Source of the DNA: Candidatus Saccharimonadota bacterium
Lineage (GTDB): Bacteria > Patescibacteriota > Saccharimonadia > Saccharimonadales > Saccharimonadaceae
NCBI GenBank assembly: GCA_017545595.1
Contig: JAFWLO010000006.1
Location: 1-44,829, forward strand
DNA: 44,829 nucleotides
Reading direction: 5' to 3'
A program made the translations under genes and the position numbers. Positions 1 to 44,829 of this stretch are shown piece by piece (the stretch's first letter is position 1; each line of letters begins with the position of its first letter). The notes below the pieces were generated by a model, which ran no database searches, was not told the origin of the DNA, and worked only from the letters and a program-made list of their open reading frames with translations.

Positions 1-146
1 GTATGAGTTCGAACGGCTACTACTGGTCTTCACATTCTTACTCTACCATGGGCTCTCGCAGCCAGGGCTTCTACTCTACGCGATTCAGTCCTCAGAATGG
101 GTTCCAAAAGGGCATCGGGTTCGCAGTTCGTCGTGTCGCTTTTTAA
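1..146 (+). CDS. 3' end of a FISUMP/DUF1566-like surface protein (5' end outside window)
   Basis: An open frame enters from the left edge and stops at TAA 144-146. The 47 visible codons read SSNGYYWSSHSYST and end in GFAVRRVAF. The aromatic 'GYYWSS' block and the closing 'GFAVRxV' block are typical of the C terminus of FISUMP (Fibrobacter succinogenes major paralogous)/DUF1566-type domains, which are often exported, surface-exposed and C-type-lectin-like. The N-terminal part, any signal peptide and the start lie outside the window, so the function is not determined; ligand binding is only the family expectation. Two further copies of this C-terminal region follow immediately. This is probably the only expressed copy of the three, because the others lack the upstream part of the protein. 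Confidence 0.65.
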   Translation, partial: MSSNGYYWSSHSYSTMGSRSQGFYSTRFSPQNGFQKGIGFAVRRVAF

Positions 147-193
147 AATGTAACAAGCCTCAAAAACAATTACTTTTGTTGTCTCTATAACTA

Positions 194-472
194 TTGCTCA
201 CCAGAGCTGATTCCAGTATTATCTCCGAACCGTTTGCATTTCTACGGAGTGGCTACTATGTCTGGGACTCTACCGGTCTTTATGTTAGGAGTTCGCTAGG
301 TTACTACTGGTCTTCGCATACTTACTCTACCACGTACTCTCACCGTCAGAACGTCTACTCTACGAACTTCTATCCTCAATATGGGAGCTACAAGGGCTAC
401 GGCCTCGAAGTCCGTTATGTCAGAATCAATAAAAACACAACAAACCCTGAAGGTTGTGAACTGTTGAACTAA
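194..472 (+). pseudogene. Headless FISUMP-like C-terminal cassette, copy 2
   Basis: Open to TAA 470-472. It encodes TRADSSIISEPFAF, then GYYWSSHTYST, then GLEVRYV, matching the copy to its left and the one to its right. Homology runs from ACC at 200 to GTC at 421, exactly 74 codons with no indel relative to copy 3. The only start in frame nearby is TTG at 194, without a Shine-Dalgarno sequence. There is no signal peptide and no N-terminal domain, so independent expression as a surface protein is unlikely. After the conserved block the frame continues into an unrelated tail of about 16 codons. It could be a silent donor cassette, a retrohoming or duplication by-product, or decaying DNA. Confidence 0.55.
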
Positions 473-486
473 AGAGAGCAAAGAGC

Positions 487-744
487 TTAACCAGAGCCGA
501 TTCTGGTATTCTATCCGAACCGTTTGCGTTTCCTCACAGTGGCTTCTATAGCTGGAACTCTACTGGCCTTAACAATAGGAGTTCGTACGGCTACTACTGG
601 TGTTCGAATACTTACGCTTCCACGCGCTCTCGCTACCAGGGCTTCGGCTCTACGAGCTTCCATCCTCAGAATGGGTTCTACATGGGCAACGGGTTCGCAG
701 TTCGTTGCGTCGGACGTATGGCCGTCTTTGAGTCTAGGTTATGA
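487..744 (+). pseudogene. Headless FISUMP-like C-terminal cassette, copy 3
   Basis: The frame reads TRADSGILSEPFAF, GYYWCSNTYAST and GFAVRCV, then stops at TGA 742-744 after a short unrelated tail. The conserved block is 490-711, again 74 codons, and begins 290 nt after the equivalent base of copy 2. It is in a different reading frame from copy 2 and has no recognisable start codon or ribosome binding site. The terminal Cys in GFAVRCV, usual for the family, is kept here but is Arg in copy 1 and Tyr in copy 2. Best read as a silent cassette or a fragment of a decayed paralogue. Confidence 0.5.
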
Positions 745-746
745 CA

Positions 747-780
747 GTCAAAATCCAGACCGTCATGAACGATCTGGATT
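747..780 (-). terminator. Hairpin terminator downstream of the DUF5684-like gene
   Basis: AATCCAGA at 752-759 pairs with TCTGGATT at 773-780, and the inner bases extend the stem past one mismatch. On the minus strand the hairpin is followed by TTTT, so it suits transcripts arriving from the gene that ends at 889. The 781-888 stretch between them holds no gene that I can support. Confidence 0.5.
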
Positions 781-888
781 CATTCTAGCATACTTTCGCG
801 GATTTGTCAAGGATAAGCGTTTGTATATCTGTCTGTGAGCTTTCTAAGGCAGGTGTTTGCTTCCCTGTCTGCGAATAATATGGCTCGA

Positions 889-1347
889 TTATTTCGAGGA
901 GGGGAGTTTCGAGTATTTCGCGCTACCAAAGCCGAGAATCATGTCGAAAATTGGCTCGAGGAAAATAAGACCGATAGCAAAGCCGACGCCTTTTCCGAAG
1001 GATTTCGCGAGTTTCACGTCCATGACGATTTTAAGGACGAACGAACAACCAGGGATAAGGAAGAGGATAAAGAGGAGAGGCTCCATGTTCAAGATTTGGA
1101 GCATGGTGTATTGGTTATAGAGAGGGATGAGAGCCTTCCAACCGTCTTTTCCGGCTTTTTTGAAGATTTTCCACTGAGCGACAGCTACGAGGACAATCCA
1201 GGCGATAACGGCAAGGACCAGAATAAAGAGGAAGAAACCGGCAAAGATGCCAAGACCAGCGCCAACAGAGGCCGCGGACGAAGTCCCCAGAGAAGGGGCG
1301 GATCTGATCGCATCGTAAGAATAATCATAATAAGGACTGTTATACAT
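889..1347 (-). CDS. DUF5684-like small integral membrane protein
   Basis: 152 residues. A Tyr/Ser-rich N terminus (1-28) is followed by a long membrane helix at about 31-57. Next come the signature WKIFKKAGKDGWKALIPLYN (59-78), a second helix (about 88-106), and KLAKSFGKGVGFAIGL leading into a third hydrophobic stretch that ends ILGFG. The 'AGKxGWxALIPxYN' plus 'LAKSFGKGxGF' pattern is that of the DUF5684 family, whose function is unknown. It is monocistronic. The start is supported by AAGGAA 6-8 nt upstream of ATG and by a good promoter further up. Confidence 0.75.
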   Translation of the reverse strand: MYNSPYYDYSYDAIRSAPSLGTSSAASVGAGLGIFAGFFLFILVLAVIAWIVLVAVAQWKIFKKAGKDGWKALIPLYNQYTMLQILNMEPLLFILFLIPGCSFVLKIVMDVKLAKSFGKGVGFAIGLIFLEPIFDMILGFGSAKYSKLPSSK

Positions 1348-1378
1348 ATGTTTTCCTTGTTTATAATTTGTTGAGGTG

Positions 1379-1407
1379 ATTATAACTTAAAACTTAAAAT
1401 ATCGCAA
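1379..1407 (-). promoter_or_regulatory. Sigma70-type promoter for the DUF5684-like gene
   Basis: Minus-strand TTGCGA (1402-1407), a 17-nt spacer, and TATAAT (1379-1384). It leaves a 5' leader of about 25-30 nt carrying the AAGGAA ribosome binding site, in contrast to the leaderless pattern seen at many other genes here. Confidence 0.65.
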
Positions 1408-1441
1408 GCGGTTTTAGAATTCTTAAAAAGATTTTTATAAG

Positions 1442-2818
1442 TTATTTTGCGAGCTTTTTTGCGGCGAGGTGGACGAGCTCGGACCATGAGGAGGAGATAT
1501 GAGGGGTCGAGGCAAGCTGGGTGACCGTGAAACGATGACGAACAGCGACGGCGACTTCTTGAATAACGAGCTCGGCGGAAGGGCAGACGACGGTCGCCCC
1601 GAGGAGTTTGTCTTTAGAGTCGGAGAGTAGCTTAACAAAGCCAGAACGGAAATCGGAGATGTTCGACGCGGAGACGGCAGAGAGAGGCAGGACGGCTTTT
1701 TTGCATTTAATTCCCTTGCGGACGCAATCATCTTCGGTCAGGCCAGTCGTAGCGACAGAGGGGAAAGTGTCGGTCAGGCGGATGAAGCCTTCGTAGTTTC
1801 TGTAATTTTTTTGACGACCAGCGAGGTTCGCGGCGGCGAGAGCTCCTTCGTAAGCGGCACGCTCGGAAGACGATTCTCCGCCGATACAATCACCCGCAGC
1901 GAAGATGTGCTTCATGGTGGTGCGGAGCATTTCGTCGACCTTGATTCCGGATTTTTCGTAGGCGACGCCGGCGTTTTCTAGGCTCAAGTTTAGAGAGGGG
2001 GCGGAGCCAGTCGCGAGGACAACGGCGTTCGTCGTGACGGATTTTTCTTGGCCTCCACGGAGAAAGATGACTTTTTGGAGCGAGGGGGACTTCGGGATGC
2101 GTTCAACCGCAACGACGCGAGACTGAGCGAGGACCTTTATGCGAGAGACAGATTCGAAATGACGAGAAAGAAGCTGGCCGACTTCTTCGTCTTCTCGAGG
2201 GAGAAGACGCCCGGCAAGTTCGCCAAGAACGACTTCGGAGCCAAGTTCGGAAAAGTAGCTCGCGAGCTCGCAACCCGTCGAACCGCCACCGACGATAAAG
2301 ACGGATTTCGGAGGACGGGGGAGACGGAGAGCTTCGGCAGGAGTTAGACAAGAAGCGGAGGAGAGACAGGAGATGTCACCTGAGGTGGGAGAGGCGCCGG
2401 TCGAGATGATGAATTTTTGAGCCGCGAGGATATTGTCTCCGACGGCGATTTCATACGGAGAGAGAAAGGCCGCGTAGCCAGAGACGCAGGTGATTTTGGC
2501 GTCTTCAAGGAGTTTTTTAGAATTTGCGCCGGCGCGTTTCATGGCGAGGGAGCGCCAATTTTGGGCGGTTGGATAGTTATAACGAAGGCTCGAAACAGAG
2601 AGACCAAAACGAGAACCACGCTTCGCAGAGGAATAAAGATGGGAAAATTCGAAGAGAGCGCGACTCGGAACATCATAAGAGTTCAAGGAGGAACCTCCCC
2701 ATTTTCCACATTCGACGACGGCGACTTTTTGTTTCGCGGAGGCGCAAGAAAGAGCAGCAGCAGTCCCGGCGACGCCGGAACCTAAAACTATTACATCGAA
2801 ATCAAATTTTTTGCGCAT
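1442..2818 (-). CDS. FAD/NAD(P) disulfide-reductase-family oxidoreductase lacking the redox cysteines
   Basis: 458 residues with the full dihydrolipoamide dehydrogenase/mercuric reductase fold: an FAD-binding GSGVAG at 13-18, a second Rossmann motif VGGGSTGCELAS in the NAD(P) domain, the second FAD motif FAAGDCIGG near 307-315, and a C-terminal dimerisation domain. Where the family has the redox-active CxxxxC, this protein reads GGSSLNSYDVPS (41-52), so Ser44 and Asp49 replace both cysteines. His440 and Glu447 resemble the C-terminal His-Glu pair. It therefore cannot work as a classical disulfide reductase. A transhydrogenase- or quinone-reductase-like FAD activity is possible but unproven. 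It is last in an operon with the next two genes upstream, with a 1-nt gap. Confidence 0.8.
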   Translation of the reverse strand: MRKKFDFDVIVLGSGVAGTAAALSCASAKQKVAVVECGKWGGSSLNSYDVPSRALFEFSHLYSSAKRGSRFGLSVSSLRYNYPTAQNWRSLAMKRAGANSKKLLEDAKITCVSGYAAFLSPYEIAVGDNILAAQKFIISTGASPTSGDISCLSSASCLTPAEALRLPRPPKSVFIVGGGSTGCELASYFSELGSEVVLGELAGRLLPREDEEVGQLLSRHFESVSRIKVLAQSRVVAVERIPKSPSLQKVIFLRGGQEKSVTTNAVVLATGSAPSLNLSLENAGVAYEKSGIKVDEMLRTTMKHIFAAGDCIGGESSSERAAYEGALAAANLAGRQKNYRNYEGFIRLTDTFPSVATTGLTEDDCVRKGIKCKKAVLPLSAVSASNISDFRSGFVKLLSDSKDKLLGATVVCPSAELVIQEVAVAVRHRFTVTQLASTPHISSSWSELVHLAAKKLAK

Positions 2819-2819
2819 A

Positions 2820-3065
2820 TTAGATGATTTTGTTGCGGTTTTGATATACGAAAGCGAGATCAGAGGAATATTTCTCTAGTTCGCAACCTACGACCCTTTC
2901 TAAATCGCTAGTAGTTATTATATCGCGGTTTTCTAGCCAGGTCAAAACAGATTCGAGGACACGAGCAACAATGAGGTTTGTAGAGTTTTCCGGGAGACCG
3001 AGGGATTTCGAATCGTGTTTTAGCTCTTTAACTAGGTTTTCTGGAGAGAAGGACTTTCGTGTCAT
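2820..3065 (-). CDS. Small ATP-cone-like protein, function unknown
   Basis: 81 residues, soluble. The middle and C terminus (IVARVLESVLTWL, then ITTSDLERVVGCELEK, then AFVYQNRN) resemble the helical part of an ATP-cone domain, as found in NrdR and ribonucleotide reductases. The basic N-terminal strand of that domain is not evident, so the assignment is tentative. It overlaps the upstream membrane-protein gene by four bases (ATGA) and abuts the oxidoreductase, implying translational coupling of all three. Confidence 0.55.
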   Translation of the reverse strand: MTRKSFSPENLVKELKHDSKSLGLPENSTNLIVARVLESVLTWLENRDIITTSDLERVVGCELEKYSSDLAFVYQNRNKII

Positions 3066-3766
3066 ATCTTATCTCCTATAACTAGAAAAGCAAACAGAAA
3101 GACAGCGAGGACGAGAAAACCGAGACCGGAGAAGAAGCGGAAGAAATTTTTGTTCTTGAGACGCCAGCGCTGAACATCAGCGAGGTTTTTCCCCTTCCGG
3201 ATTGCGAGACGGAGAATAACGAGCGGAAGACAACTTAAGATTGTGAAGCCGGCGAGAGCAAGGACTTGGTAAGGCGAAGAAAGCGAAAGTATAGCGTTCG
3301 CAGAGAGGATGAAAAGCGGAAAACTGAAAAGGAGATCGCAAAAAGTAACAAACATTCCTAAAGCGAAAGCTTCGGAATTATCGGAGGTTGCGCGGGCACG
3401 GGAAGAAATGAATTTCGAGACCTTTCGGGGGAGCCAGAGCTCAGTCGAGCGGCCGAATTTGTAATAAAAACAGAGAGAAAGGAGGCTTAGGGCAAGCAAA
3501 ACTCCAAAAAGGACAACGAGAGAGACGAGAGATAAAGAACCTGAGAAAGAGAGGGCAGAGATAAGAAAAACCGACGTCGCGAGGAGAAGAAAAACCATAA
3601 CGGCGACGCCGGAAACATAGCTCGAGGCGAGGGATTTTGTCTTTTTCTTGATGTTTTTTCCGAAGGAGGAATGATAGAGGAGCAAAAATGAGGCCAGAGG
3701 AGCCTGGAGCGAGGCGAGAATAAGCCCGGACAAGAGAACGATTCCCAGAGAGACAAAACTACTCAT
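3062..3766 (-). CDS. Six-helix integral membrane protein, unknown function
   Basis: 234 residues with about six hydrophobic helices (roughly 5-27, 48-75, 78-102, 135-160, 165-187 and 208-230). Basic loops lie between them (KNIKKKTKS near 37-45, RKGKNLADVQRWRLKNKN near 190-207). The topology is reminiscent of LysE/CcdA-type transporters, but the conserved cysteines of CcdA are absent and no family motif is recognised. It is the first gene of the operon with the ATP-cone-like protein and the FAD oxidoreductase, so it may be the membrane partner of the latter. It ends in TGA overlapping the next ATG. The promoter sits 6 nt before its ATG. Confidence 0.6.
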   Translation of the reverse strand: MSSFVSLGIVLLSGLILASLQAPLASFLLLYHSSFGKNIKKKTKSLASSYVSGVAVMVFLLLATSVFLISALSFSGSLSLVSLVVLFGVLLALSLLSLCFYYKFGRSTELWLPRKVSKFISSRARATSDNSEAFALGMFVTFCDLLFSFPLFILSANAILSLSSPYQVLALAGFTILSCLPLVILRLAIRKGKNLADVQRWRLKNKNFFRFFSGLGFLVLAVFLFAFLVIGDKI

Positions 3767-3772
3767 GGTTTT

Positions 3773-3778
3773 ATTATA
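3773..3778 (-). promoter_or_regulatory. Extended -10 element, predicted leaderless start
   Basis: Minus strand TGtTATAAT followed by six bases (AAAACC) and then ATG. With a typical -10 to +1 distance, transcription would start at or next to the A of the start codon. No Shine-Dalgarno sequence fits in between. Confidence 0.6.
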
Positions 3779-3812
3779 ACATAAGTTTAAAGAAAAAAGA
3801 TTTTATTTATGC

Positions 3813-3842
3813 TTGTAATCAAAAAGGTTCGCGTGGTAAAGT
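3813..3842 (+). promoter_or_regulatory. Promoter of the serine-rich surface protein gene
   Basis: TTGTAA (3813-3818), an 18-nt spacer, then TAAAGT (3837-3842) followed by CTGGGT and ATG. The -10 is again only 6 nt from the start codon, predicting a leaderless mRNA. Confidence 0.45.
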
Positions 3843-3848
3843 CTGGGT

Positions 3849-5504
3849 ATGAAAAAGTTGAGGTATGGATATTTAGGTATATGTCTAGGATTCTTGATTG
3901 GAATATGTTTCCAGAATATAAACGTGTTTGCGGAGAGTGGAGAAACTGAGACGGAACACGTTTCCCTTTCTGAGATTAATGGAGAAGGGGCTTCAGAGGG
4001 GACAGATTCTAACTCGGAAGATGACTCAAGAAATTATGGTTCCGAAGAGGATTCTGACTCCTCAACTTCTTCAAGTTCGAGTTCCGGATCTTCTGGCTCT
4101 TCGAATTCTAGTGCAGGTTCTAGCACGACGGACGGTTCGGGGACGAGTTCTGGTGAAAGTTCTAGTTCTTCGGAGATGACGGAGAATGTTGGAGTCGCGA
4201 ACAATGTGAAGATTAAGAGTTATAATCCTGGATATTCGAATCAAGGAGAGTTTGTTGAACTGCTTAAACTCTCCAAAAATGATATTTCGCTCGCCGGCCT
4301 TCAGGTCATTTATGTAACATCTTCTGGGAAAGAATATCTTGTCCATGAATTTTCCCAGGGGAGTGAAATGGTCGGCGAGTCTCTCCTTATGAGATTAGCG
4401 AGTTCGAACGAAGTTCAGGAGGTTGAGGACTTTCATGAAGTAGCGGATTTGACTTATACGAGGAATATGTCGCAGAGCAAGGGGAGGATAAAGCTAGTTT
4501 TTGAGGAAAATATCGTCGATACGGTTTGTTGGGGACTTGAGGACGATGATTGTTTTCCAGCGTTTAAGTCGAGCAAGCCAACGACGCTCGTTAGAGATCT
4601 TAGCGCGGAAGAAGTTGAGGATTCGTTCAAACATATAGAAAATTATGTTCCGAGTTATGATCGGGAAAAGCCCGGGCTGAAGATTATTGAGGTTCCGGAG
4701 GAGATTGTTGAGCCGAGATGCCGAACAATTGAGTTTTCTGAGATTTTAACGTATTTTGAGAACTCGAATACAGAGCAGTTTATAGAGATTTTTAACCGAA
4801 GCGAGGAGAAAGTCGAGCTCTCTAGGTGTTTTCTGAGGTATAAAAATAAAAATTATGCGCTTTCTGGGGAGATTGGGGCAAATGGGTTTTTGGTTTTTTA
4901 TAACGTTCCAGAGTGGGGACTTAGTTTGACGAAAAATCCTACTTCTTCGAACACGCTAGAGATTATCGACGCGGACGGGGAGGTTGTTGATAAACTTGTT
5001 TATTCTAGCGGACAGAGAAAAGGGGTGAGCCTCGCGATGATCGGGTTCAAAGCGGACGGGTCGGAGAACTGGGCGCAGACGTATAATGTTACGCCCGGAA
5101 GAGAGAATATTTATCAACAGTATAAAACTTGTCCGATTGGAAAGGTGATAAACCTAGAGACTGGGAACTGCGTGAACGAAACTTCGCTTGTAACGACACT
5201 AGCGGAGTGTCCGGAGGGAAAATATAGAAACCCGCTCACGGGAAGATGCAAGAGTTATGCGACGACGGCAAGTGCGGAGCTGAAACCCTGCGCGGAGGGA
5301 TACGAGAGAAATCCTGAGACGGGAAGATGTAGAAAGATTGTTAAGAACGACGGGGCAAGCTATGAACTGAAGCCGGAAACGTTTGAAGAAAAGTCGGAAT
5401 TTGTCGCGATTTGGTCGATTGTTGCCGTAATCGCAGTCGGGGTGATGTATATTTTGTTCCAGTATAGAGAAGAAATTGCGGGGGCGTTTAGGAAGAATAG
5501 ATAG
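3849..5504 (+). CDS. Secreted, membrane-anchored surface protein with Ser-rich stalk and two lamin-tail-like domains
   Basis: 551 residues. A signal peptide (about 1-29, cleavage near VFA) is followed by an acidic/serine-rich low-complexity linker (about 47-110). Then come two domains resembling the lamin-tail (LTD) fold: about 115-255, with GEFVELLKLSKNDISLAGLQ, and about 290-425, with TEQFIEIFNRSEEKVELSRC. Three short cysteine repeats follow (TCPIGKVINLETGNC, ECPEGKYRNPLTGRC, PCAEGYERNPETGRC), then a C-terminal membrane helix (about 518-540) with a basic tail. The overall shape is an extracellular adhesin-like or matrix protein anchored at its C terminus. LTD domains are common in secreted bacterial proteins, but the ligand is unknown. 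It stands alone between divergent and convergent neighbours. Confidence 0.75.
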   Translation: MKKLRYGYLGICLGFLIGICFQNINVFAESGETETEHVSLSEINGEGASEGTDSNSEDDSRNYGSEEDSDSSTSSSSSSGSSGSSNSSAGSSTTDGSGTSSGESSSSSEMTENVGVANNVKIKSYNPGYSNQGEFVELLKLSKNDISLAGLQVIYVTSSGKEYLVHEFSQGSEMVGESLLMRLASSNEVQEVEDFHEVADLTYTRNMSQSKGRIKLVFEENIVDTVCWGLEDDDCFPAFKSSKPTTLVRDLSAEEVEDSFKHIENYVPSYDREKPGLKIIEVPEEIVEPRCRTIEFSEILTYFENSNTEQFIEIFNRSEEKVELSRCFLRYKNKNYALSGEIGANGFLVFYNVPEWGLSLTKNPTSSNTLEIIDADGEVVDKLVYSSGQRKGVSLAMIGFKADGSENWAQTYNVTPGRENIYQQYKTCPIGKVINLETGNCVNETSLVTTLAECPEGKYRNPLTGRCKSYATTASAELKPCAEGYERNPETGRCRKIVKNDGASYELKPETFEEKSEFVAIWSIVAVIAVGVMYILFQYREEIAGAFRKNR

Positions 5505-5511
5505 AGGACAA

Positions 5512-5548
5512 CAAAAATGGCGGTAAATTGGGGGGGCAATTTACCGCC
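5512..5548 (-). terminator. Strong hairpin terminator after the initiator tRNA
   Basis: A perfect 12-bp stem, GGCGGTAAATTG (5519-5530) with CAATTTACCGCC (5537-5548), and a loop of six G (six C on the minus strand). On the minus strand it is followed by ATTTTTG. It lies 37 nt beyond the tRNA 3' end and may also block read-through from the surface-protein gene on the plus strand. Confidence 0.8.
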
Positions 5549-5585
5549 GTTCTTGGAGACAAGAGCTTATCTCTTTAGGACAACT

Positions 5586-5662
5586 TGGTTGCGGGGGTTC
5601 GATTTGAACGAACGACCTTTTGGTTATGAGCCAAACGAGCTACCAGGCTGCTCTACCCCGCG
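5586..5662 (-). tRNA. Initiator tRNA-fMet (CAU)
   Basis: 77 nt with all four arms and an encoded CCA. The acceptor stem is CGCGGGG/CCCCGCA with the C1xA72 mismatch that marks bacterial initiator tRNA. The D-stem has A11:U24, also an initiator trait. The anticodon loop is CUCAUAA, with CAU complementary to 5626-5628. The anticodon stem is UUUGG/CCAAA, so only two of the three conserved G:C pairs (30:40 and 31:39) are present and position 29:41 is U:A. It has its own promoter and terminator. Confidence 0.93.
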
Positions 5663-5673
5663 ATATGTTGTAT

Positions 5674-5702
5674 ATTTTAACTCGCTTGGTTCAAAAAGTC
5701 AA
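5674..5702 (-). promoter_or_regulatory. Promoter of the initiator tRNA
   Basis: Minus-strand TTGACT (5697-5702), a 17-nt spacer and TAAAAT (5674-5679), ending 11 nt before the first base of the mature tRNA. Confidence 0.7.
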
Positions 5703-5730
5703 GAGTTTTCTCCAAAATTTTTAGATTGTT

Positions 5731-7146
5731 CTAGATACCTTCGATGTCGGTATCTTTCGCGCCGGAATCATTAAGAGAGCCGGTGTCGTTTTCTCCGGTC
5801 GCGTTGCCATCGGCATCTTTCTTGCAATAGCCGACAGTACGTTCGCCGGCCTCGTTGACGGTTTCGTCGACTTTCCAGCAGTTTTTCGTAACGTAGAAAT
5901 TTTTGCTAATTGCGTCGTTATCACTCCCTGTCGCGAGGAGACCAAATTCGGGGAATGGGAAATAGATGTCGTTCAGCTCAAGGCGAGCTTCGACGCGGGA
6001 ATACATATTGTTTGCGCGGCCGGTTGAGTCGACAGCGACTTGGACACCATCAAAATTCGCAGTTTCTGTACAAGATCCGCGAGGACTACCTCCACCACCC
6101 CCGTCAGTGCACATCTGGACGGAGAATTCGGTCGAGGGCTGACCATAAGGAAGGGTCAAGATGAGGAAGAAGGTATCTCTATTTCTTGAAGAGACCGCTC
6201 CTCCAGCTCCAATACTAGCGCCAATTGGAGCGGGGATTTCTATTGAAGCAGAACAAGCGTAATCGTCGTTACTTCTATCGCATTTAACTTTGATTGGCGA
6301 GTTTTCTGGAGCATTGTCAGGGTTGTGATTGTTCGAATCGACGATTTTATCTCTTGTGATATGATTTATTCCTTCGGATTCGTCGGTCGGAACAAGGTAA
6401 ACGGCACCGCGGTTCGTAGTATCTCCTTCTGAATTTGTGAAGGAATCGTAAGAATAGTTGTCGGCGGTTTGGATGATTCTCGCGGAAATGGTCGGGGGGA
6501 CTGGGGCGCTCGAATCGCCAAGACTCGTGAATCCACCTTTATTATTATAGTTGAAATCTCCGCTAGTCTCCATATCCTCGCTAGAGAACCAGCGAATTTT
6601 GACGCCGGTTATTCTTCTCGTTGTTTCGGCGCCCCCTGTGGGTTTTAGAGGGATGACACGCATGGTCGAGCCCGCAGAGACGGTCGAGCGATAGTCGGCG
6701 GTTTCTTCGGCGAGGTTTACGCAGGTATATGCTTGAACCGTATCCTTTCCAGCTTGACTACTTTGTTGAATGAGGACTTCTTGACCTTCATTACCGTTAA
6801 TAGTACTAATTCGACCGAGAGCCTTCGCAACGCCGTCGCAATCGCTTGGGTCCTTCATGGCATCTTCCAAGGTAGCGACTACGCCAGCGACATTGTCGCC
6901 ACAAACTCCGCTATCTGACGAGTTCTTACACTCATAGTAGCGTTTTAGGGCGGTTCTTGCGTCTTCGACCCCAGCAAGAGCGGAATCGTAGGCAGCTTGA
7001 GCGAGCTCATCAGAGGTTGAGCGAGAAGCCTCGTTGAGGATGATGCGGATAAAGCTGACTGTAATTACACTGAAGAGAAGCGCAGAAATCACGACGACGT
7101 AAATTGAGGTCGCGCCGGATTTGAATTTTGTATTTTTGTTCGACAT
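5731..7146 (-). CDS. PilX-like pilus/pseudopilus-associated protein
   Basis: 471 residues. A short basic N terminus (KNTKFKSGATS) leads into one hydrophobic helix (about 14-36) and then a conserved amphipathic segment LAQAAYDSALAGVEDARTAL (48-67). A long extracytoplasmic region with several cysteines follows. The N terminus looks like PilX-type minor pilins but lacks a canonical GF(T/S)LxE prepilin cleavage motif. It is third in an operon behind two clear prepilins, 8 nt after the second, with AGGAGG just upstream of its ATG. A role in assembling or capping a type IV pilus-like fibre is inferred from context. The Gly-rich stretch near GASIGAGGAVSS is unremarkable. Confidence 0.7.
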   Translation of the reverse strand: MSNKNTKFKSGATSIYVVVISALLFSVITVSFIRIILNEASRSTSDELAQAAYDSALAGVEDARTALKRYYECKNSSDSGVCGDNVAGVVATLEDAMKDPSDCDGVAKALGRISTINGNEGQEVLIQQSSQAGKDTVQAYTCVNLAEETADYRSTVSAGSTMRVIPLKPTGGAETTRRITGVKIRWFSSEDMETSGDFNYNNKGGFTSLGDSSAPVPPTISARIIQTADNYSYDSFTNSEGDTTNRGAVYLVPTDESEGINHITRDKIVDSNNHNPDNAPENSPIKVKCDRSNDDYACSASIEIPAPIGASIGAGGAVSSRNRDTFFLILTLPYGQPSTEFSVQMCTDGGGGGSPRGSCTETANFDGVQVAVDSTGRANNMYSRVEARLELNDIYFPFPEFGLLATGSDNDAISKNFYVTKNCWKVDETVNEAGERTVGYCKKDADGNATGENDTGSLNDSGAKDTDIEGI

Positions 7147-7154
7147 TTTCCTCC

Positions 7155-8120
7155 TTAAACTCCTGATGCTTGAGTTCCAAAGTTAAATTTATTGATTGCG
7201 CAGTAGCTAAAGTCGGCGTTGAAGCTGTTCGGGGTTTGGCAGTAATTTGATGTAGTCATAATATCAATTCCGCCGTCTTTCGTGCCGAGAATGAACGAAC
7301 CGGACATGAATAACTTGCTTGTCGTGGAGATACGGGCGGGCGGAAAGATGACAAAATCATAGAGGACGAGGGGAGAGTCGGACTCGCTTAGGAGTTCGAC
7401 AGGTTCTTCAGAAGGGGCGGCGTCGAGCTTGATTCCTGGATGCGTTCTTCCAATACCTGTATCCGCCGCAGCAAGATTCGGGGCTCGAAGAACTCCAGAG
7501 CCGTCCGCGGCGTTCGTGTCGGGATATCCGCCGGAAACGGCGTAAGCGCAGACTGATCGAGAAGGGTCTTGGATTTTTAAGAGACGGAAATCTTTGATTG
7601 GGGCTCTATCTCCGATTTTAAGCCAAAGGGAGAGATCGGAATCTTTCGCGAGCGTGCCGGAATCGTCCACATAATAAGAATCTCCGAGGACATAGCCTGT
7701 GTTCCAAACATAACTGTAGTTCCCTGTGCAAAAAGCGCCGCCGGTCGGGACGGTTTTTTTCTCATCGGAGATATTTCCTGAGACATCACCGATGAAAATG
7801 TCGGAGTAAAATTGTTGATAGAGGGAGTAGTTAGCGTTGTTAGCTTCGCAATTTGCCTTGTTTGTTGCGTTGTTGTATCTGTTACAGAAGCTTCGGAAAC
7901 TAGCGGGGGGAGAGTTTTGGATGGAGCCAGTGAAATCGCTCATGAGGTCGCGACCGATTTGGTTGACGGTTTTGATAGAGTAACCTTTTCGATAAAGGTT
8001 GATGATTTCGTTCGAGATTAGCGTAACTGTGATAACGAGGACAGACACAAAGGCGATTGCAAAAGAAAGCTCAACGAGCGTAAAGCCGGAACGGGCGGAG
8101 GTTTTAGGGATTATTCGCAT
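7155..8120 (-). CDS. Type IV pilus prepilin-like protein (PilW/PulJ-like)
   Basis: 321 residues. The prepilin peptidase motif SGFTLVELSFAIAF is at 11-24, with cleavage predicted after Gly12, mature Phe at +1 and Glu17 at +5, followed by the usual hydrophobic alpha1 helix to about residue 36. The remainder is a large, Asn/Ser/Tyr-rich globular head with six or more cysteines. Its size suggests a minor pseudopilin of the PilW/PulJ group rather than a major pilin. It starts within the 3' end of the upstream prepilin gene (10-bp overlap) and precedes the PilX-like gene. Assembly genes (PilB/C/D) are not in this window. Confidence 0.8.
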   Translation of the reverse strand: MRIIPKTSARSGFTLVELSFAIAFVSVLVITVTLISNEIINLYRKGYSIKTVNQIGRDLMSDFTGSIQNSPPASFRSFCNRYNNATNKANCEANNANYSLYQQFYSDIFIGDVSGNISDEKKTVPTGGAFCTGNYSYVWNTGYVLGDSYYVDDSGTLAKDSDLSLWLKIGDRAPIKDFRLLKIQDPSRSVCAYAVSGGYPDTNAADGSGVLRAPNLAAADTGIGRTHPGIKLDAAPSEEPVELLSESDSPLVLYDFVIFPPARISTTSKLFMSGSFILGTKDGGIDIMTTSNYCQTPNSFNADFSYCAINKFNFGTQASGV

Positions 8121-8920
8121 TTGTTATCCTCCGTATTATCTTGTTCGGAGAGTTTCACCGCGGAAGAGTTCGAAGCAAAGGGGAGGATTTTTACGTCTCT
8201 TCGGGCTAAAGAATGTCTGTCGGCAGAGTCTATGCACATATGAACTTCTCTCGATTCAGTTCCGGCGACTTGATTAAGCAGATCTGAGAACTTAGATCGA
8301 GCCATAGAACCTTCGAGTGCGTCTTCATAACCGAGGAGGTTAGTAATCGTGCCGGAGTTTGAATCGAGGGAGTATGTGTGGATTGTTCCAGACAGAGGGG
8401 AGCGGACGATAAGAATCAGGGCTTTTAGTTTTTCTCCAGAAGCGCTGGTTTCTTGGATTTCTGCCTCCCAGGGGATAGTGAAGGTGGTTTTTCTATATGG
8501 CTCAGAGGAGCCTTCTGGAGCAATGTTAGCATGAACATCTTCGCGTAAAATATCGAGGATGCTAGTGTGTTCGATATCGGCAGTGCGCTTTATGTCGCCA
8601 ATGACATCGTAGACGTAGACGGTTCCGGCGGGGGTATTGTCGGAATCGCCGATTACGACAAACTTTCCATAGACGGCGGTTTGAGTCCGACCGGCATCTT
8701 CACCATTGACTCCATCGGAGGAGGGAATTTTGTCGTTCGAGACGTTCAAAACATCAGAATAGACCGTTCGCAGAAACTCGGAAAAACTATTGACGGCGTC
8801 GTTATAGCGTTGGCGAGAGATGGAGATGTTCGAGCCAGCAATCAGTCCCATCATCAAAAATCCAGAAAGCGCAAGAAATAAGCTGACCTCAATAAGCGTA
8901 AAGCCTCTCCGATTCTTCAT
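8111..8920 (-). CDS. Type IV pilus prepilin-like protein
   Basis: 269 residues with N terminus MKNRRGFTLIEVSLFLALSG, cleavage predicted after Gly6 and Glu11 at +5, then a hydrophobic helix to about residue 29. The C-terminal region is acidic and Ser-rich with a Cys pair (MCIDSADR and the terminal KCE). It is the first gene of the pseudopilin operon. The length fits a minor pilin/pseudopilin (PilV/PulH/I-like). TATAAT lies 7 nt before the ATG, so the operon mRNA is predicted to be leaderless. Confidence 0.8.
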   Translation of the reverse strand: MKNRRGFTLIEVSLFLALSGFLMMGLIAGSNISISRQRYNDAVNSFSEFLRTVYSDVLNVSNDKIPSSDGVNGEDAGRTQTAVYGKFVVIGDSDNTPAGTVYVYDVIGDIKRTADIEHTSILDILREDVHANIAPEGSSEPYRKTTFTIPWEAEIQETSASGEKLKALILIVRSPLSGTIHTYSLDSNSGTITNLLGYEDALEGSMARSKFSDLLNQVAGTESREVHMCIDSADRHSLARRDVKILPFASNSSAVKLSEQDNTEDNKCE

Positions 8921-8927
8921 GGTTATG

Positions 8928-8933
8928 ATTATA
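8928..8933 (-). promoter_or_regulatory. -10 element of the pseudopilin operon
   Basis: Minus-strand TATAAT, seven bases (CATAACC), then ATG of the first prepilin gene. No clear -35 and no room for a Shine-Dalgarno sequence. Confidence 0.5.
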
Positions 8934-8960
8934 TGATAGATTTACAAAAGTTTCAACAAC

Positions 8961-8989
8961 AAAAATCCTCTCGATAGGAGAGGATTTTT
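8961..8989 (-). terminator. rpsL-rpsG transcription terminator
   Basis: ATCCTCTC (8965-8972) pairs with GAGAGGAT (8978-8985) around a five-base loop, flanked by A and T runs. On the minus strand it ends in TTTTTG, about 20 nt past the rpsG stop. The symmetry allows it to act in both directions. Confidence 0.75.
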
Positions 8990-9007
8990 GAGAAGAGGTC
9001 GGTCGAA

Positions 9008-9487
9008 TTAAGCTCGGGCAAAATGCGCAAAGGCGCGGTTTGCTTCGGCCATACGATGACAATCTTCTTTTTTCTTGAAAGCGGCACCGGCTTCGTTGTA
9101 AGCATCAACAATTTCGAGCTCGAGGCGCTTAGAGTAAGGCATTCCTTGGCGAGCGCGAGCAGCCTGAACAAGCCAGGTGAAGGCGAAATGCTGTTGACGG
9201 TGACCGGAAATCGGGAACGGGATTTGGTAGTTTGCGCCACCGACGCGGCGGGATTTAACTTCGAAATCTGGGGAAATGTTCGAAAGAGCTTTTTCGAAAA
9301 CTTCGACAGGATCTTCGGAGTTGAGTTTTTTCGCGGCGCCTTCGAGAGCGGCATAAACCGCACGTTCGGCGACTTGTTTCTTTCCGTCAAGCATAGACTT
9401 ATTAATTAATCTCTGGACGAGGACGGACTGGTATTTTCGGTCGGGAGAAACTTTTCTCTCTAGGGATTTTGTAGTTTTTCTAGGCAT
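9008..9487 (-). CDS. rpsG: 30S ribosomal protein S7
   Basis: 159 residues, full length. Family blocks include VQRLINKSMLDGKKQVAERA (24-43), the P-V-E-V-F-E-K-A-L segment, VKSRRVGGANYQIPFP (78-93) and the C-terminal DCHRMAEANRAFAHFARA. It binds the 3' major domain of 16S rRNA and nucleates assembly of the 30S head. It follows rpsL by 3 nt. The usual next genes of the str operon, fusA and tuf, are absent, and transcription appears to stop at the hairpin just downstream. Confidence 0.97.
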   Translation of the reverse strand: MPRKTTKSLERKVSPDRKYQSVLVQRLINKSMLDGKKQVAERAVYAALEGAAKKLNSEDPVEVFEKALSNISPDFEVKSRRVGGANYQIPFPISGHRQQHFAFTWLVQAARARQGMPYSKRLELEIVDAYNEAGAAFKKKEDCHRMAEANRAFAHFARA

Positions 9488-9490
9488 AGT

Positions 9491-9904
9491 TTATTTCCCC
9501 TCCTTTTTCGCACCGTATTTAGAACGGCCTTGTTTTCGACCCTGAACGCCTTGAAGATCGAGCGTTCCGCGGACGATGTGATAGCGGACACCCGGAAGAT
9601 CGGGGACACGACCACCACGAACGAGGACAACAGCGTGTTCCTGAAGGTTGTGACCTTCACCACCGATATAAGCCCAGACTTCCTGTCCGTTCGTCAAGCG
9701 AACACGGGCGACTTTGCGGAGCGCGGAGTTAGGTTTTTTCGGGGTCTTTGTCGTTACTTTGATGCAGACGCCACGTTTAAGAGGGGCGGATTGATTATAG
9801 TAACGAGTCTTTAAAGTGTTAACAATAGAGCCAAGAGCAGGAGCTTTTGACTTTTTGGAAGCTTTTTTGCGAGGCTTCCTAATCAACTGATTGATTGTTG
9901 GCAC
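9491..9904 (-). CDS. rpsL: 30S ribosomal protein S12
   Basis: 137 residues. Core blocks [32 protein letters not shown] and [18 protein letters not shown] are intact. It lies at the decoding centre and controls accuracy. Compared with E. coli S12 (124 residues) there is an insertion of about a dozen residues before KRGVC (around [14 protein letters not shown]). The loop RGGRVKDLPGV reads [11 protein letters not shown] here, so the lysine that is a classic streptomycin-resistance site (Lys87, mature E. coli numbering) is Pro. Lys42 is kept. It is the first gene of a two-gene operon with rpsG. Confidence 0.97.
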
Positions 9905-9983
9905 AGTAAAAATCCTTGTGTTTTATGATTGGTATTTGTCTCGGGAGGCGCAGCAATTCCGGAGACGTGAAACTCTTTAGAGT

Positions 9984-10012
9984 ATTATACCTTATTTCAC
10001 ATAAAAATGCAA
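9984..10012 (-). promoter_or_regulatory. Promoter of the rpsL-rpsG operon
   Basis: Minus-strand TTGCAT (10007-10012), 17-nt spacer, TATAAT (9984-9989). This leaves a leader of about 75 nt before rpsL, by far the longest untranslated leader in the window, so post-transcriptional control by a ribosomal protein is possible, although no known binding site is recognised. Confidence 0.75.
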
Positions 10013-10032
10013 GGATTTTAGAGAATAGCGAA

Positions 10033-10626
10033 TTATTCGTCAGCGGAAGGCTGGAGAAGTTCGCGGTATTTTAAGGCTTCGGCGTTGTATTGGTCACGAA
10101 GGTCGGGATTGTTCTGCGCCTCGGCGAGGCGAGCCATGACATTGTAATAGCGATAGCTGTCCATGTTAGAGAGAGAAGACGTATCAATTTCTGACATAAC
10201 TTGGGCAGCTTGGTCGACTTCTTCAGTCGCAATATAAAAGCTAGCCATTTTCAGTTTAGCCGTGAAGGCCTCGGAGGGGTCGGAAGAAGAGGCGGCGGAT
10301 TGCTGTTCGGCGACGTATTCTTCGGCGGTTTTAGCTTCTCCGGCCTCGATCGAAGATTCCTCTTCGTCTTCAGCATCTTCATCGACGGTTTCCTCTGGAA
10401 CGTTTTTATTGAAAAATTTGTTCCAATTAAGAGCGAGGACAACACCACCAGCAACAAGAAGCGCAACAATAATAGAGATGATAATGATGAGTTTTTTCTT
10501 TTCTAGGGGCTTTTTCGGAGAGACGGGAGCGGAAGATGGTTCAGAAACCGGAGGTTGAGTTGGTGATTGAGAGACAGGAGGAATATTTGAGGGCTCCTGA
10601 GTTATGATTGGTTCGCTATTTTCCAT
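10033..10626 (-). CDS. Single-pass membrane protein with acidic linker and helical C-terminal domain
   Basis: 197 residues. A Pro/Ser/Glu-rich cytoplasmic N terminus (1-40) is followed by a KKPLEKKK stop-transfer, one membrane helix (about 46-66), an acidic linker (about 75-100) and a predicted all-helical domain (about 105-195). Paired helices such as AFTAKLKMASFYIATEEVDQ and NVMARLAEAQNNPDLRDQYN look TPR-like. No catalytic motif is present. Function unknown; a protein-interaction role is inferred from the helical repeats. Confidence 0.6.
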   Translation of the reverse strand: MENSEPIITQEPSNIPPVSQSPTQPPVSEPSSAPVSPKKPLEKKKLIIIISIIVALLVAGGVVLALNWNKFFNKNVPEETVDEDAEDEEESSIEAGEAKTAEEYVAEQQSAASSSDPSEAFTAKLKMASFYIATEEVDQAAQVMSEIDTSSLSNMDSYRYYNVMARLAEAQNNPDLRDQYNAEALKYRELLQPSADE

Positions 10627-10634
10627 ATAGTTTA

Positions 10635-10640
10635 AGTATA
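10635..10640 (-). promoter_or_regulatory. -10 element, predicted near-leaderless start
   Basis: Minus-strand TATACT followed by eight bases and the ATG of the TPR-like membrane protein gene. Confidence 0.35.
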
Positions 10641-10668
10641 AACGGGATAGGAATAATTTTCAAGGATT

Positions 10669-11094
10669 TTATGCATTAAACAAAAACGACATCCATTGTG
10701 AAAAGTTCGACGGTTCTTCGATTTTTTCGGCTTCGGGAGCTTCTTTATATTTGTTTTTTGCGGTTTCTGAGTTTTCCGAGAGATAAACTAAGTTTTCTCC
10801 TGGAAGTTTTTTGTTTTCTTTCGAGCGAGCGGAGAGTTCTTGGTATTCTTCGGAAGCATAGTAGATGTTTTCTAGTTCGATTGTTTTCACTTCGAGGTCG
10901 AGACGTTCTAATTCCCTGCTCTTTGTGGCAATTTTTTGAGAAAGTTCCCAGTTCCTGGACATGGCGGAGATTGAGCTTCCCGTCCAAACAACACAGAGGA
11001 CAATTGTCAACAAAAAGATAACATTATCCGCGGAAAAATAATAGTGTCTCAGACGGTAGTAAACTCGACGGAGTTTTGTTTTTAGCTTTTGCAT
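10669..11094 (-). CDS. FtsB/DivIC-like septum formation initiator protein
   Basis: 141 residues. A basic N terminus (KLKTKLRRVYYRLRHYYF) is followed by one membrane helix (about 24-44), a coiled-coil stretch (about 48-80, WELSQKIATKSRELERLDLE), and then the characteristic EEYQELSARSKENKKLPGEN ('E-x-x-AR...K..PGE') block of FtsB/DivIC. In other bacteria this family forms a complex with FtsL and FtsQ/DivIB in the divisome. The tail after about residue 108 is acidic and not conserved in the family. It is monocistronic, with the promoter immediately before ATG. Confidence 0.75.
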   Translation of the reverse strand: MQKLKTKLRRVYYRLRHYYFSADNVIFLLTIVLCVVWTGSSISAMSRNWELSQKIATKSRELERLDLEVKTIELENIYYASEEYQELSARSKENKKLPGENLVYLSENSETAKNKYKEAPEAEKIEEPSNFSQWMSFLFNA

Positions 11095-11101
11095 TTTTAT
11101 T

Positions 11102-11144
11102 ATTATAACATTTTTAGAATTTTATAAAACTCTCATGCTATAAT
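11102..11144. promoter_or_regulatory. Divergent pair of extended -10 promoters
   Basis: Minus: TGtTATAAT (TATAAT at 11102-11107), 7 nt before the FtsB-like ATG. Plus: TGcTATAAT (TATAAT at 11139-11144), 6 nt before the metallopeptidase-like ATG. Neither leaves space for a ribosome binding site, so both mRNAs are predicted leaderless. Confidence 0.65.
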
Positions 11145-11150
11145 TTATCC

Positions 11151-11975
11151 ATGTTTAAGGATTCTTTTCTTCGAACTTCTGAAGTAAAGCAAAATAACAA
11201 TGCATCGGATTTTTCTGTTTTAGAGAAAGACGAGTCGTTTAATAATAGGGGTGCAAGAGAGGGAATTTCCTCTGGGACGCTTGACAAAGAATTTCTTAGG
11301 GATAGAAGCGAAGAAAACTTAGAGATGCTTAGGGGGGTCGGAGAAGACGCTAGGTTCTTGAAGGGGTTTTATAAAGAAATTATCGACAAATATCCCGAAC
11401 TAAGTTGCGTAGAGCTAAAAGACGCGCCGGAATTAAAATTCCGTTCTTCTCAGAGTAAGGGGACCCGGGATGATCTTCATCTCAGTATAAAATATAATTT
11501 TTCTTCGCCGCTCGAGGCGTATTCGGCTCCGAAGAAAAATGAGAAACTTGAAGAAAGTGAGTGTACGTTTGCGGAAGATTATGTCGAGAACTTGAAGATA
11601 CTTGAAAAAAGGCTCAGCGCGAAGGAAGGGGACGTAACTCAGAATGGAAGGCTAGCTTCGGCTCTGGTTTTTCTGCACGAAATGGGGCATGCGTATGATT
11701 TTTTGCACAATTATCTTAAGGTTAAACCGGAGGAATTTAGAGAAGGGGTAGAGATAAAGCGGATTAGTGAAGCGATTAAACAGGTTGCGCGCGAAACAAA
11801 GCGAGATAAAGCCTCACTTCCCGTTCCGGAGTTTCTAGAAGATGGCGTTCAGGAGCGAGAATCTAGACAGAAATACCTTGAGGAATATCGAAATATGAGG
11901 AGAGAGAAGTTTGCAGACGAGTTTGCGTGCAAATTCATTTTAGAGAAGATAGCGGATAGAAATACGAGAACCTAA
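11151..11975 (+). CDS. Putative zinc metallopeptidase-like protein (HEMGH motif)
   Basis: 274 residues, charged and without a signal peptide or membrane helix. LVFLHEMGHAYDFLHNYL (172-189) contains HExxH (His176, Glu177, His180) in a helix. The helix RREKFADEFACKFILEKI (251-268) could provide the third ligand, Glu257 or Asp256, as in gluzincin-like folds with an 'E(F)ADxxA' glutamate helix. The spacing of about 76 residues is plausible. The Lys/Glu-rich N terminus is likely flexible. The substrate is unknown and no neighbour indicates one. If active, it would be cytosolic unless exported by a non-classical route. Confidence 0.55.
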   Translation: MFKDSFLRTSEVKQNNNASDFSVLEKDESFNNRGAREGISSGTLDKEFLRDRSEENLEMLRGVGEDARFLKGFYKEIIDKYPELSCVELKDAPELKFRSSQSKGTRDDLHLSIKYNFSSPLEAYSAPKKNEKLEESECTFAEDYVENLKILEKRLSAKEGDVTQNGRLASALVFLHEMGHAYDFLHNYLKVKPEEFREGVEIKRISEAIKQVARETKRDKASLPVPEFLEDGVQERESRQKYLEEYRNMRREKFADEFACKFILEKIADRNTRT

Positions 11976-11978
11976 GGA

Positions 11979-12323
11979 TTATTTTATGCCCCAGGACGAA
12001 CTCCATGCGTCAACTGCATTTTTTACTACTTTTGGTAATATAATATTAATATAAAGAATAATAAGTAATATTATTACTACAAAAACAGCAGTACCGATTA
12101 TGGAGAAGGTTTTGTTTTTATCTTTCTTTAGACCGATTAATCCGAAAATAAAAGATAAAACTTCCAATATAAGACTAGCATAGAAGAGGACGGCACTTAG
12201 CGTTTCATTTATTTCTAAAGTAAAGGAAAATATTCTGAAACACAAAAGGCTCAAGCCGAAGAATATTAACGATTTTAGACCGTAAACTTTTTCTTTTTTG
12301 TTATTGGTTTTTGTTTTATCCAT
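11979..12323 (-). CDS. Small four-helix membrane protein, unknown function
   Basis: 114 residues with a Lys/Asn-rich N terminus (KTKTNNKKEKVYG) and hydrophobic segments at about 16-34, 42-66 (including the GLIGLKKDKN turn) and 74-100. The architecture is like DUF4190-type small membrane proteins, but no firm family match. It is convergent with the metallopeptidase-like gene, with only 3 nt between stops and no terminator seen. It is AT-richer than its neighbours. Confidence 0.5.
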   Translation of the reverse strand: MDKTKTNNKKEKVYGLKSLIFFGLSLLCFRIFSFTLEINETLSAVLFYASLILEVLSFIFGLIGLKKDKNKTFSIIGTAVFVVIILLIILYINIILPKVVKNAVDAWSSSWGIK

Positions 12324-12334
12324 TCGCAGTTATT

Positions 12335-12363
12335 ATTATAGTGTATCCAGTTGTTTCTTGCAA
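12335..12363 (-). promoter_or_regulatory. Promoter of the small four-helix membrane protein gene
   Basis: Minus-strand TTGCAA (12358-12363), 17-nt spacer, TATAAT (12335-12340), 11 nt before the ATG. The short gap predicts a leader of only a few nucleotides. Confidence 0.55.
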
Positions 12364-12375
12364 AAAGATTATATT

Positions 12376-12402
12376 AAAAACTCGAACCGCTAAAAGTTCG
12401 AG
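12376..12402 (-). terminator. Terminator downstream of the tRNA (CAU)
   Basis: CTCGAAC (12381-12387) pairs with GTTCGAG (12396-12402). On the minus strand the stem is followed by TTTTT, 14 nt after the tRNA CCA end. Confidence 0.7.
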
Positions 12403-12415
12403 CTTAACATCAATC

Positions 12416-12491
12416 TGGTGGGGGCAGCTGGGTTCGAACCAGCGACCAATCGGTTATGAGCCGACTGCTCTAACCACTGAGCTATGCCCCC
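12416..12491 (-). tRNA. tRNA with CAU anticodon: elongator Met or Ile2 (lysidine type)
   Basis: 76 nt with encoded CCA. The acceptor stem is GGGGGCA/TGCCCCC, the loop CTCATAA, and the T-arm CGCTGG TTCGAAC CCAGCT-like. G1:C72 is paired, so it is not an initiator. The body (TAGCTCAGTGGTTAGAGCAG and TTGGTCGCTGGTTC) is close to E. coli tRNA-Ile2, which would need TilS to modify C34, but elongator tRNA-Met shares many of these bases. The acceptor stem lacks the C4:G69 pair of E. coli Ile2. The identity is left open. Confidence 0.9.
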
Positions 12492-12533
12492 GTGGTCTTA
12501 GATATTATACTATAAAATTCTCAAACTGAGAAG

Positions 12534-12575
12534 AAAATTCGCCCTGCCCAAAGGTCGAAGCAAGACGAATTTTTT
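12534..12575. terminator. Possible terminator of the 69-residue protein gene
   Basis: AAAATTCG (12534-12541) and CGAATTTT (12566-12573) form an 8-bp stem around a 24-nt loop that can fold further; A and T runs on both sides. Weak on its own, but placed 35 nt past the gene's stop on the minus strand. Confidence 0.35.
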
Positions 12576-12608
12576 ACCTAAATAAATTATTGACGCGCTA
12601 ACAGTAAA

Positions 12609-12818
12609 CTAAGCGGATTTTTTCTTGAGGGTCAAGAAACCGTTGCGTGGATTTTCGTTAACTTCGCGGTCTTCAGGGAGATCGCAAGGAGTTCCTTTTC
12701 CGCCTTCGGCATTTTTCGTGAAGAAGTAGATAGTCTGAGGTTTGCCACCACGGAGAGTAACTTCGGTCTTGTGCAGGTAGTATTTTATGCCTTTACTGTT
12801 GGTATGCTCATAAGCCAT
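12609..12818 (-). CDS. Conserved small protein of unknown function (69 aa)
   Basis: 69 residues: MAYEHTNSKGIKYYLHKTEV, then TLRGGKPQTIYFFTKN, then a C-terminal half with DREVNENPRNGFLTLKKK. The pattern 'YY-L-x-K-x-V-x-L-R-G-G..Q-T-I-Y-F-F' resembles a small protein I associate with CPR genomes, with no known function. The predicted beta-rich fold has a basic C terminus. It has a very strong promoter and a consensus AAGGAGG ribosome binding site (complement 12828-12834), suggesting high expression. It is monocistronic. Confidence 0.8.
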   Translation of the reverse strand: MAYEHTNSKGIKYYLHKTEVTLRGGKPQTIYFFTKNAEGGKGTPCDLPEDREVNENPRNGFLTLKKKSA

Positions 12819-12850
12819 TAGCTTAATCCTCCTTAAGTTATTGTATTTTT

Positions 12851-12879
12851 AGCATATTATTTTTCGACAGGGGTGTCAA
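12851..12879 (-). promoter_or_regulatory. Consensus-like promoter of the 69-aa protein gene
   Basis: Minus-strand TTGACA (12874-12879), 17-nt spacer, TATGCT (12851-12856). The -35 overlaps an inverted repeat TGACA-CCCC-TGTC that could be an operator. Confidence 0.75.
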
Positions 12880-12885
12880 GGGGTT

Positions 12886-13590
12886 TTAGGCCTTTTTCAT
12901 AATAATTAAGGTTATTTCGAGGAGAGCCCAGAGAAGAAAGCGGATAAAAATTACAACACCGAGGATAAGGGTCAGCAGAATAACGAATCCGGACAGGCAG
13001 GGAGTCCAGACTGGAGAAACGAATTCTCGTCGATAAAGCTCGGTCGAAGGGACGCTTGCGGTTGCGGTTTGACTCTCGACGTCGGAGGCAGGGTATTTAG
13101 CGAGTTCTTCCGTGAAACAGTTGAGATAACCAGGACTATTCCAGGCCCAGCCGTTTGCAATAGCTTTAGGACGGCAAACTGCGGAAGCGAGGGCGTAGAT
13201 GTTTCCGTTCGGGTTAGAATCGTCAACTTCCATTTCTGCGGCTTTTTCCATCGCGACGGAGGCATCTCGAAGGTAACTTTGTTCAAGGTAAAAAACTCCC
13301 GTTCCGAATTCGAGCTTATTCGTTCCGTTTTCTTCGACGACATTAACGACTATATGAGAGAGAGTAAACTTTTGGAGTTTTGTAAGGGACTGAGAAAGTT
13401 CTTCGGCGTTTCCCTCTTCGTCGGCGGAAAGGACTTTATCTCGGAGGTTTGACATACGGATATGGTCAATGCGCAGACAGGTCGCAGAAATAAATAATAA
13501 TAGGATAAAAATTAAGAAAAACTGCCAGGTTTTTAATAAGCGAACCCAAGACAGAAGGTGTTTTATCGACTTTATTTTCTTTCCACCCAT
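12886..13590 (-). CDS. Two-pass membrane protein with extracytoplasmic helical domain, unknown function
   Basis: 234 residues. A basic N terminus (GGKKIKSIKH) is followed by helix 1 (about 22-40), an extracytoplasmic domain (about 45-192) and a C-terminal hydrophobic region (about 197-230) long enough for one or two helices. The domain has two or three cysteines (SAVCRPKA, GYLNCFTEE) and helical segments such as QSYLRDASVAMEKAAEMEV that suggest a TPR-like hairpin. No enzyme motif is seen. It is transcribed from a promoter in the gap shared with the MurC-like gene. Confidence 0.55.
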   Translation of the reverse strand: MGGKKIKSIKHLLSWVRLLKTWQFFLIFILLLFISATCLRIDHIRMSNLRDKVLSADEEGNAEELSQSLTKLQKFTLSHIVVNVVEENGTNKLEFGTGVFYLEQSYLRDASVAMEKAAEMEVDDSNPNGNIYALASAVCRPKAIANGWAWNSPGYLNCFTEELAKYPASDVESQTATASVPSTELYRREFVSPVWTPCLSGFVILLTLILGVVIFIRFLLWALLEITLIIMKKA

Positions 13591-13600
13591 GATTTATTTT

Positions 13601-13657
13601 ATTATAACATTTTTGAGCCGAGAATTACAAATTTTCTTGCGAGAGATGCGGTATAAT
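13601..13657. promoter_or_regulatory. Divergent promoters between the two-pass membrane protein gene and the Mur ligase gene
   Basis: Minus: TGtTATAAT (TATAAT 13601-13606), 10 nt before ATG. Plus: TATAAT (13652-13657) followed by ATTTTT and ATG at 13664. The plus transcript is predicted to be leaderless. Confidence 0.6.
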
Positions 13658-13663
13658 ATTTTT

Positions 13664-14929
13664 ATGAGAATATTTATTTCTGGAATATCTGGGACGGCGA
13701 TGGGGCCGCTCGCTTTGATGGCAAAAAAAATCGGGTTTGAGGTGTTTGGGACGGATCTCTTGGAAGGAGCGGTGACTAATGAGCTCGTGCGCGAGGGGAT
13801 AGAGGCTAGAATAGGGGAGCAAGACGGAAAATTTCTTGAAGAAAAGTTCGAGAACGGAGGAGTTGATTGGTTCGTTTATACCTCGGCACTGCCAGACGAC
13901 CACGCTGAGCTTCAAAAAGCTAGGGAGTTCGGAATAAAAACTTCGAAACGAGACGAGTTTATTGAGTTTTTGAGAGAGAGGGCAAGTCTTAAGATGATTG
14001 CGGTCGCTGGGACTCACGGGAAAACTACAACAACCGCGGGGATTGTTTTCCTTGCAACGAGACTTGGGCTACCGGTTTCTTGGCTTGTCGGAACGACGCT
14101 GGGGTTCGAGGAAGCAGGAAAATACGTTGAGGGGTCAGAGTTTTTGATTTATGAGGCGGACGAATACGACAGGAACTTTTTATATTATCATCCGTTTTTA
14201 TCAATAATTCCCTCAATCAGCTATGATCACCCGGATATTTTCCCGACGGAGGAAGATTATAAAAAAGCCTTTGAACAGTTTGAAAGCCAGAGTAGAAAGA
14301 TCATAAAAACAACAGAACTTGATAAGAAGTTGTCGGTTTCTGGGAAAGTGAGAAGATTTGACCTCGGGCTGGCGATTGAAGCAGTTCGGGAAATGATTGC
14401 AACTCTCGAGAATGAAGGAAAACTACCCGAAGGAGATTTTTCTGAGGAGAATATGATTCAAATCGCGAATCAGTTCCCTGGCGTTGGAAGGAGGATGGAA
14501 AGGCTCACAAAGGGAGTTTATTCAGACTATGCTCATCACCCGGAAGAGATAAAATCAACGATAGAAATTGCAAAGGAAGAGGCGGAGAAAGATGGGTTCT
14601 TAGGGGTCGTAGTGGTTTATGAGCCCCATCAGAATATTAGACAACACGAGGTTTTCTCGGGATATAAAGATGCGTTTCTCGGAGTAGAGAAAGTTTTTTG
14701 GATGCCGACGTTTTTGACAAGGGAAAATCCAGAGCTTAAAATTATTGAGCCTAAAGAGTTTGTCGAGAGCTTAGAGAATTTTGAAGTCGCGGAGACGGCG
14801 GAGTTTAATGAAGAATTGTATCTAAAACTGAAAGATTATCTAGAGAGAGGGTACTTGGTTCTTCTGATGAGCGCAGGACCTGGGGATAAGTGGTTTAGGA
14901 AACATTTTTCTTCTATGGAAGAAAACTAA
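13664..14929 (+). CDS. MurC-like Mur ligase (UDP-N-acetylmuramate:L-alanine ligase or Mpl type)
   Basis: 421 residues. The N-terminal Rossmann domain starts RIFISGISGTAMGPLA. The ATP loop is AVAGTHGKTTTTAG (113-126, Lys120). The acidic motif YEADEYDRNF (163-172) and SYDHPDIFPT (187-196) line the central domain, and SDYAHHPEEI (287-296) with LLMSAGPGDK near the C terminus belong to the third domain. This is the MurC/Mpl branch, which joins L-Ala or tripeptide to UDP-MurNAc in the cytoplasm. At 421 residues it is shorter than typical MurC (about 460-490), mainly in the central domain, so the substrate cannot be fixed from sequence. The start was chosen at 13664 because the open frame further upstream crosses the promoter and lacks family similarity. 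Confidence 0.85.
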   Translation: MRIFISGISGTAMGPLALMAKKIGFEVFGTDLLEGAVTNELVREGIEARIGEQDGKFLEEKFENGGVDWFVYTSALPDDHAELQKAREFGIKTSKRDEFIEFLRERASLKMIAVAGTHGKTTTTAGIVFLATRLGLPVSWLVGTTLGFEEAGKYVEGSEFLIYEADEYDRNFLYYHPFLSIIPSISYDHPDIFPTEEDYKKAFEQFESQSRKIIKTTELDKKLSVSGKVRRFDLGLAIEAVREMIATLENEGKLPEGDFSEENMIQIANQFPGVGRRMERLTKGVYSDYAHHPEEIKSTIEIAKEEAEKDGFLGVVVVYEPHQNIRQHEVFSGYKDAFLGVEKVFWMPTFLTRENPELKIIEPKEFVESLENFEVAETAEFNEELYLKLKDYLERGYLVLLMSAGPGDKWFRKHFSSMEEN

Positions 14930-14973
14930 ATTCTATGAGGTCCATCGGTTAGAGGATTTTTATTTCGCCGGAG

Positions 14974-15372
14974 TTAGATTCCAAGAGATTCGTCAGTTAG
15001 AGGAGTAGGACCGAAGGGATCGGAAGAAAAGTCGTTCAGGCGATTTAGTTCTTTTTTGAGGTTTTCTAGATATTCGTCGAGAACTTCTTCAGAAATAAGG
15101 CCAGATTCAGAGAATGTGTAGTCGGTCTCGTCGCGATCTTGTTCGACTTCTTCTTTTTCTGGAAGAAAGCCAGGGCGGGATCTGTCAAGGTAGATGTCGC
15201 CAGAATCGTGATAGATTTTTAAAGTGATGAAGGTAAAAACAAAAGTGATAGCCGTTGCGCCGAGGCCGAGCAGGCAAAGATTTCTCGCTCCGGAGGTCAT
15301 ACTTTGTGGCTTTTTTGGAGAAGAAGTATTCATCTTTTCTTTTGCGAAAGAGCCGACTGAGTTATTTTTCAT
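14974..15372 (-). CDS. Small single-pass membrane protein, third in the DsbA-like operon
   Basis: 132 residues with a Lys/Ser-rich cytoplasmic N terminus (about 1-28), one membrane helix (about 31-52, CLLGLGATAITFVFTFITL) and a very acidic extracytoplasmic tail (EKEEVEQDRDETDYTFSESG) with a helical segment EEVLDEYLENLKKELNRL (114-131 region). No family recognised. It starts inside the end of the upstream secreted-protein gene (11-bp overlap), so it is probably co-translated with it. Confidence 0.5.
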   Translation of the reverse strand: MKNNSVGSFAKEKMNTSSPKKPQSMTSGARNLCLLGLGATAITFVFTFITLKIYHDSGDIYLDRSRPGFLPEKEEVEQDRDETDYTFSESGLISEEVLDEYLENLKKELNRLNDFSSDPFGPTPLTDESLGI

Positions 15373-15898
15373 GATATTGCTCCTTGAGTTTTTCTACGGA
15401 TTTTACGGAGGAAACTAGGAGGTCGTTTAGAGAAGTTGTGTCGGCGGCGACTTTTGCGCGTTTAGTGCGAGTTGATTGGAGTTTTACGTAAAAACCATCG
15501 GGGTCGAGTCGGCAATCGTGAGCGATTAGGTCTTCGAGAGATTTCGAGTAATCAATAAAATGGGTTGAGAACTTTTCTCGGAGTTCGGCGAGGGTAGCTT
15601 GGGAGTTGATGAGGGAAACTTCAGAGATATCGTTTTTTACGAGGCGAAGGTTAAGAGGAGTGAGATAGTGCGAAGAAAAGGTTTCGTAAATTGAACCAAA
15701 ATATATACGCGCACGAGAATCCGAACGCTGAAGATTTTTTAAGCTTTGGCGGATTGTTCCACAGTTTTGGGAGATGAGGCCACGTTTTTCTTCGGAAAGC
15801 TTAGGTTCTTCTTGCGCAAAAACCGGAAATGTTGTAAATTTTACAACATTTATTATAGATAAAACGGCTACTGACCCTAGTAATAATCTATTCTTCAT
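15362..15898 (-). CDS. Secreted helical protein of unknown function
   Basis: 178 residues. The signal peptide (about 1-29, cleavage after VFAQ or nearby) is followed by a largely helical region with exactly two cysteines (ISQNCGTIRQ and IAHDCRLDPDG), which could form one disulfide. It is second in an operon: it overlaps the DsbA-like gene upstream by 11 bp and the small membrane protein downstream by 11 bp. A plausible client or partner of the DsbA-like protein, by context only. The same overall shape (secreted, helical, two Cys) is not assignable to a known family. Confidence 0.55.
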   Translation of the reverse strand: MKNRLLLGSVAVLSIINVVKFTTFPVFAQEEPKLSEEKRGLISQNCGTIRQSLKNLQRSDSRARIYFGSIYETFSSHYLTPLNLRLVKNDISEVSLINSQATLAELREKFSTHFIDYSKSLEDLIAHDCRLDPDGFYVKLQSTRTKRAKVAADTTSLNDLLVSSVKSVEKLKEQYHEK

Positions 15899-16985
15899 AA
15901 AGTCCTAGATGCTTTTTATTATCGTAAAGAAGAGTCGGGATACCCTTAATGTGGATTGAATTCGTCACCATGTCCTTTGTCTTTTCCAGGATTTGTTTGA
16001 CTTCGTCGGATTTTTCTAATCTGGAGATTTCCGAGACGACTTCTTCGGTCGCACCAAAATCGCGGAGCCATGACTTTAGCTCGGCTTTCGCCTCATCTTC
16101 AGAGAGTGAAGCTACGTAACTTTGATAGATGACTCCATCTTCGGTTTTTTCCGTGAAGAGGCGATTCATGAGCTTCAGACCGAGGTGGAGCTTGTTTTCT
16201 TCGACTTCGCCTTCATCGAGAAGGGCAGAGGCATAAAAGTATCTTGCAACTAGAGGAGAGTTAGGAAACTTATAATTCCCTTCGGAGATTTCTATGGGAT
16301 AGACCATAAGGATGGTCCTGTGATTCTCGAAAAAGCCGGAGGAGAGTTGGTTGCGATAAGACATCATGCAGGCGGAGCAGCCCGGATCGACGATATCGAT
16401 AGCGTAGGGGGCGTTTTCAGCGGTTTTCTTCTCAGAGTCGAGGACGGAGAGTTCGACGAGGGTTTTTGGCTCGACGAAATATTCTTCGGCGTTCCAGGAT
16501 TTTATTCGGTCGGGAATCGCCGAGAAAATGTCACCCCATTCCGTAAACCAGCGGCCGGTTTTTTCTAGGAGGGATTTTTCGCTTTCGTCATCACCGAGAG
16601 AACAGGCTTCGGAACTGAGGGTGCAAGAGGCGGGGCGGTCGACGTTACAGGTTCCAAGAGACCAGAGAGACAACATGGATTTTATGGAGGTTAAAACTGC
16701 CCAAGCGAAGACGAAGACGATAATAATTGAGCTGATTTCTATCAGGACAGAGAGAGGAGTAACGAGGTTGGGGTGTTTTAGAATGACTTTTTTTAGGAGG
16801 GCGTTTTTTACGTCGTCTTTGAAATTCGTGTCGCACTTTTGAAGGCGGACCTTTTTTCCGACACAACCCCAAGATTTTTTCATGACCTTTAAATAGGCTC
16901 GGCCGATTTCTCGTTTAAAGATGGAAATTATGGCAACAAAAATACCAATAAGGCCCAAAACAATAAAAGCGGCGATACAAACCAT
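15888..16985 (-). CDS. Membrane-tethered DsbA-like thiol:disulfide oxidoreductase
   Basis: 365 residues. There is an N-terminal helix (about 4-22) and a second membrane helix (about 83-105), with a short basic, Cys-containing loop between. Then comes an extracytoplasmic thioredoxin-fold domain (about 175-365) with IVDPGCSACMMSY (198-210, CxxC at Cys203/Cys206) and a cis-Pro loop KGIPTLLYDN (347-356, Pro350). The large helical insertion between these elements is as in DsbA-type proteins. It probably oxidises or isomerises cysteines outside the membrane. Extra cysteines at about 113, 121 and 128 just after helix 2 may relay electrons, in place of a DsbB/VKOR partner, which is not seen nearby. 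It heads an operon with two secreted/membrane proteins. Confidence 0.75.
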   Translation of the reverse strand: MVCIAAFIVLGLIGIFVAIISIFKREIGRAYLKVMKKSWGCVGKKVRLQKCDTNFKDDVKNALLKKVILKHPNLVTPLSVLIEISSIIIVFVFAWAVLTSIKSMLSLWSLGTCNVDRPASCTLSSEACSLGDDESEKSLLEKTGRWFTEWGDIFSAIPDRIKSWNAEEYFVEPKTLVELSVLDSEKKTAENAPYAIDIVDPGCSACMMSYRNQLSSGFFENHRTILMVYPIEISEGNYKFPNSPLVARYFYASALLDEGEVEENKLHLGLKLMNRLFTEKTEDGVIYQSYVASLSEDEAKAELKSWLRDFGATEEVVSEISRLEKSDEVKQILEKTKDMVTNSIHIKGIPTLLYDNKKHLGLYEE

Positions 16986-16991
16986 GGAGTA

Positions 16992-17024
16992 ATTATATCA
17001 GCTTTAAGGAAGTAGTGGTATAAT
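16992..17024. promoter_or_regulatory. Divergent extended -10 promoters
   Basis: Minus: TGaTATAAT (TATAAT 16992-16997), 6 nt before the DsbA-like ATG. Plus: TGgTATAAT (TATAAT 17019-17024), 7 nt before the cysteine-desulfurase-like ATG. Both transcripts are predicted leaderless. Confidence 0.65.
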
Positions 17025-17031
17025 TATTTTC

Positions 17032-18192
17032 ATGAACGATTTTGACTATCTGGGAAACAAGGAGGTTTATGTTGATTCGGCTTGCCAAAGCCTAAGGCCG
17101 AGACCAGTCATTGATTCTTTGAATGAATATTATGAGAAATTTAATTCTTGTGGAGAGAGAGTTAAATATCCGTGGGGAATAGAAACAGACAGAAGAGTCG
17201 AGAAAACTCGAGAGGAAGTTTTGAAATATCTCAAACTGTCTAAGAGAGAATATTTTGTTTCTTTTACACTAAATACGAGCTATGGAATAAACCTAATTTT
17301 GTCGCAACTTAACGCGGAAAAGTTTGATAAAGTTATCACAAGCGACATTGAGCATAATTCCCCGTTCCTCGCGACGATGAGTTTTGCAAAGAAGAATGGG
17401 CTGGAGAGGAAAGTTATTTCGAGAAACGAAGATGGCTCTCTGCCTCTTGACGAAGATTTCTCCCGCGCGGTCGTAGTCGTAAATTGCGCCTCGAATATCG
17501 ACGGGAGAAAACTTCTTAACATTCGAGAACTTATTAAAAAAGTTCATTCGAACGGAGGGGCCGTTATTATCGATGCGGCGCAGGCAATGGCTCATTCTTC
17601 TGAGATTCTTCATAAGGCCGAGCCGGATGCGATTTGTTTTTCGGCGCACAAAATGTATGCTCCGAGTCTCGGGGGAATGATTGTTAAGAAAGATTTCTTG
17701 AAGTTTATCGACACTTCTTTCATTGGGGGCGGAATGGTTGATGATGTCGATAAGGATTCTTATTTACTTTCAAGCGAGAAAAATCCCGACCATCTTTATA
17801 CGAAATTCGAGACTGGATTGCAGGCATGGGGAGAAATAATTGCGCTAGGGAGGGCGATTGAGTGGCTTAATAAATTAGGAAGAAAAGACCATAAAAATCT
17901 CGAGAATAATTGCCTGGAATTATTTGAGTTTTTAAGTTCGAGCAGAAAAGTTCACCTCGTCAACAGAGAGCCGAACCCAACAATGTCGTTCTTTGTCGAG
18001 GGAATTGATTCTCATCTTCTCGGAGAAGCGCTCGGAGCAGAGAAGATTATGGCGAGAACAGGATATTTTTGTGCACATTATTATCTTGATAAGGTTAGAC
18101 ATTTTCCGCCACTCGTGCGTTTTTCTCTCGGATATCACAATCGACCAGAAGATATAAAAAAGATTAAAAAAGTTATGGAGAAAATTGTCTAA
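17032..18192 (+). CDS. Class V aminotransferase, cysteine desulfurase/selenocysteine lyase-like (SufS/CsdA type)
   Basis: 386 residues. The PLP site is FSAHKMYAPS (203-212, Lys207 after His206), with Asp181 and Gln184 in VIIDAAQAMAH contacting the cofactor, and His108 in SDIEHNSPF stacking on it. The C-terminal ARTGYFCAHYY (341-351) carries Cys347 and the substrate-binding Arg342, as in the SufS RTGHHCAQP loop. It would take sulfur from cysteine as a persulfide for Fe-S clusters or tRNA thiolation. No SufU/IscU scaffold gene is adjacent. The downstream GtrA gene begins at the base after the stop, so they are probably cotranscribed although functionally unrelated. Confidence 0.85.
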   Translation: MNDFDYLGNKEVYVDSACQSLRPRPVIDSLNEYYEKFNSCGERVKYPWGIETDRRVEKTREEVLKYLKLSKREYFVSFTLNTSYGINLILSQLNAEKFDKVITSDIEHNSPFLATMSFAKKNGLERKVISRNEDGSLPLDEDFSRAVVVVNCASNIDGRKLLNIRELIKKVHSNGGAVIIDAAQAMAHSSEILHKAEPDAICFSAHKMYAPSLGGMIVKKDFLKFIDTSFIGGGMVDDVDKDSYLLSSEKNPDHLYTKFETGLQAWGEIIALGRAIEWLNKLGRKDHKNLENNCLELFEFLSSSRKVHLVNREPNPTMSFFVEGIDSHLLGEALGAEKIMARTGYFCAHYYLDKVRHFPPLVRFSLGYHNRPEDIKKIKKVMEKIV

Positions 18193-18711
18193 ATGAAACT
18201 CAAACAGAGAGCGGGGAGATACTTTATATTCGGAGTTTTGAATACGCTGATTGGATATGGGATTTATGAAGTTTTGGCGCTTACGGTGTTCTCTGGAGAG
18301 AGACTCTTGCCATTTGCTACGTTGGTTTCTGGAGTTGTTTCGGTTTTTACTGGTTATTTTTTACATTCAAGGTTTACATGGAAAGAAAGAAAAGTCGGAA
18401 AAAGAGAGGCTGGGAAGTTTTTAATCTGGAACATTGTCAATTCTTTAGCAACAAAACCAGTCCTTACGGCATTTTTTGATTTAAAGTTGTTCGATTCGCT
18501 TTATAAACTTGCGTTCGACATTTGTTCATTCCTTCATATTCCGTTTTCCTACGAATTTGTCGAAAGTACCGGAATTTTTGTTTTAATTACGGCGGTAATT
18601 ATGGTTATAAATTATTTAGTGTATGATAAGTTTGTTTTCGGAAGAAAAGGTAGTTCTTCGAGAGAACAAGAGGAAGTTAAAGAAACTAAAGAAGATAAAC
18701 AAACAGAATAG
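18193..18711 (+). CDS. GtrA-family membrane protein
   Basis: 172 residues with four membrane helices. The N-terminal RYFIFGVLNTLIGYGIYEVL (9-28) and the second-helix motif VFTGYFLHSRFTWKE are diagnostic of GtrA, followed by an ending NYLVYDKFVF. GtrA proteins are linked to translocation of polyprenyl-phosphate-linked sugars. Compared with usual members (about 120-140 residues) it has an insertion between helices 3 and 4 and a charged Glu/Lys tail (about 152-172). The tail overlaps the convergent O-antigen-ligase gene by 26 bp. It sits at the left border of the polysaccharide locus. Confidence 0.85.
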   Translation: MKLKQRAGRYFIFGVLNTLIGYGIYEVLALTVFSGERLLPFATLVSGVVSVFTGYFLHSRFTWKERKVGKREAGKFLIWNIVNSLATKPVLTAFFDLKLFDSLYKLAFDICSFLHIPFSYEFVESTGIFVLITAVIMVINYLVYDKFVFGRKGSSSREQEEVKETKEDKQTE

Positions 18712-20206
18712 CCGGGAAAATATAAAGGTGGAGGGCGTTTGGGAGCCCGGAGAAGAAGTTGAGGGAAGCAATCGAAGCAATAAAAAGAGTGTAGAGGAAA
18801 ATTCTTTCGAAAGTAGGGGTGGAAGATTTTATGAGTTTGACTATGACGAAGTAAGTTAGAAGAGCCAAGAGAAGGCCAGTTAATCCTGTTTCCAGAAGAA
18901 GAGAGAAGTATTCATTTTGAATAATTTCCTTTTTTGAGGCGGTTTTTCCTTCTTCGAACAAGACTGTTCCGGCGGAACCGAGACCAAAGCCGAAGAAGAG
19001 GGAGTTCGAAGAAGAGGCGGATAGTTCAAGGGCTTGCTCGTTCAGACCGACGCGAATGTCGGTCGATTCTTCAACATATCCCGAGAAGACAGAGAGATTT
19101 TCTCCTGGATCTTCAGCGGAGTTATTTCCTTCTAGAGAGTCGTCGAGCGTCTCTTCGGATATAGAAATTTCTGAACTTGTTCTCGAAGCGGAAAAATTAG
19201 GTTCGAAGAGGCCGAGAGAAAGTTGAGAGATAGATTTTTCTATGCCAGAGAGAAAAGTATCGTTCGTGTAGGAGGCGGCGGAAAACAATCCTTGAGCGAG
19301 AAGGGAGAGAAGAAAACAGGCGACAACAAGAGGAAGGGAAAGTAGGGCTCTTTTGTTTGATTTGAGAATATTCGCTATGACAAAAAAGAGGAGTGCAAAC
19401 ACGAAAGAATAAATCGCGCCACGAGAAAAAGTTAAAAACAGAGTTGAAATAAAAAGAACTGAGGGGGCAAGGAGGAGTTTTCTATCTAAAAGAGTTGATT
19501 TTCGGTTCGAGAAGAAAAGAAAAATAGAGAAAAGCGACGGAGCAAGAAGGAGGTTGCCCATGAACTGAGGTTCGATGGCAAAACCGGAGGGATGCGGGAA
19601 GCCAAAAATTCTTGAGGTACAACCTTGACAGAGAAGAGTAAGATCGCGAGAAACTCCGAGAACGTCGAGAAGGCATTGGAGCCAGCAGAAGACGCAGGTG
19701 ATTGTTGCGCCGAAGAGGAAGGATTTTATCAAGCAGGAAGATTTGAAGTTTTTTGAGGTTTTAGAAATGGAAATTATAGAGAAAATTGAGATATAGAGAC
19801 ACCAGACAATTCCGGAAGTCAAAATTGCGCGGACAGGATTTTTTGACCAGAGAATCGTTAGCGAAAGATAGGTGGGAAAGAAAAGCGAAAGGAGAAGCAG
19901 AAGGGAGGTTTTTGAGCTTTTCGACTTAAGGTCATGAATAGAGGAGGTTAGTTTTTTAAAAAAGTCGGGCAGAGAGAGAATTGAGAAAATAAAAAGAAGG
20001 ATGAGCGGGAGGGAAAGCTCAAAGTTTGTTGAATCGGAAGCGAAGGGGAGAGGAATTCTCGGATAGTAAGAGAAAAAGAGGGAAACGGGAAGAAGATAGA
20101 GAAGAGCTAGCCTAACGTTAGCTAAACGAGACTTTGATGGTCTTTTTTTCTTGAGAGGAAGTTGTTGTTTTTTGGGAGGCTGATTGGAGGTTTGTGAGTT
20201 TTTCAT
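18686..20206 (-). CDS. O-antigen ligase/polymerase-like polytopic membrane protein (Wzy_C family)
   Basis: 506 residues with about 10-12 membrane helices after a basic N terminus (KKQQLPLKKKRPSKSR). A large extracytoplasmic loop (about 280-410) follows the RGAIYSFVF element, consistent with the WaaL/Wzy 'O-antigen ligase' family that transfers or polymerises lipid-linked glycans. The loop ends with GFGLGSAGTVLF and EIIQNEYFSLLLETGLTGLL, the latter matching the conserved 'HN.yL.l..E.GllGl' pattern of this family, with Asn-Glu in place of His-Asn. The ATG at 20206 lies 89 bp inside the 3' end of the GT4 gene; no later Met is available before the first helix, so this start is kept. Confidence 0.75.
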   Translation of the reverse strand: MKNSQTSNQPPKKQQLPLKKKRPSKSRLANVRLALLYLLPVSLFFSYYPRIPLPFASDSTNFELSLPLILLFIFSILSLPDFFKKLTSSIHDLKSKSSKTSLLLLLSLFFPTYLSLTILWSKNPVRAILTSGIVWCLYISIFSIISISKTSKNFKSSCLIKSFLFGATITCVFCWLQCLLDVLGVSRDLTLLCQGCTSRIFGFPHPSGFAIEPQFMGNLLLAPSLFSIFLFFSNRKSTLLDRKLLLAPSVLFISTLFLTFSRGAIYSFVFALLFFVIANILKSNKRALLSLPLVVACFLLSLLAQGLFSAASYTNDTFLSGIEKSISQLSLGLFEPNFSASRTSSEISISEETLDDSLEGNNSAEDPGENLSVFSGYVEESTDIRVGLNEQALELSASSSNSLFFGFGLGSAGTVLFEEGKTASKKEIIQNEYFSLLLETGLTGLLLALLTYFVIVKLIKSSTPTFERIFLYTLFIASIASLNFFSGLPNALHLYIFPAILFVYLL

Positions 20207-21647
20207 GGGGAGAGATTGTTATTTTGGGTTTTATGGTTTTTGTTGGAGTTGCGATTTTTGGTGAGGGTTTTATTGGGGGGTTTGGCGGGCGTTTTTGAAC
20301 TTGTTTCGCTCGTACTGTTTTTGGTTTTATGGCGGAAGAGCTGAAGGCTTGTTTTGGACGTGGTTTCACGAAAGGGGTTTTCGGAGCCTGCTTCGGTCGT
20401 GGTCTCGCTACTGGGGGTTTAGGGACTTGCCCTAAGTGCGGTTTTGTGGCGGGGGTTTCGTTGACTTTTTCTGTTTTTATTCCCTTCTTTTCTTTGACTT
20501 TTTCGAGAATGAATGCTCTCATTTTTTCTTGGAAGTATTTTTCCGAGAAAGGTTCGGCGGATTTTCTGATTTTTTCTTCGTCAAAGGAGAGAGTTTTAAA
20601 ACGTTTTAAGGCTTGGCGAAGGGAATTTACGTTCTGTTTCCCGAAGAGAATGCCGTTTTCTCCGTCAATGACATAGTCGAGAGCGCCACCCTTTCCATAA
20701 GCAATCACGGGGCAACCGCAGGCGAGAGCTTCGACCGGAGCGATTCCGAATGGCTCGAGAGAGGGAAAGATATAGCCTTCGGCTTTTTCTAGATAGGATT
20801 TTAGACCATCTTGATTTGTTAATGGTTTGAACTTTATGAACCTAGATTTTTTTGCAAGAGAGACGAGTTTTTTATGTTCGGGACCTTCTCCGACGACAGT
20901 CAGGGGGAGTTTAAGGGATTCGCAAGCGGAAACGGCGAGGTCGAGTCGTTTCCAGTTGACTTGTCTCGAAGTTGTGATAAAGCCGTAACGTTCTTTTTCT
21001 TGTTTTTGTTCGGTTTTTATAACTTGCGACGAGGAGTGAATTGTTTCGGAATTTCTTGTGGAGAACTTCCCTGTGGAAAACTTTTCCACAGCCACGGGCG
21101 GAAAAATTACGGTTGCTTCCCTGTTGTAAGCTTTTTTGATTTCTGATTGAGAATAGGTCGAGATGGTAATATAGGCGTCGGGACGGCTAGAGGCCTTCAA
21201 GTCGGCATTTTTAAGGGGAGGAAGGAGGAGTTTTAATCCGAGGCGAGCGAGGGGATTAAGAATTCCAAAGCCTGGGTTTTTAAGGTAATCATCTTTCATG
21301 CCCCAATAGTATTGAGTCGGGACGTGACAGTAACAGAGGTGAAGAGCTTTTCCCTTCTTAACGGACTTAGCTTCGGCGCCAGTCACGGAAATTATGAGAT
21401 CATAGCTGGACAGGTCGAGATGGTTAAAATAAAGTTGTCTTAGGGGGCCTAAAATCTTTCGAAAACACGTGGGGAAGATTTGGAGCCAGCCAACGCGAAC
21501 GTCGGAATTATCGAACCAGTTGATTTTTTTCTTGTTATATTGAGAAGTATAAATTGGGGCGTCAGGGAACATATCCGAGATGGATTTCAAAACTCTTTCC
21601 GCTCCGCCAACAGAAACAAGCCAGTCGCAAACTATTGCAACTTTCAC
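20118..21647 (-). CDS. GT4-family glycosyltransferase with Lys/Pro-rich C-terminal tail
   Basis: 509 residues. The N-terminal GT-B domain opens MKVAIVCDWLVSVGGAERVL, and a later block reads YCHVPTQYYWG. The donor-binding domain has GFITTSRQVNWKRLDLAV (222-239), VVGEGPE and the EX7E motif SLEPFGIAPVEA (Glu298, Glu306). It probably transfers a nucleotide-sugar residue to a lipid-linked glycan in the cytoplasm. After about residue 390 the conserved fold ends and a 120-residue low-complexity tail begins, with repeats like ARPRPKQAPKTP and VKPRPKQAFSS. This tail is strongly basic and unlike other GT4 enzymes. It overlaps the next gene by 89 bp; its own start abuts the sugar transferase stop. Confidence 0.85.
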   Translation of the reverse strand: MKVAIVCDWLVSVGGAERVLKSISDMFPDAPIYTSQYNKKKINWFDNSDVRVGWLQIFPTCFRKILGPLRQLYFNHLDLSSYDLIISVTGAEAKSVKKGKALHLCYCHVPTQYYWGMKDDYLKNPGFGILNPLARLGLKLLLPPLKNADLKASSRPDAYITISTYSQSEIKKAYNREATVIFPPVAVEKFSTGKFSTRNSETIHSSSQVIKTEQKQEKERYGFITTSRQVNWKRLDLAVSACESLKLPLTVVGEGPEHKKLVSLAKKSRFIKFKPLTNQDGLKSYLEKAEGYIFPSLEPFGIAPVEALACGCPVIAYGKGGALDYVIDGENGILFGKQNVNSLRQALKRFKTLSFDEEKIRKSAEPFSEKYFQEKMRAFILEKVKEKKGIKTEKVNETPATKPHLGQVPKPPVARPRPKQAPKTPFVKPRPKQAFSSSAIKPKTVRAKQVQKRPPNPPIKPSPKIATPTKTIKPKITISPHEKLTNLQSASQKTTTSSQEKKTIKVSFS

Positions 21648-23072
21648 TTATTTTGCTCCTTCGCGGAAGAAAACAACTTTTACGGTCCGGAGGAGGATTT
21701 GGAAATCGAGAGCAAGAGACCAGTTTTTTATGTAGTAGAGGTCGAGAGAGCGACGTTCTTCGAAGGAGATGTTGCGACGACCAGAAACTTGAGCAAGGCC
21801 AGTCAGGCCAGACTTTACAGTCAAGAGAAGGGAGCGGTCGCCATAGCTTTTTAGCTCGCCCGGAACAAGAGCGCGGGGACCAACAAGGGAAATATCACCG
21901 CGAATAACATTAAACAGCTGAGGTAGTTCGTCGAGAGAGGTTTTTCGGACAAAGCGGCCGATTAGGGTGATTCGAGGGTCGTCAGGGAGATAATCGCCAT
22001 TTTTTCTGTATTTTTTGATTAAGTCCGGTCGGCGCATCTTTTTGAAGGCTTCTTCAGGGGACATTCCAGAATACTCAGGCTTCATGGAGCGGAATTTATA
22101 GATTTTGAATTTCCGGTTAAATTGACTCAGGCGGATTTCCGAATAAATTGCGCCGTGACGAGGGTCGGAGATTTTTATGATGAGCCAAATCAAAACCATA
22201 GGAATAAAGGCGAGGACGAAGAGAATACTGCCGAGAAAAATGTCAAAAAAGCGTTTTAGATATTTCATGTTGCCAAGAAGGGGGGTTGCGGAGACACGAA
22301 TAGCAGGGGTGTTTCCGACAAGCTCGAGCTGCCCAAGCTGAGAAGAAAGAGAAGATTCGTTTGGAATGAAATAATAGAGAAGATGACGCTCGATGGACTG
22401 TTTATAGACGTATTCGGTCTGACGTTCGTCGGTTTGGAAGATGACGTCAGGTTTTGCGTAGCGAAGGGCATCCTTCAGAGATGGATATTGTTTCTTGATG
22501 AGGTCTTTAGGGAAGAATTTTCGACTAGCGACGATGCCGGCGAGAACGTAGCCAGATTCTGGGGTGGAGGAGATGAAATCGGCGAGATAATCGGTGTTTT
22601 TATTGTTTCCGATGATGATCGCACGGAGGGTGCCTTTGTTTTTTCTAAAGAGTCGGTCTCGAACGGCGCGAAAAATCGTCCGGTTTAGGACGAGGAAGAA
22701 AAAACAAAGAGCGAGGGAATAAATCGCAACCGTTCGAACAGGAAAGAGGTCACTATCGCCAAAAAAATCGGCGGTTATGATGGCCATTGTGCCGATAACG
22801 GAGGCGATAAAAAGGCGGATGATTTCTTTCGAGCGAGAATGACGGGCGAGAATAGCCTTCGAATAGAGTCCGAGAGAAGCAAGAACAACAATCCAAAGAG
22901 GAATTAAAAGAAGGATTTCTAAAATAAAACCACTCAAATCCGATTCGAAGAAAAAGGGACGCGCGTCGAGATGGGTGCGAAAGTAATAAGCAAAAAAGAA
23001 AGAAAAAACAATGGCAAAAATATCACCAAAGATAAGAACCAACCGAGAGGCGAGGGCGGAATCTTTTTTCAT
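21648..23072 (-). CDS. Polyprenyl-phosphate sugar-1-phosphate transferase (WbaP/WcaJ-like)
   Basis: 474 residues. Four to five N-terminal membrane helices (about 10-125) are followed by a cytoplasmic Rossmann-like CoA-binding-type domain (GTLRAIIIGNNKNTDYLADF). A re-entrant/membrane helix then leads into the catalytic bacterial sugar transferase domain: KRFFDIFLGSILF, KIYKFRSMKPEYSG, KTSLDELPQLFNVIRGDISL and VGPRALVPGE. The Asp-Glu pair in SLDELPQ is the expected catalytic site. It should start the glycan by moving hexose-1-phosphate from a UDP-sugar to undecaprenyl phosphate. It heads an operon running into the GT4 and ligase genes (stop at 21648 next to ATG at 21647). Confidence 0.88.
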   Translation of the reverse strand: MKKDSALASRLVLIFGDIFAIVFSFFFAYYFRTHLDARPFFFESDLSGFILEILLLIPLWIVVLASLGLYSKAILARHSRSKEIIRLFIASVIGTMAIITADFFGDSDLFPVRTVAIYSLALCFFFLVLNRTIFRAVRDRLFRKNKGTLRAIIIGNNKNTDYLADFISSTPESGYVLAGIVASRKFFPKDLIKKQYPSLKDALRYAKPDVIFQTDERQTEYVYKQSIERHLLYYFIPNESSLSSQLGQLELVGNTPAIRVSATPLLGNMKYLKRFFDIFLGSILFVLAFIPMVLIWLIIKISDPRHGAIYSEIRLSQFNRKFKIYKFRSMKPEYSGMSPEEAFKKMRRPDLIKKYRKNGDYLPDDPRITLIGRFVRKTSLDELPQLFNVIRGDISLVGPRALVPGELKSYGDRSLLLTVKSGLTGLAQVSGRRNISFEERRSLDLYYIKNWSLALDFQILLRTVKVVFFREGAK

Positions 23073-23082
23073 GTGTGTTATG

Positions 23083-23088
23083 ATTATA
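23083..23088 (-). promoter_or_regulatory. Extended -10 of the sugar-transferase operon
   Basis: Minus-strand TGaTATAAT with ten bases before ATG. The divergent galE instead carries an AGGAGA ribosome binding site 6-7 nt before its start at 23127. Confidence 0.5.
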
Positions 23089-23126
23089 TCATAAATAGAT
23101 GATAAAGAAAAATAAGGAGAAGGATT

Positions 23127-24125
23127 ATGAAGGTCTTAGTGACGGGAGGAACAGGTTATATTGGGTCGCATACTTGCGTCGAGCTGATTAAAAGCGGGCA
23201 CACGGTAGAGATATTAGACAACCTATCAAACTCAAAAGAGGAGAGTTTGGATAAAATTGAGAAGATTACGGGGACAAGACCGAAGTTTCATAAAGTTGAC
23301 TTAAAAGACTACGAGAAGACGCTCGAGGTGTTTGAGAGTGAAAACTTCGAGGCGGTGATACATTTTGCAGGACTGAAGGCTGTCGGGGAATCGGTCGAGA
23401 AGCCTCTAGAATACTACGAGAACAATGTCGGGGGGGCTATCAACCTGCTTAGAGCTATGCGGGAAACTGGAGTGAAAAAGCTTATTTTCTCTTCTTCAGC
23501 AACAGTTTATGGGGACCAGGGAGCAAAGGCGTATTCAGAAGAGATGACGACCGGAGTCGGAATTACGAACCCGTATGGGTGGACAAAATCGATGATTGAG
23601 CAGATTATTCGAGATTTCTCCAGGGCGCAAAAAGATTTTTCTGCGACGATTTTGAGATATTTTAATCCTATCGGAGCGGATAAATCTGGGTTTCTCGGGG
23701 AGGATCCGAATGGAATCCCGAACAATCTTATGCCGGTTGTGATGAAAGTTTATAGAGGGGAAATACCTGAGCTGACGATTTTTGGAGATGACTATGAAAC
23801 TGAGGACGGAAGTTGTCGAAGAGACTTTATCCATGTGACAGACCTCGCGAAGGGGCATATTGCGGCATTGGAGAACATGGAAAACGGAACCAAAGTATAT
23901 AACCTCGGAAGTGGAAAACCAACATCAGTTTTTGAAGTGATTTCTTTGTTTGAAAAGATTTCTGGAGAGAAATTGCCAGTTAGGATAGGGAAGCGTCGAG
24001 CAGGGGATCTTTCGGAGTTTTGGGCAAACCCAGAACTTGCAAAGAAGGAACTGGGGTGGGAAACTGAGCTAGATGTCGAAGACGCAATAAGAGACACGCT
24101 TAATTACTTAAAAAATCTTTCGTAA
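23127..24125 (+). CDS. galE: UDP-glucose 4-epimerase
   Basis: 332 residues, full length. NAD-binding GGTGYIGSHTCVEL (7-20), FAGLKAVGESVEKPL, FSSSATVYGD (catalytic Ser/Thr region) and NPYGWTKSMIEQ (Tyr-x3-Lys) are all present. Near the C terminus are RRDFIHVTDLAKGH and YNLGSGKPTSVFEV, and the end ELGWETELDVEDAIRD is typical of GalE. It interconverts UDP-glucose and UDP-galactose, feeding the UDP-Gal that the glf product would turn into UDP-Galf. Ribosome binding site AAGGAGAAGG. It overlaps the convergent GT2 gene by 22 bp. Confidence 0.93.
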   Translation: MKVLVTGGTGYIGSHTCVELIKSGHTVEILDNLSNSKEESLDKIEKITGTRPKFHKVDLKDYEKTLEVFESENFEAVIHFAGLKAVGESVEKPLEYYENNVGGAINLLRAMRETGVKKLIFSSSATVYGDQGAKAYSEEMTTGVGITNPYGWTKSMIEQIIRDFSRAQKDFSATILRYFNPIGADKSGFLGEDPNGIPNNLMPVVMKVYRGEIPELTIFGDDYETEDGSCRRDFIHVTDLAKGHIAALENMENGTKVYNLGSGKPTSVFEVISLFEKISGEKLPVRIGKRRAGDLSEFWANPELAKKELGWETELDVEDAIRDTLNYLKNLS

Positions 24126-25123
24126 ACAGACCAAGAAAACTTAAATACGGGTTTTCCGAGATAAAGAGAGATGAGCGCGAGCTTGTCTCTCTTTGTACTG
24201 TCAGGGTTTTGCAAAATCCAAGAACTATGTTCTTTTATATAATAAACTAAAGAATTTTCCAAAAGTTTATCTTTCTCTGTTTTATGCGTTTTTTGAATAA
24301 GTTGGCGGAGAATCGAAAAGCGCGCATGGACACGACGAAGGTCGGTTGTGTTTTTTAGCTTCGGAAAGATTTTTTCTATGTCGTCGCACATCTTGTCGGT
24401 TTGAGTGATGAGTTCAAGTTTTTTATTGTTAAAGCCTTGGTTTGTGATTGAGGATTCTCGGAGGTTATAAATATATTTAGGACGAGAACCAAAGGCGACT
24501 TTAGAGGAAGCATCGAGTTTTCTAGCGCGGAGGAAGAATTTGTAAGTTGTTCCGACGTCTTCGTGAAGCATATTTTCGGGAAAACGGATTTTTTCTGACT
24601 TTCTGACCGAGAAAAAAAGTTTTCTCGGGAGAAGTTTCCCCCATGCGGACATCATAAAACCTTCTTCGTTCAGCATGTGTTTAAGGGCGATTTCTATGGA
24701 GAGTTTTTCTGTTTTTTTGTCTTTGTTGAAGTTTTTTAAAGTTCCCTTCGGGGATTTTTCGTAATGAGAACAGACAGAAATAGTGGCGTTAGAGCCCGCG
24801 AGGAGTTTATAGAGATATTCTATCGCGTCTTTTTCGAGGGAATCGTCAGCATCAAGAAAAAATAGATAATCCCCTTTCGAGGCTTCGATTCCGGCGTTTC
24901 GAGCGGAAGAGAGGCCACCGTTTTTTTTCTTGAGGAGTTTCGCGCGTTTATCAAGAGAAAGGTAAGCCTTTAAAAAAGTCGAGGAACCGTCAGTCGAACC
25001 GTCGTCAACGAGGATGATTTCTAGGTTTTTATAAGTTTGAGATCTTAAGGAATCGAGACAGGCGGGAAGAAAGGATTTTACGTTATAAACTGGGACGATG
25101 ATAGAAATCAGGGGTAGTTTCAT
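24104..25123 (-). CDS. GT2-family glycosyltransferase
   Basis: 339 residues. GT-A core: ISIIVPVYNVKSFLPACLDS, EIILVDDGSTDGSS, NGGLSSARNAGIEASKGDYL and FLDADDSLEKDA, where the last carries the DxD metal site. The C-terminal half is helical and specific to this protein, as in capsule GT2 enzymes such as EpsJ. The start is taken at 25123 rather than the upstream ATG at 25138, because TATAAT lies between them and the family consensus begins at KLPLISII. It acts in the cytoplasm on lipid-linked glycan; donor and linkage unknown. Confidence 0.85.
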   Translation of the reverse strand: MKLPLISIIVPVYNVKSFLPACLDSLRSQTYKNLEIILVDDGSTDGSSTFLKAYLSLDKRAKLLKKKNGGLSSARNAGIEASKGDYLFFLDADDSLEKDAIEYLYKLLAGSNATISVCSHYEKSPKGTLKNFNKDKKTEKLSIEIALKHMLNEEGFMMSAWGKLLPRKLFFSVRKSEKIRFPENMLHEDVGTTYKFFLRARKLDASSKVAFGSRPKYIYNLRESSITNQGFNNKKLELITQTDKMCDDIEKIFPKLKNTTDLRRVHARFSILRQLIQKTHKTEKDKLLENSLVYYIKEHSSWILQNPDSTKRDKLALISLYLGKPVFKFSWSVYERFFK

Positions 25124-25129
25124 AAATAT

Positions 25130-25135
25130 ATTATA
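25130..25135 (-). promoter_or_regulatory. -10 element, predicted leaderless start of the GT2 gene
   Basis: Minus-strand TATAAT, six bases (ATATTT), ATG at 25123. In the opposite direction the exporter operon has an AGGAG site 6 nt before its ATG at 25169. Confidence 0.5.
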
Positions 25136-25168
25136 CATTAGATTTATTTATGATAAAATAGGAGATAT

Positions 25169-25981
25169 ATGAGTATTCCTAGAGTTTTAAATAAGAGAAA
25201 TCGGATTTTGCTTAGCGAACTCACAAGGACCGATTTTAAGTTGAGGTATCAGGGATCGGTTTTAGGGTATCTTTGGGCGCTTCTTAGGCCACTCATGATG
25301 TTTGCGATTTTGTATATTGTTTTTGCGAAGCTTCTCCGATTTGGGAACGATATCCCGCATTACCCTGTTTACCTTTTGGCCGGAACGACGATTTGGAGTT
25401 TTTTTACAGAGTGCACGAGTCAGGGGATTCAGGCGATGTTGACCAGGGGAGACTTGATCAGAAAGATCTCTTTCCCGAAGTATATCGTCGTTGTCTCCTC
25501 AACAATGACAGCGGTGATTAATCTTTTGATAAATTTAGTTGTGATTGTGATTTTTGCGCTGATAAACGGAGTAACTCCGAGCTTTACTTGGCTTTTAGTT
25601 CCCTTTTCTTTGTTAGAGCTTTATGCTTTGTCTCTTGGGATAAGTTTCCTACTGGGAGCGATAAATGTGAAATATCGCGACGTGATGTCGATTTGGGATG
25701 TTTGTATCCAGGCGCTGTTTTATGCGGTTCCAATTATTTACCCCGTGACGATGATTGCAAACACGAGTCAGCTGGCCGCAAAAGTCATACTTTTGAATCC
25801 GATTGCGCAGGTTATACAAGATGTTAGGCATAATTTAGTGACGGTGGAATCTATAACAACTTGGAATTATTTAAGTAATCCTGTTGCGATGATTGTGCCC
25901 ATTATAATCACCGTTGCAGTTTTGGCGCTGGGAGCCGTCTATTTCCGAGGAGCTTCAAAATTCTTTGCGGAGGAGATTTAG
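25169..25981 (+). CDS. Polysaccharide ABC exporter, permease subunit (Wzm/TagG-like)
   Basis: 270 residues. A cytoplasmic amphipathic start (LLSELTRTDFKLRYQGSVLG) with the conserved 'LGYLWALLRPLMMF' entry into helix 1 is typical of ABC-2 polysaccharide permeases. Six membrane helices follow, ending PIAQVIQDVRHNL and a final helix near 240-262. It should move an undecaprenyl-linked glycan across the membrane using the ATPase encoded directly downstream (stop TAG, then ATG two bases later). It is the only glycan exporter in the window, as no Wzx-type flippase is seen. Confidence 0.9.
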   Translation: MSIPRVLNKRNRILLSELTRTDFKLRYQGSVLGYLWALLRPLMMFAILYIVFAKLLRFGNDIPHYPVYLLAGTTIWSFFTECTSQGIQAMLTRGDLIRKISFPKYIVVVSSTMTAVINLLINLVVIVIFALINGVTPSFTWLLVPFSLLELYALSLGISFLLGAINVKYRDVMSIWDVCIQALFYAVPIIYPVTMIANTSQLAAKVILLNPIAQVIQDVRHNLVTVESITTWNYLSNPVAMIVPIIITVAVLALGAVYFRGASKFFAEEI

Positions 25982-25982
25982 T

Positions 25983-26759
25983 ATGGCCAAGCGAAAAATT
26001 GGAACAAGAAGAGAAGTCAGAAATGATAGTGAATATGCTATTGAGGTTGAACATCTAAATAAAAGTTTTAGGTTGCCGACAGAAAGGGCCTGGGGGCTGA
26101 AACAAGCTATATTTAATAGAATTCGAGGAATTAAGGGTTATAAAGACCAGAAGGTTCTTAGAGATTTAAACTTTAAGGTTAAGAAGGGGGAGTTTCTTGG
26201 AATCGTCGGAAGAAACGGAAGCGGAAAATCAACGCTTCTTAAAATTCTTGCCGGGATTTATTATCCAGAAAAAGGAACAATAACCGTGAATGGGAGTTTA
26301 GTTCCATTTATTGAGCTCGGAGTTGGGTTTAATCCGGAGCTGACGGGCAGAGAGAATGTGTTTTTGAACGGAGCGTTGCTTGGATTCTCTAACAAGGAAA
26401 TGGCAGAGATGTATGATGATATTTGGAAGTTTGCGGAGCTTGAGCAATTCCAGGATCAGAAGCTTAAAAATTATTCGAGTGGAATGCAGGTTCGACTGGC
26501 GTTTTCTATCGCGATTCGTGCGAAGGGAGATATTTTAATTCTCGACGAGGTTCTTGCGGTCGGAGATGCGGCTTTCCAGCAAAAATGTAATGAATATTTT
26601 GCTAGCCTGAAGGGTAATCAAACAGTAATTCTCGTCACGCATTCGATGGAAAACGTGAAGAGATTTTGTGATCGCGCGATTATGATTGAAGACGGAAAAA
26701 TCGTGCATGATGGCGAGCCAGAGGTGGTTGCGAAAGAGTATATGAGTTTGTTTAAGTAA
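25983..26759 (+). CDS. Polysaccharide ABC exporter, ATPase subunit (Wzt/TagH-like)
   Basis: 258 residues. Walker A GRNGSGKST (76-84), signature YSSGMQVRLAFS (164-175), Walker B ILILDEVLAVGD (184-194) and switch His220. The long N-terminal extension before the first strand (AIEVEHLNKSFRLPTERAWG) and the VPFIELGVGFNPELTGRENV block are typical of the O-antigen/teichoic acid exporter subfamily. It lacks the C-terminal carbohydrate-binding domain found in some Wzt proteins, so recognition of a terminal cap through that domain is not expected. The start is ATG 25983, two bases after the permease stop; the open frame upstream of it is permease DNA. Confidence 0.92.
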   Translation: MAKRKIGTRREVRNDSEYAIEVEHLNKSFRLPTERAWGLKQAIFNRIRGIKGYKDQKVLRDLNFKVKKGEFLGIVGRNGSGKSTLLKILAGIYYPEKGTITVNGSLVPFIELGVGFNPELTGRENVFLNGALLGFSNKEMAEMYDDIWKFAELEQFQDQKLKNYSSGMQVRLAFSIAIRAKGDILILDEVLAVGDAAFQQKCNEYFASLKGNQTVILVTHSMENVKRFCDRAIMIEDGKIVHDGEPEVVAKEYMSLFK

Positions 26760-26763
26760 AAAC

Positions 26764-26784
26764 AGCCCCTTCGGGGGCTATTTT
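26764..26784. terminator. Bidirectional terminator between exporter and rhamnose operons
   Basis: AGCCCC, TTCG tetraloop, GGGGCT (26764-26779), then ATTTT on the plus strand and GTTTTT on the minus strand. It serves the ABC exporter operon and probably the convergent rfb operon that ends at 26829. Confidence 0.85.
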
Positions 26785-26828
26785 AATGTCGTTTTTTTTC
26801 GAGAGAGTTATGTTTTTTCTAGAAAACA

Positions 26829-27728
26829 TCATCTATCGCGCGATGCAAGATATCGAGAGAGAGCGTCTTGCCAGGTCGGAAGAGGAGTAAAGCCTGATTC
26901 TTTAAGCTTCGACTTGTCGAGGCGGGAGTTTTTAGGGCGCGAGGCGACGGATTTTCCAGCGATTTTTTCATATTCCGCGGTAGAGACAGGAATGACTTTC
27001 GAGGAGATGCCAGCTTGGGCGAAAATTTCTTTCGTAAAATCAGCCCAGGAAATGAATCCTCCCTCGTTCGTAGCATGATAGAAGCCATATTTTTCTGTTT
27101 CTAGCATATCAACAAGAAGCCTAGCGAGGTCAGGGCAGTAAGTCGGAGTACCGATTTGATCATCAACAACCTTAACTTCGGGATGGGTCTTCCCTACTTT
27201 TAACATTGTATCAACGAAGTTTTTTCCATTTTTTCCAAAAACCCAAGCGATGCGAACAATAAAGAATTTGTCGAGAGTTTCGGAGACGGCTTTTTCTCCG
27301 CCGAGTTTTGTTTCCCCGTAGAAATTAAGCGGAGCAAAATTTTTATCGTCTGGTTTCCACGGCGCAGTTCCCTGCCCGTTAAAGACGTAGTCAGTAGAGA
27401 TATAAATCATCTTCGCATCGAGTTTTTTTGCCATAAGGGCGAGATTTTTCGTGCCTTCGACGTTTACTCTTTCTACAAGAGGACGAGCTTTTTCTTCTTC
27501 GGCTCCGTCAACATTTGTCCAGGCTGCGCAGTGAACAATCGCGTCGGGCTTTTGAATACTTAAAACTTCTTCAACTTTTTCTTTATCCGTGATGTCGAGC
27601 GAAACCACGTCAAATTCGTCGGAAATGCCCGAACGATCAGAACCGACGGCGGGGATGTTGCGGGATTTTAGTTCAAGCATGACATCGTGGCCAAGTTGAC
27701 CAGAGACACCGGTGACAAAAACTTTCAT
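26829..27728 (-). CDS. rfbD: dTDP-4-dehydrorhamnose reductase
   Basis: 299 residues. The NAD(P)-binding TGVSGQLGHDVM (6-17) lacks nothing expected. Next come HCAAWTNVDGAE, STDYVFNGQG (active-site Ser/Thr and Asp), NFYGETKLGGE (Tyr-x3-Lys) and GTPTYCPDLA, which matches the family's 'GxPT...LA'. It performs the last step of dTDP-L-rhamnose synthesis. It is last of four contiguous pathway genes in the order rfbA-rfbC-rfbB-rfbD, two bases after rfbB. Terminator just beyond. Confidence 0.93.
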   Translation of the reverse strand: MKVFVTGVSGQLGHDVMLELKSRNIPAVGSDRSGISDEFDVVSLDITDKEKVEEVLSIQKPDAIVHCAAWTNVDGAEEEKARPLVERVNVEGTKNLALMAKKLDAKMIYISTDYVFNGQGTAPWKPDDKNFAPLNFYGETKLGGEKAVSETLDKFFIVRIAWVFGKNGKNFVDTMLKVGKTHPEVKVVDDQIGTPTYCPDLARLLVDMLETEKYGFYHATNEGGFISWADFTKEIFAQAGISSKVIPVSTAEYEKIAGKSVASRPKNSRLDKSKLKESGFTPLPTWQDALSRYLASRDR

Positions 27729-27730
27729 GA

Positions 27731-28756
27731 TTAGGCCTCCCCATGCATCTTTTTATAGTAGTTTCTATATTCGCCGGAGATTATTTCTTCCCACCACTGT
27801 TTATTGTTGAGATACCAGTTGATAGTTTTTTCTATGCCGTCCGCGAACTTCGTTTCTGGAAACCAGCCGAGTTTTTCTTTGATTTTGGTCGGGTCGATTG
27901 CATAACGGCGGTCGTGCCCTTTTCTATCCTCTACAAACGTTATTAAATCTTCAGATTTGTCAAGTTTTTTCACAATGAGTTTCACGATGTCGAGGTTAGA
28001 CATTTCATTATGACCACCGACGTTGTAAACTTCCCCGAGACGATCGTCGTGGATTATTAGATCGATAGCTTTACAATGATCTTCAACATAGAGCCAGTCA
28101 CGAACGTTTTTTCCGTCACCGTAAACAGGGAGAGGTTTGTCGTTTAGGGCGTTGATAATCATCAGAGGGATAAGTTTTTCTGGAAAATGATAGGGACCGT
28201 AGTTGTTCGAACAGCGAGAAATTGTCGCGGGAAAGTCGAAGGTTCGACGGTAAGCGAGGACAAGAAGGTCGGCAGAGGCCTTCGAGGCAGAATAGGGAGA
28301 GGAGGCGTGGATAGAGGTTTCTTCCGTAAAGAAGAGATCGGGACGATCGAGAGGGAGGTCGCCATAAACTTCGTCTGTTGAGACTTGATGAAAACGAGGG
28401 ATGTTCAGTTCTCTGCAAACATCCATGAGAGATTGAGTTCCCTTGACGTTTGTATCGATGAAAATTTCTGGGTTTTTTATTGAACGGTCAACGTGAGATT
28501 CGGCGGCGAAGTTGACGACAATATCGGGCTTCACCTCAGAGAAAAGGGATTTTATTTTTTCTCGGTCACAAATGTTGAGTTTTTCAAAGCGGAAGTTGGG
28601 GTTTTTAAGAGCTTCCTTTAGGGTCGAGAGATTTCCGGCGTAAGTCAGACAATCGACGCAAACGATTTTATAATCAGGATGCTTTTCTAGCATATAGTAA
28701 ACGAAATTGCTGCCTATGAAACCGGCGCCACCGGTGACGATGACTGTTTTTTGCAT
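27731..28756 (-). CDS. rfbB: dTDP-glucose 4,6-dehydratase
   Basis: 341 residues. TGGAGFIGSNFVYYM, NFAAESHVDRSI, VSTDEVYGDL (catalytic Asp-Glu), SPYSASKASADLLV (Tyr-x3-Lys), SRCSNNYGPYHFPEKLIPL and GDGKNVRDWLYVEDHC are all present, as in RmlB. It turns dTDP-glucose into dTDP-4-keto-6-deoxyglucose using tightly bound NAD. It begins one base after the rfbC stop and is followed by rfbD. Confidence 0.95.
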   Translation of the reverse strand: MQKTVIVTGGAGFIGSNFVYYMLEKHPDYKIVCVDCLTYAGNLSTLKEALKNPNFRFEKLNICDREKIKSLFSEVKPDIVVNFAAESHVDRSIKNPEIFIDTNVKGTQSLMDVCRELNIPRFHQVSTDEVYGDLPLDRPDLFFTEETSIHASSPYSASKASADLLVLAYRRTFDFPATISRCSNNYGPYHFPEKLIPLMIINALNDKPLPVYGDGKNVRDWLYVEDHCKAIDLIIHDDRLGEVYNVGGHNEMSNLDIVKLIVKKLDKSEDLITFVEDRKGHDRRYAIDPTKIKEKLGWFPETKFADGIEKTINWYLNNKQWWEEIISGEYRNYYKKMHGEA

Positions 28757-28757
28757 A

Positions 28758-29324
28758 TTATTTTTCTCCTTCTTGGTCGAAAACCATTTTTGATTCTTTT
28801 AACGTGGGATGGAGTTTATCTTTTTCGCTTAGGATAAGAGGACAGTCAACTTCTGGCCAGGAAATGGCAACATCGGAATCATCAAAACGGATTCCGCCTT
28901 CGTCTTCGGGGTGATAAAAATCGTCACATTTGTAGGCAAACTCGGCATAGTCGGAGACAACGAGAAAACCATGCGCGAAGCCACGCGGAATGAGGAGTTG
29001 TTTTTTGTTTTCCTCAGAGAGGAGAACGCCGACGTATTTTCCGTAAGTCTCGGAGTTTTTTCTCAAATCAACAGCGACATCAAAAACTTCACCCTTTAAA
29101 ACGCGGACAAGTTTCGCTTGAGGGTGAGACTTTTGGAAATGAAGGCCACGGAGGACGCCCTTTCTACTCGAAGATTGGTTATCTTGAACGAAGGTATAGT
29201 TCAGGCCTTGGTTTTTGAAATCTTGTTCAGAGAAAGTTTCCATAAAATATCCTCGCTCATCTCCGAAAACTTTAGGAGTAATGACAAAGACGTCTTTTAT
29301 GCTGGTTTTTTCGAATTGTAACAT
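28758..29324 (-). CDS. rfbC: dTDP-4-dehydrorhamnose 3,5-epimerase
   Basis: 188 residues. GDERGYFMETFSEQDF (21-36), QDNQSSSRKGVLRGLHFQ (47-64, with Arg59 and catalytic His62), GEVFDVAVDLR, IPRGFAHGF and a C-terminal cupin end match RmlC. The start ATG (29322-29324) overlaps the rfbA stop as TAATG; the open frame upstream is rfbA DNA in another phase and is not part of this protein. It epimerises C3 and C5 of the 4-keto sugar before rfbD reduction. Confidence 0.95.
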   Translation of the reverse strand: MLQFEKTSIKDVFVITPKVFGDERGYFMETFSEQDFKNQGLNYTFVQDNQSSSRKGVLRGLHFQKSHPQAKLVRVLKGEVFDVAVDLRKNSETYGKYVGVLLSEENKKQLLIPRGFAHGFLVVSDYAEFAYKCDDFYHPEDEGGIRFDDSDVAISWPEVDCPLILSEKDKLHPTLKESKMVFDQEGEK

Positions 29325-30211
29325 TATTCTTTTATCTTCCCTTCCGCAACGTTTTTTAGATGTTGGCCATAGCTCGATTTTCCGTATTTTTTCGCAGAAT
29401 CGAGGAGTTCTTCGGAAGAAATCCAGCCCTTTCTGAAGGCGATTTCTTCGGGGGCGGAGATTTCTATGCCTTGACGTTTTTGAATGACACGAACAAAATC
29501 GGAAGCGTCGGCGAGGGAATCCATCGTTCCCGTGTCGAGCCAAGCAAAGCCGCGACCAAGGAGCTGGACGTCAAGAGAAGAGGATTTTAGATACATTTCG
29601 TTTAGGGTGGTTATTTCTAGCTCTCCACGGTCGGAGGGGGTAACCGTTTTGGCTTTTTCGGAAACACCAGCGGGATAGAAATAAAGACCGGTCACGGCAT
29701 AGTTCGACTTCGGGGACTTTGGTTTTTCTTCGATAGATACGGCATGCCAGTTTTTATCAAATTCAACTACTCCGAAACGCTCTGGATCGTTGACATAATA
29801 ACCAAAAACGGTCGCTCGCGAGTTTTCTTCGGCGTTTTTTACGGAGTTTTGAAGCTTTTTTGTGAAGCCTTCGCCATAAAAAATGTTATCGCCGAGAACC
29901 ATGGCACAGGCATCGTCGCCTATGAATTCTTCTCCGAGGATAAAAGCCTGCGCGAGACCGTCGGGAGAAGGCTGGATTTTGTAGAAAAGATTTATGCCAA
30001 ACTGGGAGCCGTCGCCGAGGAGACGTTCGAAGTTCGGCAGGTCGCTAGGGGTCGAGATGATTAAAATGTCGCGAATTCCAGCAAGCATGAGAGTCGAGAG
30101 GGGGTAATAAATCATGGGCTTGTCATAAACTGGAAGCATCTGCTTCGAGGTTGCGAGAGTTAGAGGGTAGAGGCGGGTTCCAGAACCGCCGGCTAAAATA
30201 ATTCCTTTCAT
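29324..30211 (-). CDS. rfbA: Glucose-1-phosphate thymidylyltransferase
   Basis: 295 residues. [20 protein letters not shown] (3-22), [32 protein letters not shown] and [12 protein letters not shown] are the RmlA signatures. It makes dTDP-glucose, the first step towards dTDP-L-rhamnose. First gene of the rfb operon. It has a clear AAAGGAGC ribosome binding site and an extended -10 promoter at 30231-30236 with a 19-nt gap, so unlike many neighbours this operon is not leaderless. Confidence 0.96.
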
Positions 30212-30230
30212 GGGAGCTCCTTTGAGAGAT

Positions 30231-30236
30231 ATTATA
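30231..30236 (-). promoter_or_regulatory. Extended -10 of the rfb operon
   Basis: Minus-strand TGtTATAAT followed by a short leader containing AAGGAG before the rfbA ATG. Confidence 0.55.
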
Positions 30237-30278
30237 ACATGAATTAAGGAAAATTACTTCGCTCACAAAAGAGTCTCT

Positions 30279-31850
30279 TTATTTACTTTCATGATACTCT
30301 TTCTCGGTGTTTACATTCCAAACATTAGATTTGTCGGTTGTTCCGGAAATTATGTCTTTGACCGCTTCAAAAGAAGTACACATGGAGTGGTCAAGGTTGT
30401 TATAGCGGTGTTGACCGTTGCGGCCGACGCAGAAGAGATTCGGGATTTTGTCAAGATAATTACGGAGGTCATCCATGTGCTCGTAGGTATCAAAGTATGC
30501 AGGGTACGCTTTTTTGACACGTTCAACATGATAGTCCAGAGCTTCTTTTTCGTCGTTTATGATGTTGATTTTTGCCATTTCTTTTATTGCAAGCTTGGCA
30601 AAGTCGTCGTCGGTCATACTCCAGAGTTCATCTCCTTCGTTACAGAAGTATTCTAGACCAACCCAAACTGTGTTTTCTACGTCTTTGACTAGATATGGAG
30701 ACCAGTTGTTATAAATTTGGAAGCGACCCATCTTTACACTCTTGTCATGAACATAAACCCAGTTGTCCGGAACGATATTTCCGAGGGTTTTTATGTTGGT
30801 CTCGTTTTTTAACGCAAGTTTTTTACTGAGGACACCGACGGTCATGTAGTCTCGGTATGGAAGCCCAGAGGCGATTTTTAACATATCTTTCGGGACATCA
30901 TTCATAGCTTCAACGAGGTCTTTTATCGGCATGGAGGAAATAATGTAGTCGCCTTCGAGGGTAATCTTTTTTCCGTCTTTTTTATAAACAACACCGGTTA
31001 GGACATCTTTTTTGTTCTTTTTTATACCAACAACTTTTGCGTTCTTGGTAATTTTTCCACCCTTTTTCTCTATTTCTTTCGCAGTGATTTCCCAGAGTTG
31101 GCCTGGGCCGAGTTTTGGATAGGCGAATTCTTCAATGAGTGAGGTTTCTACTTTTCTGTTTTTCTTACCAAAAGCTTTTCCAAAAATATCCTTAAGGATG
31201 GCAGAAATTGAGAGACCTTTAACTCGTTGAGCGCCCCACTCGGCGGAGATTTCTCGGGGGTGGCGTCCCCAGAGGTTTTCTGTGTAATTCTCGAAGAACA
31301 TGGAATAAAGTTTTTTGCCGAAGCGATTGATATAGAAGTTTTCTAAGTTATCTTCAGGGAGTTTATGAACCATGCTTTTTAGATAACTACAACCGACAAC
31401 GAATGTTGTTCCTAGACCCATGTTTTTTATCGTGGAGGCTTTAAGGGAGACGGGGTAGTCGAAGAATTTTTGATTGAAAAAGATACGCGAAAGGCGATTT
31501 CTGCGGAGCATGACTTTATCGGATTTTTCCGGATCGGGGCCACCGTCTTTTATGTTTGAGGTTCTGTCGAGTTTTTTATCGTCGTATGGAAGCGACCCTT
31601 GTGTCGGGAGCATCTTTTCCCACCATTCGTTAACTTCGGGGACTTTAGAGAAGAAGCGGTGACCACCCATATCCATACGGTTCCCTTTATAATTAACTGT
31701 TCGAGAGATTCCTCCGAAGGTGTTTGTTTCTTCGAGAATGACGACTTTATAGTTTTTTGACTTATCTAGAAGCTCGTAGGCCGCAGTCAGACCCGCTGGA
31801 CCAGCACCAATAATGATGGCGGTTTGTTTATCTGATAATTTTTTCAGCAT
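30279..31850 (-). CDS. FAD-dependent amine-oxidase/UDP-galactopyranose-mutase-like protein
   Basis: 523 residues. FAD-binding [18 protein letters not shown] (11-28), then [40 protein letters not shown] and a C-terminal [20 protein letters not shown] closing the FAD fold. Similar proteins in glycan clusters are annotated as protoporphyrinogen-oxidase-like or mutase-like; the 'NLDHSM' end matches that group. A role in sugar modification, perhaps a second mutase-type reaction, is inferred from its position. The start overlaps the 3' end of glf by 23 bp. Substrate unknown. A conventional heme-pathway role is unlikely because no heme genes are nearby. Confidence 0.75.
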
Positions 31851-32940
31851 CAGTCAATGCTTTTTCTATAACCGAATCCATATCGTAATACTTGTATTCG
31901 CCTAGCCTACCCCCGAAAAAAGTATTTTTCTCCTTTTCGGCTAGCTTTTTATAGCGCTCATATAATTCATTGTTCTTTTTGTCGTTCACCGGGTAGTATG
32001 GTTCGTCCCCGTTCTTCCATTCGAAACTATATTCCTTGCTAATTACTGTTTTTGGCAAGTCTTTTCCACTTTCATCCTTCCCAAATTCAAACCATTTGTG
32101 TTCAATTATTCTTGTATATGGAGTTTCTTTATCTGTATAGTTAACAACCGCGTTACCTTGAAAATTATCTATATCCAATATCTCATTCTCAAACCTTACC
32201 GTCCTGTATTCTAAAATACCTAGTTCCTGATCAAAATACGCGTCTATTGGGCCGGTATAAATAGTAGTTTTAGCTATATTCTTATAGTCTTTCTTGTTTT
32301 TTAAGTAGTCTGTATTGAGACGCACCTCTACGCCTTCTAGCATTTTTTCTACCATTTTCGTATATCCGCCAATTGGAATGCCTTGATACTTTGAATCGAA
32401 GTAGTTATTGTCATAAGTAAATCTAACCGGCAATCTTTTAATAATGAACGCCGGAAGTTCCGAGCATGATCTTCCCCATTGTTTTTCAGTATAGCCTTTA
32501 ATTAACTTTTCATAAATATCTTTCCCAACTAGTTTGATTGATTGCTCTTCGAGGTTTTTAGGTTCTTTTAAGATGGTTTTTTGGCTTTCAATCTTCTTTT
32601 TTGCTTCCTCTGGCGTTATTGTATTCCAGAGTTTGTAGAAAGTGTACATATTGAACGGCAAAGAATAGATTTCGCCTTTATAATTCGCGATTGGGGAGTT
32701 CGTATAGCGATTGAATGTCGCAAATTTAGTAATATAGTGCCATACTTTCTCGTTATTAGTATGAAAAATATGTGCACCATATTTATGCACGTTAATTCCT
32801 TCTATTTTCTCTGTGTAAAGATTCCCGGCAATCGTAGGTCGTTTGTCTATAACTAGGGCTTTTTTTCCTCGTTTCGTAGCTTGTTCCGCAAAGACGGCAC
32901 CATATAGGCCCGCACCGACTATGAGAAAATCGTATTTCAC
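31828..32940 (-). CDS. glf: UDP-galactopyranose mutase
   Basis: 370 residues, GTG start overlapping the previous gene's TAG (TAGTG) with AAGGAG upstream. FAD-binding [20 protein letters not shown] (5-24), [36 protein letters not shown], then [20 protein letters not shown] and [20 protein letters not shown] are all hallmark blocks. It converts UDP-Galp to UDP-Galf using reduced FAD. With galE in the same locus it supplies the galactofuranose donor. Confidence 0.95.
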
Positions 32941-33659
32941 TATAGCTCCTTTTTTAATTCTTTAAAATCCGAAGTGGCCTTGCGTCCTATCGCTATAATT
33001 TTTTTGATGTTAATCGAATTAGTGCCTTTTTCTCTTGGTTTAAAGCTTATTTTTTCAAATTTAACCTTCCTGTCATAATAGACAAAATAAGTTGTAATCA
33101 TGATATTCGGAAGATTAAAATCTGGTTTTAGCTTATATAGATATTCTTTTAGTATTTTGGCTTTCATAAGCCTAAATGGAGCATTTGCGTCGGGAACTTT
33201 TACGCCAAAGTATTGTTTAACGAGAAAACATACAGTTTTCTCTACAAAAGCACGAATCTTGCCATCTCCTCTTTTGGCCCTGTGTCCGAAAATCGCATCG
33301 TAATTATTGCGTTCTTTCCAGAAAATTTCAAACTCGTCAGGGTTTGTCTGTCCGTCTGAATCAGTTTGGAATATCCAATTGGCTTTTTTTACGGAATAAT
33401 CATACAAAAAGAAGACTGCTGCACCGTGACCACCATTTTCCTTGCGAAGCGGAGTAAATAGAGGGTGCGTCTTCGCGTATTTTTTCATGATTTCGTATGT
33501 TTCGTCTTTACTTCCATCATCAACAACAACAAGTCTTGATTTCCCATGAGCAGAATGTTTCGCAATTATCGGGTACCATTCATTTAGAGTGTCTTCAATG
33601 TTTTCTTCTTCGTTATAAGCCGGCATAACGATATATAGTATTTCGTCTTTTTGCTTCAT
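32940..33659 (-). CDS. GT2-family glycosyltransferase, dolichyl-phosphate-mannose-synthase-like
   Basis: 239 residues. GT-A motifs YIVMPAYNEEENIEDTLN, RLVVVDDGSKDETYEIM, NGGHGAAVFFLYDYSVKKA and FQTDSDGQTNPDE (DxD-type). Like DPM synthases it probably transfers a sugar to a polyprenyl phosphate, but the C-terminal membrane helices found in many of them are missing. The product could be the donor for the GT39-like membrane transferase encoded divergently (33746). It is first in an operon with glf and the 523-residue FAD protein. Confidence 0.83.
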   Translation of the reverse strand: MKQKDEILYIVMPAYNEEENIEDTLNEWYPIIAKHSAHGKSRLVVVDDGSKDETYEIMKKYAKTHPLFTPLRKENGGHGAAVFFLYDYSVKKANWIFQTDSDGQTNPDEFEIFWKERNNYDAIFGHRAKRGDGKIRAFVEKTVCFLVKQYFGVKVPDANAPFRLMKAKILKEYLYKLKPDFNLPNIMITTYFVYYDRKVKFEKISFKPREKGTNSINIKKIIAIGRKATSDFKELKKEL

Positions 33660-33665
33660 AAATCT

Positions 33666-33737
33666 ATATTACATCCTTAAAACTGTTTTGAAAAGATAAT
33701 TAACTCGGTTTGATTTTATCTTTTTACGAGTTATAAT
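33666..33737. promoter_or_regulatory. Divergent promoters between GT2 and GT39-like genes
   Basis: Minus: TAATAT (33666-33671), 6 nt before the GT2 ATG. Plus: TATAAT (33732-33737), 8 nt before the ATG at 33746. Both fit the leaderless pattern. Confidence 0.5.
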
Positions 33738-33745
33738 GGTTTTAT

Positions 33746-35881
33746 ATGAATTTATTAAGGTCATTATTAGGGCGAAATAGAGTTTTAGTTACTGTTCTTT
33801 TTTTTGTTATTGTGTTGTCAGTTGCGGTTCCTTTTTCCTTAGCTTGGTCAAGAACAGCAATTACGTTTTTAGAGTTTGAGTCTCCTTTTGTCTCCCGTTC
33901 CGATGATAATTATCAGCAGTTATACGGCGAAAGACAAATACGTCAAGAGTTCGAAATGCCTTTTGATATTTTGAATTCTATTTCCTTCGAAATAAATACT
34001 TTTAACAGGGTAAATAATAGTTCTTACGAGGTTACGATAAAAGATTGTAAGGACAATGATATTGCCACGCAAACGATAAATTCTATTACCGTTGATGATA
34101 ATAATACCATACGTGTTATTTTTCCGAGAAATATCGCGGTTAAGCGAGGCGAGAAATATAGTTTAGTGATTAGGCCACTTGACAATACTAGCGAACAATC
34201 TTCTATAGGGTTTTATTATGGAGAGAGCGCTGAACCTGGCAACGAAACGAATATTTATTATAGAATATATGGTGGAAATTATTCTTGTTGGTGGACCGGT
34301 TTTGCCTGTTTTGTCTTGATTTATTTGTTTCTAGTGCTAGGTAGGTTTTTTTATCTGGTCATTAATAAAAAATCTGCAAAGAATGACTTCATATTGAAGT
34401 GTCTCTTAGTTTTTGGTTTGGCGTTTGCTCTGTCTTCTGTTTTCTCAGTCGCAACTGGCTTTACGGACGAGTACGACAATATGCGTGGCGGTTTGGTAAT
34501 TGCCGATGGCGGAGTTCTTTATAGAGACTATATCACCCAACATACCCCTTTCGTTTATTATTTATGCTCTTTATTTGCCAGACTCGGAGCTAGGTCGGTG
34601 ATTCAATTCAGGTTTTCGTTTTATATTTTTCTTGCTTCCGTGTGGCTCTTTGTTTTTATTCGTTATGGTCACTCCTTTGGGGAGAAACGTATCTTGGCTT
34701 TGCTAGTAGCAATAACATGTATCCTGTTTCCTCTTTTTCAATATGATGAATCCAGAATTCTTTCTGACAATGTCCAGGCTTTTTGTTTTGTCATATTGTT
34801 ATTCGAGTTTATTCTATATTATAGAGATCCTAAACATAGTTTAGATTGGACTAGAGCCGTCGTCGTGTCGCTTTGTATTTATTTAAGCGTGGGGTCTGCA
34901 TTTAATAGCGTATATACTTTAGCTGGTTTTGCGTTTTGTTTTTTCGTCGTCGAAATAAAGTATTGGTTAAGGACTGGTATTACCTTTAAAAGTACATTAA
35001 AAAGATATTATAAACTTATCTCCATCGTGATTCTGCCTTTATTCTTATTTTTTATTTATTTTTCATCCAAACATGCATTAAATGATGTTATTGAGCAAGC
35101 ATACTTGTTCAATACTAGTGTTTATTCGGATTATCTTAAAGAAGGGTATGGATCAAACATCATAGCGCCGTTTTTCCATGGGATTAAGAATTATTTATCC
35201 GTCTTTAAGAATAGTATTCTTGCAGGTTTGCATTGGCAACTTAGTTTCGAGAATATTACAAATCTAGTTTTTATTTCTTTGTCATTACTTACTGTATTTG
35301 TATATGCTAGACAGAAGAAAGTTCTACTCTGTATTCTTCTTTTAACGGCAACTTGTTTTTCGTTTTCGAGAGATGGTTTTCATACTATTTCAGCATGGGA
35401 GATAATTGTTTTTACTGGCATTGTTCTTTTCCCGTATAATATAGGAAGTTTAAAAAAATGGCAGCTTTTTATTGTATGTTTAATGGTTTTATTCATGCTG
35501 GTCCCATATTTTAACCACATCACAGCGTTTGTTCTTTACAAAGATGAGCCAATTTCTGAGCTCGAAAAAAAGGTTATAGATTCAACTAGAGATGGAGAAG
35601 AAATATTCTTGAGCGCATACGTGAACGATTCTTTGTATTACCAATACAAGAACCGAAAAATAGCCAATAAGGCATCATATCTTTTACCTTGGTATATGGT
35701 TTGGTATGAAAAAACAACACTTAGCGATTTAGAATCTAAAAAGCCAAGTGTTGTAATTTATGATCCTCTCGTTAGTGTATGGGGAATAGACAATTTTGCC
35801 CCGGCGTTGTCTGAATACATTGAGCAGAACTACACCCAGAACGTGCGTTATGATTTGTTGTGGGAAAAGCCAGCTGAATAG
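33746..35881 (+). CDS. GT39-like polytopic membrane glycosyltransferase
   Basis: 711 residues. Helix 1 (about 13-33) is followed by an unusual extracytoplasmic domain (about 38-180), then about ten further helices. The first loop after helix 2 has TGFTDEYDNMRGGLVIADGG (238-257) with Asp241-Glu242, and then YRDYITQHTPFVYYL, the pattern of ArnT/PMT-type GT-C enzymes that use polyprenyl-phosphate sugars outside the membrane. The C-terminal domain (about 600-711) is soluble. It probably adds sugars to the exported glycan or a surface protein. The sequence is AT-rich compared with the rfb genes. It stands alone on its strand; the GT2 at 32940-33659 could make its lipid donor. Confidence 0.72.
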   Translation: MNLLRSLLGRNRVLVTVLFFVIVLSVAVPFSLAWSRTAITFLEFESPFVSRSDDNYQQLYGERQIRQEFEMPFDILNSISFEINTFNRVNNSSYEVTIKDCKDNDIATQTINSITVDDNNTIRVIFPRNIAVKRGEKYSLVIRPLDNTSEQSSIGFYYGESAEPGNETNIYYRIYGGNYSCWWTGFACFVLIYLFLVLGRFFYLVINKKSAKNDFILKCLLVFGLAFALSSVFSVATGFTDEYDNMRGGLVIADGGVLYRDYITQHTPFVYYLCSLFARLGARSVIQFRFSFYIFLASVWLFVFIRYGHSFGEKRILALLVAITCILFPLFQYDESRILSDNVQAFCFVILLFEFILYYRDPKHSLDWTRAVVVSLCIYLSVGSAFNSVYTLAGFAFCFFVVEIKYWLRTGITFKSTLKRYYKLISIVILPLFLFFIYFSSKHALNDVIEQAYLFNTSVYSDYLKEGYGSNIIAPFFHGIKNYLSVFKNSILAGLHWQLSFENITNLVFISLSLLTVFVYARQKKVLLCILLLTATCFSFSRDGFHTISAWEIIVFTGIVLFPYNIGSLKKWQLFIVCLMVLFMLVPYFNHITAFVLYKDEPISELEKKVIDSTRDGEEIFLSAYVNDSLYYQYKNRKIANKASYLLPWYMVWYEKTTLSDLESKKPSVVIYDPLVSVWGIDNFAPALSEYIEQNYTQNVRYDLLWEKPAE

Positions 35882-35884
35882 TTT

Positions 35885-36733
35885 TTAACTTAGTCTCCAC
35901 TTTCTTTTAAGTTTTTTCTCGAGTTTTTCTATTTTTCTAAGAGTTGAAGGACGGAGATCGTTCGCAAGAACGGCTTCGGAATGGACACGTTTTATTTCCT
36001 TATAACGGTCTTCGAGGCTAGTGTTTGAAGTTACGGAATCCGAGGAAAGCCTGTGAAGATTGAGTTTTTCTGGAGAGTAGGCGATTTTTCCCTTCTCGGC
36101 GAGTTTTGTATAGAAGAACCAGTCGCCACAAAGTTTGTAGTTTTTCGCTCCACCGAGGATTTTAGGGAGCTCGGGGATGTTTTTGAAGACACAGGCGGAG
36201 ACATTCGGGATAGAGTTGAAGATGGCGAGGTTTTTATTTAGTTCGCGTTTTCCGCTGGCGATGTATTTTCCTGGGAGGTGTTTTTTTCTTAAAATATCAT
36301 ATTTCTGGCGTAGTTTGTCTCTTTTCTTAACGTCTCCGACAAGCTTTGAACCTGTATAAGATAGGACGGCTTTCTTATTTTTCTCAAAAGGAGCGACGGC
36401 GGTTTCTAGAAAATCTTCGACGCAGGAGTCGTCGAGTTCCGCAATCCAAATGAGCTCGGAGGAAGCTTCGATAACGCCTTTTCTCCACTGAAGAAAAACG
36501 TTCCCGGAATTTTTCTCGTTTTTTATGAATAGAAACTCAACGTCAGGATGAGCTTTTCTTTGTTTTTTGAGTTCACGGTTGATGACTGCGACAGAATTGT
36601 CGGTCGAGGCGTCATCGAGAATAATAACTTCGGAAACGGGATATGTTTGGGTTAGAATTTCTTCGAGGCGAGACGGAAAAAAATCGGAATAGTTGTAGTT
36701 TGGAAGAATAGCAGTGACGGAGGGGCGTTCCAT
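35885..36733 (-). CDS. GT2-family glycosyltransferase, paralogue of the neighbouring fusion
   Basis: 282 residues. VTAILPNYNYSDFFPSRLEE, EVIILDDASTDNSVAVIN, NEKNSGNVFLQWRKGVIEAS and WIAELDDSCVEDFLET form the GT-A core, with the DD acidic site in AELDDS. The C-terminal part is short and basic (KLEKKLKRKWRLS). It is clearly a paralogue of residues 15-290 of the next protein upstream, from which it is separated by one base, so the pair arose by duplication. Probably one of several rhamnosyl- or galactofuranosyl-transferases; the donor is not determinable. Confidence 0.83.
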   Translation of the reverse strand: MERPSVTAILPNYNYSDFFPSRLEEILTQTYPVSEVIILDDASTDNSVAVINRELKKQRKAHPDVEFLFIKNEKNSGNVFLQWRKGVIEASSELIWIAELDDSCVEDFLETAVAPFEKNKKAVLSYTGSKLVGDVKKRDKLRQKYDILRKKHLPGKYIASGKRELNKNLAIFNSIPNVSACVFKNIPELPKILGGAKNYKLCGDWFFYTKLAEKGKIAYSPEKLNLHRLSSDSVTSNTSLEDRYKEIKRVHSEAVLANDLRPSTLRKIEKLEKKLKRKWRLS

Positions 36734-36734
36734 T

Positions 36735-38876
36735 TTATGCGGTCTTGATAAAGTTAATTGTTTTCTTAATTAGATTTTTTGATTTTCTTATAACCCGACG
36801 AGGAATACTGCCACGGACCATTTCTCTCGCCGTAGGAAGTGAGCCGTAGGTAATTTCTTTTTTGAGTTCGTTGCTGACTTTTTTGACTTTTTCGGAAGCT
36901 TCAACAGGGGGAGTAGTATAAGATTTTTTGATTTTGTTCTTGCGAACAGTATCCTCACCCGCCATAACTTTATCAACGAAATCTATGAATTGAGTATATC
37001 CTTTTTCTATTGGATAATCTTGCATGTATTTGTTTCCGGCTTCGGACATAGACATTCTTAACTCTTTATTGTTCAACACTTCCAAGATTGCCGTAGCGAT
37101 GGACTCTGGATTTGGCTGAGCAAGAAGGCATCCCTTTTCTGGAAAATCGTAAAGGTTATTTTCGTGGTAGAGTTCCACAACTGGAAGACCGGCGGCCATC
37201 ATTTCGAAAGGAATTCTGGACGGGTTTGAAGCCGACATGCATATACCTACAGAACATTTGTTATATAGTTCATTGCACTTATCTGTAGATATTTCTCCAA
37301 GGTGGGTAACATTCAAGCCGTGAATCGCTTTTGCCATTGAGCCGTAAAGATAGATTTTTGTTTTAGGACGGATTTCTTGGACGATTTGAAGGGCTTTAAG
37401 GGCGATTTTGTCACAACGACGAGGCTTTCCTGGTTGAAAAATAAGACAAATCGCATCTTCTTTTTTAATGTTATCAAGTTTTTTGTATGTTCCTAAGTCC
37501 GCACAGAAGTTAAAATAATTTGTATTCATTGGGTATTTGGAAGAGATTTTTTCTGATAACCACTTACCGATCGTGATTCCATCTAGATTCAATCTATAAG
37601 AGTCTTCCGCTGTGAGATATTCACTCCCCATAGCAAAGAACCACGGCTCAAAATCTTGTATAAAATACATTTTATGTTTTATTTTTGTTTTTGAGACTGG
37701 CTCGGCCGTATCCCAACCGGTTGCAAAAACCATGTCATATTTCTTATCTGCAAGTGTATAACCGGCAAAAACGTCTCCCTTAAACTCGCCATAGCCTTCT
37801 CTGATTCGCTCGAGAATTTCACTCGGGTATTCATTATTGAGGGTTTGAATATAAGCGTCGCATTGATAGCCGTGATCGACGAGCCTATTAATGTTAGAGA
37901 AAATCGTTCTGTGGCCACCTGATCCGCTAGAAAACCATGGAATGAGCCAAGCTATTCTTCCCTTTGTTCCGATGTTCTTGTTATTTTCCGTAAAGCCCAT
38001 ACCTCGCCTCCTTACTTTTTGCCACTCCAGGAGTTCCGGAGTAAGCTTGTATCTTTTAGCAATAGAATTCTGTACTGAGCAAACTTCATTATATTCGGTT
38101 AGAAGCTTAACATTAGTCGACGCGGAACCTTGGTCGTGCTTCCTGTAATAGTTTAGTGGTTTCGAAGAATAAACGATGTCACCATATTCGAGAACCCTAG
38201 AGTAAATATACCAATCTCCAGCAACCTTGTATTTTTTTGCTTCTTCAAATATATCGGGGAGATTTTTTTGATTTTTCCAAACAACGCTAGAGACATTCAT
38301 GATAGGGTTAGTTCCGCTCAAGAAGTATTTTATTTCGTTTTTTCCTTCATTGAAGAAATCTGAATTATAACGTCCACTCTTCCACATGTCGGCCCAATCC
38401 GAGCAGGTTGTGCTTTTTACGACATTGTTCTGGTTTATGCGATATGAGTCGGAGTAAAATAGAACTGCAGTTTCATAATCGTCAAATTTTTTCATCGCTG
38501 TTTCGAGAAAATGGCAATCACAACTGTCGTCAGCCTCGGCAATCCAAATATAATCGCTAGTTACCTCCTTGATTCCCTTTTGCCATTGAGAAAAGACACA
38601 GCCGCCAGAGTTTTTTTCATTAATGATGAATTTTATCTTAAGTTTAGGGTGTTCTTTTTTTATTGTGGAGATTTTTTCGTTAATGATTTCTACGGAATTA
38701 TCTGGCGACGCATCATCAAGGATGATGAGTTCAGAAATTGGATAAGTCTGGAAAAGAATAGAATCAATTCGCTCTATGATAAAATTCTCGTAGTTGTAAT
38801 TCGGAATAACCGCCGCAACCGTATGAGTTCTGCGCAGTTTAACAGAGGAACTGTTTTTGTAGATGTTGACTTTCAT
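36735..38876 (-). CDS. Two-domain glycosyltransferase: GT2 fused to a WsaF/GT4-like domain
   Basis: 713 residues. Domain 1 (about 18-295) is GT2: AAVIPNYNYENFIIERIDSI, LIILDDASPDNSVEIIN, NEKNSGGCVFSQWQKG and WIAEADDSC. Domain 2 (about 310-645) is GT-B: IAWLIPWFSSGSGGHRTIFS, MYFIQDFEPWFFAMGSEYLT, ICLIFQPGKPRRCDKIALKA, and a donor-site ending ICMSASNPSRIPFEMMAAGL. The IQD-EP-F--GSEY block is that of WsaF, a rhamnosyltransferase of S-layer glycans, which fits with the rfb genes nearby. The C-terminal basic tail (about 665-713) is unrelated. Likely adds two successive sugars. It is AT-richer than the adjacent paralogue. Confidence 0.83.
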   Translation of the reverse strand: MKVNIYKNSSSVKLRRTHTVAAVIPNYNYENFIIERIDSILFQTYPISELIILDDASPDNSVEIINEKISTIKKEHPKLKIKFIINEKNSGGCVFSQWQKGIKEVTSDYIWIAEADDSCDCHFLETAMKKFDDYETAVLFYSDSYRINQNNVVKSTTCSDWADMWKSGRYNSDFFNEGKNEIKYFLSGTNPIMNVSSVVWKNQKNLPDIFEEAKKYKVAGDWYIYSRVLEYGDIVYSSKPLNYYRKHDQGSASTNVKLLTEYNEVCSVQNSIAKRYKLTPELLEWQKVRRRGMGFTENNKNIGTKGRIAWLIPWFSSGSGGHRTIFSNINRLVDHGYQCDAYIQTLNNEYPSEILERIREGYGEFKGDVFAGYTLADKKYDMVFATGWDTAEPVSKTKIKHKMYFIQDFEPWFFAMGSEYLTAEDSYRLNLDGITIGKWLSEKISSKYPMNTNYFNFCADLGTYKKLDNIKKEDAICLIFQPGKPRRCDKIALKALQIVQEIRPKTKIYLYGSMAKAIHGLNVTHLGEISTDKCNELYNKCSVGICMSASNPSRIPFEMMAAGLPVVELYHENNLYDFPEKGCLLAQPNPESIATAILEVLNNKELRMSMSEAGNKYMQDYPIEKGYTQFIDFVDKVMAGEDTVRKNKIKKSYTTPPVEASEKVKKVSNELKKEITYGSLPTAREMVRGSIPRRVIRKSKNLIKKTINFIKTA

Positions 38877-38937
38877 TTATTACATATAATTGTAACATAA
38901 AAGCCTATTTTTGTCTGCCCAGGTCTGGAATGTATGG

Positions 38938-38943
38938 TATAAT
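38938..38943 (+). promoter_or_regulatory. Extended -10, predicted leaderless start
   Basis: TGgTATAAT, six bases (TTGGAT), ATG at 38950. It fixes the start of the pyruvyl-transferase-like gene downstream of an in-frame ATG at 38911. Confidence 0.6.
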
Positions 38944-38949
38944 TTGGAT

Positions 38950-40116
38950 ATGAAAGTTAGGTATGGACTTTTTTCTTATTCCACAGAGAATATAGGAGAT
39001 GAGGTTCAATCTTTAGCCGCAAAAAGGTTTCTTCCGAGAGTCGATTATTATTTCGATCGAGATGATATTGATTCTACAAAGATAGCAGATACGGATGATG
39101 AAGTTCGGATAATTATGAATGGTTGGTTTACGCATCGTCCGGAAAATTGGCCTCCGAAAAATCCAAAGATAAAGCCTCTACTTATTGCGATGCACATCGA
39201 ACAGGATGCTTTAAACGGAAAGGTTGCTGAGGCCTTTGTGAATAAACAGAGTAAAGAGTTTTTTAAGAAACATGGTCCTGTGGGTGCGAGAAACATTCCT
39301 TCTTATGATTTATTAAAGAAAAACGGGATTGACACTTATTTTTCTGGATGTGTTACTTTAACTTTAAATCCCGACAAAAACGTAAAAAGGCGCGATTTTG
39401 TCTTAGCTGTTGATGTTTCTGATGATGTTTTTGCCGAAATAAAAAAAAGAACTGGGCGAACTGTTTTAAGGATTGATACTGGTAGGTCTCCGCAGTTTTC
39501 CGATGAAGAGAAGTTTTTGATGGCGAAATATTGGTTGTTTGTTTATCAATCTGCTCACTGTGTTGTTACCTCGAGACTCCACACCATGCTACCGTGCTTA
39601 GCGTTTAAAACTCCAGTATTTGCAATTTCTGGAAGAGATCCTAAACGCTATGCTGGTTTAATAGAACTTGTGAGACATTCAACTGAAAAGGAATTTTTAG
39701 AAAATGCGAATATCTTTGATTTTGAAAATCCGGGAGAAAACCCGAAAGATTATTTAGAAATTAGGAAAGAGCTCGAGAAAAAGTGCGCAAGCTTTACTGG
39801 ATATGACTCTAATCAGTCATACTTAGGTGAGACGCGTATCGAAGAGTTATACGAGAAGACAGATTTCATTCAACTATTTTGTAGGGGGATTAATGATTCT
39901 TTAAAAGCTTTGCTCCTTGAGGGTGATATCGAGCATCTTAAAAAGTTATGCAAGGCTCATGAAAAAAAGATAAAACGCTTAGAGTCAGAATTATTGAAGA
40001 AAGGTGATGAAAATACCAACCTGCTCAGAGAAATTGAGCATCTTTCCAATCCAAGTATAAAAGAGGCTTCCGCTAGACTTAAAGAGGCAGTTTCTCGGAA
40101 GATTAAGAAAAGCTAA
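38950..40116 (+). CDS. Polysaccharide pyruvyl transferase family protein
   Basis: 388 residues. MKVRYGLFSYSTENIGDEVQ at the N terminus has the 'NxGDxxQ' start of this family. GPVGARNIPSYDLLKKNGID and SGCVTLTL follow, and AHCVVTSRLHTMLPCLAFKTPV carries the conserved 'sRlH...pclA.g.Pv' block. Family members ketalise a sugar with pyruvate from PEP in the cytoplasm, often as a cell-wall polymer cap. Residues about 345-388 form a charged coiled coil (LKKLCKAHEKKIKRLESELL) not usual for the family. It is monocistronic, at the right border of the locus. I start at 38950 because the -10 box overlaps the upstream codons. Confidence 0.75.
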   Translation: MKVRYGLFSYSTENIGDEVQSLAAKRFLPRVDYYFDRDDIDSTKIADTDDEVRIIMNGWFTHRPENWPPKNPKIKPLLIAMHIEQDALNGKVAEAFVNKQSKEFFKKHGPVGARNIPSYDLLKKNGIDTYFSGCVTLTLNPDKNVKRRDFVLAVDVSDDVFAEIKKRTGRTVLRIDTGRSPQFSDEEKFLMAKYWLFVYQSAHCVVTSRLHTMLPCLAFKTPVFAISGRDPKRYAGLIELVRHSTEKEFLENANIFDFENPGENPKDYLEIRKELEKKCASFTGYDSNQSYLGETRIEELYEKTDFIQLFCRGINDSLKALLLEGDIEHLKKLCKAHEKKIKRLESELLKKGDENTNLLREIEHLSNPSIKEASARLKEAVSRKIKKS

Positions 40117-40175
40117 TTCTTAGATTGTTGTTACTTCTAAAACCTTTTTATATTTTATATTCTACTTAACTATAG

Positions 40176-41885
40176 TTATAATTCTTTTACAGTGTCAGCC
40201 GGAACAACCGCATCAATATTGTTGAGACTATTATGCTCCGTTCGATAATACCATTTTCCGTTAATACTGATTTTTGTGGAGAATTTAATAATTCTGCCTC
40301 TAGTCAGTTTATCGTATAGCTCTCCAGTGTACGGATTAATACGTTCTACATCACTCGAAAGAATCATCTCTCTCGGATTTATAAAATCTTCGTATTGGGG
40401 GGCTTCCTCAACATAGTTTGCATCAATTACTGCGTTAATATTATTGAACGTATTATGCTCTGTTCGATAATACCATTTATCACCAATCTGAATTTTTGTA
40501 GAGAACTTTATCGTTCTCCCGGCTGAGAGAGTATCGTATCTTTCTCCAGTGTACGGGTCTATACGAGGAGAGTCTTCTATTGTAGTCATATACCTAGGGT
40601 TTACAAAATTCACAAATTCCGGAGCATCTAACAAAAGTGATGAATCGATCCCATACTCGGAATTACTGTTCTTTTGATCAAACTCAGTAACGAGATAGGT
40701 TTTACCATTGAAGACAGTACTCTTTGTAAATCTTCTAATTACTGCTTCATTAAAACTCATAGTGGGAGATTCTCCACGGATAAATGTTTTGTTTGCTGAC
40801 TTAGGTATAAGCTTTAATTGTTCCGCTTCGGGAATTTGAGAATAAACTAAATTAACCTCTTCAAGATCCGGCATCAATACACACGCATTAATTCCGTTTA
40901 AAGTGTTATTTTCTGTCCTTAGGCACAGTTCGCCATTGTAGTAAGATTTTGAACTAAACTTTATCATTCGTCCAGACTCTAATCTATCATAAACTGCGCC
41001 TGTGAATGGATTGATTCGGTCGGTGTCGTGTTTAATTATTAAGTATCTTGCTTGTTGCATGGTTTCCCAGCGCGTTTCCGTCGGGTCGCCGAACCAGTCC
41101 ATGAAATATAGATAGAAGTTGCGGTTTCCGTAGGCGCCACAAGTGGCGGTGCCATAACCTGCAGAGAGAGCGCCTTGATTAGGCTGGTACGGAGTGTAAC
41201 GATAAAGAGAGCTCGTCGCGAGGTTTTGGATATTAACTACAGAACCTCCGCAGTCACGATTAGGATTGTAGAAGATGAAATTCTCGCCCAAAGGATAGTT
41301 CGTCCAGCCTCCGTCGAGAACGGTCCTAAAAAGATCAGCGGCGTTTTTAAGCTGGTTTTTGAAGCCATAATATTTAGCGTCACACTCGGCCGTGTCGGGG
41401 CAACCGAAGCCCGTCGCGGAGCGATATTGGATGTTATTAGGCCAAGAGTCGGTAATCAAGCCCTGCTCCTTTTGAAGAAGGACAATGAGAACTTGGGGGT
41501 TAATCCTATATTCGTGAGCGACTTCGTAGATGATTTCTGCGGCAGTTTGGCCGGAACCGACAGTAGTTCCCTCCCCAAAACGCTCTTCGGCGAGACAAAC
41601 AAAGTGACCGTTTTCTATGTGGTAAGAAAGATTAGGGTAGTAGCTAGCCATGTAGGTGTTAGTGTTATTACAATCGCCTTTAGATTTTAAAAAGGCGTCT
41701 ATGTCGGCGACGGACATAGAATCGGCATTTGACATAACGTAGTCACTAATGATGTTCCCTGGATCAAAGTTAGCGAGAGAAGCGGCCTTGGAAGACTTCG
41801 GGAATTTCACGGCAAGAACGCCAAAAGCAACCATAAAGCTCAGAAAGAAAATGGATTTTATTAGGGATTTTTTAGACTTTATCAT
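40176..41885 (-). CDS. Secreted lysozyme-like surface protein with four C-terminal repeats
   Basis: 569 residues. Signal peptide about 1-34 (AVKFPKSSKAAS). The N-terminal domain (about 38-268) has a candidate catalytic Glu in NPQVLIVLLQKEQGLI (129-144, Glu140), then SATGFGCPDTAECDAKYYGF, then SLYRYTPYQPNQGALSAGYG and NRNFYLYFMDWFGDP. This layout resembles 'hemagglutinin'/transglycosylase-like proteins I associate with Actinobacteria. Residues about 280-335, 360-420 (degenerate), 431-487 and 505-561 are related repeats with the motif RINPYTGELYDKLTRGR and then WYYRTEHN, perhaps binding cell wall. A role in acting on host or own peptidoglycan is an inference. It overlaps the upstream small protein gene by 4 bp (ATGA). 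Confidence 0.7.
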   Translation of the reverse strand: MIKSKKSLIKSIFFLSFMVAFGVLAVKFPKSSKAASLANFDPGNIISDYVMSNADSMSVADIDAFLKSKGDCNNTNTYMASYYPNLSYHIENGHFVCLAEERFGEGTTVGSGQTAAEIIYEVAHEYRINPQVLIVLLQKEQGLITDSWPNNIQYRSATGFGCPDTAECDAKYYGFKNQLKNAADLFRTVLDGGWTNYPLGENFIFYNPNRDCGGSVVNIQNLATSSLYRYTPYQPNQGALSAGYGTATCGAYGNRNFYLYFMDWFGDPTETRWETMQQARYLIIKHDTDRINPFTGAVYDRLESGRMIKFSSKSYYNGELCLRTENNTLNGINACVLMPDLEEVNLVYSQIPEAEQLKLIPKSANKTFIRGESPTMSFNEAVIRRFTKSTVFNGKTYLVTEFDQKNSNSEYGIDSSLLLDAPEFVNFVNPRYMTTIEDSPRIDPYTGERYDTLSAGRTIKFSTKIQIGDKWYYRTEHNTFNNINAVIDANYVEEAPQYEDFINPREMILSSDVERINPYTGELYDKLTRGRIIKFSTKISINGKWYYRTEHNSLNNIDAVVPADTVKEL

Positions 41886-42472
41886 AGACTAGCTTCTCCT
41901 GTTATTGTTCCTGTTTTTTCTCCGGAAGAGAGGAGGATTTTTATGTCGAGATTACCGGAGAGAGAAGATATTTCTTGTTCTGAGAGGTCGAAACCAGCAC
42001 AAGTCGAGGTTGAAGCTTCGGGGACGATATCCGCGGACTTTTCTAGAGAGGTTTTTCCGTCGGAAAGAGTCAGAGAACAAGAGCCGGAGGATAAGTATTG
42101 GTCAATTGAGACTCGGACGAGAAATTTCCCACCGGAGCGACCCGCGAAGGTCACAAAGCCCGTCAGAGATTCAAAGGCGTTCGGATTTTCTCCTTCGTAC
42201 TTTTGAGGGGTTTTCCCGTCAGGGTTGTCGTCGAAAGCGGAGGGGGTTTCTCCGGAGAGGTTAGAAAGAGTGCTGGAGGAGGAGTTTTCGGAAGGAGTCT
42301 CGGGTTTTTTCTCAAGAGAGGATGCGTCGGACTCTATGGAACTGGAGCGACTCGGGAAGAATTTTATCGTCAAGAAAACCGACGAAGTTAAAATAAAGGC
42401 CATAAGGAAGACAACAAAAAGCGGGGTTTTATAGAAGGGGCGACGACGAATGTAGTTTTTTGACTTTGACAT
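41882..42472 (-). CDS. Membrane-anchored extracytoplasmic protein with Ser/Glu-rich linker
   Basis: 196 residues. A basic start (NYIRRRPFYK) is followed by one helix (about 17-37), a Ser/Glu/Pro-rich linker (about 41-105) and a beta-rich C-terminal domain (about 106-196) with a cysteine pair (SGSCSLTLSDG and TSTCAGFDL). It resembles Ig-like domains often paired with surface proteins in CPR bacteria, but the function is unknown. It is directly upstream of and translationally coupled to the lysozyme-like protein, so the two may work together. An AGGAG-type ribosome binding site precedes the ATG. Confidence 0.65.
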   Translation of the reverse strand: MSKSKNYIRRRPFYKTPLFVVFLMAFILTSSVFLTIKFFPSRSSSIESDASSLEKKPETPSENSSSSTLSNLSGETPSAFDDNPDGKTPQKYEGENPNAFESLTGFVTFAGRSGGKFLVRVSIDQYLSSGSCSLTLSDGKTSLEKSADIVPEASTSTCAGFDLSEQEISSLSGNLDIKILLSSGEKTGTITGEASL

Positions 42473-42490
42473 GACCTTACTCCTATATAT

Positions 42491-42519
42491 ATTATATATA
42501 CCTTAAGCGGATTGTTCAA
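42491..42519 (-). promoter_or_regulatory. Promoter of the lysozyme-like operon
   Basis: Minus-strand TTGAAC (42514-42519), 17-nt spacer, TATAAT (42491-42496); the -35 lies inside the 3' end of the LexA-like gene. The leader carries AGGAG. Confidence 0.6.
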
Positions 42520-42841
42520 GGTCGAGATCGAGGATTTTTGCGGCACGAAGGAGGATTTCTATTTCTTCTTCGGAATTTGAGGCGGAGATTTTTTGGTTAA
42601 ATAGAGCGACGGTTTCTGGATGGGAGAGGTCGATAACTTCTAGAGAGCGGGCGGCACCTGGAGTTTTTCTAAGGGCACCTTTTTCCACAAGGTTTTCCAC
42701 ATGTTCCGCGACCGCGGAGACAGAAGAGAGACCGACGCCGGACATAATTTCTCGATAAGACGGGGAGAAATCGTGTTCTTTAGTGAACTCGTTTATAAAG
42801 TCGATAATTAGCTTTTGCTTTTTTGTAATTTTTTCGCTCAT
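42503..42841 (-). CDS. LexA-like winged-helix DNA-binding protein without protease domain
   Basis: 112 residues. Residues about 1-70 match the LexA DNA-binding domain: KKQKLIIDFINEFTKEHDFS, PSYREIMSGVGLSSVSAVAE and HVENLVEKGALRKTPGAARS. LexA then continues with a C-terminal S24 autoprotease, which is missing here. Instead there is a short acidic helix (EEEIEILLRAAKILDLDLEQ) that could mediate dimerisation. The start is set at the second Met (42841), where the family begins; the ten upstream codons are a poor match and overlap the promoter area of the divergent LCP gene. It could repress its own and the LCP gene's promoter, but no LexA-box is recognised. Confidence 0.75.
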   Translation of the reverse strand: MSEKITKKQKLIIDFINEFTKEHDFSPSYREIMSGVGLSSVSAVAEHVENLVEKGALRKTPGAARSLEVIDLSHPETVALFNQKISASNSEEEIEILLRAAKILDLDLEQSA

Positions 42842-42863
42842 GTGTGTTATAATTTTATAATAA

Positions 42864-44829
42864 ATGGTCAAAGAAGAAAAGACAACGATAGATGGATTCC
42901 CTGTCCGTTCGGCTCGAGATTCGAAGCTCGTTGCCCGTTCTAAGGCAGATAAACTTCCGTCAAATAAAACTCAAGTTAAAAAGCGAACAAGTGCTAAGAA
43001 AACTGTTGTAAAAAATACAACGGTTTCTGGAAAATCCACTCAAAAATCCACTTCGAGACGCGTCGCAAGCGCGAATGTCGTCGCAGGAATGAAACCTTCG
43101 ACCAAAAAGACCACCGCGAAAAGAAAAACTGCGCCGAAGAAAACCGTCGCAAAAAAGACGGTGGCGCACAAAAAAGCCACTAGTGTCACACCTAAGAATA
43201 CTGTTGACCAGATTGAAATTGTTGATGAACCAGTTAAGACCGAAGTGCAAAGTGAGGCCGACGAAAGACTTGAGGAAGAAATTTTTGGAAAGACTAGAAA
43301 AGCGCATGAAGATTTTCTTGCGCCTGTTGAGTCGTTCAACTTTTCCGAGAAGGAAGATTCCGGAACCAGTGAAGGAAGGGTGGAGGAAGTTGAGGATTTG
43401 GAAGTGGCCGATATAAAGGAACGAAACAAAGCAGCGAAGAATGCCGAAAAACTTAAAAGAAAAGCCGACAAAAAATCTAAAAAGCATATTGTTGTTCGGG
43501 TTATACTTGTTATAATTCTTCTCCTTTTGATTGGCGCGGGCGTTTGCTTCTATTTTTGGGGAGATCAGATATTGAAGAGGATTACTGGCGGAGAAGGAGA
43601 CATTTGGAGCGCGATTGGGGCGGTTACAAGCGAAAGCTATGACCCGTTGAAAGAAGATTCGAACGGAAGAACGAATGTTCTGATTTTTGGAACGAGTGGA
43701 TATGACATGGAGGGGGAAACTGGGGACGGAGTCCACGATGGAGCGCAACTAACCGATTCTATTATGGTGCTTAGTTTAGAACAAGAGACTGGGGATGTCG
43801 CTATGGTTTCTTTGCCGAGGGACTTGAACGCTGGGTATACTTGCACGGCGACCGGAAAAATCAACGAGGTGTTTTGGTGTGCGAATCCAGACGGAACAAA
43901 TGAAGCGGCGGGAGCTTCCGCACTTCAGAGTAAGGTTGAGGAAATTCTTGGACTTGATATACAATATTATGTTCATGTCAACTGGGGGTCGCTCGTTAAT
44001 ATCGTGGATACCTTAGGAGGAGTGACAGTTACACTTGATGAGGACATATTCGATTATGGATGGACAAATGCAGAGTTTAGAGCGGGGGTGCCTTACACGA
44101 TAAACGGGGAGCAGGCGCTAGGGCTTGCAAGAGCGAGGCACGGAACGGAACATGGAGACTTTACTAGGGGGAATAGTCAGCAGAAGCTGATTATCGCCAT
44201 AAAAGATAGATTAGTGCAGAAGAAATTGAGTCTGACGGAGATGCTGGGGCTCGTAAACACCCTAGGGGATAATGTTAGGACTAACTTAAATATTAGTGAA
44301 ATTAAGACGGGATTGCACTTGCTTGAGGAACTTGAACTGGAGAATGCTAGACAAATTCCACTGGTGACAGATGATACTTATTATATGACAACCGCAGATA
44401 TCGGAGGGATTAGTTATGTTGTTCCGAGCGCGGGGGTTGGAGTGTATTCAGAGATACAAAAATATGTTGCGAAAATGCTAAACAGTAATCCGGCAGTGAG
44501 AGAGGGGGCAAAGATAGAGATTCTTAACGGAAGCGGCGAGCCTGGAGTAGCTGGAGAAGAGAAGACAAAGCTTGAAGAGGAAGGATACACTATAACAACC
44601 GTTGATGATGCTCCGATTGGAACGTACGAATATTCTGGGATAGAGATATATGATACGAGCGAAGGGCTCAAGCCGGAGACGAAGGAGGCGCTCGAGAAGA
44701 AGTACGGAGTAAACATGAAACTGGAAGCAGAGCTTCCGAATGGAATTTCTGGGGTTGGGTATGACTTTATTATAATTATTGGCATGTCTGCTTCGAACAA
44801 ACAGATACACAAGCACGGCAGCCGCGGCA
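42864..44829 (+). CDS. LytR-CpsA-Psr (LCP) family glycan ligase with LytR_C domain (3' end outside window)
   Basis: 655 codons seen, still open at the right edge. The cytoplasmic N terminus is very long (about 1-208), and residues 36-110 are Lys/Thr/Ala-rich with repeats like PKKTVAKKTVAHKK. One membrane helix (about 209-231) follows, then the LCP domain with NGRTNVLIFGTSGYD (267-281), AQLTDSIMVLSL (294-305), SLPRDL and LARARHGTEHGDFTRGNSQQ carrying the conserved Arg/Asp residues. A LytR_C domain begins IEILNGSGEPGVAG and ends GVGYDFIIIIG. LCP proteins move glycans from undecaprenyl pyrophosphate to peptidoglycan or protein. The adjacent polysaccharide locus would supply the substrate. An extended -10 (TGtTATAAT, 42848-42853) lies 10 nt before the ATG. 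Confidence 0.88.
   Translation, partial: MVKEEKTTIDGFPVRSARDSKLVARSKADKLPSNKTQVKKRTSAKKTVVKNTTVSGKSTQKSTSRRVASANVVAGMKPSTKKTTAKRKTAPKKTVAKKTVAHKKATSVTPKNTVDQIEIVDEPVKTEVQSEADERLEEEIFGKTRKAHEDFLAPVESFNFSEKEDSGTSEGRVEEVEDLEVADIKERNKAAKNAEKLKRKADKKSKKHIVVRVILVIILLLLIGAGVCFYFWGDQILKRITGGEGDIWSAIGAVTSESYDPLKEDSNGRTNVLIFGTSGYDMEGETGDGVHDGAQLTDSIMVLSLEQETGDVAMVSLPRDLNAGYTCTATGKINEVFWCANPDGTNEAAGASALQSKVEEILGLDIQYYVHVNWGSLVNIVDTLGGVTVTLDEDIFDYGWTNAEFRAGVPYTINGEQALGLARARHGTEHGDFTRGNSQQKLIIAIKDRLVQKKLSLTEMLGLVNTLGDNVRTNLNISEIKTGLHLLEELELENARQIPLVTDDTYYMTTADIGGISYVVPSAGVGVYSEIQKYVAKMLNSNPAVREGAKIEILNGSGEPGVAGEEKTKLEEEGYTITTVDDAPIGTYEYSGIEIYDTSEGLKPETKEALEKKYGVNMKLEAELPNGISGVGYDFIIIIGMSASNKQIHKHGSRG

Follow-up and report, generated by a model that had tools for sequence, protein, structure and literature searches.

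The variable codons of three repeated blocks at the start of the window have almost certainly been written by a diversity-generating retroelement (DGR) that the Saccharibacteria genome itself encodes. The explanation that best accounts for the data as a whole, and which we hold to be probable, is that the copies are DGR-written variants and that earlier C-termini have been kept as silent cassettes. The window, i.e. the whole analyzed stretch of 44,829 nucleotides, is contig C3 of a Saccharibacteria assembly of 744,770 bases in 15 contigs (98.8% complete). The assembly is a fragmented MAG whose contig breaks fall at VR repeats.

Three ungapped in-register copies of one block (identity 74-82%) lie at 2-138, 200-424 and 490-714, as the earlier note had recognized. 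Cassette 1 (1..138, plus strand; repeat at 2-138, profile match) is represented by its 3′ part only, the contig starting inside it, and the missing 5′ part is found on the minus strand of contig C11 (1-116). The C11 start overlaps the window contig by exactly 31 nt, thus the three window copies continue the C11 array. In the first spacer (139..199) an in-frame TAA follows soon past cassette 1 and is succeeded by unrelated sequence. Cassette 2 (200..424, plus strand; profile match 200-420) begins at the border ACCAGAGC(T/C)GA, and cassette 3 (490..714, plus strand; profile match 490-709) begins at ACCAGAGCCGA; both are devoid of a start codon and of a 3′ homing region. The spacer between them (425..489) bears no homology to the template's homing region, and the sequences flanking other cassettes are likewise unrelated. 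Since the window copies possess neither a 3′ homing region nor an N-terminus, they are start-less cassettes rather than complete, currently rewritable targets.

The number of differing shared codons, previously put at about 15 of 44, is 29 of 44 when counted at the DNA level. The claim that the variants nearly always end in C or T is true in all three copies for 19 of these 29 codons. Among the visible codons that are AAC or AAT in the template, 11/12 differ between the three copies, and the triplets quoted as adenine-directed (GGC/TAC/CGC, AGC/CGT/TAC, ATC/TAC/AAC, AGT/TAT/CAT and GGC/AAC) all fall on AAY codons of the template. TTC/GTC was wrongly listed with them: its template codon is TTC, which points to the admixture of ordinary divergence that had also been proposed. 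Template adenines are changed at 17/40, 19/52 and 20/52 sites in copies 1, 2 and 3, respectively, and other bases at 7/92, 15/134 and 6/134. The window copies are DGR-written and have aged afterwards.

Template repeat, reverse transcriptase and adenine-specific changes

The block was matched 44 times across the genome in a DNA search and 57 times in a protein search, and an iterated profile run over the fetched regions gave 56 matches. With the template excluded and the split copy joined there are approximately 54 VR copies, spread over contigs C2, C3, C5, C6, C7, C8, C10, C11 and C15. One further sequence, on the minus strand at C2:66880-67070, encodes PFAFPRSGNYNWNSTGLNNRSSNGNYWSSHTYSTTNSHNQNFNSTNFNPQNGNNKGNGFAVRC and carries Asn (AAC/AAT) at every variable codon; it is therefore the template repeat (TR) that the DGR reading called for. 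No related DNA has been found in phage records and viral contigs.

A DGR-type reverse transcriptase (RT) is encoded on the minus strand at C8:106492-107616 (profile match 106498-107598, E 3.6e-184). It carries the DGR-clade motifs GIVIGNLSSQ (IGNxxSQ) and YVDD (YxDD), and its best solved match is 8ub7 (E 1.1e-37; next 1.5e-11), which we take to be the RT of the BPP-1 DGR. The RT start is overlapped by a companion ORF of 272 aa (C8:107613-108431; profile match 107625-108368, E 2.4e-59) that is conserved in relatives. The family search gave no significant match for the companion; MutS domain I came up in a single relative, at E 0.035. The Pfam RVT_1 search of the genome missed the RT on C8, which was revealed only by the RTs of relatives: the profile had been built from seven RTs of same-genus relatives, and the companion was found with a second profile. 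The sole Pfam RVT_1 match, on C9, was rejected as the DGR RT, being retron type VI-like instead (PADLOC RT_VI, E 2.4e-20). At C9:15430-19970 a retron type VI-like XRE and RT pair adjoins a DpnII-like restriction-modification cluster.

The nearest relatives of the C8 RT come from ruminant-gut Candidatus Saccharibacteria and from Candidatus Nanosyncoccus alces. Some 25 Saccharibacteria contigs are arranged as full-length target, companion, RT and template, the last on the opposite strand just past the RT, and in same-genus relatives template-like sequences directly adjoin RTs with the motif IGNLxSQ. This arrangement does not hold for the window genome, where the template is on C2 and the RT on C8. 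G084 (RGIG2268, from goat duodenum) is a sister genome with a 74% identical RT, and there, too, neither VR nor template was found within 10 kb of the RT; it contains a template and 29 VR copies.

When the 32 less diverged copies were compared with the template, 685 of 1652 adenines (41%) were changed and 386 of 4502 other bases (8.6%), or 318 of 4374 (7.3%) if the last four bases are excluded. The Fisher p-value for the adenine excess (~1e-178) is nominal because the copies are not fully independent. The changes concentrate in AAY codons, where 624/1079 adenines (58%) are altered vs 61/573 (11%) of the other adenines. Three copies are altered at adenines exclusively: C5:753- at 23/52 template adenines, C2:53203+ at 19/52 and C2:68368- at 24/52, each with 0/134 changes at other sites. 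They are textbook VRs that look freshly rewritten.

These data bear directly on the possibility that no DGR is involved and that the copies form a paralogous FISUMP family whose surface codons vary through ordinary mutation and selection. Sixteen highly diverged copies do show changes at all site kinds with no clear adenine bias of their own, but the template, the RT and the three copies with 19-24 adenine changes and none at the 134 other sites already refute such a scheme for the canonical copies, and we regard it as practically eliminated. The 16 diverged copies were also considered as one subfamily; this was rejected, their mutual distance being no smaller than their distance to canonical copies. 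With template repeat, DGR-type RT and companion gene in the same genome, the DGR interpretation of the earlier note is well supported.

The probable target protein and the putative 3′ homing region

The likely main target is an open frame of 940 aa on the minus strand of C4 (2820 to 1) with an N-terminal hydrophobic segment. The frame stops at the contig edge at ICPLGWQLPRNSG, exactly at the start of the repeat, and the gene probably encodes the main target, a large surface protein, with its own VR inside the assembly gap. The C5 and C2:53203 copies represent the same gene end as the C4 target in 5′-truncated form.

The window block has a weak match to the terminal part of FISUMP (PF09603, E ~7e-4, 20 bits). 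The truncated C5 copy scored 29.2 bits with PF09603 (cut-off 33.9) and 31.7 bits with TIGR02145 (cut-off 41.65), a shortfall measured on pieces devoid of the N-terminal half of the domain. Of the FISUMP/C-type-lectin-like C terminus proposed earlier, the FISUMP similarity alone remains, at scores below the curated cut-offs, and the lectin fold has not been confirmed, both structure models of the VR domain being poor (mean pLDDT 47.5 and 39.5). A search by sequence for a solved relative of the VR domain found none. Two diverged FISUMP domains also occur in a 1031-aa open frame at C14:7045-8931, apparently outside the DGR.

The C5 copy matches the 3′ flank of the template, the putative homing region, over 53 nt, and the C2:53203 and C2:68368 copies carry a variant of this flank with an identical GC-rich end. 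At C8:54835 the flank is degenerate, and about 50 other copies, those of the window included, have no 3′ homing region. Of the 35 least diverged copies, exactly those three that have a homing region are free of non-adenine changes; by simple arithmetic the chance of this coincidence, which was picked after the data had been seen, is 1 in 6545. Copies without the homing region have between 1 and 84 non-adenine changes. The pattern is similar in G084, where three contig-end copies with an intact template 3′ flank have two non-adenine changes each and the other copies 3-45. The hairpin predicted 3′ of the VR did not reach significance.

Homing in BPP-1 depends on sequence immediately 3′ of the VR, whereas sequence upstream is dispensable (PMC3240598). 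As the cassettes have no such 3′ flank, they are predicted to be frozen. This speaks against an ordinary multi-target DGR in which all copies are current targets, each VR being rewritten in place. Such a system would agree with the adenine pattern borne by every less diverged copy and with the independent states of the copies, but the template 3′ flank has been kept by three copies only, and it is only in these that non-adenine changes are wholly missing; we consider it very improbable. Since the homing-region copies carry no non-adenine changes of the cassette type, the last event there was DGR rewriting.

Cassette borders, reading frame and arrangement

The borders of the 32 short-head cassettes are sharp: at the 5′ border it takes only two or three bases for the information content to drop from 1.5-2 bits to ~0.1, and at the 3′ border a few bases. 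Equally sharp borders have been found in 26 cassettes of G084 and 19 of G008, and in all three genomes a short pyrimidine-rich stretch precedes the 5′ border. Nine copies have a longer head. An in-frame ATG stands upstream of short-head cassettes in 3/31 cases vs 6/31 in each of the other frames, which is not beyond chance, so that expression of these cassettes on their own was rejected as unsupported.

The 51 complete non-TR copies contain no internal stop and no frameshifting indel, the one stop being the last codon. If substitutions were placed at random, ~50 stops would be expected in the 16 highly diverged copies, vs 0 seen, and ~42 in the 34 other copies tested. For the non-adenine changes the dN/dS-like ratio is 0.49 (p 3e-10). 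This leaves two options: the cassettes serve as coding sequence, or constraint acted on them before they were copied out.

These features bear on the notion that the cassettes are useless debris, dead fragments of past targets dispersed by illegitimate recombination or off-target retrohoming. Short-head cassettes with no start or stop of their own would fit debris, as would the longer copies, which have their 3′ part in common but differ in the point of 5′ truncation, the accumulation of non-adenine changes, and the fact that no cassette-to-target transfer has been seen. However, stops and frameshifts are absent even where about half of the non-adenine sites have changed, the dN/dS-like ratio is 0.49, and identical precise borders recur in tens of copies in three species, which is unexpected for random fragments. 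The debris view therefore has a minor, though real, share of the probability, and a silent bank of cassettes is the best, if unproven, reading, one we moderately favor. The frame conservation could nevertheless predate the copying-out of the segments.

The cassettes stand in direct or inverted arrays. Of the 16 highly diverged VR copies, most of them at C7:16866-26751, almost every one is paired tail to tail with a canonical neighbour, and on C7 the head repeat is shared in both directions. R64-type shufflons likewise have opposed partial C-terminal reading frames in an array, and the C7 array resembles them in this respect. Tail-to-tail cassettes with inverted repeats might accordingly be flipped by a recombinase to swap C-termini behind an N-terminal gene; G045, in which two sequence types alternate in opposite directions in the manner of the C7 array, would be in line with this. 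Close neighbours lie on opposite strands in 20 of 32 pairs, but this is near the expectation for random orientation, and the arrays of G084 and G008 run in a single direction. Moreover, no N-terminal gene adjoins the C7 array, no recombinase was found among the surrounding ORFs with PF00589, and the single tyrosine recombinase of the genome in that search is a XerC/D-like gene on C2, away from the array. Inversion of this kind is thus unlikely, and the C7 array differs from the R64-type shufflon in that no adjacent recombinase or constant gene was found.

Cassettes mostly differ independently of one another in the states of their adenine sites. One pair, C11:1069- and C2:43012+, agrees at 37/37 variable sites, whereas in C7:25502+ and C8:54835+ the agreement is confined to the 3′ half, in a run of 9 shared changed sites (permutation maximum 7); duplication and mosaics therefore occur. 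One cassette pair of G084 likewise exceeds the permuted maximum, the shared part being 5′. The mosaics involve cassettes only, none having been found in homing-region copies, and transfer of cassette sequence to an expressed target was not directly observed.

Other elements were noticed near the cassettes. A dispersed repeat, AACATGAGAGAAGTCGC...TTATGATATTCGAGAGAG, has 13 matches in 248 kb, most of them at ≤450 nt from a VR copy, among them C2:67501-67579, C7:26765-26831, C10:76-153 and C11:1124-1162. Similar genes for AAA-type ATPases (424-428 aa, ending VPIGCLK) occur at three loci, adjoining either VR copies or the template (L061:14953-16227, L065:10242-11528 and L069:1067-2341). In G008, cassettes on C32, C54 and C11 are flanked by the repeat GGCGACATTAGCGGATGTTCGGAAG and its inverted version.

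Block matches, mostly in short frames, were also obtained in G008 (25), G011 (21) and G045 (24), and G085 has ~32; G084 contains three tandem arrays of six VR copies.

A proposed cassette bank and its relation to known systems

In the explanation we favor, the DGR would rewrite the C-terminus of a large surface protein whose N-terminal part is encoded on C4. C-terminal segments would then be copied out without the homing region to become start-less cassettes, which the DGR could presumably no longer rewrite, and recombination might return them to the expressed gene by analogy with the silent-donor systems tprK, vlsE and pilE. A point against this explanation is that the three homing-region copies show zero non-adenine changes of the cassette type. 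No enzyme for capture or recombination came to light, the only PF00589 match being the XerC/D-like gene mentioned above. The stronger proposal, that earlier DGR products are captured by a dedicated mechanism and stored silently, with defined borders, as a repertoire recallable as heritable memory, is put forward tentatively and may well prove wrong.

The system resembles the BPP-1 DGR (Mtd, bRT, Avd, TR) in its DGR-type RT, AAY-codon template, adenine-specific changes in a C-terminal VR and putative GC-rich 3′ homing region. In BPP-1 a single template adjoins a single target, whereas in this genome template and RT are unlinked and start-less VR copies number in the tens; in place of Avd there is a 272-aa companion without a significant family match. 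Host group, RT type and target position agree with the cellular DGRs of Patescibacteria/CPR (DGR clade 2 of Roux et al. 2021, PMC8144416). The consulted parts of that survey describe no cassette bank, and most relatives examined here do not have one either. The genome of Thiohalocapsa PB-PSB1 has multi-locus DGRs with 21 VRs, part of them distant from the RT and the template, but these VRs sit in target proteins and not, as mostly here, in start-less segments without a homing region (PMC10907252). Highly repetitive VRs have been reported for some genomes in another survey (PMC6642488). In a limited search of the open-licence literature we found no description of start-less VR banks.

The silent donor cassettes of Treponema pallidum tprK, of which there are 53 (PMC10063172), and of Borrelia vlsE likewise comprise tens of partial copies that have no promoter, stay in frame and correspond to the variable region of a single surface protein. 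In tprK and vlsE, however, diversity arises by gene conversion alone, whereas here its source is a reverse transcriptase and conversion is a proposed step.

In the usual picture a DGR has a single template and no more than a few complete targets, and each rewrite erases the previous variant. Several Saccharibacteria species appear instead to keep tens of earlier products as in-frame start-less cassettes. If they are recallable, these bacteria would combine random diversification with storage, on which a minimal genome would spend ~12 kb. Because non-adenine changes accumulate after capture, the cassettes would also constitute a record whose entries can be placed in temporal order.
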